DNA from: Acrasis kona
Lineage: Eukaryota > Heterolobosea > Eutetramitea > Acrasida > Acrasidae
Length of the DNA stretch: 64,000 bases
Direction: 5' to 3'
Assembly: GCA_026419775.2 (NCBI GenBank)
Contig: JAOPGA020001688.1
Coordinates: 141,312 to 205,311, forward strand
Positions 1 to 64,000 of this stretch are shown in pieces. Under the pieces are notes generated by a model, which saw only the letters and a list, made by a program, of their open reading frames with translations, was not told the origin of the DNA and did not search any database. Positions within the stretch are counted from its first letter, which is position 1, and every line of letters starts with the position of its first letter. The position numbers were made by a program, and so were the translations under genes.

Positions 1-2049
1 TCTACACCCACGCCTACTCCCGCACTTACACCAATACAATACACAATTGCATTCTCACAGAATGGTGTGACAGTTATGTACTACTATAATACTACATCTA
101 ACACTTCTACTGTTCTATCAACATCGATGGTTAACGGAGTGATGACAACCACAGTTGTCAAATCAAACATACAAGGCACAGTTTCTCAAATTTTACCAAC
201 TACTACTTCAAATAACACAGATATAGTTATATCTACATATAATAGTGTCACTGGTACAACAATTATTTCTCAACTTAACGTCGTATCCAACAGTAACATA
301 TCTCTAGTTGCAGTACTAAACTCGACTACAGCCAGTAATGTTGTACCTGTATACGACCCTATCACAAAAACAACATCACTTTTGATTTCTAGTAAGAGCA
401 CTAGCGGAACAACTACATTAGCGTCTGTATCAATACCAAGTATCTCAAATCCTACATTGGAATCAGTATCTACCCCAACGGCCAACATATCAGTAATATC
501 AGTTGTGCCGTCAGGTAGTAACCTACTTGTATTTACAGTCTTTAATAATATAACTGGTACAACAACTGCTTACATTCTAGCAGCAAGTAACACAAGTAGT
601 ACTGCAACGATTAGTAGTTTTGATACTGTTTCTAAAACAACTAGTGCATCAAATACCATTAATGTAACACCGGGATACATACCTGTGTTGACTACAACTA
701 ATACTGGATATAGTGTATCCACTGGATCTAACACAGTAGTATTGATACCAAGCGTTGTAACTAGTTCAAATGCGACATTAAATGTAGCAGTTGCTTATGT
801 AACTCCTACTCCAACCATGACACCAACATCCACTGCGGTACAAAACCTCCATACTTCTACTACTACCTCTACGTCCACTCCTACTCCTACACTAACGCCT
901 ATGACTACTGCTACTCCGACGCCAACACCCACACCGACTCCAACCACAACACCTTATACATCTTCGTCATCTGCTACTACGCTACTAATAACACCTGCTC
1001 CTTCTCCTATTACAGTCACAACTAAATCTCCTACCTACTCTACAACATTAGATCCAGTTACCTCTTTAGGTTTAGATATTTCTCAACCATCTAATCTTGC
1101 TCTTCCAGGAACTGATATAACACAATCAGTCGCTAGTGCAGTTATCGCTTCTTCTGGTGATACAGCATTGATGAGGTCCACGTTCAATTCTACGTCCGTC
1201 AAACAACGTACTGCTCTAAGATCTACTTCTCAAGAGAGTCCAGTTGAATACAAACAAGCTTTTGTTTTATTTTCAATACTTCCCGATACCATGTCATCAA
1301 TGGGATATCCTGTAGAATTATGGTTGTTCAGATCAACGAGCATATTTGGATATTCTTCACTTTTGATCGACCAATCAGGTTCCACTTTTTTGACTTTACA
1401 ATCGAGTGTTGATGGTTCTAAACCAGTTGTAAGCAAGAGCGTACCATGTTTATTTAGTGCGAATGTGAATTATAACATGAAAGTCATGTTTGCTAATATC
1501 ACTTCAAATACTGCAGTTATTCAAACAGTCTTATCTGCTTCGGAATCTGTGTTGTGTTCTGCTTCAATAACTATATCTGTTTCTCTCACTTCTCCTTTGA
1601 GTCTGCTCAGATTTAATTTGTTGTTATCTCAAAGTAATTTGTTAACTAATGATGGATCAAGAAAGATGAAATTAAACGGGAATCATAAACTTGAAATCAA
1701 TATCAAACAAGTTGGTCTAGCATGTCAACCTGGATTCTGTGACAATAGCACATCTACTACCCAAACTTCACCGAATACTCCTGATGATAAATCAAGTCCT
1801 ATTAACTTGAATTTGATTGTTGGAGTTATTGTACCTATCTGTGTATTAGGCTTAGTATTTATTTCAGGTTCTGTAGCGGCCATCATTATTATTATCAAGT
1901 GTAGACATGCTAGAAAGATTCATGATCTTAACTCAAGACTAAAAGAAGAAGAGGAAGTGGGATCACCGCAAAAAACAGCTAGGGTCTCTAGAGACAAATC
2001 AAACTCAGCTTCTCCTAGAATGATTGTCGTCTCGCCAAAAAAAATATAA
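1..2049 (+). CDS. Ser/Thr-rich single-pass surface protein (5' partial)
   Basis: The reading frame is open from base 1, so the gene begins before the window and no internal start is needed. About 680 residues are visible. The first ~350 are very rich in Ser, Thr, Asn and Val, with TPTPTP-type runs at about 895-950, typical of an O-glycosylated extracellular stalk. A more ordinary folded part with several Cys follows (about 1250-1740). One hydrophobic helix lies near 1810-1895, then a basic and acidic tail of ~50 residues ending in a Lys-rich stretch. This is the layout of a type I membrane protein with a short cytoplasmic tail, perhaps an adhesin or mucin-like coat protein. No catalytic motif is seen. 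The stop is TAA at 2047-2049. Family not recognised. Confidence 0.8.
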   Translation, partial: STPTPTPALTPIQYTIAFSQNGVTVMYYYNTTSNTSTVLSTSMVNGVMTTTVVKSNIQGTVSQILPTTTSNNTDIVISTYNSVTGTTIISQLNVVSNSNISLVAVLNSTTASNVVPVYDPITKTTSLLISSKSTSGTTTLASVSIPSISNPTLESVSTPTANISVISVVPSGSNLLVFTVFNNITGTTTAYILAASNTSSTATISSFDTVSKTTSASNTINVTPGYIPVLTTTNTGYSVSTGSNTVVLIPSVVTSSNATLNVAVAYVTPTPTMTPTSTAVQNLHTSTTTSTSTPTPTLTPMTTATPTPTPTPTPTTTPYTSSSSATTLLITPAPSPITVTTKSPTYSTTLDPVTSLGLDISQPSNLALPGTDITQSVASAVIASSGDTALMRSTFNSTSVKQRTALRSTSQESPVEYKQAFVLFSILPDTMSSMGYPVELWLFRSTSIFGYSSLLIDQSGSTFLTLQSSVDGSKPVVSKSVPCLFSANVNYNMKVMFANITSNTAVIQTVLSASESVLCSASITISVSLTSPLSLLRFNLLLSQSNLLTNDGSRKMKLNGNHKLEINIKQVGLACQPGFCDNSTSTTQTSPNTPDDKSSPINLNLIVGVIVPICVLGLVFISGSVAAIIIIIKCRHARKIHDLNSRLKEEEEVGSPQKTARVSRDKSNSASPRMIVVSPKKI

Positions 2050-3346
2050 AAAAGGTTTCCCAAGTGGTTCTAAAATGGTAGAAATAGGTATTTAATAAAC
2101 TATTAAATAATAAATGTTTTAATTAAATTGTACATCATGTTTTTACAATTAAAAATATTATTTAACTGTTTGTGCTCAGCCTACTTTTGGTACGCAGCGT
2201 GTTTCTGCCTCTATATTCATCTATCAATTTATTAGACAACCAATCAAGACCTTCCTTCTTTCTCAAGACAAGGCTGAACAAACCAATCATATTGCCTCAA
2301 AGACATTAGCCCAAGTCTATCAGTTGCCGAGAGTGCATTAGTGCTTATTTGCGACAACTAGTACATGGCAATTTTTAAATCTAACATCCTCAAGCATTTT
2401 GAGAAGCTCCATTCTTGCTTGTGGAATAAGAGTGGTGTTGAAAGATCACAATGGGTGTATGAAGAAGTACAATTTAGAAGATATATAGGCGCATTGTGAT
2501 CTTTCAACAACAGATGGAGCGACTATATTCATAATTTACTGAAGTGGTAATTTACAAAAAGGATCCTAATCATCTACTCTGCCACCATCTGAATTGATTT
2601 AGGAGGTGAGATCAATTGGAGTCTCAAACTCCAATATTTTTTGTACGCAAGATGTGGATAATTACTCGTCAAGGCTATTAATGCGACTCTTCCTGTGCCT
2701 ACACTATAGCTGTAGAACGATTTCAATTAAAAAACTTTTCAAAAACGTTCATTTTAATTCGGTGTTATTTACATGTTTCGCTTTCAAAGTGATTTTCGGC
2801 TAGATCCAATCCAGCCGAGTCGTCAACTAACAATGTTACATCTTCAACATTCTCAACCAGAAGAGTGCGTGACTAAGGCCTCCTTTAATTGTCGTGGCTG
2901 GGGAGTCGTGTACAAAAGTGGTGTTGTATGATTTGCTGTTTCTAATTCTTGACAGGAGTGGGGATTTCATGTTTTGTTTGCTTTTGCTTTGTGTTTACAT
3001 CAATTGATTTGCGAACATTCTTTTTATTCTTTTCAGGTGAGGATCATCGGGTCCGTCTGCGGATATCGGCGGCATCGCGATGTTCGCAATTTTACAAAAT
3101 CCGTAGTAATAAAGAAAATCTACGGACTTCAATGTTAAGTATACCTCCAATATAAGCTGCATTACATGAGATATGGCTATCAAATCAATCACTCATAATC
3201 ATTCATTATTGTAATAGATCGGTGGAAAATTTATAATAATAATGTCAAGTTTTGACGCTTCAATGTTCGTATTGATATGGACGAAGTTACAGTCTTCGCT
3301 TGAATAAAAGACATTAATCTGTCTCGGGCAAAACCAAAAAATTGAA
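2050..3346. other. Gene-poor stretch with coding-like fragments
   Basis: No complete gene is found in this 1.3 kb. On the plus strand there are short coding-like pieces separated by stops: about 2165-2341, a 44-codon ORF at 2365-2499, and about 2790-2930. They have even amino acid composition and look like remnants of a degraded gene or mobile element rather than leader sequence. A 17-bp inverted repeat (2437-2453 and 2492-2508) lies in the middle of this debris. The last ~100 bp before 3347 would be the promoter and leader of the AAA ATPase gene. Confidence 0.4.
2437..2508. repeat. 17-bp perfect inverted repeat
   Basis: GTTGAAAGATCACAATG at 2437-2453 is exactly reverse-complemented at 2492-2508, with a 38-nt spacer. 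It could form a hairpin or be a leftover of mobile-element ends. No transposase is nearby. Confidence 0.7.
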
Positions 3347-5428
3347 ATGAAGGCCTCAAAGTCAAGTAGCGTGTTTAACGTGTTTAACTTGTACATTATT
3401 GGGATCGCACTTTTATCCACTATCGTCGCGATATTTAGACGCTACGTCTACTCCTGGATCACATTATACTTTAAGAGCACTTTGATCTCCTTATACCAAA
3501 ATGAATTCTTCTACGGCGTAGTTGTTATTGGACTTTTAGGATCGGCTAGTAGTGCTGCATACAAAGCACTCACTGAGATGCGCGAAATGCTTATCAGAAA
3601 CTTCATAGTTAACGTAAACATTGATAACAGCGAGGTAATTTGACGATACCATTTATCCATTAACAATTTACAGGCATCATTCGGTTGGTTAATGCAATGG
3701 CTATCGCAAGAAGTCGATACTGGAACGTTTGTCACCGCACCAACCCTCAAGCTCACCTATAATAATTCTGCTTCTCAAGAGCGCATAGATGCTGACATAA
3801 CCAACAAACTATCATTCGAGCCAGGAGGAGGATTTCACGTAATTAATTTCCAAGGCTCCACATATTGGTTCACCAGACATTCAGACGGAAGGCCAATAAC
3901 CGCCGGATGGGAAAGAGAACCCTTTTTATTTGAGAAATGTTCCATCTCCACATTCTACAGCAAGGATTCACGAAAGAAACTTGAGCAGCTGTTCGTGCAC
4001 GCAAAAGACAAGATGAATGTACATTGTCAAAAAGACAAAACTCTTTGTTTTACTCCTGAAGGATGGAATGGTTGGGTTGTAGCTTCTACCCGCCACAAAA
4101 AACCATTCGACTCTGTCGTTCTTGACGGGTCCTTGTCTGATTATATTTTTAATGATGTTACAAAATTCTTGTCCAGATCCGAATGGTATCATCAAAGAGG
4201 TATCCCTTTCCGAAGAGGATACATGCTTTATGGACCTCCAGGCTGCGGTAAATCTTCCTTCGTGTTGGCTCTTGCAGGAAGATTGAACATAAACATTGGT
4301 ACGCTCAGTCTAACTAATCTCGACGACAACAAGTTGAGAGTTCGCTTGCAAGACATTCCAGACAATTGCTTAGTTCTTCTGGAAGATGTCGACGCTGTTT
4401 TTGCCGATAGAGGTGCAACACTCCAAAACACTGGAAAATCCAGAAGAGTCACCTTGTCAGGATTGCTTAATGCTATTGACGGCGTTGCAAGTCAGGAAAA
4501 CGGAAGGATATTCATCATGACCACAAATCACCTTGAAAAACTTGATCCTGCTCTTTTAAGGCCTGGTCGTTCAGACGTAAAGATTATTTTTAACCATGCC
4601 ACTGAGAGTCAAATTAACAACTACGTATCCAAGTTTTATAACTACAGTGTCGATGCTAGTAGATTAACTGCATTGATACCTAATAAAATAACCATGGCTC
4701 AATTACAGGGCCACTTGTTGAAGCACAAAAATAATTATTCTGAAGCCGTGAATACTGTTCATGAATTATCTTCTTCCAACAATAACAAGACTATCATGCC
4801 ATTAAAGCAATGGCTACGTCGCTTAGGTATCCCTCATATCATGCCTGTACTTGAGTCTGCCAACATCAGAAGCCTCTATGATTTAAAAAATATTGACAAC
4901 CGTCTATCAGAAATTGGCGTGACAGCTTATATGGATTGCAATAAGATCACTGGAATGATTAATGGGAATGAGTGTGTTGTTAGAGATTTTAGGTTTGTCA
5001 CGAAAAGACAAGCACAAGGTCTCTTCGTCAAATACTTTCCTGACCAAGTCACTTCTGCCGCATGTTTTGCTGCACAAATTGACGATTGCACAGTATCAGT
5101 GCATGAAACAAAGGTTTATTTGCACAAAGCTGTCTTTTTTGAGAATTGCTCAGCAGTGGAGGCTGCAAATCCACAGCGAATAAAACAAAAGCTGATTGAA
5201 GGTGAAGTGGAGCCATCAGAGCCAGTAAACTGTTTTTTGAATAGATTGAATAAGAAATATCAATGGAATTTAGAAGAAGAAGTTATAACATCTTTTACTG
5301 AGGCCTTACGTGAAGAGGGCATTATTGATGTTAACGCGATGAAGGGTATCAGTGACAAGGATCTAAAAAATTACAATATTACAAAGAAGGGTTGCAGATT
5401 GAAGATATTGAGACATGTCAGTAACTAA
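3347..5428 (+). CDS. BCS1-type AAA ATPase with C-terminal SAM-like domains
   Basis: Two exons, 3347-3634 and 3674-5428, join across a 39-nt GTAATT..CAG intron to give 680 residues. The N-terminus has a hydrophobic segment (about residues 15-30) and a second one near 60-80, then a BCS1 N-terminal region. The AAA module carries Walker A GPPGCGKSS near 283 and Walker B LVLLEDVD near 330. BCS1 proteins sit in the mitochondrial inner membrane and move folded Rieske protein for complex III assembly; related AAA proteins exist elsewhere. Canonical BCS1 is roughly 420 residues. This one adds ~200 residues with two SAM-like helical segments (about 471-525 and 615-680). The join is supported because exon 2 starts with the conserved SFGWLMQWLS-like segment. 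Ortholog or specialised paralog is not decided. Confidence 0.85.
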
Positions 5429-5655
5429 ATAAATGTTTAATGCTTTTGGATAGAAAAACTTGTTACCCTTGCAAATGTTCTTTAACCAAATAGTGGTTGA
5501 GAGGATTTGTGTCACAGAGATGAGTATTTCGCGTCCAATGTCTCTTGTAATCTTGATCAATTCAAGAGCCAATGGGTGAATTGTACTCTTTATAGTATTT
5601 ATAGAGAACAAGTTTGGTTGGTTGATCTCATAAAATTTAATTAGAAAAACAGATC

Positions 5656-6642
5656 ATGCGCTTCTCCATATTGCTTGTACTTGCTTGTGCAGTTTTGCTA
5701 CTCACCACCGTTGCCGCACTTGATGACCAAAACACACTAAGAACAATCCAACGTATAGAAAGTGACGCTGGCGACACTCAAGACTACAGCTTGCTCTTCG
5801 TGTTCTTGAACTTGATCAAAAACCTTGCAACTGGCCAGGCAAAGGCAGTCCAACCTATTCCTGCCAACGTCCCCATCAAAGAGGCCCAACAATACATTGA
5901 GAAACCAACTCTTATGGCGGTCATACTCAACAAAGACAAACAAGCACCAAAGCGCAAAGAGGGAGAAGATTATGTTGTCCTAGAAGATGAGTTGCGCTCC
6001 ATTGAGAAACTCGAGAAGATTTTCATTCCCTACGCCAACAAGGCAATTTCCATGCTGGAGAAGTCTATCAACGTCACTTCAGGTCACAAACTAAGCCTAG
6101 GAGTTCTGACACAAGACCTTTATACTCTTCAAAAAGCCAAGGACCTTTGGGCCATCTACGACATTTCAGAAGCACGCATGCTTATCCGTTATGAGTTCTA
6201 CGAGTATCTAATTAGCGAAGTCAACGGATTGCCCGCAATTGATGAAATTGATGCACAATACGTTAAATTGCTCGACAACATGCCAAAGAGTGCCACTATG
6301 GACGAAATGACTAGGTTCATTGGTAACATTCCAAGCATACTGCAACAATCTGTTTGGACTTGTTTGGGATGCACCATTGTATTGGGAACTGCTCTACCAT
6401 TAGTCTACAACTATGTCATTGACCAAATCTCGCAAGTGGTCTGCAAGTATTACAAGATGAGCGACGTCGAATGTGACAACTTGAGGATTGATGCATTGGG
6501 ATTTGCAGCCATACTAATGTTCCCATCAGCATTTATCGTATTCAAAGTTTGCATTAAGGGTTCATGCTTGAAACCAGCTGCACACGTATTGAGCAGAATT
6601 GTAGGACCATCAGTTGCTGCCTCCATAGCAAAGTGGTTATAA
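5656..6642 (+). CDS. Secreted or membrane protein of unknown function
   Basis: Encodes 328 residues in one exon. The first ~22 residues form a clear signal peptide (basic start, long Leu/Val/Ala core, cleavage likely after the Ala-rich end). The middle ~200 residues are mixed helical, soluble-looking sequence without known motifs. Near the C-terminus are hydrophobic segments at about 236-258 and 275-300, and Cys residues around them. It may therefore be anchored in the ER or plasma membrane. The start is the first ATG after an A-rich leader. It converges on the small membrane protein gene at 6744-7022. I do not recognise the family. Confidence 0.8.
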   Translation: MRFSILLVLACAVLLLTTVAALDDQNTLRTIQRIESDAGDTQDYSLLFVFLNLIKNLATGQAKAVQPIPANVPIKEAQQYIEKPTLMAVILNKDKQAPKRKEGEDYVVLEDELRSIEKLEKIFIPYANKAISMLEKSINVTSGHKLSLGVLTQDLYTLQKAKDLWAIYDISEARMLIRYEFYEYLISEVNGLPAIDEIDAQYVKLLDNMPKSATMDEMTRFIGNIPSILQQSVWTCLGCTIVLGTALPLVYNYVIDQISQVVCKYYKMSDVECDNLRIDALGFAAILMFPSAFIVFKVCIKGSCLKPAAHVLSRIVGPSVAASIAKWL

Positions 6643-6743
6643 ACATGTGAATAAAAATCATTGTACATTCAACTGTTGAGTTTATTTTTCAAAGTAATGA
6701 TCCATCTTGTGGGAAAGATTTATATGTATTATCAATGATCCAA

Positions 6744-7022
6744 TTATTCCGTTTTTAATCTATTAGGTTCTGAAGTTTCATCCATGTCACATCTTTTGAG
6801 CACGTAAAATCCTCCGCAATATATTATGAAAGCCATCAATGAACAAACAACAATGGACATTATGATCAAATGCCCCGAAGGATGGAACACTGAAATTAAA
6901 ACTGACAAAAGCGCGCACACCAATAATATTACACCCAATGTCTTCAAGTTCCAACGCACTAAAATATCGTCGACGATAGGATCTAATACATCTTCTTCAT
7001 TCACGTCAAATGTCTCCTCCAT
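6744..7022 (-). CDS. Small two-helix membrane protein
   Basis: Encodes 92 residues: an acidic N-terminus of ~25 residues, two hydrophobic segments (about 28-48 and 52-74) joined by a short HPSG loop, and a short charged tail. It lies 45 bp downstream of the ANTH gene on the same strand and converges with the gene at 5656-6642. The membrane-protein pattern and good composition support a real gene; no family is recognised. Confidence 0.6.
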   Translation of the reverse strand: MEETFDVNEEDVLDPIVDDILVRWNLKTLGVILLVCALLSVLISVFHPSGHLIIMSIVVCSLMAFIIYCGGFYVLKRCDMDETSEPNRLKTE

Positions 7023-7067
7023 GCTTTACAATTCAAACAAAAATAATTTCTATAAAAAAATACACTT

Positions 7068-9022
7068 TTAATAATAGTTTTGTTGATTCTGTTGGGTCCG
7101 AGAAGGATACATTTGTCTCTGCTGTTGCTGAACAGGAGCCCCCATATCACCAAAAGGATCGTCAAAAGGATTTGCTCCCATTTGCATTTGTTGAGGCATC
7201 TGTTGGTTCATTTGTTGTTGCTGTTGCTGTTGATAGTTCAAATGAGGCTGCCTCACTCCGTACTGTACTTGAGGTATGTGTTGTTGCTGATGGACTGGAG
7301 ATGAGTAGTTTGGAGTTCCATATTGCATTTGATGTTGTTGATGTTGCTGCTGGGGAGGTAATTGTCTGGGCGTAACGTATGCTTGAGGAGTGTTGTTATA
7401 TGCTTGTTGCGAATGTCCAAATGTTTGGTTTTGATTGTATTGATTGTAGCTGGTGGTTGAGGAAGGTGTTACTGCTGATGTTGGTGTTTCCATAAAGTCA
7501 TCAAAACTCAAAAGATTGTTACTTGTGGAGGAAGCACTGCTCATGGTCCTTTGTCTCCTTTCTTCGCCGGGATTCACTTGAGGTCCCCTTGGCGGTTGAG
7601 ATGATGTAGGGTTGTTATTGTAATTCCTATTTTGAGGGTTGACTGCAGAAGATTGTGATCTAGTCCTTTCTTGCTGTTGCTGCTGGTTGCGACGTTGTTG
7701 TTGTTGATAATCGTCGTGTTCAGAGTCATTATCAGAGCTGGTATCGTCGGTTTGTTTTGCGGCTTGCTTAATTCTTTCTAGTTCATGTGGAGATAAAATG
7801 TCGGATAGTTGTGAAGTTGGAATACGTTCGCTGTTGTCTTCGTCATCATCTTCATCGTCGTCATCGCGTCTACGTGATTCATTATCGTCGATAAAGTGAT
7901 CTGTCTTTCGTTTGCTGGCTAATCCTGTCTTTTGTGAAACATCAATTCCTTGATTCCTTAGATATTCCTTCATGGTCTCTAGTATTGAGTCAGGGTTGGA
8001 TTTTAGTGGAGGGATCTTTTTAGAGTTGATGCCGTGAACCGACTTGGCAAACTTGAACAATTGAACAAGTTCGTTAGTCTGATGTAGGTGAAGTTCATAT
8101 GTGTCGTAGGCCTCTGAGGCAAACTCTCCGGGCATCTCAAAGTACATGTCGATGAGGCGCAATCCTGCCGCAAGCAGTAATTTATATAGAGATAAAGAGT
8201 CCTCAAGCAACAACCCTAATGCACCAATTGTGGCTCCGTTTGAAAGCATACTGTTCCTTCTGTCTCTTAAAATGACTTGACAATCTATCAACTCCTCCGT
8301 GACACGCATCAAGAAGCCCATGAATTTTGTTAATTCCTTTTCCTGTGTTCTTATGTCACCCCCTTGGGTCAAATAGCCGTTAAGAGATAAGTTGGGGGAG
8401 AAGGCTCTCATGTGACAGTTACGGAACAATATTACCCTTTCTTCTAGATAACGTGCATATTGTCTTACAAAAGGTGATTGTTCCATGGCGGTTGCAGTAC
8501 TACGATCTTTGAAGTTGCTCATGTTGAGTACTTTGCGATCTTTGCGGTCGAGTATAGCATCACAAAATTCATCACTACCCTCCTGTAAACACCTGTGTAT
8601 GACTTCGAGACCCTTTAATGAAATCTAACTACATTAGTGATTGTCTTGCCGTAACAACTTACCACCCAATCTTTGCTCTTTCTAATCTTTTTGCTCAAAG
8701 AATCCACAATGTCACTTACATTGATCTTATTGTCGCTTGTTTGGAATGTACTCAATACGATTTCTATTTGTGTAAGACGTGAATGTATTTAAGGGGCATT
8801 ACTTCTAACATGTTTCTCTTTTGGTGGAACTAAATCGTGATTGGTGGCTTTAATTATTGATTTTTCAACATCATCAAAAGGAGAAAGTGCGACCTTTAAC
8901 TTGTCCGACACCAACTTCCAGGTGGAAACACCAGCGTTGGGGTCTTTAACGGAAGAATTTCCTCGAAATACGTCCTTTACGCTAGAGGCACGCTCTCTTA
9001 ACTTGAGGCTGTGGGTGGACAT
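7068..9022 (-). CDS. ANTH-domain clathrin assembly protein (AP180/CALM type)
   Basis: Three exons: 9022-8803, 8763-8663 and 8624-7068, with introns of 39 and 38 nt, giving 625 residues. Joining them rebuilds an uninterrupted ANTH domain (about residues 20-300). The PI(4,5)P2-binding KATNHD..PPKEKHV motif is at the end of exon 1, the VSDIV..LSKKIRKSKDW helix in exon 2, and the LKGLEVIHR helix opens exon 3. ANTH proteins recruit clathrin to the plasma membrane and sort R-SNAREs. After an acidic stretch the tail is Gln-rich and disordered, with a clathrin-box-like LLSFD (478-482) and an NPF motif (592-594) expected to bind EH-domain proteins. The start is the ATG at 9022; the longer frame upstream begins at a non-ATG codon next to a stop. 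Confidence 0.92.
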
Positions 9023-9155
9023 GTCCTTTTCAATAATCGTCAACTACAAAATTACAAGCAATAAACAGTTTATGGTGAGCGGTAAATTTAGTCAAATCGG
9101 GTAGTAAAACAAAATCAGTAGTAACCGCAGTAAATGGCAACATTTAATCTTTATT

Positions 9156-12100
9156 TTACTCTTCCATCTCAAAAGCCAACTCATTAATTCTATTCTTTGA
9201 CTTGGCACTCAGCACCTTGTACTCCTGCATATCTTGAATCACAGAAACACACTTTGACAAGTAGCTAAAACAATGATTTCTAACCACATTGAAATTCTTA
9301 AATCCGTTCTGACGCAACACCAAATAATCCTTATAATTTTTATTCAAATAATGAATAAAATCAATATTGCAATGTAACATGAAAATAAGAGAATCTTGAT
9401 TCAACATGTAATAATAATCTTCTTCTGCAATAGCCATTTCTTCTCTGGGCGGAATGACAAATTTTGGTTTTTCCTCTCCCATTGTAAAAGCAATGGAGAG
9501 TCTTTTCGGGACATCAACACAGACACGAGAAGGAAGAGGACTAGCAAGATAGGTAAAGATATGGAACAAAATTTCAACGGGAAGAACAGAAAAATAAGTT
9601 CCAGGATAAGTAACGTTCACAGGAACGCCCTTTCCTGATTCCTCCACATTTCCAGTAGGAGAATCAGGCAAATTGAATTTTTTATTAACCATTTTCAAAA
9701 CAGTAGCAGGAATGAAATCTCTTCTTTTAAATTCGGATGGCAAGAATTTACCAAGGTCGATGAAATCATTTTCAAAATGTAACAATGCAACCAGCGCATT
9801 CGTGGGCGTCAGCCTATCGTTTAATTTATTACATAAAATGGTAAACAATGTGAAATTACGATCCAAATCCCAAATTCTACAAATTTGAATCATTTCGATC
9901 AAATCCGAAAAATCACAAATGCCATTTTGTGTGTCGAACGTCTTATCGCACATTACAGATAAATCTCCACCGTATAGAGCAGCAATCACGCACAAATATG
10001 ATTTGAATTTATAAAATGGCAACATGTTGTAATGACACGAATCGGATCGAATTCCTGGCAAGTACGTTTCCATCACAAATCGATGCAAATGTAAACAACC
10101 AGCTTGCCAACCGACTCCCTTGACGATCAAATCCGATCCAATTAATTTCGAAACATTTTGTTCCACCAATGTATTCGCAACGGACGTACAATGTAAATCA
10201 CCACTCGTTAAATTTCCAAAAGTTGAGGAATTTGTCAATGATGATGATGATGATTGTCGATGATGATCTTCGCTGATGGATTCCGATGTCGATGCGAATG
10301 GTGGAGCGGTCGATATTTCCGTTATAAAACTACTTCTTCGCACCGATAATGTGCTTTTGAGTTTGTTGATGAAATTCTTTTTTCCAGTGGGAGATGGTGG
10401 TGGCGGCATTAGAATTTGATCGTTTATTGGTAGGCTGTTGCTTCTGTTTCGTTGATCGTTTGTAATGGTTTTATTTTTGGAATTGAAACCGGAAAGGAAA
10501 TTAATGGGACTTGGCATTCCGAAAAGACTCTTTTTGTTTTTTTTGAGATCGGCTGCAGTTGCGAATTGGAATTTGTTGTTGAGATCGGACAATTGTTTAC
10601 TTTCCCGCGCTTTTGATGATTGACTGGATGTGAAATATGGGTATGGTTCTTTGCTGTAAATGAAGGAAATCATGTGAAGTAAAGTGATGGCGGTGACTTC
10701 TGGAATGATTGTGACGTTTTGATTGTTGACTTGTTGATCTTTGATGTACGCTAAAAGTAATGGACAATGAACCGAAAGTATATAGGAGTGTACTTTGAGT
10801 AAAAGTTGTGGTGACTCTTTGCACGATAAAGTGAGATCGGAGTTGACGATGGATGGGAATCGTTCCACAGTGTCCAAGAAACGTACTGGGTAGCTTGTGA
10901 CTCCATTCTTTCTGGACAAGAAATTGGATTTTTTGTTTGGTTCGTATAGAATGGGACTTCCTCCGAATAGGCCTCTGAATTTACTTGGTGATTGTTCCGA
11001 AGGCGATGGTGTAAATGTTCTGACTGGAGAGGGTGGCTTTGATGATACTTTTGGTGATCCGGTCATGATGTATGATTTTGGTTTCGTTGGTGTCTCTAAG
11101 GCCAGGTTCAAAAGATGATCTTGAGATTCTTCTGGGTAGGCATCATCCCACCACCAAACAATGTTTATTGGTATGGCTTCTTGTATTGATGCTGGGCCTC
11201 CAAGAGTGAAAGGTGTTGGTGGTTTGGAGTCAACCAAGCGTTCTGAGCGCAACGGTGTGGATAATAGTGAATTCCAAAACCTAACGGAACTCTCCATGTC
11301 AACGGCTTTCGTCACGCAAACTGTTGTCTCTCTTTTGTCAGGAAGACTTGATAAGAAACGGTTGGCAATGTACTGAAGAGCTCTCTTGAATTCTTGTGAA
11401 GGATCGAACCCCATTTGCTTGGGTTGGTAGGCTGGAAAACTCTTAGATAAGCATGCTCCATTTTTAATCTAAAGAGTTATTACTCGTAAAGGTTTAGACT
11501 TACTTTTTGTTCAAATAAATCAATCTTGTTGAACACTAAAAATAGATTAACTTTGCTTGCTGGGAAGTAATTGTTGTTTTTCAGCACTTCAATCCAGGTA
11601 TTAAGTGATTCAATCAGCCTGTTTGTCTCATTATCTTCATAGCACAACATGTCAAACTCGTCAAGTCCCACGACGTATACAAGGTCCGTAACGCCCTCAA
11701 AGCAAGAATACCATTTCTTCCTTTCGTTTCGCTCGCTTCCAACGTCAATCAGCTCCACATCATATTTTTGAAAGTCAAAGTTATTGTAAACTATTCCTGT
11801 CGTCTTCACCCTACAGAACAAAATATCCTGGTCGTCCGGTATATAGTCATCTGAAAAGATACGTTGCGTGTCATTTAACCAGTGCTGTACTTCTGGTATA
11901 TGAAATGTTGTATTTCTGCGAGTGTATGCTCTCTTTAGTGATTCTTGTGCCCATAAGTCGGGTACCTTTTGCAATGCGGCCTTCTCTATTGAAAAATCTG
12001 CAAACATGTGTAATATCTGAAACAATGAGTTAATTTGTAAATAATAAAAGTTACTTCATAACCAAATGTTTTAATGTAGTTCTTCTCGTCTTTAGAGGTG

Positions 12101-12528
12101 TCTGCATCTTGTAGGGCATTCTCCATGAGAAGTCTCATGCTGTACAGAATGTTTGAGTAAATTACATCTCGAAATCCACTTCGGTCATTATCGCTAAAAC
12201 CGTTATGGTATGCAAGTTTTGCTGCTTTAAAAAGAGAGGTTTTACCACCCCAGTTGCATCCAAGCTCCATTACCTACAAATACATTATTTCTTTTTCATT
12301 TCTATGCTTTACCTTTCTTTTAACTGCTTTATTCCTGTTCTGCTTAGGACTTAATTCGACGATAGCCCCTCTCCTACTTGGTGACATGGGCGGATAGATA
12401 TCATCGAGCTCATCAAGCTCTCTATCATCATCGTCCAACATGTCGATATCATTCCTCTTCTCGTCACTATAGTCGTCACCTCCGACCATGGCGGCGAGAG
12501 TGTCTATCGGACTAAGGCGTGGCTGCAT
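9156..12528 (-). CDS. G-alpha-like GTPase fused to two BTB domains and an F-box
   Basis: Four exons, 12528-12313, 12273-12055, 12016-11504 and 11468-9156, with introns of 39, 38 and 35 nt and all phase 0, give 1086 residues. Residues 1-72 are acidic and lack the Gly2/Cys3 lipid sites of normal G-alpha. The Ras-like and helical domains follow: P-loop GCNWGGKT (77-84), switch I RVKTTGI (214-220), DVGSER (236-241), NKID (308-311) and TKAV (369-372, the TCAT position). The G-alpha C-terminal helices read straight into exon 4. Then come a Pro/Ser-rich linker, BTB1 (about 522-594), a Ser-rich linker, BTB2 (about 758-824) with a BACK-like tail, and an F-box (about 942-984). The order GTPase, linker, two BTBs resembles RhoBTB. 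Likely a ubiquitin-ligase adaptor gated by a nucleotide-binding domain; that role is inference. Confidence 0.85.
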
Positions 12529-13091
12529 TTGTCTTCAGAATAACGGTGAGATGACCAAAGAAATATTTTACTACATAAACTTCAGAAGCAGAAAAAATAA
12601 CCTGTCAAAGTCTGCTATTTTGGGTGGACAAACTTTTTTTGTAGATAAAAAAGATAATTATTATAACAACATGAATTCGGCTTGATTCTCCTACATAAAT
12701 TGAGTTTTAGGTGATAATATGAAAGTTAGTTTCTCTATTCACACTCCGCGGTTCAAAGATTTTTTTGGCCTAAATTGTTATCTTTGACTTAAATGGATAG
12801 TGTGGTGCTGTTTATAAAGGGTGCGAATAATCCACCAGTCCCGTTTCCTACTTCTTTTTTTGTTGAAAATATGCAACTCCTTGAATTTTGAAGCATTATT
12901 TTGTTGTCCCCAACAGCAGACCAATGTGTGGACCATAAAAGATGTTGTTCAAAAATGAAATGTGAAATGATGGCATCTTATTGTAGTGATAGCTTTACAA
13001 TTTTTTCGGACTATGCAGGATGGGACTGTCGGACTCCGACGCGACATCTCACAGCTTAAAAGTATGTTACTCAATGATTTACAAAGAAAGG
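12529..13091. other. Divergent intergenic region between G-alpha/BTB gene and FAD monooxygenase
   Basis: This 560-bp gap should hold both promoters. A TATA-like TTTATAAAGG is at 12811-12820. A short palindrome GTCGGA-C-TCCGAC sits at 13028-13040, just before the monooxygenase start. No ORF with convincing composition is present. Confidence 0.4.
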
Positions 13092-14309
13092 ATGAATAAT
13101 CAAAAAATTCTTATCTCTGGTGCTGGAGCTGCTGGCCAATGTTTAGCTTACTGGCTTAGTAGATACGGATTTCGTCCAACCGTTTGTGAAAGATCTCCTG
13201 CTCCGCGCATAGGTGGATTCGCGATAGATTTAAGAGGTGCTGCTCTTACAGTTGCAGAGCGCATGGAGATTATCAACGAGTGCATGGACAACAGAGTCCA
13301 CATGCAGACGATAGCCAGGCTAGATCAATATGGAGATGTTGTTTGGAAGACGGACGGAAACTTTGGAGCTGGAGAGGTTGCTTCTCGAGACATAGAGATC
13401 CTTAGAGATGATCTGACGGCCATCCTACAGAAAGCAATCCACAAGGATGTGGAGTACATTTTCAATGATACTATTTCAACAGTAGAACAAACTGAACAAG
13501 GTGTTGATGTATTGTTCAAGAGTGGTATCAAACGACAATTTGATCTAGTCATTGGTGCAGACGGGTTGCATTCAAACGTCCGTAAATTAGTATTTGGACC
13601 AGAATCTCAATTTGCGAGACCACTGGGAATGTACATTGGTATATTTACCATTAGAAACTTCCTCAAAATGGATAGAGAATGGCATATGTCCTATCTTCCC
13701 AACAAAATAATTAACATCATGCAATATGGACACGACAAGCACACACGTGCCATGTTGATATTTAAAAGCGACCCCATCCCTTATAACAGAAGAAATGTTA
13801 GTGAACAAAAGGCGATATTGAAGGGACAATTCAGAGATGATAACTACTGGGTTATATCCAAGATCTTAGACGCTCTGGACGAAGCCAATGATTTATACTT
13901 TGATGAAGTCACACAGATTCATATGGATAACTGGTCTCTAGGTAGAGTGGCACTAATAGGAGATGCTGCCAGTGCTACAACTCTTTTTGGAGGTCAGGGG
14001 ACCAGTAGCGCCGTAGTTGCAGCATACGTACTAGCCGGAGAGCTTAAAGAAGCAAAGGGAGACTACAAAACAGCGTTCGAGCGCTATGGCGAAGTATTTA
14101 AAGGATATGCTTCAAAGAATCAAGAACTTGCATTGTTAAGTAATCATGAATTTGCCATTCCAACTACATGGGAGGAAGTGGAGAAGATGAATACTGAGCT
14201 GCGTGGTTTAACAGAGGAAGCAAAGCAGAATGAACCTGATTCTACATCCGCTGGAGATTTTATTCAAAACGCTGCTAATGCAATTAACTTGAAGGATTAC
14301 ACCCAATAA
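13092..14309 (+). CDS. FAD-dependent monooxygenase (TetX/UbiH-like group A)
   Basis: Encodes 405 residues. The Rossmann dinucleotide motif ISGAGAAG is right at the N-terminus, the DG motif (IGADGLHS) is near the middle, and the GD motif (LIGDAAS) binds the FAD ribityl chain. This order is that of flavoprotein hydroxylases of the PHBH/UbiH/TetX class, which use NAD(P)H and O2 to hydroxylate small aromatic or polycyclic substrates. The substrate cannot be told. I chose the ATG at 13092 because the protein then begins directly with the beta-strand of the FAD domain; an in-frame ATG at 13020 would add 24 weak residues and contains a palindrome that looks regulatory. A paralog of the same class lies at 37844-39097. 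Confidence 0.88.
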   Translation: MNNQKILISGAGAAGQCLAYWLSRYGFRPTVCERSPAPRIGGFAIDLRGAALTVAERMEIINECMDNRVHMQTIARLDQYGDVVWKTDGNFGAGEVASRDIEILRDDLTAILQKAIHKDVEYIFNDTISTVEQTEQGVDVLFKSGIKRQFDLVIGADGLHSNVRKLVFGPESQFARPLGMYIGIFTIRNFLKMDREWHMSYLPNKIINIMQYGHDKHTRAMLIFKSDPIPYNRRNVSEQKAILKGQFRDDNYWVISKILDALDEANDLYFDEVTQIHMDNWSLGRVALIGDAASATTLFGGQGTSSAVVAAYVLAGELKEAKGDYKTAFERYGEVFKGYASKNQELALLSNHEFAIPTTWEEVEKMNTELRGLTEEAKQNEPDSTSAGDFIQNAANAINLKDYTQ

Positions 14310-14623
14310 ATATGCTTCGATGTTCAAGATTATTACATGTTTGTCATTGTTGCAAGTTCGGCAAGTGGAAGTCTTTAACTAGACGATTTGTATGAACACA
14401 TGCTGCCCCTCCTATTTCATTCTTGTCGTCTGCTTTACAAGATCCATCAGTCCTATTTAATGTTTGTCATCTGCGATGTGTAGGTGATGACGGTTGAGAA
14501 TAATAAATGTTCGCGTAGGTTTGATTTCATAAATCGTTGTGCACCTTCGTGAAAAAATCTGGTGTGCGAACATCTCCGTGGAGTAATCTTCCATTAGTTC
14601 ATTTAGTTGACAGCGCATTACAA
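14310..14623. other. Intergenic gap
   Basis: About 310 bp between the monooxygenase and the sugar kinase. I see no RNA gene, repeat or convincing ORF; it should contain the kinase promoter and leader. Confidence 0.4.
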
Positions 14624-15650
14624 ATGAGCAAGGTTGTGGTTGGTGTTGACGGTGGAGGAACGAAGACACATTGTTCTGTTATAGATTATGAGACACAAAC
14701 TTTGCTTGGTACAGGGATTTCGTCATGTAGTAATCAAAATAGTGTTGGCAAAGAAAAGGCACACCAGGCCATAGATGCTGCAATAAAGTCGGCTCTTGAA
14801 AATGCTAAAGTCGATGTATCTAATGGTACGTTTTGAGAAAACAGTACACTCATCATTTAAAGTGGTCGGAATTTGCCTTGGAATTAGCGGAGTGGACAGG
14901 CCAGACGACGTGAACACCGTTAAGGAATGGGTCAAACAAATATTCGGCGAAAGTTTTGACGTAGAAAAATCAGCATTGGTATATAACGACGGTGTAACGG
15001 CGATTGCAAGTGGTACAAAGGGCAGTTTAGAGGATGCCATGGTAATCATTAGTGGAACCGGTAGCATCTGTATCGGAAGCAAAAATGAAAAAGAGTTTGT
15101 CAGAACTGGTGGATGGGGGTAAGTTCTAGATGTAGAGTTAGCTAACCTGTATAGACCTAAAATTGGAGACCAAGGCAATGCATGGTCCATTGGAAATAAA
15201 ATTTTAGGAAGCGTGGCCCGTTCAGTAGACGGCGTTGGTCCGTTCACTGAATTAGCAGATGCAGTAAAGCAACACTTGAAGTTGAAGGACTTGACTGAGT
15301 TGATCCCTTACATTTATGCTTCGCAAGAATGGACAAGAGTTGCCGATCTAGCCCCACTCGCGACGCAACTTTTTGAGACAGATAAAGTAGCGAAAGAGAT
15401 TATCAAAAGTGAGGTGCAGAGTTTAAGAGATTTGGCTTGTGGAGCAGGCGCGAAAATGTGCTGGGCGAAAGATAAACCTTTTACATTGGTGTTCTGCGGT
15501 AGCGTGCTAACTCACAAGGACAGCGTTGTTGCAGAAGAACTCACACGTACCTTAAAAACTTGTTTCGACAACGTGAACATTGTGTACCCTCAGGTTGAGC
15601 CATCAATGGGTGCTGCTCAACTCGTTTCAAACTACCTAAAGAAACAATAA
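14624..15650 (+). CDS. N-acetylglucosamine kinase (BadF/BcrA ATPase family)
   Basis: Three exons, 14624-14825, 14863-15118 and 15155-15650 (introns 37 and 36 nt), give 317 residues. The N-terminus shows the phosphate-1 motif DGGGTKT of the ASKHA sugar-kinase fold. The SGTGS phosphate-2 motif is followed by the family signature GGWG..IGDQGNAW, which is rebuilt exactly across intron 2. The family (mammalian NAGK) phosphorylates GlcNAc to GlcNAc-6-P in the cytosol, salvaging the sugar from lysosomal breakdown of glycoconjugates or bacterial walls. That would suit a bacterivorous amoeba. Start is the first ATG in frame with the glycine-rich motif. A related ATPase of the BadF group is a less likely alternative. 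Confidence 0.88.
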
Positions 15651-15714
15651 ACTCAATTCAATTAACATTTTAATTAATTTTCCATAATATAATATTATGA
15701 ACTTTATCTATTAA

Positions 15715-15785
15715 TCAGCACTAGTATAGTGGTAGAATACAAGACTGTCACTCTTGTGACCGGGGTTCGATTCCCCGGTGCTAAG
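15715..15785 (+). tRNA. tRNA-Asp (GTC)
   Basis: A 71-nt cloverleaf can be drawn. The anticodon stem CAAGA/TCTTG encloses loop CTGTCAC, with anticodon GTC at 34-36. The T arm is CGGGG-TTCGATT-CCCCG. The D-arm region TAGTATAGTGG doubles as the A box, and GGTTCGATTCC is the B box. The acceptor stem TCAGCAC/GTGCTAA has one mismatch and discriminator G, as expected for Asp. There is no intron. A run of five T at 15787-15791 is the Pol III terminator. Confidence 0.9.
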
Positions 15786-15786
15786 C

Positions 15787-15791
15787 TTTTT
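15787..15791 (+). terminator. Pol III oligo-T terminator of tRNA-Asp
   Basis: TTTTT begins two bases after the tRNA discriminator base, the usual RNA polymerase III stop signal. Confidence 0.8.
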
Positions 15792-16373
15792 GCCTTACTC
15801 GATGTGGTGCTAAACACAACAAAAAAATAGAAGCACAACCTGTTAACCATATCTAATAAAATCTGTGACTTCTCGTGAACTCTTTTATGGAGAATGGCAG
15901 TTCTTAATAAATCGTTCCACAATATTTTACAATTCAACATTTAGATAGCTTCCTTCGTCGCTACGAAAAAGCCCACACCCATTTGTAGTGCCCGAAATTA
16001 TTTCCAATTTTGATTGAATGATCTGTTCTCTTCCTCTGACCTCTAATCGTAGGGATGATGTCATGTGGCTTGATTAAGTAAAGAGATCACATTTTCAGTG
16101 ACCCCTTGATGTGAAATTACAGACTTCTTTCGTCAATAGAACGAAGCTATATAAAAGAGGTCGGTCCGCTTCACAAAGTGCTTCTGCTTTCACTTCAATA
16201 ACGAATCGCATCTCGTAAAATTCATGTTTGTATTGTTGGATATTTGGTTTTCGACAACAAAAACTGATATCCCTTTTCTTCCTATTTGAAAAGTCCTTTT
16301 GTTGGTTGATCCGGAACTACAACCTCAAAAATAAAAAGTATCTCGTCTTCAAAAAGACAACTCGGAAAACAAA
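15792..16373 (+). promoter_or_regulatory. Promoter and long leader of the UBE3A-like gene
   Basis: A good TATA box, TATATAAAAG, lies at 16148-16157, so transcription probably starts near 16180 and leaves a leader of ~190 nt. The leader contains one upstream ATG at 16224, which opens a 21-codon ORF ending in TGA at 16287-16289, before the main start at 16374. Nothing else convincing is seen in this 580-bp gap. Confidence 0.6.
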
Positions 16374-18695
16374 ATGAGTGACCTGGTGGACTCCTCCGAT
16401 CCTACGAACCCAGTAGATTCACCCATGTCAGAATCGCAAAGAGACGAACGACCAAACGACGACACGAACCCAGCAAAACAGCAAGCAGAAAAAACGATAT
16501 CAATAAAGGTTCCTAAAGAAAGAAAAGCCCTTGTAGAATTATTTTTGATGACCTTCCGCAGCCAACTCAAAGATGGGTGCAAATTAGGAGAATCATGTAA
16601 CAACTACTACTGCGCTTCCAATCCAAACCTTAAGGAAGACATTAACGCTCTTGCCATCCAGCTAACAGGCTCTGCATTAAACTCTGGAAAATTCCATTTC
16701 TGCAACTGCACCAACGACATGCTAGCTCAATATTTGGATAATCCAAGCACCACCAACAATCACGTGACGCCTCATTTCTTGATCGTCCAATCAAAAACAT
16801 TTGAAACCGCCTTTGCACTACAAACAAAAGAATCAACATACATTGAAGATTTGATCCAAAGAGTCTTCTCAACCGAAGAATCACTCATACACAGTTTCAA
16901 ACCATCATCATCTCCATCATCAGACAATATTGATTTTGAAGGCCTTGAACGCGTTTATGAACTAATATCAAAGAATGAATCAGCAACCAAGACGTTAACG
17001 GAGGCCATCGCAGAATACACCAAAAATCAAAGCGCCAAAAAACTAACTCAAGTCAACCACGTTCGACAATTCAGCATCATCCTTCAATGTCCACAATTAA
17101 TGGAACCGACCACTCACGACAGTCTCAACCACATTAACATTTGCATCCTATCCAGCAACAAGAATTGTAAAATAGCATTAGAAAATACGTTCAAGGAGAT
17201 GCCGAAGGACATTTTCAAAAGAGTGGTCAGCGTCTATCAACAATTCATCACCGTCCAATTGTACCTTCGCGGATTCATCGACGTCAAGATTGCACATGCC
17301 ACCAGGGTGCTCGAAATACTCAACAGAGCCAACGAATCAAGAAGCATCTTTGACAAATTACCATTCCAAGAATTCAACAATGATGCGGTGAACAACATCG
17401 TGGACCTCAAACAAGATTTCAATCGATGGATGAGCGGAATCATGGAAAAGGAACGATTCGCATCTTCCAATCAGCCCATGCCCAAAAAAAACAAATTCGA
17501 TAATTTTGCATTTTGTAACTTTCCGTTCATATTGGACACTGCGAGCAAATCAAAAGTGTTACAAATCGATGCCGGCAAACACCAAAATGAAGAATTGAGA
17601 AATGCAATCGTCACGCAATTCTTCACGCAACAGACCAGCAGTTTATATTTGGTGCTACGAGTGGTCCGTACCAATCTGATCTACACCGCATTGAACGAGA
17701 TCATCAACAAGAAGAGAGATTTGAAAAAATCGCTCAAGGTCCAGTTCGTCGGCGAGGAGGGAGTCGATCAGGGCGGAGTGCAGAAGGAATTCTTTCAATT
17801 GATCGTGAGACAAATTTTCGATGTGAATTATGGAATGTTCGAATTGAATGCGGACACGAGAAACTTTTGGTTCAATTGCAATTCGTTCGAAAACGATGAC
17901 GAATTCATGTTGATCGGCGTGATCATCGGATTGGCCATTTACAATGGGGTCATTCTGGACGTTAGGTTCCCGCGCGTAGTTTACAAAAAAATATTGGGAG
18001 AGAACGTGACGTTCGAAGATTTACAAGACATGGACCCCACGTTGGCCAAGGGATTGATTCAATTGTTGGAATACGAAGGAAACGTGGAGGAAACGTTTTG
18101 CAGGACGTTCCAGGTGGAAACGGAAGCATTCGGAAAAGTGGTCGCGCACGATTTGGTGCCCGGAGGAGAAGGCATGATGGTGACGGACAAGAACAGACAG
18201 GATTACGTCGATTTGTACGTGGAGTGGAGATTGGAAACGAGCGTACAAAAACAATTCGATGCGTTCATGGAGGGATTCCAAATGGTGCTGAACGACGATC
18301 ACATTTTGAAATTATTCAAACCTGAGGAATTGGAACTCATGGTTTGTGGATCGCCAGAATTTGATTTTGATGCATTGGAGAGGAGCACCAAATATGCGGA
18401 TGGATTTGTCAAGGAGGACGAGACGATTGTAAATTTCTGGCAGGTTGTGAAGAGTTTTAGCGAACAGGACAAGAAAAAGTTTTTGGCATTTTGTACAGGA
18501 AGCGATAGGGTGCCGATCAAGGGACTTGGCAATCTGCAATTTGTAATTATTAAGAATGGAGATGATTCGGAGAGGCTGCCAACGGCTCATACTTGTTTTA
18601 ATTATCTATTGTTGCCAAAGTATGCCACCAAGGAGAAATTAAGGGAGAAATTAATGTCGGCGATCGAAAACTTTGAAGGATTCGGACTCAAATAA
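16374..18695 (+). CDS. HECT E3 ubiquitin ligase, UBE3A-like, with AZUL zinc domain
   Basis: Encodes 773 residues in one exon. After a ~45-residue polar leader comes an AZUL-type zinc domain (about 48-115) with Cys69, Cys75, Cys80 and Cys110 spaced as in UBE3A, including the C-N-x-Y-Y-C-A-S segment. The AZUL domain of UBE3A binds the proteasome subunit RPN10. The middle part is helical. The C-terminal ~350 residues are a HECT domain. The catalytic Cys is Cys741 in HTCFNYLLLP, which accepts ubiquitin from an E2 before passing it to substrate. Both signature ends are intact and the length is close to human UBE3A (about 850-875), so this looks like a functional ortholog. Translation may be tuned by the uORF in its leader. 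Confidence 0.92.
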   Translation: MSDLVDSSDPTNPVDSPMSESQRDERPNDDTNPAKQQAEKTISIKVPKERKALVELFLMTFRSQLKDGCKLGESCNNYYCASNPNLKEDINALAIQLTGSALNSGKFHFCNCTNDMLAQYLDNPSTTNNHVTPHFLIVQSKTFETAFALQTKESTYIEDLIQRVFSTEESLIHSFKPSSSPSSDNIDFEGLERVYELISKNESATKTLTEAIAEYTKNQSAKKLTQVNHVRQFSIILQCPQLMEPTTHDSLNHINICILSSNKNCKIALENTFKEMPKDIFKRVVSVYQQFITVQLYLRGFIDVKIAHATRVLEILNRANESRSIFDKLPFQEFNNDAVNNIVDLKQDFNRWMSGIMEKERFASSNQPMPKKNKFDNFAFCNFPFILDTASKSKVLQIDAGKHQNEELRNAIVTQFFTQQTSSLYLVLRVVRTNLIYTALNEIINKKRDLKKSLKVQFVGEEGVDQGGVQKEFFQLIVRQIFDVNYGMFELNADTRNFWFNCNSFENDDEFMLIGVIIGLAIYNGVILDVRFPRVVYKKILGENVTFEDLQDMDPTLAKGLIQLLEYEGNVEETFCRTFQVETEAFGKVVAHDLVPGGEGMMVTDKNRQDYVDLYVEWRLETSVQKQFDAFMEGFQMVLNDDHILKLFKPEELELMVCGSPEFDFDALERSTKYADGFVKEDETIVNFWQVVKSFSEQDKKKFLAFCTGSDRVPIKGLGNLQFVIIKNGDDSERLPTAHTCFNYLLLPKYATKEKLREKLMSAIENFEGFGLK

Positions 18696-18752
18696 AAAGG
18701 TCATTATTTAATCTACAATGTTTTTTTTTTGCCCTCATATCATTGATCCCGA

Positions 18753-19112
18753 TTAAAATCGTTTGCTTCTTTCTAAAAGTTCTGGATATGGGTCGTTGCC
18801 TTTTAGTCCTGTCGATTGTGGAAGTTGGTCAATGTCGCCATCACCCCAACCAGCTCTAATGTGGTCCTCGTTACCATAGAATCTGTAACCCTTGAATGCT
18901 TGGAAATGTTGTTTTCTAATCTTATTCTTTGCTTGGTCCTCCTCAAGACGATAGTGTCTTCCAGCTTGTAATTCTTTATCGCTGGGCATGTATCTATCGA
19001 TGAATTTTGATATTTGTAATTCCTTTCCAAAGTATGCTACGGTGCCCAATGAGAGTGCGCATGTCAGTGCGACAAGTTTGTGCGTTCTGGTAAATGGACT
19101 ATATTCTCCCAT
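18753..19112 (-). CDS. Small single-pass membrane protein
   Basis: Encodes 119 residues. One hydrophobic segment (about 12-30) follows a short N-terminus; the remaining ~85 residues are charged and helical, with a Gly/Trp/Tyr-containing end. Small one-helix proteins of this kind are common accessory subunits of mitochondrial complexes, but no motif proves that. It is transcribed divergently from the uL4 gene, with 125 bp between the starts, and converges on the HECT ligase gene. Family not recognised. Confidence 0.65.
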   Translation of the reverse strand: MGEYSPFTRTHKLVALTCALSLGTVAYFGKELQISKFIDRYMPSDKELQAGRHYRLEEDQAKNKIRKQHFQAFKGYRFYGNEDHIRAGWGDGDIDQLPQSTGLKGNDPYPELLERSKRF

Positions 19113-19237
19113 GACACCAAGGTTTTAAAATTGTAAGTTGACCGGGGATTTTTTGTGCACGACCAACCCAGAAGTAGGTGTGAAAAAATAAATAGTTTTT
19201 GTGAACAAAACAAAAGAGCACACGTCGAAAATACAAA

Positions 19238-20442
19238 ATGGTATGTACATTATACTGGGACACTGGGCAAGCTATGCAATATCAATGTGTGAAAATGTTG
19301 TGTATTCCATGGCCTGTTCTGCTGTCCTTTTTATTGAGCATGGACTAACTCATTTTTAGGCTCTAAACAGACCCCAAGTTTCAGTTTTCAACTATAGCAA
19401 CCCAAGCGAGACCAAGGGACAAGCAGCTCTCCCAGACGTCTTCAACGTACCAATCCGTACTGACCTCGTCAATGTTATCCACAACTTTTTAAGAATGAAC
19501 AGACGTCAACCATACGCTGTTAACTTCTTCACCGGTCACCAACACTCCGCCGAATCATGGGGTACTGGTCGTGCCGTCTCACGTATTCCTCGTGTAAGCG
19601 GTGGTGGTACGCACAGAGCCGGACAGGGAGCCTTCGGTAACATGTGCCGTTCAGGTCGCATGTTCGCCCCAACAAAGACATGGAGAAGATGGATGCATCA
19701 AATCAAGAAGAACGAGAGAAGATACGCAACCGCTTCAGCCATCGCCGCCTCATCCGTAACTGGTTTGGTTTTGGCCCGTGGTCACCGCGCCGAGCAAGTC
19801 AGAGAACTTCCATTGGTTGTCACTGACGAACTCCAAAGCATCAAGAAGACCAAGGAAGCCGTCAACTTCTTGAAGGGAGTTGGTGCATACCCAGACGTAA
19901 GAAAGGTCTTGACCACCAAGAAGGTCCGCCCAGGTAAGGGTAAGGCCAGGAACAGGAGATACTTGCGCAGACGTGGTCCATTGGTTGTCTACAAGAACAA
20001 CTCTGGATTGACCAATGCCTTCCGCAACTTGCCAGGTGTTGACACCATCAGCGTCGACAGACTAACCCTATTGCAATTGGCACCAGGAGGACACGTCGGT
20101 CGTTTGATCATCTGGACCGAGTCCGCATTCAATGCTTTGAACGAACGTTTCGGTTCATACGATGGCGTCAACGGTGCCACCAACTTGAAGGGACGTAACG
20201 GTCAAGCATACAAGCTACACCGCCCCGTCATGGTCAACACTGATGTTGAAAGAATCATTCAATCAGATGCCGTCCAAAACGTTGTTCGCCCACGCAAGCT
20301 TCCAGCCAAGAGAAGGTTCATCAAGAGAAACCCATTGAAGAGCTTGAAGGCCTTGAACCACTTGAACCCCTATGCCACCAAGCAAGAGAGATTGAGACAA
20401 TTGAGAGCCAGAAGAGCTGCTTCCAAGGCCACCACTGCATAA
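19238..20442 (+). CDS. RPL4: Large-subunit ribosomal protein uL4
   Basis: Exon 1 is only the ATG (19238-19240). A 119-nt GTATGT..TTTAG intron with an ACTAAC branch-like site follows, then exon 2 (19360-20442), for 361 residues. The sequence matches eukaryotic uL4 closely: the N-terminal VSVFNYSNP stretch, the basic SWGTGRAVSRIPR loop region lining the exit tunnel, and the Lys/Arg-rich C-terminal extension. uL4 is a structural rRNA-binding protein of the 60S subunit. Starting at the internal ATG at 19495 would lose ~85 conserved residues, so the split start is strongly preferred. The intron is three times longer than any other in the window. Confidence 0.95.
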
Positions 20443-20580
20443 AAAACCAAACTTTAATAGTAAATAATATTGCTACAATTATATTATATCCAAACACTTT
20501 GTTTTCTTTTGATTCCTGGTTGATCTTGAAATATCCTTTTACCTTAATTATCTCTGGAAGATAAGTGGGAGAAATTTAGA

Positions 20581-21225
20581 ATGAAGTTTGATGATATCAG
20601 TTCCATCGACATGGATCCAAACACCGTGAGAAGTGCAGCAGAAAATGCAAAAAAGTTTTTGAAAGAGTTGGATGCCTCCAACGCTTATGAACCACTCGTA
20701 GAGGCTGAAGGAGCAAAAGTAGAAAAGATTCCACCACCACCCGTTGCCGGCACTTATCGTATGACTGGAATTGTCAATGCATCAGCAAAGAAGACTTTTG
20801 ATGTTCTGTCGGACGTAAACAATACCATTCCATTAAGTACTTCCATAGTCAAGATTGAAGTGTTGGATGAGATTGATGAGGGAAAGCTCAAAGTTATACA
20901 CCACGAACACAAAGCACCAGGATTTGCAGTGTCCGCTCGTGATTTTATTATAGTCACCACATCAGAAAAAGAAAATGATGGAAGCTACACAATCGTCAAT
21001 GCTAGCGTCGAACATCCCAAGAAGCCAGAAGTGTCAGGATTTGTAAGAGGTCACTTGATCGCATCTGGATATTTCTTATACCCTGAGGGCGATGATAAAT
21101 GCAAACTTGTTTACATCATTCAAACTGATCCAAAAGGTTGGATTCCTGGATGGGTTATTAGCATGGCAAACAAGCAGTTGCCTGAGACCTTCAAGCGTAT
21201 CACTGACTTCATCTCAAAGCAATAA
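20581..21225 (+). CDS. START-domain lipid-binding protein
   Basis: Encodes 214 residues covering a single START/SRPBCC fold (about 45-210), with the typical strand-rich pattern, an ARDF-type motif (SARDFIIVTT) and a long amphipathic C-terminal helix. START proteins bind one lipid or sterol molecule in a deep pocket and often move it between membranes. There is no signal peptide or membrane helix, so it is probably cytosolic. Ligand specificity cannot be read from the sequence. Start is the first ATG in an A-rich leader. Confidence 0.85.
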   Translation: MKFDDISSIDMDPNTVRSAAENAKKFLKELDASNAYEPLVEAEGAKVEKIPPPPVAGTYRMTGIVNASAKKTFDVLSDVNNTIPLSTSIVKIEVLDEIDEGKLKVIHHEHKAPGFAVSARDFIIVTTSEKENDGSYTIVNASVEHPKKPEVSGFVRGHLIASGYFLYPEGDDKCKLVYIIQTDPKGWIPGWVISMANKQLPETFKRITDFISKQ

Positions 21226-21278
21226 ACATGTGTTTCTGAATCCTGTTTGTTTGTAACAATGAACAACCTTGCACACAA

Positions 21279-21639
21279 ATGAACTCTTCATACAATGACA
21301 CAACAAACACCAACAAATCCCGTGAAAGCATACTGCAGCCATGTAGCTACAAAATACATCCATTAGAAGGGGATCAAAAGACAGGTTGGTAATATATAAC
21401 ATTTATTTGAACGTTCAAGATTTGAAGATCTTTGAGCAACATTTGGCGTACTCTTATAACGAAGAACGTAAGACAGCGCAAATATACAAAAGTAAGTAAA
21501 AGAATTGTGACAAAGACTTATAGTAGTGGCATTATCTATAATTGTATTGTTCTTTATCTACACTATTTATAAGACATATATCATCAAAGAAGTGAGCCTT
21601 GATATGAATGTGAAGTCAACACATCTTATTTTTAAATAG
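21279..21639 (+). CDS. Hypothetical small protein with one C-terminal membrane helix
   Basis: Three exons can be joined: 21279-21384, 21420-21491 and 21527-21639 (introns 35 and 35 nt), giving about 96 residues. The middle exon is clearly coding-like (acidic/aromatic helix). The last exon encodes a strong hydrophobic segment (ALSIIVLFFIYTIY) and a short tail. The acceptor before exon 3 is a TAGTAG tandem, so an isoform one residue longer is possible without changing frame. The first donor (GTTGGT) is weak, so the N-terminal exon is the least certain part. No single uninterrupted ORF shows this gene. Confidence 0.4.
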
Positions 21640-21769
21640 GGCAATGGGAAAATGTTATTTTTTATAGGGTGTTTCTTGGTGTGCGGCTTTCTCTTATGTG
21701 GTTTCCATAAAACCAGGGGGAAGGCACATAAAAAGTAATTATAATTAAACAATTAATTAACCTTTTAGC

Positions 21770-21958
21770 ATGATATCGAGATGTAATAATATTCTTCGCT
21801 TGTTCAAAATAAAGTTCAATGAGGAGAAGCAGAGATTAGTACGGATAAAGATCGTACCGAAGCTTCCGATGCCTGCACAAGATGGAAAATCAGAGAGCGA
21901 AGCATTTCATAATAATCTTAAACGTGTTGAGCATATGGATTTTAGTAAATATAAATAA
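21770..21958 (+). CDS. Hypothetical small basic protein
   Basis: Encodes 62 residues with a basic, amphipathic N-terminus like a mitochondrial presequence and a short conserved-looking middle (VPKLPMP). A poly(A)-like AATAAAA follows the stop. It sits in the same orientation as its neighbours, between two genes. Composition and end structure suggest a small organellar protein, but nothing more can be said. Confidence 0.4.
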   Translation: MISRCNNILRLFKIKFNEEKQRLVRIKIVPKLPMPAQDGKSESEAFHNNLKRVEHMDFSKYK

Positions 21959-22081
21959 AATATGTTTTGAAATTGGTAGATTGTGTTTGATAGTTTGTCT
22001 TTGTTTTAAAAATATGTGCGCACAACATCATGGTTGACAGACAAGGTGCCAAAATCATAAAGGCGTTTAATATTTCAAAAC

Positions 22082-24047
22082 ATGATGAGACCAGCTTCAG
22101 CAGGTGGCAAGCGAGTTTTTCAAGACAAGATGAAGTCATCTGGTGATTTGCTGGTCGACAATTTCCCAATGAGAGAGGATGATGCAGCAACAACAATATC
22201 AAACTCGACTAGAGAATTATCTACATTCTCAAAGATGGGTGGAGGTTCAAACAAGAATAGAAAACCATTTGATCAAGTCTATCGCACATCTTGTGCTAAG
22301 GTTAACCTTGAGCCTTTAGATTTTGTGCTAGTTGGAACAGAGAAGAGAATGTTGGAAGTAGATTTAGATTTGTTACCACATATACATTATCAACAAATAA
22401 TCAATTCATTGAAACTAGCCAAACGTGAATCATTTGTATCCATTAGAATAGCATGGGGCGAAACTAATGACGCTCGTGCTGTTGTAAATAACAAGGCATT
22501 TGAATCTCTACTGCGCAGTACGAAGCAAGCAATCCCTGAAGGCAGCATGACGATGACAAGAAATTTTGTAAGAGAAACTGTAGCAATCAAAGCTCTTCAA
22601 AAATACAATACAGAACCGTCGGTGAGTGCGCATCAAAATGACAAGAAAAAATATAGAATAACTCAGTCTGTCGAACTAGTGCCTCCGCTTGATATTACAG
22701 AGTCAGTAAGGTTAACAAGAACAATCGTTCCATTCTTGGGTGCAATGCTTCAAACTTTGGAACTTGTCGGATTTAAATTAACATCACATTGCACATGTTT
22801 GTTAGGTGCTGCTATTAAAATGGTCGGAAAACATCAGCTTCAGAGCTTGTCTTTGAAGAATTCAAAGATGGGTGATGATGGATTTAAGGAGTTGGGTCCA
22901 GCATTGAGAGATTGCCTTCAGCTGAGGAGGTTACAATTAAGTGGTTGTCTTTTGACCGACGCCAGTGCTCAATACTTATATGCAATGGTCAAGAGTAAGG
23001 AAGAAGTACAAAAGTCAGAAAGTTGGATGAACAGCCTTCGTCAGCCAATGAGGACTTTTAGCCCCTCAAGTGTAGGACCTGATTTTAGCAGTGCTTTTAA
23101 TAGTGGAAATATGGAGAAGATTGTAAACATTAATGAATTATATGGCATTGATTTGTCGGATAATTACTTCACTGACGTAGGTTCAAGATTGTTCGCTAAA
23201 TTAATATCAAATGATGGATTAAGGAGTAAGTAGCTATTATGTTTCAATTCATTAATCTCTAGGCTTGAACATTTCTAAAAACTCACTCGGCTATTCTGGG
23301 TTAGCCTCATTTATTGACGCAGTTAATACAAGTAATACATTGGAGTATCTGAACCTGAGCGAAAACGAAGGGATACGAGATTTCATGGATCAAAACATTA
23401 CAAAAAGCAACTTTATATTACAGTATTCTTCGCGGGAGTTGATTTTCATAAGAAACACAAAGAAAGCTGCAAAGAGTAGCTCTAAAAAGAAGTCAAAAAA
23501 GAGAGCAAAGAGGTACATTGGTCCTGTTAGAGGTATAGGAGGAGATGTGCTTGAATCTGACGAAGAAGGTAGCATTGCAGAATCTCACAGCTCACAAGCC
23601 AGCGATCAACCTAAAAGAAAGATCAAACCAACAAAGAAATCAGGCAAAGCTAGACTAGAAAAATACAAACAACAAAATAAAAAACTAAAGGAAATGACAA
23701 GAGAAATGGTAAACAGAATAAAATCAATCGAAGAAAAGAGCCACAAGGAACAAAACAAAACAGAAGTCATGATCGACGAATTACAAAAATCAGTTGAGCA
23801 TTTAGCAGTCCTTGTAACCGACATTGAACGTGCACCAACAAAACAACCAAGACAAGCCTTCACCCAACAACAAGAACAAGACAATAGGCAAAACTCCTCC
23901 GATTCCTCACCACGTCTAGAACACTATAACAACGACGACTACGACAGTCAAAGTCACAGTGACTCATCACAAAGTGTCAGCAGCCAAGAAGAAGAAGAAC
24001 AAGACGAAATAACAAGAAGACTTTCACAAATGTGGAACTTTAATTAA
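22082..24047 (+). CDS. CEP78-like leucine-rich repeat protein with coiled coil
   Basis: Two exons, 22082-23225 and 23263-24047 (37-nt intron), give 642 residues. Residues ~60-450 hold ribonuclease-inhibitor-type LRRs (LSLKNSKMGDDGF, LQLSGCLLTD, IDLSDNYFTD, LNISKNSLGYSG). The splice restores the last repeat exactly. An N-terminal segment (YRTSCAK..LEPL) and an inter-repeat ESWMNSLR segment match the layout of CEP78, a distal-centriole protein that controls cilium length and EDD-DYRK2-VPRBP ligase activity. The C-terminal third is a Lys-rich basic region, a coiled coil (about 520-570) and a Ser-rich tail. A general LRR protein is the alternative. An in-frame ATG one codon downstream is also possible. 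Confidence 0.72.
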
Positions 24048-24048
24048 T

Positions 24049-27038
<2,990 letters not shown>

Positions 27039-27803
27039 GGTTGAAGGGTGGGAAATTCGATCAACCGAGTCGAATTATTTTAAACGAACAACATATAAAA
27101 GTCTAAACAAGAACATAGGAGACTCAGCCTTCAAAACTCTATGTAAAATAGAACAGCACCCACATTACTTGTCTAAATTTAGTCTCTAAGTGCTGTAGAA
27201 TTTTTGATTCATTTTATGGAGACGGTACTGCACGTGCAAATAGGCTGCAACAATGTTGTGATTATGTGTTTTATGTAACTCAAAGGACTATAAGTAATTT
27301 CAATCCCAGCAGTTATAAAATTGTATACGAGGACACCACACCACAAGGAATTCTAGAGTGTGGCATATATGCTTATTTTTATGTGCTATGTATCTTGAAG
27401 AAAGATGAAGAGCAAATTTTATTACGATTATCCCCACCAGTACAAAAGATACGTACTCGAATTCTATATTGTTACATTCATGCACCGCAAATTGTACTAA
27501 ATTAATTAACGACATTAATGTTTTTATTGCTGTTTTTAATTTATATTACACGACACTTCTGTGCTTATCAAACTTCTCTACTTTTCCATTTTATACACGA
27601 TGTTTATTTCTTAAATTGAACAAGGTTTTAGGATTGATGAGCATCTATCTGCAACTTGTATATAAATGTCAAGAATTGCTACAACTTGACCTGGCGTGAC
27701 TGCTTGGAAGGACTTCACGAATTGAGCCGTTCAGAAGTGTGAGGATTACAAAAAACGGTTTGTTATAAATGTGACAGTTCCTTTGTTCTTTTTATTACAA
27801 TAC
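27039..27803. other. Intergenic region with decayed coding fragments
   Basis: Apart from the C48-peptidase-like remnant annotated separately, the rest of this 760-bp gap shows only short coding-like pieces (for example about 27520-27699, plus strand) without a start or a continuous frame. The promoter of MCM6 must lie just right of 27038. Confidence 0.35.
27152..27505 (+). pseudogene. Remnant of a C48 (Ulp1-like) cysteine peptidase
   Basis: A 117-codon open frame begins right after a TAG (27149-27151) and has no credible start codon. It reads H-I-T-C-L-N-L at 27161, then IFDSFYG, then TPQGILECGIYAYF. The order His, Asp, Gln, Cys-Gly with this spacing is that of the C-terminal half of C48 peptidases, the SUMO-protease fold also found in many DNA transposons. 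The N-terminal half is missing. It is best read as a fragment of a degraded mobile element or host gene. Confidence 0.5.
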
Positions 27804-28922
27804 ATGACCGACTCTAATCCCCTCGTTGACGACGATGTTGTTGTCAGTGGCGTATGTAAATATCTACCACTCAAAGAGGCTTTACGTATGCAGTGTCTTA
27901 ACAAGAATTGGAAAGCCATACTAATGGAAGAGGTTTCGAACCGTTCAAATTTGCATTTAAACTTCCAAACTCCTCTCGAAATTGATGAAATTGCACCAGT
28001 CATATTAAAATATGGAAAAAATACCACAAAAATTACGTTGGTGGAGGCGTCTTTCTCTTATCATTATGTTGACCTGTTTAAAAGTACGTTGAAGGACAGC
28101 GGTTGTAGACCAACCACGTTTGTTTTCGCCTTCTGCAATACAAAAAGAGGACAGGGCATTCACCAAAATGTGTTCTCGTCAGAAATTCCCAGTCTAAAGG
28201 CAATAGTGAATATCAAGTTTAATAACAACAGATTTTATTTTGATGAGGGTTTTGAAGATGTTTTAGAGAATTACAATTTGTGCAAAATAGATATGGAAGA
28301 CTACTTCGACCTCATTGTCAAGCACGACTTGGAATATATAATCCCACTAGATTACCATATATTTCGCTTTTATTATGGTGATGACGACTCCGACGAAGAC
28401 AAGCACATTTACGCCCCATTTACATCGCACATTAAACCGTTCTACGACAACGAAATTATCGACGTCAACGAAATTTTGGGCGACAAACATCAACATCACA
28501 TTGGACACGCTTATCTGCACACCTTGAAAAAAAACATTGTAGGTAACCCAACAGAAGATGCTCAAAACGCATTTGGGACTTGGAGATATAACCAACAAAC
28601 TAGGGATTTTGTAGACTATTTGAAGTACTTATTGGATTTGGGACTTGATATCAAGCAAACAGATAAGAAGGGTAGAGACATGTTCGCCATGGCGAGAGGA
28701 ATAGACGATTGGTGGAGTGGTGAGTTTAAAAACGAAGGATCTGAAGTGCCTTGGTCCATAGAAGACTTTTTATATGAGACATCTGGAATTCCAAAGGCTA
28801 AAAAATCAAAAAAGAGAAAGGCGTCAGATGACGAATCTAGTTTTCAACCAAATCAACGTAGAAGCAGTAGAAAGAAACAAAATACTCAAAAATATGATAT
28901 TTATAAGAAATATTATTTTTAA
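27804..28922 (+). CDS. F-box-like protein with basic nuclear-type tail
   Basis: Encodes 372 residues from the ATG at 27804. Residues ~8-50 resemble an F-box (VVVSGVCKYLPLKEALRMQCLNKNWK): short helices with a Leu-x-Leu core and a Trp near the end, which would bind SKP1 in an SCF ubiquitin ligase. The middle ~250 residues match no named domain, apart from one ankyrin-like helix pair (YLLDLGLDIKQTDKKGRD). The C-terminus is rich in Lys and Arg (AKKSKKRK and RRSSRKK), typical of nuclear localisation signals. Substrates unknown. Confidence 0.7.
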   Translation: MTDSNPLVDDDVVVSGVCKYLPLKEALRMQCLNKNWKAILMEEVSNRSNLHLNFQTPLEIDEIAPVILKYGKNTTKITLVEASFSYHYVDLFKSTLKDSGCRPTTFVFAFCNTKRGQGIHQNVFSSEIPSLKAIVNIKFNNNRFYFDEGFEDVLENYNLCKIDMEDYFDLIVKHDLEYIIPLDYHIFRFYYGDDDSDEDKHIYAPFTSHIKPFYDNEIIDVNEILGDKHQHHIGHAYLHTLKKNIVGNPTEDAQNAFGTWRYNQQTRDFVDYLKYLLDLGLDIKQTDKKGRDMFAMARGIDDWWSGEFKNEGSEVPWSIEDFLYETSGIPKAKKSKKRKASDDESSFQPNQRRSSRKKQNTQKYDIYKKYYF

Positions 28923-29303
28923 AATAAACCTTTTTAATTTATTATTCAATGCGTATGTTGGTGTTGCTGGGTAGTCACAGAGATTACAATCTGTTCGTCT
29001 TCTCATTCTCTATTTCTTAAAAACTATCAATATCATTAGGATTTAATAATGAGATTGCAATCCGCTTTTGAAAATTGTTTCCACTTTTGTTCGTTCAATC
29101 CATCAAACTTCAAAACATCTGTTGAGTTGTCTTAAAAATACTTGTAACGGTCAATCATCAAAGTGGTTGGCCTCCGGAATATTCTCTCTTTTATTGCAAC
29201 GCAAGAGACTCTATCGCTTGATTATTCCATGAGCAATAAACCACTCCAAAGTGATAGGTGTGTATTATATTGATACTTGTATTTTAATATACATTTTGTC
29301 AGA
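28923..29303. other. Intergenic gap before CAF1
   Basis: About 380 bp. A 28-codon ORF from the ATG near 29048 is too short to support. No RNA gene or repeat is seen; the CAF1 promoter should be here. Confidence 0.35.
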
Positions 29304-30409
29304 ATGAGGGACAGATACAAAGATGTTCTACCGAATGACCCGCGGATACGCCAAATGAACATCACAACTTTGAGTACGGTGGGAACTCCGCAACTTGACG
29401 AACTGCGGGAGAAGGTAAAAATTGTGGACGTTTGGGCGAGCAACCTGGATGAAGAGATGGAAGTGATACTGAGTACATTAGAAAAGTACCCATGCATTGC
29501 CATGGTAGGGTTTTTTTCATTGTTTATTTTGTTTAACATGTTGAACACAGGATACCGAATTTCCAGGCATAGTCGCACGGCCAACCGGCCAATTCCGATC
29601 CTCATCCGAACATTACTATCAAACAGTTCGGTGCAATGTCAACCTCTTAAAAATCATACAGTTGGGTCTGACCTTTTCCGACGAGAACGGAAACCTACCC
29701 GAAGATGGTAGATGCTCCTGGCAGTTTAATTTCAAGTTCAACATACAGTAAGTGTGCAACGATCCAACTTACTTTTTAACACGAAAGAGAGGACATGTAC
29801 GCACAGGACAGTATAGAGCTGCTGACACGCTCCGGAATAGATTTTAACACCCATCAAAACGACGGCATCGATGTGGAATACTTTGGAGAATTGTTGATGA
29901 GCAGTGGCGTCGTGTTCAACGACAATGTGAAATGGATAAGTTTTCACAGTGCTTATGACTTTGCATACCTGATCAAACTACTCACTTGCAGTCCGCTACC
30001 TAACGTAGAGTCAGAGTTTTTTGATCTGCTTCATCACTTTTTCCCGTGCATATTTGACATCAAGTACTTGATGAAGAGTTGCGATACGCTCAAAGGTGGA
30101 TTGAACCATCTGGCAGAAGAATTGAACGTGACGCGAATCGGACCTGCCCATCAAGCAGGAAGCGACAGTTTACTGACGGCTGCCACATTTTTCAAGATGA
30201 TGAGAGTGTTCTTCGAGAACAATTTGAGCGATCCAAAGTACATTGGCGTTCTATATGGATTGGGTCAGGGTTATGATAATGCTGCCATAAGCACCGCACC
30301 TAATCAAGGCACGCCAGGTACTCCTACGTCTAGCGTTATATCGACCACCGTGGTGAATGCCGGAAGGGAGAAGGAAGCGAATGATGATGGCTATTCATTA
30401 AGCGGCTAG
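29304..30409 (+). CDS. CCR4-NOT deadenylase subunit CAF1 (CNOT7/POP2 type)
   Basis: Three exons, 29304-29504, 29551-29747 and 29788-30409 (introns 46 and 40 nt), give 339 residues. The DEDD nuclease fold is intact: Asp68 and Glu70 in DTEFPG at the start of exon 2, the Asp of SAYDFAYL, and [10 protein letters not shown] with the final His/Asp. The enzyme removes poly(A) tails as part of the CCR4-NOT complex in the cytoplasm. It is ~55 residues longer than human CNOT7 because of a short N-terminal leader and a Thr/Pro/Ala-rich C-terminal tail. Exon joins restore invariant motifs. Confidence 0.94.
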
Positions 30410-30503
30410 AAAAATGCTTTTTTGTAATATTTACAGTTCAACATCATACACTCATGTGTAACCCACTATTACTTGTAAACTCTTTAAAATAGAAAGAATA
30501 TTG

Positions 30504-31040
30504 TTAATTTATTTGTGTGACAATTTTCTTGGCCTTTTTCTTTCCCAGACGTACGGTTGTTCCTAACGCCCTTTCAATCTTGGCGATGATTGCGAGGTTC
30601 ATGACTGCATTTCCATTTTCGATTTCGGAAAGCACGGATACCTTCTCGTTGATCGCATTGGCCAATTCGCTTCTTGTCATATTCTTTTCCGTACGTGCTT
30701 GTTGGATCTTCATGGCGACTTCTCTGCCGACGCGGTTAACGTGGAAGTCTTCGTCTTCCTCTTCCAGCTTGCGAGCGTTTGTTACGAGTGGTGCTTTTTG
30801 TTTGTTGTGACCGGCATTGAATTTTTGTTCTACTTGTGCCCCGGGTACTGATGTATTTATACCAGGACCTCTTGATTGGGGTTTGCTGTTCTTGTGGTGA
30901 GCGTAACTGGCGCTTCCAACAGGGCCGATAGGTGCGGAAAATGTGTTATTGTTAGAGCTTCCATCTTCTTTGGGTGCTCCCATTCCTCTTGGTCTACCAT
31001 TGACGCTTGATTTCTTTACTTCTGTCCATTCGTCTGACAT
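30504..31040 (-). CDS. MBF1: Multiprotein bridging factor 1 (MBF1/EDF1)
   Basis: Encodes 178 residues. The N-terminal half has the MBF1 signature (DEWTEV at the start, a Gly/Pro-rich linker, then VNRVGREVAMKIQQAR). The C-terminal half is a cro/C1-type helix-turn-helix (MTRSELANAINEKVSVLSEIE), ending in a Lys-rich tail. MBF1 links TBP with activators and also binds collided ribosomes to prevent frameshifting. The protein is ~30 residues longer than human EDF1 (148), owing to the linker. Confidence 0.94.
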   Translation of the reverse strand: MSDEWTEVKKSSVNGRPRGMGAPKEDGSSNNNTFSAPIGPVGSASYAHHKNSKPQSRGPGINTSVPGAQVEQKFNAGHNKQKAPLVTNARKLEEEDEDFHVNRVGREVAMKIQQARTEKNMTRSELANAINEKVSVLSEIENGNAVMNLAIIAKIERALGTTVRLGKKKAKKIVTQIN

Positions 31041-31184
31041 TGTTGTGATGAAGATATTTTTGTATTTTTAAAACACACGTCTTTGTATTTAAAGATTTCG
31101 GAACTTGGTTCCTTGTCAACTGAAACTTCCTGCACGGAATTGATGTTCTAAAACAACTGACATTAAATCTTTAACAAGTATTTA

Positions 31185-31803
31185 TTATGCGTTCCTTCTT
31201 TTCATGAGCTCTGATTCGATTTTCCACGCTGAGTCTTTGTGGTATTGCATCAACTTTTCAAGTTGTTCTGTTGACAACATAGATAGGTCTTGATCTGGCA
31301 GCTTGGGTACCTCTTGTGGTGAGGGTACAGGAACAGGTTCGAACTGGGTTGGTGATGATGGAGAGGTGATTTGACCTGGTGCGAATGCAATACCATCTAG
31401 AGTATCCCAAAACTGATTGGTGAATGACTTGGCATCTGCAGCATGATTAGCAAAGGTTCCAACTCCAACAATAGCGCTTAGACCTCCGGTTAAAAACCCT
31501 GTTACTAGCCCCTTTGTTGTTATAGATGTGGAGAAGAGTTGGACATACCGTTGCAACAGCAATTTTAGCGTAGTAATGTAGGGTTACTGCTGTTTTCCCA
31601 TCTGAACCTTGCCCAACTAAGACAGAAATTTCAGGTACGAAATTAATGTGAATGCCCTTCTTTGTTGCTTCAACTAGGTTGTTGCTGCTTTGATTCTTGA
31701 GGTTGAACTGTTGTCCGCTTAAGAACTGTCTTGTGTGCTCTGCAACATCAGTTTTGAATCCATCATATGACCTAACTTCACGAATATTCCATACGTCAGT
31801 CAT
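31185..31803 (-). CDS. Unknown protein with Gly-rich hydrophobic segment
   Basis: Two exons, 31803-31549 and 31511-31185 (37-nt intron), give 193 residues. The first ~75 residues are soluble-looking. A Gly-rich hydrophobic stretch (IAVATGLVTGFLTGGLSAIV, about 80-100) is rebuilt across the splice and could span a membrane. A Pro-rich linker and a charged helix follow. Upstream, a coding-like frame of decayed sequence ends in a TGA that overlaps this ATG (ATGACTGA). Family not recognised. Confidence 0.65.
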
Positions 31804-32395
31804 TTTTGTTTTTTAGTTGTGCAATTTCAATTTTCTGTGCTCTTTTATCGCCGTTGCGGAGTAAAGTATCTCTATAGAACTCAAGACCATGACTAGCATA
31901 ATCTAAATTGATGCTTCCAAGATAGACAAAAAGCTTATTTATTTTATCAAACTCACTAGTTCATTTGACAGTAAAATGTTAAAAGTCATATATGACTTTA
32001 CTGCTAATTCAACATCGGGCAGCCAGTCTTAAATCTTCAAAAGAACCATTCAGATAGACCTAGGTAGCTTTTCAAGAATCAGGCTCAACAGCATCTTCAT
32101 CATCACTATCGACAATCAATTGAGACGTTGAACAGAAAGCTCTCTTTGACTTCTTACGCTGAGTACTTTCACCACCAGTACGACGTATATTTTGTTAGGG
32201 CCCTCTTTGACTTTGAAACATTCTAACATATCAGAAGATTTGTTTGATTGTGAGATTATTTTTTGTACTGTAATCCTCTTCAAATGCATTAAAAGAAAGC
32301 AATAACATGTTATTATTATAACTATTAGCAGTCGGCTCAATGATATGCCTCAATCGCGGTGTAGTCTTATAATTAGGTAAATCACATCTTTTATG
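31804..32395 (-). pseudogene. Decayed gene remnant
   Basis: Several segments on the minus strand have strong coding character but no intact frame. From 32394 down to about 32071 one frame runs for ~108 codons with two internal stops (TGA near 32232, TAA near 32198), no ATG, and an acidic Ser/Asp-rich end. A second segment covers about 32021-31950, and a third, in a shifted frame, covers about 31951-31800. The pattern fits a gene broken by stops and frame changes. No domain is recognised. Confidence 0.45.
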
Positions 32396-32420
32396 AATTA
32401 ATTATTGTAAAGAAATTAGC

Positions 32421-33959
32421 ATGAGATACTGCATGTTGAGGGCACGGACGTCCCTTCTACACCCGTGTTGTTTTTTGAATTCACGAATTACAACCTTTCG
32501 GGCTTTCTCTTCCAGTGTGACCACAGACCAAAGCTATACTTCGCAAATTATCAGTTCTACGGAGCGTAATGATGTCAGTAAAGTAAACTCTCTAATAGCT
32601 GAGGTTGAGGAAAAAGGATTATCATCAGTTAGTCGAACTTTAGATATGAATAAGATTAATTCTGCATAGGTTCCCTTATCGGAGGAGTGGAAAACAGTTC
32701 TAGTCGCACTTATAAGGGGTCATTACGCAAAGCAAGCCGTGAGTTGGTATTGGGTCGCACAACAGCAGCACGTTTATTTTGAACAGGCACTACTCCGAGA
32801 ATTATTAGACTTGTGCCTCGAACATAACAGTTCATTAACACATCAGGGTGCGAGTATTTCCGAACACATTCTAAAATCCGATTCCAATAATAAATCAATG
32901 GCAAAGTCTTATCTAATGGTTTTTGATGCTCTCAATGGAAGAACCGAAAAGGCCATGGAACACTTCAACAGTTTAAAGAATGAAAAAAACATCAGGAAAT
33001 ACTTTTGTTTACATTTGATAAATGCTTTACAGTCTACAGAGGCCGTCAAAGTATGTGATTACATGAAAGAAGTGGGGTTGCCAGTCGACAACGTCATTCA
33101 CAGTAGGATTCTTAAATTCTGCAAGTCAGAGGGGAACTACCCTGCAGCCGTCCAATATTTTGAAAATATTTCCGATAGAGATCACAACGCCATACGACAC
33201 ATGCTTCGTTTTAGTAAGGAAAGTAACGATCAAGAATTACCAACAAGGGTTGCCGAAATGGTACTTAACGGACAGATCAAACCAAGTGTGAAACTTTATA
33301 CAGTACTAATGAGCCACGCCTATGATGAACATACCGAACGACGCATTTTAGCACACATGGAGAGCGTTTTAGCACACATGAAGAGCAATAAGGAAGCCAA
33401 GGCACCCGATAGGTCCATGTTAACCTCATTAATAGACAAGTACACAAAACAAGGAGATCTCAAACTTGTAACAGAGGCCATCAATGAAGTCGAACGACTC
33501 AAAATACACTTGGACCCCGCATTAGCACACGTCATCATCAGGAGTCACGCCAAGTTTGGTCAACCAGAAAAAGCAATTAAACTTTTCGAACAATCCAACA
33601 AAAAAAAACTCAACAGAATTTCATGCACTACGATCATGTACGTATATAAATATGCCAGAGATTATGATTCCGCATTGAAACTCATTAAAAGAATCAAGAA
33701 GGAGAAGTTGGAAATCGACTTTCTATTGTACGAATCCATCATTCTTACATTTTGCAAGTTCCAACAGGTCAAGATTGTATTAGCTGTTTTTGACGAAATG
33801 ATTGAAAAAAAGATTTTTCCTAATGAAAAAATTTGTCGAAACATTATTGCAGCCTGCAGTAAGTTTGGTTTTAAACCGGACAAAGTATTGAATTATATGG
33901 CAAGTAGAAACATTCATGATGAGAGAAATTTTAAACGTAAGAAACGAAACCTCAGGTGA
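32421..33959 (+). CDS. Pentatricopeptide repeat protein, probably mitochondrial
   Basis: Two exons, 32421-32627 and 32670-33959 (42-nt intron with GTTAGT donor), give 498 residues. The first ~35 residues are basic, Arg- and Ser-rich and free of acidic residues, like a mitochondrial presequence. The rest is built of helical-hairpin repeats of about 35 residues, clearest at the C-terminus (for example QPEKAIKLFEQSNKKKLNRI and QVKIVLAVFDEMIEKKIFPN). PPR proteins bind organellar RNA in a sequence-specific way and act in its cleavage, stability or translation. No DYW or SMR domain is present. The RNA target is unknown. Confidence 0.85.
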
Positions 33960-34208
33960 GGTCATGTGTTACAAAATAAAAGTGTTATTAATAAAATTGA
34001 TTACAAGAAGTAAAATATACGCCATGTACCAATAGTCTATATATCACTTCATTTCAAAGGTAAGTGCACATCAGAAAAAGATGAAAGTTTTTCAGGAGAT
34101 CGATAAATAGCGCTATTTGTTGCTTGTATGAATTCAAATCCCATCACTATTCAACTTATGTAAACAAGATTAATAAAATAGTTTTTATTAAATTTTCTGT
34201 AAACTGTG

Positions 34209-35450
34209 TTACACACTTTCGATATGTTCGACGACAGCTTGATCACAACTGTCATTGACCAGTGGCGTCGGTGAGTCTGGACCATTTCCAGTCTCTTGCA
34301 ACGAATCATACGATTGATTGTTTATGGTCGGGGTGCCGGTGGATTCCATCTCTGATGTATATGGATTATTAGCAGTTGCAAGACTCCTTGGAGTGCTTGA
34401 AGTTTCATTCTCCGAACCCGTGTCAAGCTGCATTCCATTACCACTTAATGCTGTCTTTTTTAGTATTTTACAAGAGAATCTTGATGGCCAGAAGATGATG
34501 ATCACAACCATAAAGACAGTGATTGTTGGAATACCCATGGCAACAAGCATTGTGAAAGCAACGGCTGCCTTATCAATTATATTACCCACAGTACATGCAA
34601 AAATAACAATTGTAGCCACCACCATCAAAACAACCATAATCATCAAACGCATAGTCAAAGATTTTGCTTCCTTATTTTTATTACCAACAAGTTTGTGCAT
34701 ACATATACCTATTATGACCATTATGGTGACCAACACAACTTTATTTATAGCAATGAGAATTACGGGGATGTAGTTAAAATTTAAACCAACAACAGCCATC
34801 ATAGTATACCCCACTACTGATAATGTCACGTACGCAAGTCCATTTAAAAGGCATAATACCAATACAATTCTTGTGACTATTATAGCTACCTTTTTGGCAG
34901 TAGAGAAAGCCACACTGTTGAGCACAACCAGAAATATTTGAATTGTAATAACAATGGCGACGTCTGATAGGAAAATATCTACTTGAAAGAAACTCAAGTA
35001 CTGGACGCTCAGTGAAACTGTTGCCGCCTTATAGACGATGGCAACAAAGTTAAAGACTTTGAAAACGCTGTACAAAACCATAAAACAGTATAATGTGTGC
35101 AGCCAATACTGCCTCCTTATTTTTTTCTTGTTTAAACTCTTCGGAATCACCTTATAGCAAAGTAGAATCAAGTGCGCTCGATGTCCAAATGCTATGATGG
35201 TTAAAAGTACAGTGAGTATGACATAGATTCCTAAAAATGCTGCAGCAATAGATGTGATAACGATGGGATACTGTTTGAATGCGAAATCGAATGGATCCTC
35301 TATCATTCCTGGATTTGTTGCATTGATAGCCGACGTTGTATTAGGAGTCGATGTCGAGTTGAATATTGATGTTGAATTTATGGTCGTCGTGCTGTTGGTG
35401 ATGTTCATGTTGTCTAACAGTTGACAGATGTCACATAAATGACATTTCAA
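34209..35450 (-). CDS. Seven-transmembrane receptor-like protein
   Basis: Encodes 413 residues. A Thr/Asn-rich N-terminus with about ten N-x-S/T sites looks extracellular and glycosylated. Seven long hydrophobic segments follow (about 57-80, 112-138, 155-182, 190-215, 220-245, 260-285 and 292-318). The last ~90 residues are a Ser/Thr-rich cytoplasmic tail with possible phosphorylation sites. The topology is that of a G-protein-coupled receptor, but I see no DRY, NPxxY or other family-specific motif, so it may be a lineage-specific 7TM family. Confidence 0.75.
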   Translation of the reverse strand: MKCHLCDICQLLDNMNITNSTTTINSTSIFNSTSTPNTTSAINATNPGMIEDPFDFAFKQYPIVITSIAAAFLGIYVILTVLLTIIAFGHRAHLILLCYKVIPKSLNKKKIRRQYWLHTLYCFMVLYSVFKVFNFVAIVYKAATVSLSVQYLSFFQVDIFLSDVAIVITIQIFLVVLNSVAFSTAKKVAIIVTRIVLVLCLLNGLAYVTLSVVGYTMMAVVGLNFNYIPVILIAINKVVLVTIMVIIGICMHKLVGNKNKEAKSLTMRLMIMVVLMVVATIVIFACTVGNIIDKAAVAFTMLVAMGIPTITVFMVVIIIFWPSRFSCKILKKTALSGNGMQLDTGSENETSSTPRSLATANNPYTSEMESTGTPTINNQSYDSLQETGNGPDSPTPLVNDSCDQAVVEHIESV

Positions 35451-35944
35451 CGCATGTCATTACTAAAAAAGTCCCAACTTTTTAGTTTTGGACTTTTATT
35501 TCTCGTAATATGGGAGGAATCCCGCTGAGCTGCTCGGAATCCCCGATATCAAAGGAGGGGTCTTTTTTGATAGAAGTTATCGCAATCATCCTGAGAGAAT
35601 GTCCTCCTACTGAAATGACTCAGTTCATGAATAGGTCACTTATAGATAATGAAAATCCATTTTTAATTTCCATTTTTTAGGTTGAAAGTCGCTGGGAAAT
35701 TCAATTTACATTTTCTACAAATATGAAGATATGCTTCATTATAACCTCGAAAAGCAACTTTTGATAGCACCAGGAAGCCACTGATGGTGATAGAGGTTCT
35801 GTGGTTGTTTAATTTATTGTAATAAAAGAATGTTGTAAACAAGGAATGCAGGAATTCTTCTAATTCCTATTTCCTGTATTCCGATGGAATTTCTAGGGTA
35901 TAAAAGCGAGAGTTCATCGAAGTTTCTAACAAACAAAAACAATA
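35451..35944 (+). promoter_or_regulatory. Heat-shock-type promoter upstream of hsp70
   Basis: A TATA box, TATAAAAG, is at 35899-35906, about 40 bp before the hsp70 ATG. Just upstream (35843-35895) there are many GAA and TTC triplets in close array (GGAAT, GGAATTCTTC, AATTCC, TTTCC, ATTCC, GGAATTTC), the composition of heat-shock elements, though the 5-bp phasing is imperfect. The rest of the ~500-bp gap holds no gene. Confidence 0.5.
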
Positions 35945-37781
35945 ATGTCATTCACATCAGACTTCGAAGGAGCTATCGGAATAGACTTGGGCACAACATA
36001 TTCTTGCGTTGGTGCCTGGTTGCACGACAAAGTAGAAATTATTCCAAACGATCAAGGAAACAGAACAACACCATCATACGTTGCATTCACAGACAGCGAA
36101 CGGTTGATCGGTGATGCAGCAAAGAATCAAGTTGCCATGAACCCACACAACACCGTATTCGATGCCAAGCGCCTAATAGGACGCAAATTCGATGATGAGG
36201 TGGTCAAATCAGACATGAAACATTGGCCATTCAAAGTCGTAGACAAACAAACTAAGCCACACGTACAAGTATCATTCAAAGGAGAGACGAAGAATTTTGC
36301 CCCTGAAGAAATCTCAGCAATGGTCCTTACAAAGATGAAAGAGTCAGCAGGAAATCATTCGCATCATCAACGAACCAACAGCCGCCGCCATCGCCTACGG
36401 CCTCAACAAGGAAGACAAGAACGAACATTCGGTGCTCATTTTCGACCTAGGAGGAGGAACGTTCGACGTTTCGATTCTAACCATCGACAATGGCGTATTC
36501 GAGGTCAAAGCCACTGCCGGCGATACTCACTTGGGAGGTGAAGATTTCGACAATCGAATGGTGGAACACTTTTGTGCCGAATTCAAATCCAAACACGGAA
36601 AGGATTTACACACCAACACAAGAGCCGTTCGTCGTCTACGTACCGCCTGCGAACGCGCCAAGAGAAACTTATCGTCATCAGCAAAAACAACATTGGAGAT
36701 TGATTCCTTATTCGAGGGGATCGATTTCACATCACAAGTGACTCGAGCCAAATTCGAACAATTAAATGCCGACTTGTTCCGAAAGTGCATGGAACCAGTT
36801 ACGAAGGTATTACAAGATTCTGGTCTAAGTAAATCACAAATTGACGAAGTCGTATTGGTAGGCGGTTCCACTCGTATTCCAAAAGTACAAGAATTACTCA
36901 AAGAGCTATTCAACGGCAAAGAACTATGCAGGAGCATCAATCCAGACGAAGCAGTTGCTTATGGAGCAGCGGTACAAGCAGCGGTATTAACCGGTAAGCA
37001 AAAAGATGTCCTGTTGATCGACGTCACTCCGTTATCGTTGGGAATCGAAACTGCAGGTGGAGTTATGACAAAGTTAATCGAGCGTAACTCTACGATTCCT
37101 TGTAAAAAGAGCAACACCTTTACTACCTACAGCGATAATCAACCAGGAGTCGAAATCAAAGTGTATGAAGGAGAGAGAACAATGACAAAGGACAATAACC
37201 TATTGGGTACTTTCCAATTGGACGGTATACCTCCTGCACCTCGTGGCGTACCTAAAATTGAAGTCATATACAACATTGATGCTAATGGTATCATGAACGT
37301 GACTGCAAAGGACACCAGTAGCGGTAAAACGAATCAAATTACAATTACAAACGACAAAGGAAGGTTATCTCAAAAGGATATCGATGAAATGCTAAGAAAA
37401 GCAGATGAAATGAAGGGAGAGGATGAAGCTAACTTGGCTAGAGTGACTGCAAAGAATGGATTGGAATCCTATGCTTATCAACTAAGAAACACAATAGATG
37501 ATCCGAATGTAGGTGGAAAGTTGGAAGGTGGTGACAAGGACACACTAAAAACAAAGGTAGATGAGGTGATTCATTGGTTAGATAGTCATGGAACAGCAGA
37601 AAAGTCAGAGTATGAAGCTAAGCAAAAGGAGTTGGAAGGTATCGCTAATCCAATCATGCAAAAAGTGTATCAAGGAGCAGGTGGACAGGCTTCAGAAGGT
37701 TTCCCTGGAGCAGGTGCTGGGCAGGCTCCACCACCGTCCAATCAAGGAGGTCCAACTTTTGAAGATCTTGACGTTGATTAA
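35945..37781 (+). pseudogene. Cytosolic Hsp70 gene broken by an internal deletion
   Basis: Two halves of one Hsp70 lie in different frames. The first (from 35945) has the [12 protein letters not shown] signature and runs in frame to about 36344. The second resumes at about 36354 with [17 protein letters not shown] and continues to 37781 with [28 protein letters not shown] and a full substrate-binding domain and lid. Compared with family members, ~107 nt are missing between KMKE and RIINEP. That removes ~35 residues of the nucleotide-binding lobe, including the usual VPAYFND segment, and shifts the frame. Everything else is well preserved, so the loss is recent or an assembly error. The protein would end in DLDVD rather than EEVD. 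An intact heat-inducible promoter precedes it. Confidence 0.8.
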
Positions 37782-37843
37782 TTGTAAAAAACAAAATAAA
37801 AAAACACTTTTAAAAACCAAAAATTTATTCGAAGGAGTCAAGA

Positions 37844-39097
37844 TCATGCTGATGATGGCCATGGGTAATCAGGCATGTTTAGTTTCTTCTCTGTAAAACC
37901 GAGTTTAGCGGAAGTCCACAACATCAGTTGGTCCAACTTTGTCCATGTCATCCAACCTAAAATTTTATTTCTAATCCAAATGCCAGTAGATGTTTGAGGA
38001 TTAAGGAGTGCAGAAATTTGAACAAAGTAATCAGTCTGAGACTCTTTTGAAAATGGATGCACCAAATCTTGGTAATTCTTCAAAGCACCTTCAACGTTAT
38101 TTGAATTATTCAGCAGTTCTCCAGCAAGCACGTAACCACCCATGATGGCTAGACTAGTGCCGAAACCAGGTGTTGCGTAACCTGCATCTCCAAGAAGAAC
38201 TACTCTACGATCAACAATCTTTGGAGTTCTAACCTGAGCGAATATAGAGCTATAAAAGTCGTCAGTCTCTCGCATGCCCTTCAATACTTCTGGGGCCAAC
38301 CAACCTGCATCGGAGAAAAACTCGTCCATGAGGTCTTTATAGCTCTCGCCACCCTCGGAAAGCGCCTTCTCTAATTTTTCTTTGGATTCTGGATCATCTT
38401 TAGTAAGTTTAACCAAATTGGCTCTGGTGTAACCTGCTGGGTCGGGACGCAAGAAAATGCACCGACGATTTGTTGCATTATACCACTTTGCGAAGCGGCT
38501 GCCTTGTAAAAGGTCATTCTTAATGGTAAAGTAGGCCACGTATAAACTTTCTTGGTAAACGAAATCGCGTGAATTTTGATCCAACATCATACCGCGAATT
38601 TTGGATCCTAATCCATCTGCAGCGACGAGGAGGTCGTACTTTTCGACGTTTTTGCTTTTTGAGAATGTGACAATAACTTGGTCGTCTTGTTGTTCGTACT
38701 TTTCAACAGTTTCGTCGAAAATCATCTTGACTCGGTCAACAATGGGGTCGATGAAGATTTTTGCTAATGCACCGCGGAAAATCTCAAATTCTGATGTGGA
38801 ACTCTGAATGTCAGTTCTGCCTGTTGCGGCAAGTGTTCCAATAGCGTTGTTATTCTCGTCTACAAACTCGACTCCCTCTTCGAGGGTGTTGTTCCTGCGT
38901 ATTTCCTCCTCTGCGCCCATCCACTTGATAATGTCGACGGCAGAGCTACGTATATCAACACTTGCACCGGTCAAACGTAGTTCTGGTGCACGCTCAACAA
39001 TGGTAATGTGGGCATTGATGTTTGCCCGTAGCAACCAATGTGCGAAAACACTAGCACCTATTCCAGAACCAGATATCAATACATTAAACTTCGACAT
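37844..39097 (-). CDS. FAD-dependent monooxygenase, second copy of the class
   Basis: Encodes 417 residues. It has the same order of motifs as the gene at 13092: N-terminal LISGSGIGAS dinucleotide motif, VAADGLGSK DG motif and LLGDAGYA GD motif. It is therefore a group A flavin hydroxylase, probably cytosolic, acting on an unknown small substrate. It converges with hsp70. Its promoter has a TATA box (39134-39143, read on the minus strand) and, right behind it, a perfect 15-bp palindrome, which suggests inducible control. Confidence 0.88.
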   Translation of the reverse strand: MSKFNVLISGSGIGASVFAHWLLRANINAHITIVERAPELRLTGASVDIRSSAVDIIKWMGAEEEIRRNNTLEEGVEFVDENNNAIGTLAATGRTDIQSSTSEFEIFRGALAKIFIDPIVDRVKMIFDETVEKYEQQDDQVIVTFSKSKNVEKYDLLVAADGLGSKIRGMMLDQNSRDFVYQESLYVAYFTIKNDLLQGSRFAKWYNATNRRCIFLRPDPAGYTRANLVKLTKDDPESKEKLEKALSEGGESYKDLMDEFFSDAGWLAPEVLKGMRETDDFYSSIFAQVRTPKIVDRRVVLLGDAGYATPGFGTSLAIMGGYVLAGELLNNSNNVEGALKNYQDLVHPFSKESQTDYFVQISALLNPQTSTGIWIRNKILGWMTWTKLDQLMLWTSAKLGFTEKKLNMPDYPWPSSA

Positions 39098-39133
39098 TTT
39101 TACGTATTTATTTCAATAGAAGAACTGTTTCAA

Positions 39134-39143
39134 CTATTTATAG
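39134..39143 (-). promoter_or_regulatory. TATA box of the FAD monooxygenase gene
   Basis: CTATAAATAG on the minus strand, about 40 bp upstream of the ATG at 39097. Confidence 0.55.
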
Positions 39144-39153
39144 TACACCTTGG

Positions 39154-39198
39154 TGTCGGAAAGTGTCGTTATTTTTAATAATCCGACACTTTCCGACA
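39154..39198. promoter_or_regulatory. 15-bp perfect palindrome, candidate operator
   Basis: TGTCGGAAAGTGTCG (39154-39168) is exactly reverse-complemented at 39184-39198, with a 15-nt AT-rich centre. It lies about 10 bp upstream of the TATA box of the minus-strand monooxygenase and about 145 bp from the start of the plus-strand hydrolase, so it could serve either promoter. A dimeric regulator site is the simplest reading. Confidence 0.55.
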
Positions 39199-39294
39199 AA
39201 ACATGTTCCGAAAATAACCATACTCGAACTAACGTCAAAGACTTTACTCATGAGTTGTAACCACAGCCAATCTTCTTTACGTATTGTTTTTGGA

Positions 39295-39305
39295 TATATA
39301 AATAG
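39295..39305 (+). promoter_or_regulatory. TATA box of the NAPE-PLD-like gene
   Basis: ATATATAAATA lies about 40 bp before the ATG at 39343, which supports that upstream start. Confidence 0.55.
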
Positions 39306-39342
39306 ATTAGTTGATTGTAATTAGTCTATTAATATCAAGACA

Positions 39343-40976
39343 ATGTCGAAGCGAAGTAAAGGCAGTGTGAATGCTGAATCAAATTTTGAAGTAATCCATA
39401 GGAAAAGTATAGACAACACCATGTCAATTCTCATCTAAACTTCAAAGATTCAAGTGATAAAATCAAGACAATTATCGTCAGGGGTGATTCTTTACAGAAC
39501 CATTATAGCGAAGGCACCCAACAGGCCCATCACGCAAACAACCTGGGCACTTCCTTTAGAAATCCTTGGCCAAGTTTTCAACCTCGATCCACAGCAGACA
39601 TAATGGGAGGATTCGGCATTGGATCTAATAAACCAACCGGGCAAACACAACAAGAGAATGCAGAACAAAATGCGAAAAGAAGATCCTGGATTGGTCGTCA
39701 GATGGAATGGATGGGCGTAATAGCACCGCTAACCGACCCGGAAGGCCGCATGATAGCCAAGGAAACTCATGAGAATCTCCAAATACAAGCTCACAAGTCT
39801 GAGGTTTTGAATGAAAAAGATCACCAAAAACACATTCATGAGTATGGAATCAAAGTAGTGAAGCCAGATTTTAATGTTCCAAGAAAGTTTCCAAATTCAT
39901 GTAGAACTACGTGGCTTGGTCATGCTACTTATTTAATAGAACTTCCTCCTCAAGTGTCATCTAATTGCACTAGAGGTGTTACCTTGTTATTTGATCCTAT
40001 TTTTTCTTCTAGATGTTCCCCTAGTCAATACGTAGGTCCTAAAAGATTTGTACCGCCACCTTGTAGTATATCAGATCTTCCGCCAATTGATATGGTGTTC
40101 ATCTCACATAATCACTATGACCATCTTGATGTAAACTCAATTTTGCAATTACAAAAATTGTCTGAACATCACAAAAGGCCAACTCATTATTTCGTTCCTT
40201 TAGGTCACCTTAATTGGCTAAAAGAAACTGGTATCTCTGAAAAATGTATAACTGAAATGGATTGGTGGGATGAAGTAGATATTAAAGTTTTTGTTCAAAA
40301 CACAATTGACACAGATATCATGGTTGTGTGCACTCCCTCTCAACATTGTTCTGGACGTGGAGTTTCTGATCAAAACACTTGTTTGTGGTCTGGTTGGCTT
40401 GTGTCTCAGGGAATCGAATCCAAAAGATTAACAGACAAAGATAGAGCTGCAGAACTAAAACCTGTTGATACCCCATTTAGTGTATTTTTTGCTGGTGATA
40501 CAGGGTATCGCTATTTCCCACCAAATATGACTCCAATTCAAATATCTGAGTTACCTTGTTGTCCTGTGTTTTCGCAAATTCCAGAGTTGTATAGACCACC
40601 TCATATCTCTTTGATTCCCATTAGCACTGGATCAACTCTGTCATTTTTAAAGAAGTTCGGAATTGAGGCATCTGCACCACACCACTTGACCTCGAGTGTA
40701 CACTGTGATGCTGCTGATGCAGTTGCGCTACACTTGGATCTCAAGAGTAAATGCAGTTTGCCGATGCACTACGGGACTTTCACAAGTGGACCTAAAGAAG
40801 GGCTAGATAGCATACGCCTGTTGAAGGAGGCTTGTCAAAGTGCAGGAGTGCGTGTAAATGAGAGTGAGATGTCATTATACAAAGAGCAGGTGAAAGATCA
40901 TGCAGACGATGCGGACCAAGGTAAGAGTAGATTTGAAATTTTTGCAATGGGAGAAATAGGTGAGGTAATGATGTAG
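39343..40976 (+). CDS. NAPE-PLD-like metallo-beta-lactamase-fold hydrolase
   Basis: Two exons, 39343-39406 and 39448-40976 (41-nt intron), give 530 residues. The longer start is preferred because the frame is open and coding-like upstream of the ATG at 39603, includes a FRNPWPSF segment typical of the family N-terminus, and is preceded by a TATA box. The metal-binding H-x-H-x-D-H motif is HNHYDH (242-247). The surrounding WLGHAT, DPIFSSR, SPSQYVGPKRF, TPSQHCSGRG and FAGDTGY segments match N-acylphosphatidylethanolamine-hydrolysing phospholipase D. Such enzymes release N-acylethanolamines from membrane phospholipids using two zinc ions. The protein is longer than human NAPE-PLD (393), mainly at the N-terminus. 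A related bacterial-type UlaG-like hydrolase is less likely. Confidence 0.9.
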
Positions 40977-41185
40977 TAAACTACTTCTATTAACTCAATA
41001 TTGGATCGATTTTGTTAAGCTTTGATACCTCAATAAATACTGGTCCGTTTCAACTACCCCATTCTTCCAACAATCAACGTTAAGGCTTTAAAAGGCCATT
41101 TTCATCCTAAAAATAGTCGCAATCATCAAAAAAGTACATTAAACTTCCCACATTAAATGAATACCAACAACAAGAAAACACAACA

Positions 41186-41575
41186 ATGATTCAAGTGGAG
41201 TCATACGTCCATCAACCTAGAGAGAGATGCTTCTATCAGAACGTCATGGCTCTTAAAACACACGCATCAAAGGAAAAGGATCATCAAAAATCTTCATACT
41301 CGATGAGCCTTAGCCAAAAGAGATTTAGCAATGGGCTTGCAAAAACCAAGCTAAACAGGCAATGCAAACAAGTACAACTTATTCCAATGCCAGATATAAA
41401 TAAAACGAAGCCTACCCCAAAAGAGCTAGAATGTAAAAACAAGCTCTTAAGGAACGACTCCAACAATCTAAGCAAAAAGCTGTTGTTGCTACCGAAAGAT
41501 TGTGTAGAGTCCCCAAAACCTATTCTGCCAAAGCTACAGAGACTTTCACACTCATATTCAGGACGAGATGTTTAG
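41186..41575 (+). CDS. Hypothetical small basic protein
   Basis: Encodes 129 residues rich in Lys, Ser, Leu and Pro; no membrane helix, signal or motif. The ATG is preceded by an A/C-rich AACAACAAGAAAACACAACA-type leader like that of the next small gene. Composition is even and the frame is long for intergenic sequence, so it is probably real. Disordered, perhaps nucleic-acid binding by charge; that is a guess. Confidence 0.45.
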   Translation: MIQVESYVHQPRERCFYQNVMALKTHASKEKDHQKSSYSMSLSQKRFSNGLAKTKLNRQCKQVQLIPMPDINKTKPTPKELECKNKLLRNDSNNLSKKLLLLPKDCVESPKPILPKLQRLSHSYSGRDV

Positions 41576-42042
41576 AGTTGATTGCGTCGGAGGGAAGTTT
41601 GCTCAAAATTAAAAGAATATGTATAGGAGGATCACAAAAGTAAAACAAATCCATTCTAATTCTCCTCTTGTATTAGTAGATAGTCGTTTTTAAGTCAACA
41701 TTACATGTTCACAGTGAGGACAGAACTCAGGATCAACAAATTGGGCTTACTTTTCTCTGATTTTTAAATTTTCAAATTACCAACCTTTTGAAAAATTCTT
41801 CAAGGTCAGATTGGACAGGAAGCAATAGCTATTTGTTCACTATAGTCGACCATCAAAGGAAGTGCAGTCTAACTTCTACGTAGACCTTGCTCATAAGGAA
41901 ATTCAATTCGTGTACTTCTTATTTGAGAAAGTCTATAGATGTATTTTAAGAGTTTCCTAATCAGGTTGTGATTCACTTTGTTATTCTGAAACAATAACTA
42001 TATTAATTATGTACAAAAAACATTACTAATACAAACAACAAC
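41576..42042. other. Intergenic gap
   Basis: About 470 bp, AT-rich. No RNA gene, repeat or convincing ORF seen. Confidence 0.35.
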
Positions 42043-42318
42043 ATGCACACTTATACATCAAGAGTTCGAAGGTCAATAAGGCCCAACCGCACACATAGAG
42101 ATGATACTCATCTCGCACCTAAGCCAAACTCTATCAATCAAATAACAAATATGATATCGCGAGAGATGAAAGAGGCTTCTAGATACTGTACTTCTAGGAC
42201 ATCAACAGTCGAATTGCCCCAAGCTTTACCTACACCAACGAGGCTGCCACCAACATTTAGGTCGATTACTCCTAAAATAAGGGTTCACTTGTATTCCGGC
42301 GTTAACAAGATGCAATAG
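42043..42318 (+). CDS. Hypothetical small basic protein
   Basis: Encodes 91 residues rich in Arg, Thr, Pro and Ser, with no recognisable domain. It has a CAA-rich leader directly before the ATG, like the gene at 41186, and follows it in the same orientation. The two may be a pair of small disordered proteins. The call rests only on ORF length and composition. Confidence 0.38.
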   Translation: MHTYTSRVRRSIRPNRTHRDDTHLAPKPNSINQITNMISREMKEASRYCTSRTSTVELPQALPTPTRLPPTFRSITPKIRVHLYSGVNKMQ

Positions 42319-42827
42319 GACAAGAATTCATGTAATAAATTGTGCATTAAAGTGTATTTGATAGAATTACTTACCAAATTATAACAAGAAAGCATTAGGT
42401 CACAATCTTGATAATTGTCGACTCAAGTTTAACTTTTGTGAGGGTCTTCTTGGCTATATCTGTGACCTGTGATACTTGACGAGTAAGTTTATAGTGTGTT
42501 GTTTTAAGTTGGAGATTTAGAACACAATCAATAATATACAATCGAACTTATAGATTGTTACAAAATTACTCTATATCCCTCAATCCTCTCATCCTATTGT
42601 CCGTTCAATTGTAAATACCATATTCTGTCCATGTTAATATTGACTAACAATATTAACTTGTATGACCGGTGCAATCCTTGTCTCTGCCCTCCCAATCACT
42701 TTAATTTGGCTTAGTAAGGGTAAAAAGCTTTGGTGTGTGCAAACCTACGAATGGATGATGTGTCCTTTTTATTTGTAGAAACTTTTGTAATTTAATCAAG
42801 TTCAGGATTGAAATCAAGAGAAAAGTT
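42319..42827. other. Intergenic gap with a short hairpin
   Basis: About 510 bp without a gene. It contains a perfect 10-bp inverted repeat GTTAATATTG/CAATATTAAC at 42633-42642 and 42648-42657 with a 5-nt loop. The promoter of the primase-like gene lies to the right. Confidence 0.4.
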
Positions 42828-44195
42828 ATGAATACAGAGGTTCAAACACCTCAAAAAAAGAGGAGGAATAGCAAACGCAAAGATAATGCAGAGGACGAGG
42901 TTAAAAAGGAGAAACTAACAACGTCTGATGCAATCATAAATCGTCTTAGATGGGATCCCAGTCTGCCAGCAAATGACTTTGTGATTGGATATTTGGACCG
43001 GTTTCTTGGTATTGTAGAATCTACTTTGGAGACGCACGAGTGGGATGAGATCCCTCTCCACCGCATTTATTACTTCAAGTACAAAAAACTGAAAGTATGG
43101 GATAGGAATACCAGGATGGATAGAATCTCCAGTGGCAAAATTTATCGGATCATGAAGGAGTACGATCCAGACAAAGTACCCTCATACGCACCAGAAAAAA
43201 TAGATCCTGAAGCCGCTTCTGATGAGGTTAACGATGGCCAAGAATCTAGTGAGAGTGAAAGCGAATATGATGCATTCGTGAGTTTAGGTTTTTGTTTCAA
43301 CAAAATTAACCTATTAGAGGGAGATCATATTCTCAGACAGAAACAAGGGAGCAGATCAGTACAAGCTTGACAAATTAGAATTATGGTTGCTTACAAATCA
43401 CACCAACATACCTAAACAGTGCAAAGAATACCCAACACACATTTCTCAAAAAGGTGGGCACTATCACCTACCAACTGAATTAGTACCCAAGTTTGTTAAA
43501 AAGTGGGCTGACTGCATTAACAAGGAGAAAAACTTTTATCTTGATGAGATCCCAACTCCGTTATTCAGACTCTTTGTGGACATTGACGTAAAGAGTACTG
43601 AACTTGATGACATTTATGACATTGTTCAAACAGAATGGCTTAACGTTATCTCAAGAGTAAGTCAAAAAGAGCAAATTACTAACCCTCACAGTATACTGAG
43701 AATTATTTCTCGAAACTAAAAGATCAAAAGTCGCAAGTCGATGCATCTGTAGTCGTCACTGAGTGTCATTCCAACATTGAAGATTCAAGCACACCAACAG
43801 CCAGACACAAATCAGGATATAGACTACATTTTCGGTCCATCTTTGTCGACGCTCAAGTGCACAAGAAGTACATTACATCATTAGGACTCTATTTAGAATC
43901 ACAATTCCACGAATACGAAAATCAACCCAAAGGATGGACCTTTCTTGATGTGATCAATGTAAAAATGTGTGAACATACAAAAGTTCGTCTCTTTGGATCA
44001 ACAAAATACAGAAGAGGTAAAGATCTTGACAGAAAATATACTTTCCTTGGTGTATTTGGAAACAATGCTGTGTATGACCAACATGAGAGTGACAGATTGA
44101 AAAATGATTTGGAGTCGTTGCTATTCCACACAATTGTACGTTACGATTATATAGAACAGGAGGGGAAAGTTCAAGTGATGAAATTTACACAATAA
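42828..44195 (+). CDS. MJ1316 domain fused to a PrimPol-like AEP primase domain
   Basis: Three exons, 42828-43277, 43318-43690 and 43723-44195 (introns 40 and 32 nt), give 431 residues. After a Lys/Arg-rich N-terminus, residues ~33-110 form an MJ1316 (DUF504) domain (INRLRWDP, FVIGYLDRFLG, IPLHRIYYFK, VWDR), thought to recognise RNA or nucleic-acid ends. An acidic linker follows. Residues ~155-431 resemble the NCLDV/herpes-PrimPol clade of archaeo-eukaryotic primases. Motif I is FVDID (Asp238, Asp240), a motif II His sits in GYRLHFR (His310), motif III hD is FLD (Asp350), and VRLFGSTKYRR carries the conserved nucleotide-binding basic residues. Human PrimPol has a C-terminal zinc finger; none is seen here. 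A role in primer synthesis, damage tolerance or RNA-end handling is inference. Confidence 0.78.
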
Positions 44196-44283
44196 AACTA
44201 TTTAATACAAAAGTTCTTGTTGCAACAAAAAAAAAGTCTTGTTGTTACAATTTACTGATCAACCCCACATTTCACAACTACCC

Positions 44284-45804
44284 ATGCTCTTAGAAAAAGT
44301 ACTCCAATGCTGCAGAGGTAAAGCTGGACTCGGTCAGCTTAGGGCTTATAGTACCATCAGGAGTTTTTATGTAAAAGAAAAGACAGTCAGGGAATTAGAT
44401 AGAGAAGCATTGTCGGAAAACAAGGGTGGTCTCAGAGTAAGGTACATAGACCCGGATGACCAAGATATGAACGAGCCAAATACAGAAAGACAAGAGTTAA
44501 GAGAAGAGGAAAGAGAACTTTTGAGACTAAAGAAAAAAGCAAAAAAATTGTCCGAAAAGATGAGATATGCGCGCATCAATCCACACAACAAACGACTCGA
44601 ATATACCCACGAAGATAATCCATCAAGCTTAAATTTCACGAACCTCATGAAGCATTACAATCTTATGGAGAGTCGCGCTACCTCTAACAACTGGTCAGGA
44701 GGTTACCAAGCGCGTCGCTTCGCAAAAAAGTTAGAATCAACTCAAGTAAGCGTGAGAACATCTTTGAACCCTAGCCCAGAATTAAGTAGTGTATATCAAG
44801 CAGCCGACATCATGGGAACACTTCATGACAACAATAAAAAGTACACTTTGAATGAGGCTTTGAAATGCTACGATGATACTGTCGAGCGTAAAGGTGTCAT
44901 GCATGCAGATCAAAGTGTCAGGTATACTTACATGATGACTGCTCTTGCTGATGTTGTTCTTTCCAACCGTCGCATCATTGACGAACTCTCTGCATACTTT
45001 AATCAACTTGTTGAGGACGGACAAGAAGTAGATGGCCAAGAAATTGTCAAGTTGCTCAATTCAAAACTAGAACAATTACAACTATCCAGCGAGCTCTTTG
45101 GAAATAATTTTGACGTCGAACAAGATTCCACAAAAGAGGAAGTTGACAGGGGTGTGGAGAATGAAGCAAGAAACAAGGAAGAGGTGGATAAAAAGGTTCT
45201 TGACCTGTACAATGAGATCCTATGGAATGACGTTGAACACAAAAAGAGATTAGAACAATTCTTCTTGGAACATTTTGCTTCTACAAAGTACGATGAGATA
45301 TTTAAAGACCCAACAGATAACGAAGATCATTTATACACACCAAAAGCACTACCACACAAACTGGTCCCTGCGAAATACTTAAAGTCTGACACATCCGTCG
45401 AAAGCATCAAGGAAAGAAGCATCTTCCAATCCACCAGCGATAACCCACTTCGTGACATTCGTGCATGGAACACAACATTCGAAAACATGATTGCAAAAGC
45501 AGTTCGTCTCATCCACCGTCACCACGTTTACATTTATAATTTGGAAACCTGTAAAAAGTTATTGTACATTTGTCATTCCACAAGAAACACAGCCGACCAA
45601 GACCCAGAATCACTCTTTGAACAAATGTTAACAGTTTCCCTGTATTGTGAGAAGGACGATAGAATCAAGAACAAACCATATCACATTAATGAGTTCAAGA
45701 GAATCCAAGAAGCTGAACTGGATGGTGTTGAATATGAGTTTAGCACAGATAAAAGTAGAAGATACAAGGCCTCAAAATCATATTTTAGAAAAAGTTCCCA
45801 ATAA
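44284..45804 (+). CDS. Mitochondrial-type protein of unknown function
   Basis: Encodes 506 residues from the ATG at 44284; the open frame extends upstream but without another ATG. The N-terminus is basic with Arg, Ser and Leu (about 1-30), like a mitochondrial presequence. The rest is hydrophilic, mostly helical, with a coiled coil near residues 60-90 (Glu/Arg/Leu-rich) and acidic helices around 270-310. Size, presequence and lack of enzyme motifs would fit a lineage-specific mitoribosomal or RNA-associated protein, which is only a suggestion. It starts 88 bp after the primase-like gene on the same strand. Confidence 0.72.
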   Translation: MLLEKVLQCCRGKAGLGQLRAYSTIRSFYVKEKTVRELDREALSENKGGLRVRYIDPDDQDMNEPNTERQELREEERELLRLKKKAKKLSEKMRYARINPHNKRLEYTHEDNPSSLNFTNLMKHYNLMESRATSNNWSGGYQARRFAKKLESTQVSVRTSLNPSPELSSVYQAADIMGTLHDNNKKYTLNEALKCYDDTVERKGVMHADQSVRYTYMMTALADVVLSNRRIIDELSAYFNQLVEDGQEVDGQEIVKLLNSKLEQLQLSSELFGNNFDVEQDSTKEEVDRGVENEARNKEEVDKKVLDLYNEILWNDVEHKKRLEQFFLEHFASTKYDEIFKDPTDNEDHLYTPKALPHKLVPAKYLKSDTSVESIKERSIFQSTSDNPLRDIRAWNTTFENMIAKAVRLIHRHHVYIYNLETCKKLLYICHSTRNTADQDPESLFEQMLTVSLYCEKDDRIKNKPYHINEFKRIQEAELDGVEYEFSTDKSRRYKASKSYFRKSSQ

Positions 45805-45902
45805 ATTCCTGTTGGTTGAAAGTTCCGATTTTATATTCATCCATACGAACTTGTTGATGTTGACATATTGTTGGTTGTCCTCAGAAATTTGAGGCAACCA
45901 AC

Positions 45903-47213
45903 ATGAACACAAAGTTTCTGTTTCTTGTTTTGATCATCGTATCGATCATATCGATAATCAGCGCAAAAGAAAAAGAACCCAGCGTTGCACAAGATGCTAC
46001 CCTGGCTGATGATCCAACCAAAATCGAGATCAACGCAACGTGGGTAAAGAGAAACCAAACAATCGCTACAACTATTAAAGTGAAGAGAAGCGAGCACGAA
46101 ATTTATGATTTTCACCCTAAATTGATTGGCGAGAACAAGATAAAGTTCATGAATGCAAGAAATCTTTCATATTACTACCGTGAAGTAAGTTACCCACTAG
46201 CTACAGTGTGGCTTTTGTCAGTCGGTGGTCGTGGCAAAAAAAAGCCCAAGTTGAACTACACCTCGAAGCGTCTTTTTGAAACCGCATATCGTCTCGGCTT
46301 TCAACTACACATTCGCTGCACTCACGAATTTGATTTGGTTGTTTCTGACGAAGGTTTAGAACAACTCTACTACGAAGGACAAGTCGTGGATAAGCTACCC
46401 GACGCTGTCCTACCAAGACTTGGTGCAAAGGTGGATTACTTTGGATTGGCAGTCGTCAGACATCTTGAAAAAATTGGAGTGCTGGTATTGAACGAACACA
46501 ATGCTTTGGACACATCCCGTGACAAGCTACACACATTACAAGACTTGGGTGCACACAACTTGCCCATCCCAAAGACAATGATTGCCAAATTCCCTGTAAA
46601 TATTGAGACGGTCAAAAAAGAATTTAGTTTCCCATTAATCTTGAAGAGATCAAGCGGAACTCAAGGAAAGGGCGTCATGTTGGTCGAAAATGAGAAATTC
46701 CTGTTAGCAGTCGGAGAGATGATTGATGTGTCGAGTCCAATGATCTTCCAAGAATTCATCAAGAAGAGCAGCGGAAGAGACATTCGTGCGATTGTTGTTG
46801 GAGGAAAAGTAATTGGTGCCATGATGAGAGTTGCAAATCACGGCTTCAAGGCTAACTACCATCAAGGAGGTTACGTTAAAGGTATCAAACTATCACAGGC
46901 CATAGAGTGGTTGGCGATTAAGGCTGCTCGTCTTGTTGATCTTGAAATTGCAGGAGTTGACTTGTTAATTGATGAAAAGACTTATCGTATTTGTGAAATC
47001 AACTCGTCACCTGGTTTTGAGGGATTTGAGCTTGCGACTGGTGTTGATGTGCCATATCATATTTTAGATTTTGTTAAAATAAGAACTGGTGTGAAGGGCC
47101 GCAGAGAAAAGAAGACCCAGAGACCTTTAATTGTACCAATAGAAAAACACCATTTAAACGACAGTGAACAAGTAGAAGTTGGTTTGAATGGAGAACAGAA
47201 GGAAGTTAGTTAA
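45903..47213 (+). CDS. RimK-like ATP-grasp ligase with signal peptide
   Basis: Encodes 436 residues. Residues 1-21 are a clear signal peptide (long Leu/Ile/Val core ending in SA). Residues ~90-400 show the RimK-type ATP-grasp pattern: NEHNALDTSRDKL, the glycine-rich SSGTQGKGV loop, QEFIKKSSGRDIR, and the Mg-binding EINSSPGFEG near the end. RimK-family enzymes add Glu or related amino acids to a carboxylate using ATP (ribosomal S6 in bacteria, NAAG synthesis in animals). A secretory location is odd because ATP is needed in the lumen. Possible N-glycosylation sites (N-A-T, N-Q-T, N-L-S, N-Y-T) are present. Bacterial origin is possible. Substrate unknown. Confidence 0.85.
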   Translation: MNTKFLFLVLIIVSIISIISAKEKEPSVAQDATLADDPTKIEINATWVKRNQTIATTIKVKRSEHEIYDFHPKLIGENKIKFMNARNLSYYYREVSYPLATVWLLSVGGRGKKKPKLNYTSKRLFETAYRLGFQLHIRCTHEFDLVVSDEGLEQLYYEGQVVDKLPDAVLPRLGAKVDYFGLAVVRHLEKIGVLVLNEHNALDTSRDKLHTLQDLGAHNLPIPKTMIAKFPVNIETVKKEFSFPLILKRSSGTQGKGVMLVENEKFLLAVGEMIDVSSPMIFQEFIKKSSGRDIRAIVVGGKVIGAMMRVANHGFKANYHQGGYVKGIKLSQAIEWLAIKAARLVDLEIAGVDLLIDEKTYRICEINSSPGFEGFELATGVDVPYHILDFVKIRTGVKGRREKKTQRPLIVPIEKHHLNDSEQVEVGLNGEQKEVS

Positions 47214-47223
47214 TAATTAAAAT

Positions 47224-48698
47224 TTATACAATTCTTGGTAATACTAAATCTTCTTTTGGTGAGGTGCTGTGCTCTTCCGATTTGTGAGGAACTTGTTTAC
47301 CATGCTTGTGGAGTTGAGATAGTAAATATCGAAACACCTTCTCTCTTTCTGAAACTCCAAGTTTATGTAATGATATTGGTATGTTCTTACCATCGAATTT
47401 CATTTCTGCTCTTACTTCTCCTTCATCCACGAATAAACTCTTCCAAGGACCTGTCCTATCTTTTACATCTTGCATTACTTTTACAATAAAATCGCCAACC
47501 TCAACGTGTATGGGAGATTCGTCTGGAATTGAATTTTCAACATCGTCAAATTCGGGTCCTAATTGTTTTTTGGGTTTGGCTGATATGTCTATGGAAGATG
47601 TCATCCTGTTTTTTGCTTGCTTGTGTATGTCTATATAAGAATCTACTCTTTTTATTCTATCACTAAGAGTCCTGATGGTTGCTTGAAGTGATACGTTTCT
47701 TTTGAGCATCTCGTTCCTTTCCTCTTTTGAAATGTCTAAATCCATCTTCATTTTTTGGTATTCGTTTGTAAGTTTGCGATTAATTTCAAGAAATTTTGAA
47801 GCGTTAGCATGACTTTTTTCTATTTCTACCATCAAACTTTCATTTTGTTTCTGCAATGTGGCTGATCTCTAAAACGTTAACTGTAAATTGACATTTTAAT
47901 CTTACATCAAATCCTGCAACTTCTTTTCTAATTTCCTCTACTTTCAAGTTAAATTCGGTCTGCAATACTTCGCTTTGCTCGTCTAGTTTCTGTTTGTGAT
48001 AGTAGGCAGAATCCTCTCTAATAGCATCAGCTTGCTTCTTTAATCTCTCTACTTCTAAGCTTAAATCTAGATTTTCTTGCTCTATTTTTTGCTAACCTGG
48101 TCAGTGTTAAGTTTGTTATTTGATATGTTACTTTTAAATGTTTAAATGTGTCTAAATTATTCAACTCATTTTTGAGCTCCAATATTTTTTGGTTCATTTG
48201 CTCCTCCCTCGAAGTGTTTTCTGCGTTTATGTTTGCAATTTCCGTTTCTATTTAATGTGAGACGAGATTAGTTTACAAGTGCCCACCTTTCTCTTTTAAA
48301 AGTTTCTGGATCTCATTTTCCAAATTCGACTTATCTGCAAACAGTTTTTTTTCAATCCCCTGATGGCCTCGCTTTTCAATAGCTTGCACTTCAAGTAAAT
48401 CTTGCTAACAAAGGTGAGATTATACGAGTGAATAACTTACATTCTCAACAGCTTTACGGTGGATAACAACGCTCATGCCGCCAACTTTATCGGTCATTTC
48501 TTTCAGTTCTTTTTCACTAAATTAATAAATACTAAAGTTTAGAACGTTTCAGTACAGTCTAACAATCTTTGTATCGTACAGCTCTGCAAGAATTTTCCAT
48601 TCTTTCTTCTCCAACTCAAACTCCTGAGTAACCTTTTCTATGTCCTCAGAAGTAAAAGATATTGCTTTCTCGGGTTCCTTTTTCTTCTTTTTAGACAT
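47224..48698 (-). CDS. Coiled-coil protein, six exons, possibly ciliary
   Basis: Exons 48698-48556, 48516-48441, 48404-48287, 48247-48132, 48091-47906 and 47868-47224, with introns of 39, 36, 39, 40 and 37 nt, give 427 residues. The N-terminus is Lys-rich; residues ~20-300 are continuous Glu/Lys/Leu coiled coil. The C-terminal ~110 residues form a compact region (VEVGDFIVKVMQ, PISLHKLGVSEREKVFRYLL) and a Pro/Ser tail. It is head-to-head with the PP2A B'' gene, starts 95 bp apart. The build resembles basal-body or axonemal coiled-coil proteins, but no family is certain. The many short introns hide the gene from simple ORF searches. Confidence 0.7.
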
Positions 48699-48792
48699 GT
48701 TTATTTACTATATCTATTCGCGCTTACAGCTATGAATTATTGTAACGATCAACTCATATAGAACAAGGAACAACAACCACGTTCGGTGATTT

Positions 48793-50799
48793 ATGAAACA
48801 GAGCCACACTAAGGCATACGTTAATGAAACATTTAAACACTGGCTCAGCTTAAAGACCACCCAAGACGACGTTAACCAATATATCATTATGCAACAACAA
48901 ACTATAGATGAGAAAGAAAAAATGATCAAAGAAGGCTCAATAAATTTGGTCAGAAGGTCTCTGTCTCCTATTAAAACTAATCCTACCACGCTGCCAAACT
49001 CTCCAAAGTCACCGTTGTCTCCGCGGCTTGCTGTTGATGAGGTTGACGTTACGACCAACAACATGCAGCACAAACTTAATCTTTCACATCAGCAACAGCA
49101 CCTAAAAATACCCTCCCCTAATACTCTAACCCCACAAACTCCCCCACGCTCCCCCTCTTCAAATAGAAACCATTTCTCTTTTGATCCAAAATCACCCAGT
49201 TCTGCTTCTCCTAATGCAAAGAAGAAGTTAGAATTTTGGGATCCCGAAATGCATACTGACCAAGAAAATGAGGACCATGACCGTGTATTGTTTGAAACAG
49301 AAGGTTTGGAAGGTAAAAAGAAGCGTGTAAAATTAGCACAAGAAAGTGTCACCGTGTTATCAATGCCAAACGAGGAACAGCAGCAACCTATGAAACCAAA
49401 CATTTCTGTAGAGTCTTTGATACCAAGATTCTACTTTCCTACTTCCGGCGAAATAGTCAAGACTCCAAAAGACCTAAAACAAGATTTGGTAAGAACTATG
49501 CTCTGGAGTCTTTAATTAACAACTTAGTTAAAAATCAAAGAGGTTTTCATGCAATCTTTTGGTGGTCTCAACATTGATGAGTTTAAAACCATTACAGTTG
49601 ACTTTTGTGGACTGCCTTACTATTTGACTCCCATCTTGTTCCAAAAATTAGATCAAAACAACACTGGAAAAGTAACCGGTGAAGTGTTTGAAAAGTAACT
49701 TTTTTATGAATGTTTGCTTTAACGTATTCTAGATTCTGGAGAAGTGAAATGTTCAACAAGACTGAGACTGAGAGGATTTTCCAAACATTAAAGCAACCAA
49801 GCAGCCAACACCTCACACCTAATGATTTCAAACCCATGATGAGAGAATTACTTTTGACACACCCAGGTCTCAAGTTTTTAAAGGCAACACCAGCATTTCA
49901 AGAAAAGTATGCAGAGACTGTAATTGTTCGTATATTCTACACTTTAAACGGAAAGGGAACAGGCAGGATCAATTATAGAGAATTCAAGAATAGCAGTTTA
50001 GTTGACAGCATGAGGTTCATCCATCAAGACGAGGACGTCAATCAAGAACTCAACTTCTTCAGCTACGAACACTTTTATGTAATTTATTGCAAGTTTTGGG
50101 AGTTAGATACTGACCACGACTTTATGATTGAGAAGGATGATTTATTGAGGTACTCCGAAAGTTCATTGACGGAACGCGTGGCAGAGATTCTAATCAATAC
50201 AAGAATGGTCCCAGGTAACACCATACCAAGAGGAAAGATGGGGTACCAAGATTTTATCTGTAAGCGAATGACTGCTTCTTGTTATTAACATTGACAGGGT
50301 TTTGTTTGAGCGAAGAAGATAAAACAACAGCAACATCATTGGAATATTGGTTTAGACTTGTGGACATTGATGGAGATGGGATCATCAGCGACTATGAACT
50401 TGAATACTTTTTCTGTCAAATACGCGAAAGAATGTTGCAGATTGATGCGACGCCCGTCCTTTTTGACGATGTAAGAACACAAATGTACGTTTCATTCTTC
50501 AATGACACCGGTTGACTTATAATAGTATCGACATGTTGAAGCCACAAAACAATGTTTACATTACGTTAAGAGACATTAAGAGTTCCAAAATGTCGCCCAT
50601 CTTTTTCAACATTCTAACAAACCTTAATAAATTCTTCTTGTTTGAACAAAAAGGAACCGTTGGTAACTTGACTACATGGGCTTCGTACGCAAGACAAGAA
50701 TATGATCGCATGGCGGCTGAAGACGATGAGGAGGAGTACTTTGAAGATGCTAACGAGGATGGAGATATTGCCATGGACGACAATGCTCTTCGGAACTAA
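48793..50799 (+). CDS. PP2A regulatory subunit B'' (PPP2R3-like, EF-hand)
   Basis: Five exons, 48793-49488, 49528-49694, 49733-50259, 50298-50484 and 50526-50799 (introns 39, 38, 38 and 41 nt), give 616 residues. The first ~210 are disordered and Ser/Pro-rich. The conserved B'' core starts with SLIPRFYFP and contains EF-hand-like loops (DQNNTGKVTGEVF; DTDHDFMIEKDDL; DIDGDGIISDYELE, the most canonical) and the QDFIWFCLSEEDK segment rebuilt across intron 3. B'' subunits bind the PP2A A/C core and direct it to substrates in a calcium-dependent way; relatives act at centrosomes and the plant cortical division zone. The C-terminal acidic tail is typical of the family. Confidence 0.92.
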
Positions 50800-50902
50800 C
50801 TTTAATAAATTCATGTCACTGAAATATTTTTGTAATTAATCATTGTGTTCTATTCGTTGTCAACTCACACAATTCAATCCTGAAAGTGATAAAAAGTTTG
50901 CA

Positions 50903-52273
50903 ATGTCTGCAGAAGAAGCACAAATAGAAGCTGTCACCGATGGAGTCAAAAAGCTGAAATTCGACGACCGTGAACATTACAACGTGGTCTTTATCGGGCA
51001 CGTTGATGCCGGAAAAAGTACTTTGGCAGGTCAAATCCTATACATTACGGGCATGGTCGACCAAAGAACAATTGAAAAGTACGAAAGAGAAGCAAAAGAA
51101 AAGAATCGTGAGAGTTGGTTCTTGGCCTTCATCATGGATTGTGGTGAGGACGAAAGAGAAAAGGGAAAAACCGTAGAAGTAGGTAGGGCACACTTTGAGA
51201 CCGAAGCACACAGATACACCATCCTTGATGCTCCTGGACATCGTGGTTATGTTCCAAACATGATTGGAGGTGCCTCTCAAGCTGATATCGGAGTGTTGGT
51301 CATCTCCGCAAGAAAAGGAGAATTCGAAGCAGGATTCGACAAGGGAGGCCAAACCCGTGAGCACGCAACCCTAGCAAAGACCTTAGGTATCGACCGTCTC
51401 ATCATCGTCATCAACAAGATGGACGAACCAACTGTCAAATGGGCACAAGAGCGTTTCGATCAAATCGTAAAGGACTTGTCTCAATTCTTGAAGGGTCTTG
51501 GTTACGACATGAAGAAGAATGTACAATTCATTCCCATCGCTGGTCTAACGGGAGTCAACATCAAGGATCCATTGTCGCCTGAAATTTGTCCATGGTACAA
51601 GGGTCACTCATTGATCCAAGCACTCGATAACATTCCATCATTAAACAGAAAGCAAGAAGGTGCATTGCGCGTGCCCATCATTGACAAGTACAAGGATCGC
51701 GGTATCACCGTGGTGTTGGGAAAGGTAGAGAGCGGAACCATCACAAAGGGTCAAAAAGTAGTCTTGATGCCAAATCGCGTCACCACCGAAGTAGTGTCGC
51801 TCAAGTGTCACGAGGAAGAAGTGGAGTGGTGCAAACCAGGAGAGAACGTGAGCATCTACTTGAAGTGCGACGACGAAGACATTCACTCCGGACACGTCCT
51901 ATGCAACACTGAAAATCCATGCGAACCCATTCAAGAGTTTATCGGTCAGTTCATCGTGTTGGACAAGAACATGTTGGCACCTGGCTACACCGCCATGATG
52001 CACATTCACACAGCCATCGAACATTTCAAAATCAAGACCATCATTTCCAAGATTGACAGAAAGACCGGAAAGCCATTGCCAGACAAGGTGTTTAGTGCAA
52101 AGAGCAAGGACATTATAGAGGCAAGGTTCGAGATGGAGAGACCCATTTGCGTGGAAAAGTTTGAAACGTTGAGTGCCATGGGAAGGTTCACCGTGAGAGA
52201 GAGCAAGACCATTGGTGTTGGTAAGGTGTTGAAGGTGAAGCCCTTGAAGAGTTCAATCTCTTCCAATAATTGA
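50903..52273 (+). CDS. Translation termination factor eRF3 (short N-terminus)
   Basis: Encodes 456 residues from the ATG at 50903. The GTPase domain has G1 GHVDAGKST (32-40), the eRF3-type KTVEVGRAHFET switch, G3 DAPGH and G4 NKMD. Two beta-barrel domains follow, ending with RPICVEKFETL and GRFTVRESKTI, characteristic of eRF3 rather than eEF1A or Hbs1. eRF3 hydrolyses GTP to help eRF1 act at stop codons. The N-terminal extension before the G domain is only ~25 residues, so it lacks the long prion-like or PABP-binding region of yeast and animals. The TGA stop is followed by a strong hairpin and a 52-codon in-frame extension. Confidence 0.93.
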   Translation: MSAEEAQIEAVTDGVKKLKFDDREHYNVVFIGHVDAGKSTLAGQILYITGMVDQRTIEKYEREAKEKNRESWFLAFIMDCGEDEREKGKTVEVGRAHFETEAHRYTILDAPGHRGYVPNMIGGASQADIGVLVISARKGEFEAGFDKGGQTREHATLAKTLGIDRLIIVINKMDEPTVKWAQERFDQIVKDLSQFLKGLGYDMKKNVQFIPIAGLTGVNIKDPLSPEICPWYKGHSLIQALDNIPSLNRKQEGALRVPIIDKYKDRGITVVLGKVESGTITKGQKVVLMPNRVTTEVVSLKCHEEEVEWCKPGENVSIYLKCDDEDIHSGHVLCNTENPCEPIQEFIGQFIVLDKNMLAPGYTAMMHIHTAIEHFKIKTIISKIDRKTGKPLPDKVFSAKSKDIIEARFEMERPICVEKFETLSAMGRFTVRESKTIGVGKVLKVKPLKSSISSNN

Positions 52274-52279
52274 TTTGCT

Positions 52280-52318
52280 GCGCGATGGGAATGTGCCAAA
52301 CATGTTCCCTCGGCGCGC
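52280..52318 (+). promoter_or_regulatory. Hairpin just after the eRF3 stop codon
   Basis: GGGAATGTG (52287-52295) pairs with CATGTTCCC (52301-52309) over a 5-nt CCAAA loop. An outer GCGCG (52280-52284) pairs with CGCGC (52314-52318). The structure starts 6 nt after the TGA at 52271-52273. GC content here is clearly above that of other 3' regions in the window. Confidence 0.5.
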
Positions 52319-52456
52319 TCTTGCAATTGTTGTTCCGTCTCGGCGACTTTAAGTTGTCAATTGCATATATCGTTGCGGAATAGAATGTGCACAGGTCGGT
52401 CGTCGGACGTCATGGTATCACCATCTCAATAAATTTTATTTGGTTGACTTATTCTT

Positions 52457-53482
52457 ATGGTAAATGATTTTGTCGTCATCACTTGGTGTCTTAATACAAA
52501 TAGGATCGTCATGAGATTCTGGAGCTCAAATCCACAAACCTCTCCCTCAATGAGGTGTTAATGTTGGAGGCCAACAAGTTGACGCAGCAGTATGAAGAGT
52601 TGAAGCAACATTTGGTGTTGATGAAGAGCAAGGAGGCCGAGCTTATAAAAAAGAATCATTTACAAAATAGAACGGTAGAGAATTTATTGTTGCGAATCAA
52701 AGGTAGGAACAAGTTTTAGTGCTCCAAAGTAATTGATTTAAAAGATTTGGAGAACAATGTTGTTGAAAATGCGAGAAGTATAAGGAAGGAGAAGAATGAT
52801 AAAATACAATTGCTGGAAATACAGCTAGAACAAAAGGAAGCTACAATTGAAACATTGGAATTGCAAGTTGAGAAATTATCTCAGCAATTAAAAGAAGCTA
52901 TTGTGCAGAAGGATATATTGGTGGCTGAAAAAAATGTTGATGAAAATAGAATGAAGACAGCTCAAGATGTATTCAGGTATGTCTCATCATTAAACAGCTT
53001 ATCATGATTGCACCAGGAATATGGACATAACTCCAATCTATCACGAAGTAGTAGATTTATTTACGCAGCTATATCCAGATGAAGATAATATTGTACAGTT
53101 TATGGTTAAAAATAGAACATTACCGCCCAAACCACAATCAAGACCAGACACACAGTTGCATCTACCCCAGATTAACCAGAGACCAGAGGAATCGGCATCT
53201 TCTTCAACATCCACAACAGCAAGAGCAAATGAAAACCAAAAGTTACCAGAACCGGTTATAGAAACAGCATCCATTGGAATACAGGTGGATTTGATGCCCA
53301 AAGACCCACATTCCATACCTAAACCTTCTTTTATAAGCAAAATGAATCAGGAGGCCTATTTGAGGACACTTCCCCAAAACATTGTAGATATGAGGACAAG
53401 TTTAGAAGAGAGGACTAATCAACCACCAGTCAACGCTGCTCGTTCGAAAAGAAGTTTTAGTGTATTAGACAATTACAAATGA
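52457..53482 (+). CDS. Coiled-coil protein of unknown function
   Basis: Exons 52457-52459 (ATG only), 52504-52702, 52745-52976 and 53017-53482, with introns of 44, 42 and 40 nt, give about 299 residues. The last three exons are secure; the ATG-only first exon is inferred, and an ATG at 52412 spliced at 52415 would give the same protein. Residues ~1-150 are Leu/Glu/Lys coiled coil. Then comes a short conserved-looking helix pair (DITPIYHEVVDLFTQLYPD) and a Pro/Ser/Thr-rich tail. The style is like the coiled-coil gene at 47224 and centrosomal or ciliary proteins in general. Family not recognised. Confidence 0.65.
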
Positions 53483-53495
53483 AAAAAACATTTTT

Positions 53496-54515
53496 TTACA
53501 TGAAGAATCTTCTTCTGCTTGTGTCCAATTCTTTTCTGTGGAACCATTCGTATTCTCCAAATTGTGTATCAAAGGTACCCAACTGTAGCGATTTGAGCCT
53601 AAAAGTAACTTGTGGACCAATCTCTTGTATTCTAACGCTCTTCAAATGATCTTCAAATTCATAACGATGATGTCTAAAGAACAAGAAATCACGCTGGCAA
53701 TGTAAAGTCACCACCCTCCTTCCTGTAAATTCTGGCTTCTGTGGGAAAATAGCAGAGAACATGCGGGCCATACGATAACCAAGGCGGGTTGTGAAATTAT
53801 TCAAAATCAATTCAGGATAATATGTTGAACTCTTTGCACGGTTAGAAATGTATTTGCTTGTTCTTGTTGTGCTTAAACGGAAAGTGGCTGTTGGTCCGTC
53901 TGGTAAATGAATCATGATCATGCTGTAAGGTTTACTATTCCTCTCACCCACAACGAGAATGTCAGTAAAGTCCTTCTTCTTACAAAATTCAATAATCTGC
54001 TTGAGGTAGTACTTTCTACGAGTGAAGAATGAAGAGTTGGGAACACATTCGAGCAACTCTTTAATGAACCAACGCGTGGTGCGTCCGGGCACTTTGGCTT
54101 TGTTAAGCATGGCATCCCAGGCTGTTGTAATTAAAACTTTTGGTGGAACATCACTCTTGAAGTACTCGGCAAACTCGTCGTACTCTTCTTCTTCTTTGAT
54201 TTCTTCAACATGCTCATCCTTTACGATGGCATCGTCTTTCTCACGTTTGTCCTCCTGTGTGATTGGTGCTTGGGCAGGTACGCCGTCCTTACGACGCTGC
54301 TTTCTCGCCTGATTCTTTAGAATCTTCTTTAACTTTTCTTGCTTTTTGATAACTTCGCGTTTCTTGTGCTTATTTTCGATGGATTTTGAGTCAATTTTGA
54401 GAAGATGCGATGATTCTTTCACAAGGTTAGGTTTACGATTAGGATTACGTCCACGTGCCGTAGCATCTGACTTCTTCATAAAAGAGGGTCTACTACTGCC
54501 ATTTGATGGGGGCAT
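53496..54515 (-). CDS. RPF1: Ribosome production factor 1 (Brix domain)
   Basis: Encodes 339 residues. The N-terminal ~110 are Lys-rich and coiled (nucleolar type). A Brix domain follows (about 125-325): PKVLITT, the FTDILVVGE strand, a sigma70-like RNA-binding stretch with ATFRLS, PELILNNF and LGYRMARM, and the diagnostic C-terminal DTSRRRFF. RPF1 acts in the nucleolus in early 60S subunit assembly, near 27S pre-rRNA and 5.8S formation. Imp4 is the closest alternative, but the N-terminal extension and ending favour RPF1. It converges with the coiled-coil gene, 13 bp apart. Confidence 0.92.
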   Translation of the reverse strand: MPPSNGSSRPSFMKKSDATARGRNPNRKPNLVKESSHLLKIDSKSIENKHKKREVIKKQEKLKKILKNQARKQRRKDGVPAQAPITQEDKREKDDAIVKDEHVEEIKEEEEYDEFAEYFKSDVPPKVLITTAWDAMLNKAKVPGRTTRWFIKELLECVPNSSFFTRRKYYLKQIIEFCKKKDFTDILVVGERNSKPYSMIMIHLPDGPTATFRLSTTRTSKYISNRAKSSTYYPELILNNFTTRLGYRMARMFSAIFPQKPEFTGRRVVTLHCQRDFLFFRHHRYEFEDHLKSVRIQEIGPQVTFRLKSLQLGTFDTQFGEYEWFHRKELDTSRRRFFM

Positions 54516-54756
54516 TGTTCACACTTCAATTTTTTGTTTGATGATATTACAATACTTCTTTTTACAACAAAGTGATGAGCTTAAATATCTTCATCCATAC
54601 AGTTTTCTGTGAAAACCTTAAACAAAATATTTTGCCATTCATTGTATCGATTCGTTCAATGTTATAACGATTACAACCCATTAGGCACCACTCTTTAGAT
54701 CTTACCAGGATGTGTTATAACTTACAACGAAGCGGGACAACCAAGATCACCAAAAC

Positions 54757-56187
54757 ATGAAAATCCACTTCTTCCTGCTCTTCATCGTCGCATTGGTGTC
54801 GTGCACCAACATTAACTACAAGTTGCTTGGAAACAACATGGTCTTACAAAGGGACAGCCCATACACAAAAATATGGGGTGTATCAGATTCTCAAGTGGTG
54901 AACATTGGTCTACTAAGGGACGGAAAACTGGCTGACTCGTATGACACTAAAGTTATCGGAAAGAAGTGGGTTATTAACTTGAAACCGTACCCTTCTAGTG
55001 GACCTTACCAGATTGTCGTAAAAACTGACGAAACAGTATCATACGACAACGTGATGTTCGGAGACGTTTATTTATGCAGCGGCCAAAGCAACATGGAAAT
55101 GTCCGTCAAACTAACAGACAACTCTACAGCAGAAATAGCCGACAGCATCAACTATCCAAACTTGCGCTTATTCCATGTCAAACACAACCAGCAAGACAAA
55201 CCACAAGACAATGTCGAAGGCGAATGGGTACAATCCAGTCCATCTGGTCTAGGTGGAGATTGGGAAGCAGGTTTCAGTGCTGCGTGCTACTACTTTGGAA
55301 GAGAAGTATACAAATCGCTCGACGGTAAGATCCCAATCGGCTTGATTGAATCCAATTGGGGAGGCACGCTAGTAGAGGCTTGGATGAGCCCTGAAGCTCT
55401 AAAAGCATGTAACGACACTATCAGAGGAGATGGACCCAACGATCAAAGTCATTTATGGAACGGACAAATCGTTCCTCTACTCAACTACAACATTAAAGCG
55501 GCACTCTGGTATCAAGGAGAGGCCAACGTTGACTTTGGAGGCGCACAACTTTATAAATGTAGTTTTCCCTCCATGATCACCGATTGGAGGAAGAATTGGA
55601 ACATTGGAAATTTCCCATTTTATTTCGTCCAGTTGGCCGGTTATGCCCCACAAGCGGAAAGATGGTCTCAATTGAGATTAGCTCAAATTGAAGCGACCAA
55701 ACTTTCGAATGTTTATTTTGCAACGGCGATGGACATAGGAGATCCGACGGACATTCACCCCAGAAACAAACAAGAAGTAGGGAGAAGATTGTCTTTGATT
55801 GCTAGAAATCAAATTTATGGTCAACCGATCGCTTACAAGGGACCCACACTTAACAGTGCCACTGTTACATTTTCGCAAGATGGTCACCTTGCTTTTGTCA
55901 ATTTGAACATTGACAATGTTGTTGGGGAGCTTTTACAATTCAAAACGAATAAATGCACAAGGTGTTGTTCTGTCGGAACGTTGTTTAGTGTTGTGACTAA
56001 TAGTAGAGGTGCGGTTGCTCCTCTAGATGTGAGCGTCAAGGGAAATAGAATTGTGTTATTTGTCGAGAGAACTAGTCGTGATGAAGTTGTTCGTTCCGTT
56101 AGATATGCAATGGATGCTTATGCAGAGTGCGTTTACCGTGATGGTAGCACTGGACTGCCGATGAATACTTTTGAATTCCAAGTTTAA
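54757..56187 (+). CDS. Sialate O-acetylesterase-like SGNH hydrolase, secreted or lysosomal
   Basis: Encodes 476 residues. A signal peptide covers residues 1-17. The sequence follows SIAE: an N-terminal MVLQRDSP..IWG strand pair, GDVYLCSGQSNM with nucleophile Ser111, GGTLVEAWMS, the ALWYQGEAN block, and an ATAMDIGDPTDIHP block holding the catalytic Asp and His. SIAE removes 9-O-acetyl groups from sialic acids in lysosomes; many protist and bacterial relatives deacetylate other sugars. Predicted location is lysosome, phagosome or secreted. It could help digest ingested glycans together with the GlcNAc kinase at 14624. Confidence 0.88.
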   Translation: MKIHFFLLFIVALVSCTNINYKLLGNNMVLQRDSPYTKIWGVSDSQVVNIGLLRDGKLADSYDTKVIGKKWVINLKPYPSSGPYQIVVKTDETVSYDNVMFGDVYLCSGQSNMEMSVKLTDNSTAEIADSINYPNLRLFHVKHNQQDKPQDNVEGEWVQSSPSGLGGDWEAGFSAACYYFGREVYKSLDGKIPIGLIESNWGGTLVEAWMSPEALKACNDTIRGDGPNDQSHLWNGQIVPLLNYNIKAALWYQGEANVDFGGAQLYKCSFPSMITDWRKNWNIGNFPFYFVQLAGYAPQAERWSQLRLAQIEATKLSNVYFATAMDIGDPTDIHPRNKQEVGRRLSLIARNQIYGQPIAYKGPTLNSATVTFSQDGHLAFVNLNIDNVVGELLQFKTNKCTRCCSVGTLFSVVTNSRGAVAPLDVSVKGNRIVLFVERTSRDEVVRSVRYAMDAYAECVYRDGSTGLPMNTFEFQV

Positions 56188-56373
56188 ATAAAAAGATTTA
56201 TGGTTAATGTCAAAATTTATTGGTTGAATCCACAGTCCGTTATCTTTTGTTGTAACCAATGTGAATAACATTACAATCAGCGCGAGCGACCCGACCGGGA
56301 CGGAGGTCTTCCAATAGGCGAAGTATCAAATGGAGATGAAAGTGCGAAATCACAATAATAAATAAATATAACA

Positions 56374-58008
56374 ATGTCCACAATCAAAAGTATCAAAAAT
56401 TTCTGTGAGGATCACTGGAGGTTTGGTTGGGAGATCTGCAAATGGTTACTGTTTGCAGCAACTATATTCTTCATCATTGGTTATGTCGGTATAGTTTTGT
56501 TCTATTTGGGGCAGTTCTTCTCAAACTACCCTAAACTTCATCAGCAGATTGTTATGTACATTCACATCAGCACAGGTAAGAAATATAAATAACTGCACCA
56601 AAGTCTAACAAACACAAAGGATCCGTTATGATACTTTTCGGCTCTCTACAATTTTTCCCTCCCATCAGGCAAAGATGGCCAACATTTCACAGAATGAATG
56701 GTTACATTGTCTACGTTGCCGGATTCATCAGCGGCATCGGTGCATTTGGCGCGTCCTTATATCCACACGGTGGTGAGCCAGTTGTACTATCAGGCATCAT
56801 AGTCTCCCTCTATTGGATTCTAACAATCATCATGGGATACGTTCGCATCATTTACAAAGACATTGAAGGCCATAGGTAAGCTTTACTATTCAATATATTC
56901 TAAACAATAATCAAGAGAATGGATGATTCGATTCTTCTCCCTGGCATATGCCATTCTCATCATGCGTATTGTAGTCATCGTCACACAATACGGACTGGGA
57001 TGGGACTTGAAGGCAAGCATCGGTGCTGCCATCCCTGCCACTTGGTTGTTCTTCATAATCTGTGCAGAGTTCTACATCTCCAATACGAGAATCACGTTCA
57101 AGACTCTGGATCATGTTGTAAATGGCGAAATGTTAACTAGTCTTCCATCTTGGACCAAACTAAAGTTGATCTCAAAGACACAACATGCTGACCAAGTGTG
57201 TTCGTTTGTGTTCGAGCTCGCTCATCCTTCCATGAGAGTTTGTGTTCCTCCAGGTCATCACATGTTGTTGAAAGCAAAAACATCCATGTTTACTACTATT
57301 CGTCCTTATAGTCCAGTAAATATGAATAATAAAACGGGTGTGTTGGAGTTTATTGTAAAAAAGTATAATAATGGCAAAATGAGCTCTTTTATGCATGATT
57401 GTTTATCTGTGGGTGATGAGATGGAAATCAAAGGTCCTATAGGTGAATTTGATTACAAAGCAAATTCATACAAGCATATTATTCTCTTGGCTGGAGGAAC
57501 TGGAATCACTCCAATCGCTAACGTCATAACTTCTGTGTTGAATAATCCATATGATAATACTTGCTTGTACTTGTTCTTCGCCAATAGGACTGATATCGAT
57601 GTTATTCTTTATCAGGAATTGAAGTCGCTGGCTAAGCTCCATTCTGACCGCTTCAAGTTGATCCTAGTAATTAGTCGTCCTGCAGTTGATGGTTTGGACT
57701 ATAATGTTGCTAAACCAAATGACAGCGTGATTCATCTAAGCCCCACGGAGACCACTTGTTGTACATCAAGTGCTGCTGTTACGGACATCAATAAACAAGT
57801 TGTCAATGTCAATCTTAACACAGATTTAGAGTTCAAGAGAGGCAGGATTACTAAGGATTTAATCAAAGAACATGGACCTACACCTAGCAGAGATACCTTG
57901 GTTCTTGTGTGTGGCCCGCATCAAATGTGCTTCAAAATGATGGGTATGATGAGTAGTTTGGGTTATTCTAAGAGCCGAACTTTTGCATTTGGTGTATCAG
58001 ATCATTAA
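56374..58008 (+). CDS. DUF2306 membrane domain fused to cytochrome b5 reductase-like domain
   Basis: Three exons, 56374-56575, 56620-56875 and 56916-58008 (introns 44 and 40 nt), give 516 residues. The N-terminal ~230 hold five or six hydrophobic helices with a DUF2306-like pattern, including HRMNGYIVYVAG and HREWMIRF, rebuilt across the second intron. The His residues could bind heme. The C-terminal ~270 are a ferredoxin-reductase-type module: RPYSPVN for FAD, LLAGGTGITP for NAD(P)H and VCGPHQMC near the end, as in NADH-cytochrome b5 reductases. The design suggests electron transfer from cytosolic NAD(P)H to a membrane acceptor, in the way ferric reductases work; that function is inferred. 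Confidence 0.82.
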
Positions 58009-58074
58009 ATATTTGTAAGATGTAAAATAAAATATTTATTACCAACCACAGAGTACGACGTCTTTAGTTTGAGA

Positions 58075-59031
58075 TCAACTAACGACGTTAGCAAATAATT
58101 TTTTGATATAATCAGGTCTCTCATCTTCTTCACCATCCATTTCTAGGGCATCAAACACTTGTAGCATATTAATCTCTTCACTCGTATCACTCCAATTAGT
58201 GACACTGTGAAGTACTGGTATGCTACCTGTGATTGGTATTCTATGCTCTATAAGATATTTTAGTTGCTCATTAGTGAACTTCTTTTTTAATTGTGTCATT
58301 CTGTTGTACATTGACTGGAACAAGTCTGTTAAATTCTCTGCACAAAAGTAACCTTCTGGCGAGTTACTAACATATGTTGAAAACGCCCCAAAATCTTTAT
58401 TTTTTGCATCACAACAAAGAAAGAACAAATCAAATTCAGATTCCGATCCAACCCACAACCAATTTAATGTAAAAGAGCCTTGATGATGGATTCCCTTGGC
58501 ATATTCTTTAATTTCTTCTGTCTCATACTCTTCGAAATAGTTGGGAATTTCGTCGATGCCACTAATAGCTTTAAACTCAATTGTGAAGTACTCCTCTCCA
58601 ATTCTGAATCCATCGCATATTTCATAAAGTGCAATGAACTCGTATGGTAAAGTTATATTTTGATCCTTGACCTTGGCAATAAATTTTTTGAGTGCCTTTG
58701 GATCAGGTTCGCGGAACACTTCAATAAATGGTTTAAGGATGCTCAAATGTTTTTTGATTTGCATTTTCGTTTGGACTCTATCCTTGCAGAACACGTATGC
58801 GTCCACTCCCTTTGCACTTTCCCAAGAGTTGATGGTCATTAATTTGCCCCACAAATAAGAAGAGCTAGCCACATTAAAATCTTTGCTTGTCCTCAAAATT
58901 TTGAACACATCTTCCACATGAACGAATTCGAAAATTCTTTCAATAATTTCTGTAGGAAGGAAAAATGACGGGTTTGACTTTTTGGATTTGCTCCCAAATC
59001 TTAGATCACTGTCATCTACCCTCCTCTTCAT
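58075..59031 (-). CDS. F-box protein with SMI1/KNR4 (SUKH) domain
   Basis: Encodes 318 residues. A Lys-rich N-terminus is followed by an F-box (about 25-65: FFLPTEIIERIFEFVHVEDV). Residues ~115-260 resemble a SUKH domain, with the typical TLPYEFIALYEICDGF start and later WLWVGSESEFDLFF strands. This pairing is seen in FBXO3-type proteins, which also carry an ApaG domain; none is found here. The F-box would bind SKP1, and the SUKH domain would be the substrate side. The C-terminal ~60 residues are helical and acidic. Confidence 0.78.
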   Translation of the reverse strand: MKRRVDDSDLRFGSKSKKSNPSFFLPTEIIERIFEFVHVEDVFKILRTSKDFNVASSSYLWGKLMTINSWESAKGVDAYVFCKDRVQTKMQIKKHLSILKPFIEVFREPDPKALKKFIAKVKDQNITLPYEFIALYEICDGFRIGEEYFTIEFKAISGIDEIPNYFEEYETEEIKEYAKGIHHQGSFTLNWLWVGSESEFDLFFLCCDAKNKDFGAFSTYVSNSPEGYFCAENLTDLFQSMYNRMTQLKKKFTNEQLKYLIEHRIPITGSIPVLHSVTNWSDTSEEINMLQVFDALEMDGEEDERPDYIKKLFANVVS

Positions 59032-59351
59032 CCAGTTATTGTAAGTTACTCAACCCAAACCATAACATTATCACGACAATCCTCATTTGATAATCTGTAT
59101 TACAGTGTGGTCTGAATTTTCTTGCAGATGAGTTGTTGTACCACCTGATAATTTGGCACCACAGTGGTTAGAGTTGGGTCAAAACAAATTAATTGTAAAC
59201 AATCGGATGAATGAAAACGATTAGACGTATTAGACCTCATCAACACGTACAGACATCCCCAAGAAAAGGATTTCAATACTAACTAAGATTTGGATAGGGG
59301 TTATGTTGTTCATAACATAAAGATTGAGATGTTAGGTGACCGAATTTTCTG
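59032..59351. other. Intergenic gap
   Basis: 320 bp that should contain the promoter of the F-box/SUKH gene. No ORF, RNA gene or repeat seen. Confidence 0.35.
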
Positions 59352-60143
59352 GTGGGATTTGTGTACATAAACGCTTCATTGGAAAATTCTTTTGAGCGAG
59401 TCATCATGTACTTCGCTGAGTACTTGAGCTTTCACATACTCTACTGTGAATTTCCCTCATTTGATATACATGAACATGGCGATACTTATTGTACGGGCTA
59501 TATAACACATCTTGGAATACTGCTGCCTGAAAATAATTCTCACTGAGGATCAAAAAGAGCTAACTCGTTCGGTAGTCAGTATAGACGGATTAGCGACTCA
59601 CCTTCTTCTCCCAGAGTCAAATAGAAAAAAGAGAGAGCAAGAAGGACAAGTATAAAAATAGAAATAAGAAGAAAGCTGGACCGCTGGTGTTAAAAAAATA
59701 GAGGAAGACGAAAATTTAATTAGACTTGTTGTAATTAATCACTTAACTGTTGGTGATTCTTACAAAACCAATGCCATTGTCAACTCGGACGCCATACCAA
59801 TCGTGATGAACATTAATAACGTCTCGGGACTATTGGAATGTTTTATCCTCAAGAAGACAAACCACAAGGCAGTCCTGCAAAAATGGCGTTGATTGATGTA
59901 CGCGGAGGATTATTCCCTGCCGGAATTGTGCAAATTGATCAAAAGAGTAACAACAAAAGAAGTGTCGTGTTGCACAGGAGTGGTATATTTACTTTGACCG
60001 ATGATTCGTATCCTGCCTTTTCATTCGTTGTTAATGCCAGATATTATTCAAGTGACAGAGGCCTAACAACTGAAAAGCCAAGCCCAGAATCAAGATCAGT
60101 CGGTTATGGATTGGATGCGAAGAACATGCAAATAACATTTTGA
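59352..60143 (+). pseudogene. Frameshifted gene remnant A
   Basis: Coding-like sequence continues for ~790 bp but changes frame at least twice. One frame runs to a TGA near 59544. A second runs from about 59540 to 59835, interrupted by three stops close together near 59655-59670. Then the first frame returns from 59838 to a TGA at 60141-60143 (about 101 residues, with ALIDVRGGLFPAGIVQID). Each piece has good amino acid composition, so this is more likely one broken gene than chance. The family is not recognised. The last piece alone could still be a small expressed ORF. Confidence 0.5.
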
Positions 60144-60209
60144 GATAAAAAATAAATTCGTTGTTTTCTTTTAATACATTATCCGGTTCATTCATTTAGT
60201 TTTTTAGAC

Positions 60210-60407
60210 TTAAAATTCATCATCGTCCGTGAAATCAACACAAAAACCTGAAAACAGGCTCGGAATGAAAGAACCCTCATTTAAATGAAGACCGTCGTGA
60301 AAATATTGGTTCCATCTATGTAAAGGACAAACAAAACAGATAACAACGAGAGGAAGCACAGTGCATTTGGTTTGAATCATTGTAAGATAATCGTCAAAGA
60401 TGGCCAT
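60210..60407 (-). pseudogene. Possible SGNH-hydrolase fragment
   Basis: A 65-codon minus-strand ORF includes WNQYFHDGLHLNEG, similar to the DGLHL block near the C-terminus of SGNH/GDSL esterases that carries the catalytic Asp and His. There is no N-terminal part, and the sequence upstream is coding-like in other frames. A short chance match cannot be excluded. Confidence 0.25.
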
Positions 60408-60449
60408 TCAACATGCTCTATAACATTAATCACAATCTTTGATTCAGAC

Positions 60450-60841
60450 ATCCAAATAATTGCGCTCTAGGACAGATGGCGCTTTATTGTTTTAAAATTA
60501 TTATTAAGGGGGATGCTCTCACTTTTATTACCAATGCCGCTTCAACAGCTCTTCTTCTTCACAGGCTGTTATTGATGACATTCACTTGAATTGATTGTTG
60601 GTGGGATTGACAATCCTTTGTTCGTAACGACAATAGCTAAATTTTTGAAGCGGAATTTAGGGGAGATATGATTACTGTTCACCGTGAAAGAATGAAACAA
60701 AGTTTTCCGGGTGTGAATAGACCTGTATATGATGACGTGTTTGTCGACACTACACAACGTTTCACCATTCAGCATGATTTGATGAACATTTTGGTGGAGA
60801 TTAGGTTGGAAGTTGTGACAGTCACCACAACGCTCGTGTGA
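60450..60841 (+). pseudogene. Frameshifted gene remnant B
   Basis: Two coding-like pieces in different frames follow each other: about 60600-60670 (ending in KFLKRNLGE) and 60668-60841 (an ATG-initiated ORF of 57 codons containing NRPVYDDVFVDTTQRF, ending TGA). Further coding-like sequence is seen near 60520-60590. It lies right behind remnant A and may be part of the same or another dead gene. No family recognised. Confidence 0.35.
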
Positions 60842-61246
60842 CAATGCCCATTAAATTGTTTGAAAGCCCTGTTAGTCTGACGATAACAACAACGAGATAA
60901 CTTGACGAAAGATTAGAATTGGTGATATCGGATCAACTTTTTTATAATAAAGTATTTTGATATCAATGGCATTTGTTATTTTAAAGTAACATTCATGACC
61001 TGATGCGAATGTTGAAGGTCATTTCGATCGTATCAATAGGTATCCAACATATTATTGAACTGGTTTGTTTGTGTTTGGTTATACTACTAGTATCCAGCGT
61101 ATAATCCGCATGTGTTCTCTTTGAAGAAAATTGTTTGCTGAAATCTTGGTTGAGTTAAAGATTATGAAAATCAACCAAAAATAAAAAATATCGATAGCCA
61201 GGTGAGAACATGCTATGATCACGCATCCTCAATATTCTTGTAGTAC
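60842..61246. other. Intergenic gap
   Basis: About 400 bp of AT-rich sequence before the RG-rich protein gene. No gene, RNA or repeat seen; the promoter of the next gene is expected here. Confidence 0.35.
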
Positions 61247-64000
61247 ATGAGCACATCACCAAAAGAAGAAGAGAATATTAGCAATGTCCCAAAAACTAAA
61301 ACTTTTTCAACACTCAGTTTAAATTCAAAACCAACGATCGTTAACACCTCTCCATCACAAAAAGCATCCGCATGTACGTTACAATTTTCTGATATTGACT
61401 TTAAATCATTTAGCGTCAACACAGCAGACCATTAGAAAGGAGAGCGGAGTTGTTGTAATAAAGAAAAGTACCACAGGTACCACCAACCAAGCGAACAATT
61501 CAAGAATAAGAACAAAATCAATAGGATCTAAGCTCTCTGTACCAGTTCCTTTAAATCTTTTACCAGAGTCACCAACAATAGAGCAGGCCCCCTCCACCAC
61601 ACAATCATCCTCCACAACAAACAGTTCTTCCTCTAACGCGTGGGGTCCCAAAGAATCCTCAGATGTCCCAGATCAACCAAGAACCGCTTGGAGCAAAACA
61701 GAGAGCGTGAGCGAAGTCTCCAGCAACACACAAGACGACGAACAATTTCCATCTCTTGATGCCAGTATGTGTTTTTTTCATCTTTTTCAAATCATTTACT
61801 TTTAAAGAACCCAAAAAAAAGAGAACCCAATCAACAGGTCCCATTCCCAACGAAGAAGTAAAATTTTCACCTCAAAAGAAGATACTTTCCAGAGATGAAA
61901 AACCATCATCAACCTCAAGCACTCCACCACGTTCCTCCTCCATCGAAAAGAAATCAGAATCAACCAAGAGTGAAGAGGAGACGCGCCCGACCATCAATTG
62001 GGGAGCCACCAGCGAGGACGACGAAATGGATTATGATGAGGATTTGGAACTCTTGATGAAGAGCACTCCGACGCTTTTAGAGTCTGCATTCGCCGACCCA
62101 CCCAAACCAGCACCAGCGCCAGCGCCAGTCAAGTCAGCATGGGGTAATCCAAACGAAACGAAACAAGATGTTGATTCCAACACTCAACAACAAGTCAAGG
62201 AAGAAAAGAAGGAATCGCCAAGAGGCCCATCAACCACCACCGATTCTCCATCCGAAGATAAAAAGACCAGAAGATTAAGCAAGGTTCAAAATTTATTCGA
62301 AAAGGGTTCTGGCGAAAAAAAGATTCAAATCCTCAAGAAGCCCATGCTACAAGCATCAAAGATTGAACACGAAAAGGAAGTAACAAAGCCAACAGATGCT
62401 CAAGTGCAACAAACAATGTCGCTGATCAACAATCCAAACAGTCCGCTCATCAAGATTCAAAATCAAGCTGCAAACATGAACACATTAGCGGAGCAACGCA
62501 GAGAACAAAAACGTTTGGAAGAAGAACAAGAGGAAAGAGAGAAACAAGAGCGCATTCGTCAACGTCTCGAAGCACTAAACAAAAAGACTCAAAAAGCAAC
62601 AAGAAGAGCAACAAGCAGCAGCAGCAGCAGCAACGATTACATCCACGCCCAACGTGACGCCCATCGATGCAACCCATCACTCTGATGATTTCAAAACGAG
62701 ACCACCCAGCAGGCACTCCGATCGCACCGGAAGAACCACCAGAACAAATCTAGAAGATGTGCCCAAGAAGGAAACACCGATCGATTATACATTAGAGGAT
62801 ACCAATTGGAGAAGCAAGGACACCACGCCATCTGATGCATCTTCATCATCTCCATTCCAAAAATTAAAACCAATCGATAAATCATCAACATTGACCACCA
62901 ATGCGAACGCTTCAATCAGGGGAAGAGATCGATCTACATCCATGGATAATCAAGAAGACAAGAACGAAACCTCTGGAAGAGGAAGAGGACGCGGACGTGG
63001 CAGAGGACTTTATCATGAAGATTCAATCGGCAGAGGATCGAATCGCGATCGATCTTCATCATCAGGAACATTAAAATCGCCAAGATTATCAAAAGCGGAA
63101 TCATCTACGCCACCAAGTCCATCATCATCGTCATCGAATCAAGAAGAATCATCGCCTGCACCATCCACACCCAATGCAACCATCAAGAGACCATTCCTAC
63201 GCAACGTCGCCACGAAGCAACCAGGTGCAGGTCGCGGATATGCATCGCCCAAAACACCAGTCAGTGCCATCAACGTTCAATTAGAAAACAAATTCGACAT
63301 TCCTTCGCCGCCGATCGTATCAGAAAAGCAAGTCAATCAAATAGCAGCGGCAGTTCATGGAGATGCCGACGATGCCAATCTAATCATCAACGACATTGCC
63401 AGATCCATCGATGAAAGCGAAGACACGTTCGTCAGCACGCAAACAGGAGTGGTGGTGCTCAACGAACAAACGGGCGTAGACGTCGGACACGAAGAAGGAG
63501 AGTGGCAAGAACAAAAGAAGAGAGGTCAACATCGATCGTCTCTACCTCCATCCACTCCGCCGCTACTCGACAATAACAACAAGAATAACAAATCCACTCC
63601 AAATCATAAAAACGAAGGTGGTAATGCGGGCGGTAATAGGAGCAGAAGAAATAGCGAAAAGAGAGAATTCGATCATGCGAATGCAAATTCGAATCGCGAT
63701 CACCAACCAAGAGGCGATAAAAAAAAGAAGGAACATCACAAGAACCAAAGTAATGCTAATCATGCGCCACCCAGTCAAATCTCTTCCAACGAATCATCGA
63801 GTACTCTTGATAATGTTGAACCGGTGGTGGTAGAGACCACCAAACCAGTGAACGTGAGAAGACCAAGCATCAATCTAGATACCACTCACATTCCATCGTT
63901 CAACACCACCAAAATATCATTTGGTTCATTATCCACTCACACGCCCGTCGATTCATCATCGATTCAACCAGAAGAGGTATTTTCCATCACTGCCGGTCAC
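61247..64000 (+). CDS. Large disordered RG-rich protein (3' partial, apparent 1-nt frameshift)
   Basis: Exons 61247-61373, 61414-61764 and 61808 onward (introns 40 and 43 nt). The frame of exon 3 closes with TGA at 62683-62685. From about 62586, however, a different frame is open to base 64000 without a stop and with the same Ser/Pro/Asn-rich style. The two join smoothly if one A is removed from AAAAA at 62581-62585, giving a continuous charged helix followed by an Ala run. The protein has FPSL and WG motifs (about 61650-61760), acidic patches, a coiled region (62480-62600) and an RG-repeat block (62973-63005). Such layouts are found in RNA-binding proteins (PRRC2- or LARP-like). No folded domain is visible, and the C-terminus lies beyond the window. 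Confidence 0.75.

Follow-up and report, generated by a model that had tools for sequence, protein, structure and literature searches.

GTPase-gated CUL3 adaptors are, to our knowledge, known only from the Rho family. BTB domains often dock onto ubiquitin ligases and many of them merely oligomerise, G-alpha subunits are known as separate, receptor-coupled switches, and we know of no G-alpha version of a GTPase-BTB protein. In the RhoBTB proteins, which bind CUL3, a GTPase is followed by a Pro-rich linker, two BTB domains and a BACK-like end; RhoBTB1 and RhoBTB2 have an Asn where Ras has G12 and lack two residues of switch II, RhoBTB2 retains GTP binding, and in the proposed mechanism BTB1 stays autoinhibited by the GTPase domain until it is released for CUL3 by a partner (PMC4931677). 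RacA of Dictyostelium has been described as RhoBTB-like (PMC8305917). At the level of titles and abstracts, no description of a G-alpha/BTB or G-alpha/F-box protein was found in the open-access literature. GTPase-BTB proteins as such are already known, and the G-alpha/BTB pairing is computable from databases, where precomputed PF00503 and PF00651 stand on two relatives of the protein described below.

The gene under study belongs to Acrasis kona, an aggregating heterolobosean amoeba, and lies on the minus strand of a 64,000-nt stretch of contig JAOPGA020001688.1 (hereafter the window), where it runs from 12528 to 9156 in four exons with a spliced product of 1086 aa (Table 1). A first-pass annotation made from the letters alone had reported three phase 0 introns of 35-39 nt and a 1086-residue product, and had placed the final G-alpha helices (IANRFLSS, TVCVTKAVD) in the same exon as the BTBs, as part of one gene and not of two. 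Both statements were borne out: the introns are GT-AG and measure 39, 38 and 35 nt, a single 770-codon open frame holds the G-alpha end and all BTB sequence, and the spliced product is 100% identical to the NCBI/UniRef Acrasis kona protein (P0001). The G-alpha-BTB fusion is real as judged from the DNA, one gene encoding one predicted protein, because the G-alpha end and the BTBs share one open frame and their junction is repeated in five relatives.

Table 1. Features of the G-alpha-BTB gene, in positions of the window (aa, residues of the spliced product).
Feature	Position	Strand	Description
Exon 1	12313..12528	-	aa 1-72, acidic, probably disordered N-terminus, to first G-alpha strand; without MGxxxS start
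Intron 1	12274..12312	-	39 nt, phase 0, GT-AG; spliced product equals P0001
Exon 2	12055..12273	-	aa 73-145: P-loop and start of G-alpha helical domain
Intron 2	12017..12054	-	38 nt, phase 0, GT-AG
Exon 3	11504..12016	-	aa 146-316: helical domain, switch I RVKTTG, switch II, NKxD
Intron 3	11469..11503	-	35 nt, phase 0, GT-AG
Exon 4	9156..11468	-	aa 317-1086 and stop: G-alpha end, linker, BTB1, linker, BTB2, F-box-like helix, tail; one open frame
G-alpha domain	11247..12342	-	aa 63-390, spans three introns; PF00503 at aa 63-378
P-loop GCNWGGKT	12238..12261	-	aa 77-84; GAGESGKS in five ordinary A. kona loci (L001-L004, L007)
Switch II DVGSERNERKKW	11711..11746	-	aa 236-247; DxxG Gly to Ser, catalytic Gln to Glu
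G4 motif NKID	11519..11530	-	aa 308-311, intact
Linker 1	10890..11234	-	aa 395-509, rich in Pro and Ser; little conserved (identity to P0001, 13-28%)
BTB1	10551..10874	-	about aa 515-622; Pfam match aa 526-590
Linker 2	10185..10550	-	aa 623-744, rich in Ser and Lys; identity to P0001, 16-33%
BTB2 and helices directly behind	9711..10184	-	aa 745-902; by profile comparison
F-box-like first helix LPVEILFHIFTYL	9537..9590	-	aa 943-960; remainder of an F-box unrecognisable
Helical tail	9159..9398	-	aa 1007-1086; possibly BACK-like; blocks of pLDDT 83-90

A protein search, in which the 8000 candidates with the most shared words were scored, gave eight matches: the window's own protein, five proteins of the G-alpha-BTB family, and two that matched on G-alpha, from a nematode (P0007) and a moth (P0008). 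A domain scan of P0007 found an acyltransferase and no BTB, no BTB stood among the precomputed domains of P0008, and none of the eight matches drawn from these candidates was Naegleria-named. The five relatives (P0002-P0006; 788 to 1139 aa, with 33-43% identity in the alignment with P0001) have the same order of G-alpha, BTB, BTB, F-box-like helix and helical tail. P0002 is full length and aligned over 94%; in P0003-P0006, as predicted in their sources, the G-alpha N-terminus is partly absent (source labels: jgi for P0002, P0004 and P0005; lgn for P0006; ncbi, jgi and lgn for P0003). Together with P0001 they make up the six sequences referred to below as the family. Identity of the window protein to P0002 was 202/325 (62%) in G-alpha, 45/108 in BTB1, 55/150 in BTB2, and 32/115 and 32/98 in the linkers; G-alpha is thus the best conserved large part of the family, which favors selection over decay. 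From these sequences, the combination of G-alpha and BTB is a conserved family and not an error of annotation.

The profile searches that had been proposed at first pass recovered G-alpha and one of the two claimed BTB domains, with the second left without a Pfam match and the F-box under its cut-off. The G-alpha identity is certain from the sequence: the Pfam HMM matched with 250.8 bits (E 2.6e-74) over profile positions 13-323 of 333, exon 3 alone matched PF00503 with an E of 7e-49, the 50 Foldseek matches listed were G-alpha structures or complexes, and the best solved-structure match of the window G-alpha was Galpha7 of Naegleria fowleri (PDB 6ne6). The window protein had no Pfam match to a Ras domain, and Arf fell below threshold (18.4 bits, cut-off 22.3). 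BTB1 scored 22.8 bits, above the cut-off of 20.5, which was passed by five of the six family members (P0004, 19.2 bits); the match covers profile positions 11-75 of 110 and is followed by a variable stretch, for which the structure model was too poor to locate the last helices. BTB2, cut out alone, gave a Pfam BTB match in 0/6 family members. In a profile-profile test of the family alignment against 20 BTBs from the A. kona genome, BTB1 reached a Prob of 96.4 and BTB2 a Prob of 90.4 (E 1.4e-6, a value that refers to this one comparison) over 80 columns, nearly the whole domain, and neither score was reached by any of 200 column-shuffled alignments; the controls gave a Prob of 0.2 for G-alpha, 0.2 for the F-box segment and 4.1 for the tail. 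The mutual match of BTB1 and BTB2 was weak (Prob 5.3; score 21.4, with 21.1 as the best of 200 shuffles), so that the two are not close copies. Two BTBs behind G-alpha are therefore supported, the second by profile comparison only.

Behind BTB2, the C-terminal end may be BACK-like. A structure model of BTB2 and the tail gave a weak fold match to the BTB-BACK proteins NPR1 and KLHL11 (11-17% identity over the aligned parts), both of which are without a GTPase. The BACK reading is a weak one, because confidence in the two structure models was low, with mean pLDDT values of 43.4 and 53.8, and Foldseek with the second model returned nothing under an E of 0.001.

The domain order had been called RhoBTB-like at first pass, and this description holds: G-alpha, a Pro/Ser-rich linker and two BTBs follow one another in the window protein and in all five relatives. 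The protein shares with RhoBTB1/2/3 and RacA an N-terminal GTPase, a Pro-rich linker, two BTBs and a helical C-terminal end, and with RhoBTB1/2 a GTPase with an altered P-loop and switch II, whereas it differs from RhoBTB and RacA in having a G-alpha with its helical domain in place of a Rho GTPase, and an F-box-like helix ahead of the tail. In the alignment to PDB 6ne6, the Asn of the window protein's P-loop falls at the position that matches G12 in Ras numbering. By analogy, the best reading is a RhoBTB-like CUL3 adaptor whose gating GTPase is a G-alpha, with a mechanism that we infer; that this atypical G-alpha, with its two BTBs and its helical end of possibly BACK-like fold, works like RhoBTB has in our view a probability of about 0.5. 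The BTB half would be a ubiquitin-ligase adaptor, probably of the CUL3 type, and a dimeriser, and the G-alpha half would be a nucleotide-binding regulatory or partner-binding domain and not an ordinary receptor-coupled hydrolysing switch. Holding its nucleotide and switching slowly or abnormally, the G-alpha would bind a partner and so gate the BTB adaptor. GTP hydrolysis would be slow or altered, CUL3 would be bound and the adaptor would be gated by the G domain; GTP binding by the G-alpha half is probable because the P-loop Lys, the switch I Arg and Thr, and NKxD are kept. Cullin-3-like cullins are encoded in the A. kona genome: among the cullin frames tested, two had Cullin-3 as their best solved match (358.7 bits vs 288.7 for Cullin-4B, and 300.2 vs 260.1). 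With a BTB module built into a conserved G-alpha, a direct link from G protein to ubiquitin would become testable in one molecule, and comparison with RhoBTB, where gating is still a model, would set two GTPase chassis with similar active-site changes side by side and point to the features that a gate needs.

Alternatively, the protein may be unconnected with ubiquitin: the BTBs would then serve for oligomerisation only, and the G-alpha would act as a scaffold or decoy on which effectors or RGS proteins collect. We consider this less likely. In its favour, BTB2 has diverged, and the switch II stretch ERNERKKW, part of an effector/RGS surface, is identical in 5/5 rows; on the other hand, the tail behind BTB2 is possibly BACK-like, as adaptors often carry. 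Moreover, RhoBTB, which has the same order, binds CUL3 (PMC4931677).

The F-box claimed at first pass survives in part, as its first helix. The Pfam F-box-like profile matched aa 943-960 with 16.6 bits, below the cut-off of 24.3, and 0/6 family members passed this cut-off (11.8 to 18.9 bits, P0004 being without a listed score). Against 20 A. kona F-boxes, among which two are identical, the match was confined to 18-20 columns, those of the first helix, with a score that 0/200 shuffles reached. A full F-box interrupted by an insert was rejected, as the match still ended at helix 1 when the insert was left out. From the sequence, the 'F-box' is at best half a motif, a conserved first helix. Skp1 is encoded in the A. 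kona genome. An adaptor of the SCF type (Skp1-CUL1), bound through this helix and with the BTBs as dimerisers, is improbable, given that helix 1 alone matches, that no family member passes the cut-off and that omitting the insert extends nothing.

An F-box also seems to occur in other G-alphas of the same genome. In A. kona C790 and C254 it lies inside the G domain, between alpha-G and alpha-4. These two loci and the window protein have in common a G-alpha joined to a domain of ubiquitin-adaptor type, and the Ser in DxxG is also found in C254; they differ from it in that their F-box is inside the G domain and not behind it, in that no BTB was found in them, and in that they were not resolved as its sister on the tree described below. 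A tentative reading, at a little under even odds, is that a protist lineage including Acrasis built a G-alpha counterpart of RhoBTB and that, with the F-box inside G-alpha, the coupling of G-alpha to ubiquitin ligases arose at least twice. Such a counterpart of RhoBTB is specified by the lack of a free receptor-binding end, a fixed non-standard switch II, a RhoBTB-like change in the P-loop and, in the same chain, a CUL3 adaptor that the G-alpha gates.

Like ordinary G-alphas (A. kona L001-L003 and L007; N. fowleri Galpha7), the window protein has nearly the whole of PF00503, with the helical domain, switch I RVKTTG and NKxD, and the P-loop Lys is preserved. In contrast to them, it reads GCNWGGKT and DVGSER in place of GAGESGKS and DVGGQR, has neither MGxxxS nor a free alpha-5 end, and carries about 690 extra residues. 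The GCNWGGKT P-loop is present in both family rows that reach the site, and switch II DVGSERNERKKW, with DVGSER for the usual DVGGQR, in all five rows that cover it, so that DxxGQ is absent from these rows. The switch II motif was found by pattern in 8 of the 22 A. kona G-alpha loci scanned, as DVGGQRNERKKW in six, DCAGAKQERKKW in C595 and LMGSQRNERKKW in C254; the Ser that replaces the DxxG glycine is thus shared with C254, which has LMGSQR, and not peculiar to the family. The substitutions in switch II and the P-loop had been overlooked in the first-pass annotation. Changes of the DxxG Gly in Gi and Gs impede the active state. The exchange of Gln for Glu alone is insufficient proof of lost hydrolysis, because Ras Q61E hydrolyses GTP well.

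Receptors bind the C-terminal end of G-alpha alpha-5, and in 6/6 family rows alpha-5 runs through FW(N/K)xx(L/I)(S/N)xP into the linker, the ordinary free end being absent. The N-terminus (MQPRLS...) is acidic and without the MGxxxS that starts A. kona L007 and L016 and, by eye, also C790 and C254; its absence gets little weight, because the scanned fragments of the ordinary loci L001-L003 did not yield the pattern either. GPCR control of a conventional G-alpha whose output is a ubiquitin ligase, as the first-pass annotation had considered, would be in keeping with the complete domain, helical domain included, and with the intact switch I and NKxD. An alpha-N helix is also possible, as phmmer aligned some G-alpha-i chains from aa 52-53 onwards (chain residues about 10-17); the structure model has no helix before aa 83, with a pLDDT there under 50. 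However, the sequence behind the FW motif is unlike an ordinary end in all six rows, DxxG Gly is Ser and the catalytic Gln is Glu in 5/5, and MGxxxS, a weak point, is missing. On these grounds classical GPCR control is unlikely, and we hold this explanation to be slightly more improbable still than the SCF adaptor. The related Naegleria fowleri is described as having two self-activating G-alphas, along with 28 putative 7TM proteins with RGS domains (PMC9283941), so that receptor-driven exchange is not to be assumed in the lineage.

As to origin, the fusion had been taken at first pass to be independent and convergent, a claim that we do not retain. The A. kona genome holds a separate Ras-BTB-BTB gene (C546, with a near-copy, C798), and the RhoBTB order itself therefore occurs in it. 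When the C-terminal halves of the window family and of Ras-BTB-BTB were compared by hhalign, only 34 tail columns matched (Prob 5.4, E 0.007); the BTB half may derive from RhoBTB, which this comparison neither shows nor excludes. A search for the BTB-BTB module without G-alpha gave 0 matches among 8000 candidates and is uninformative, as it also missed the family's own members of fitting length, and residues 825-1139 of P0002 as query found 2 proteins (P0002 and P0003) among 1309 candidates, a weak result since the known P0001 and P0004-P0006 were missed. A tree was built from 32 G-alpha rows: five of the six family members (P0003 being excluded as too short), 26 other A. kona loci drawn from at least 74 G-alpha matches in the genome, and one nematode. 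On it, the five family rows formed one clade with a support of 100/99. Ten of the A. kona rows had very long branches, and for this reason the sister G-alpha of the family is not readable from the tree.

That two adjoining genes were misjoined by gene prediction, as the G-alpha-only database name of P0001 ('guanine nucleotide-binding protein alpha-2 subunit [Acrasis kona]') might suggest, is so improbable that we reject it, since the junction sits inside a single open frame and is repeated in five other database proteins of 33-43% identity. According to the A. kona genome paper, the genome measures 44.02 Mbp and its introns span 9-95 bp; the main text of the paper has 'hetero-trimeric G-protein regulators' and is without BTB, F-box or 'heterotrimeric' (PMC11589745). 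Our genome searches used an A. kona assembly of 37.35 Mb in 1021 contigs, where exon 4 had no second copy, its sole match being itself. Among the at least 74 G-alpha and at least 84 BTB matches listed, only the window gene has G-alpha and BTB within 3 kb; four other contigs hold both, more than 11 kb apart, as seen when the lists were compared by eye.

Two G-alpha genes of A. kona, on contigs C790 and C254 of the assembly (G000), carry good F-box matches (29.0 and 36.0 bits, respectively; cut-off 24.3). In C790 a single ORF holds G-alpha sequence (aa 39-126), the F-box (aa 216-256) and a second G-alpha stretch (aa 318-382), unlike C254, where the G-alpha and F-box parts are split over separate ORFs. 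The F-box seems in both genes to interrupt the G domain, sitting after alpha-G and before alpha-4. The final G-alpha match was obtained with an iterated HMM, possibly built with these very rows included, and scored an iE of 7.5e-7 for C790 and a weaker 9e-4 for C254. On C805, one 997-aa ORF combines Kelch repeats with weak matches of TPR-like type and closes with a degenerate G-alpha.

The locus on C546 is a RhoBTB-like gene in a heterolobosean, with a partial Ras domain, two BTBs and a BACK match of 16.3 bits, below the cut-off of 20.9. Its product ends with WPPKWY, a sequence known from RhoBTB.

F-box and Ras-type GTPase domains share an ORF on C85 and C230, the latter with a 2OG-Fe(II) oxygenase domain ahead of both, and further same-strand F-box/Ras neighbours, read from genome-wide match lists only, occur on C849, C156, C561 and C504. 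Such fusions may already have been noted in the N. fowleri genome paper (PMC8296547), because that paper cites reviews on F-box, BTB and RhoBTB close to its small-GTPase references.

Features of the window and of loci (L) cut from other A. kona contigs; ORF positions are those within each locus
Feature	Location	ORF	Strand	Content
L013	G000:C790:17800-22500	2057-3214	+	G-alpha with F-box
L026	G000:C254:13000-17500	896-1552 (F-box)	-	G-alpha parts and F-box in separate ORFs
L010	G000:C805:20000-25500	22-3015	+	Kelch repeats, TPR-like matches (weak), G-alpha (degenerate)
L018	G000:C546:67500-72000	1522-2997	+	RhoBTB-like; near-copy in C798
L028	G000:C85	245-1681	-	F-box then Ras-type GTPase, same ORF
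L027	G000:C230	320-1882	+	F-box then Ras-type GTPase, same ORF
ANTH-domain protein	window 7068-8624		-	PF07651, E 2.3e-28
FAD-dependent monooxygenase-like protein	window 12993-14309		+	PF01494, E 5.8e-12
tRNA-Asp (gtc)	window 15715-15786		+	
F-box-like match	window 58840-58959 (C881:200151-200270)		-	27.0 bits; 324-codon frame

Within the window, the downstream neighbour of the G-alpha/BTB gene, on the same strand, encodes the ANTH-domain protein, which has a Gln-rich tail, and the divergent neighbour encodes the monooxygenase-like protein. The block at 62001-64000 exceeds the remaining 2-kb blocks of the window in both G+C (0.458) and AT skew (0.38).
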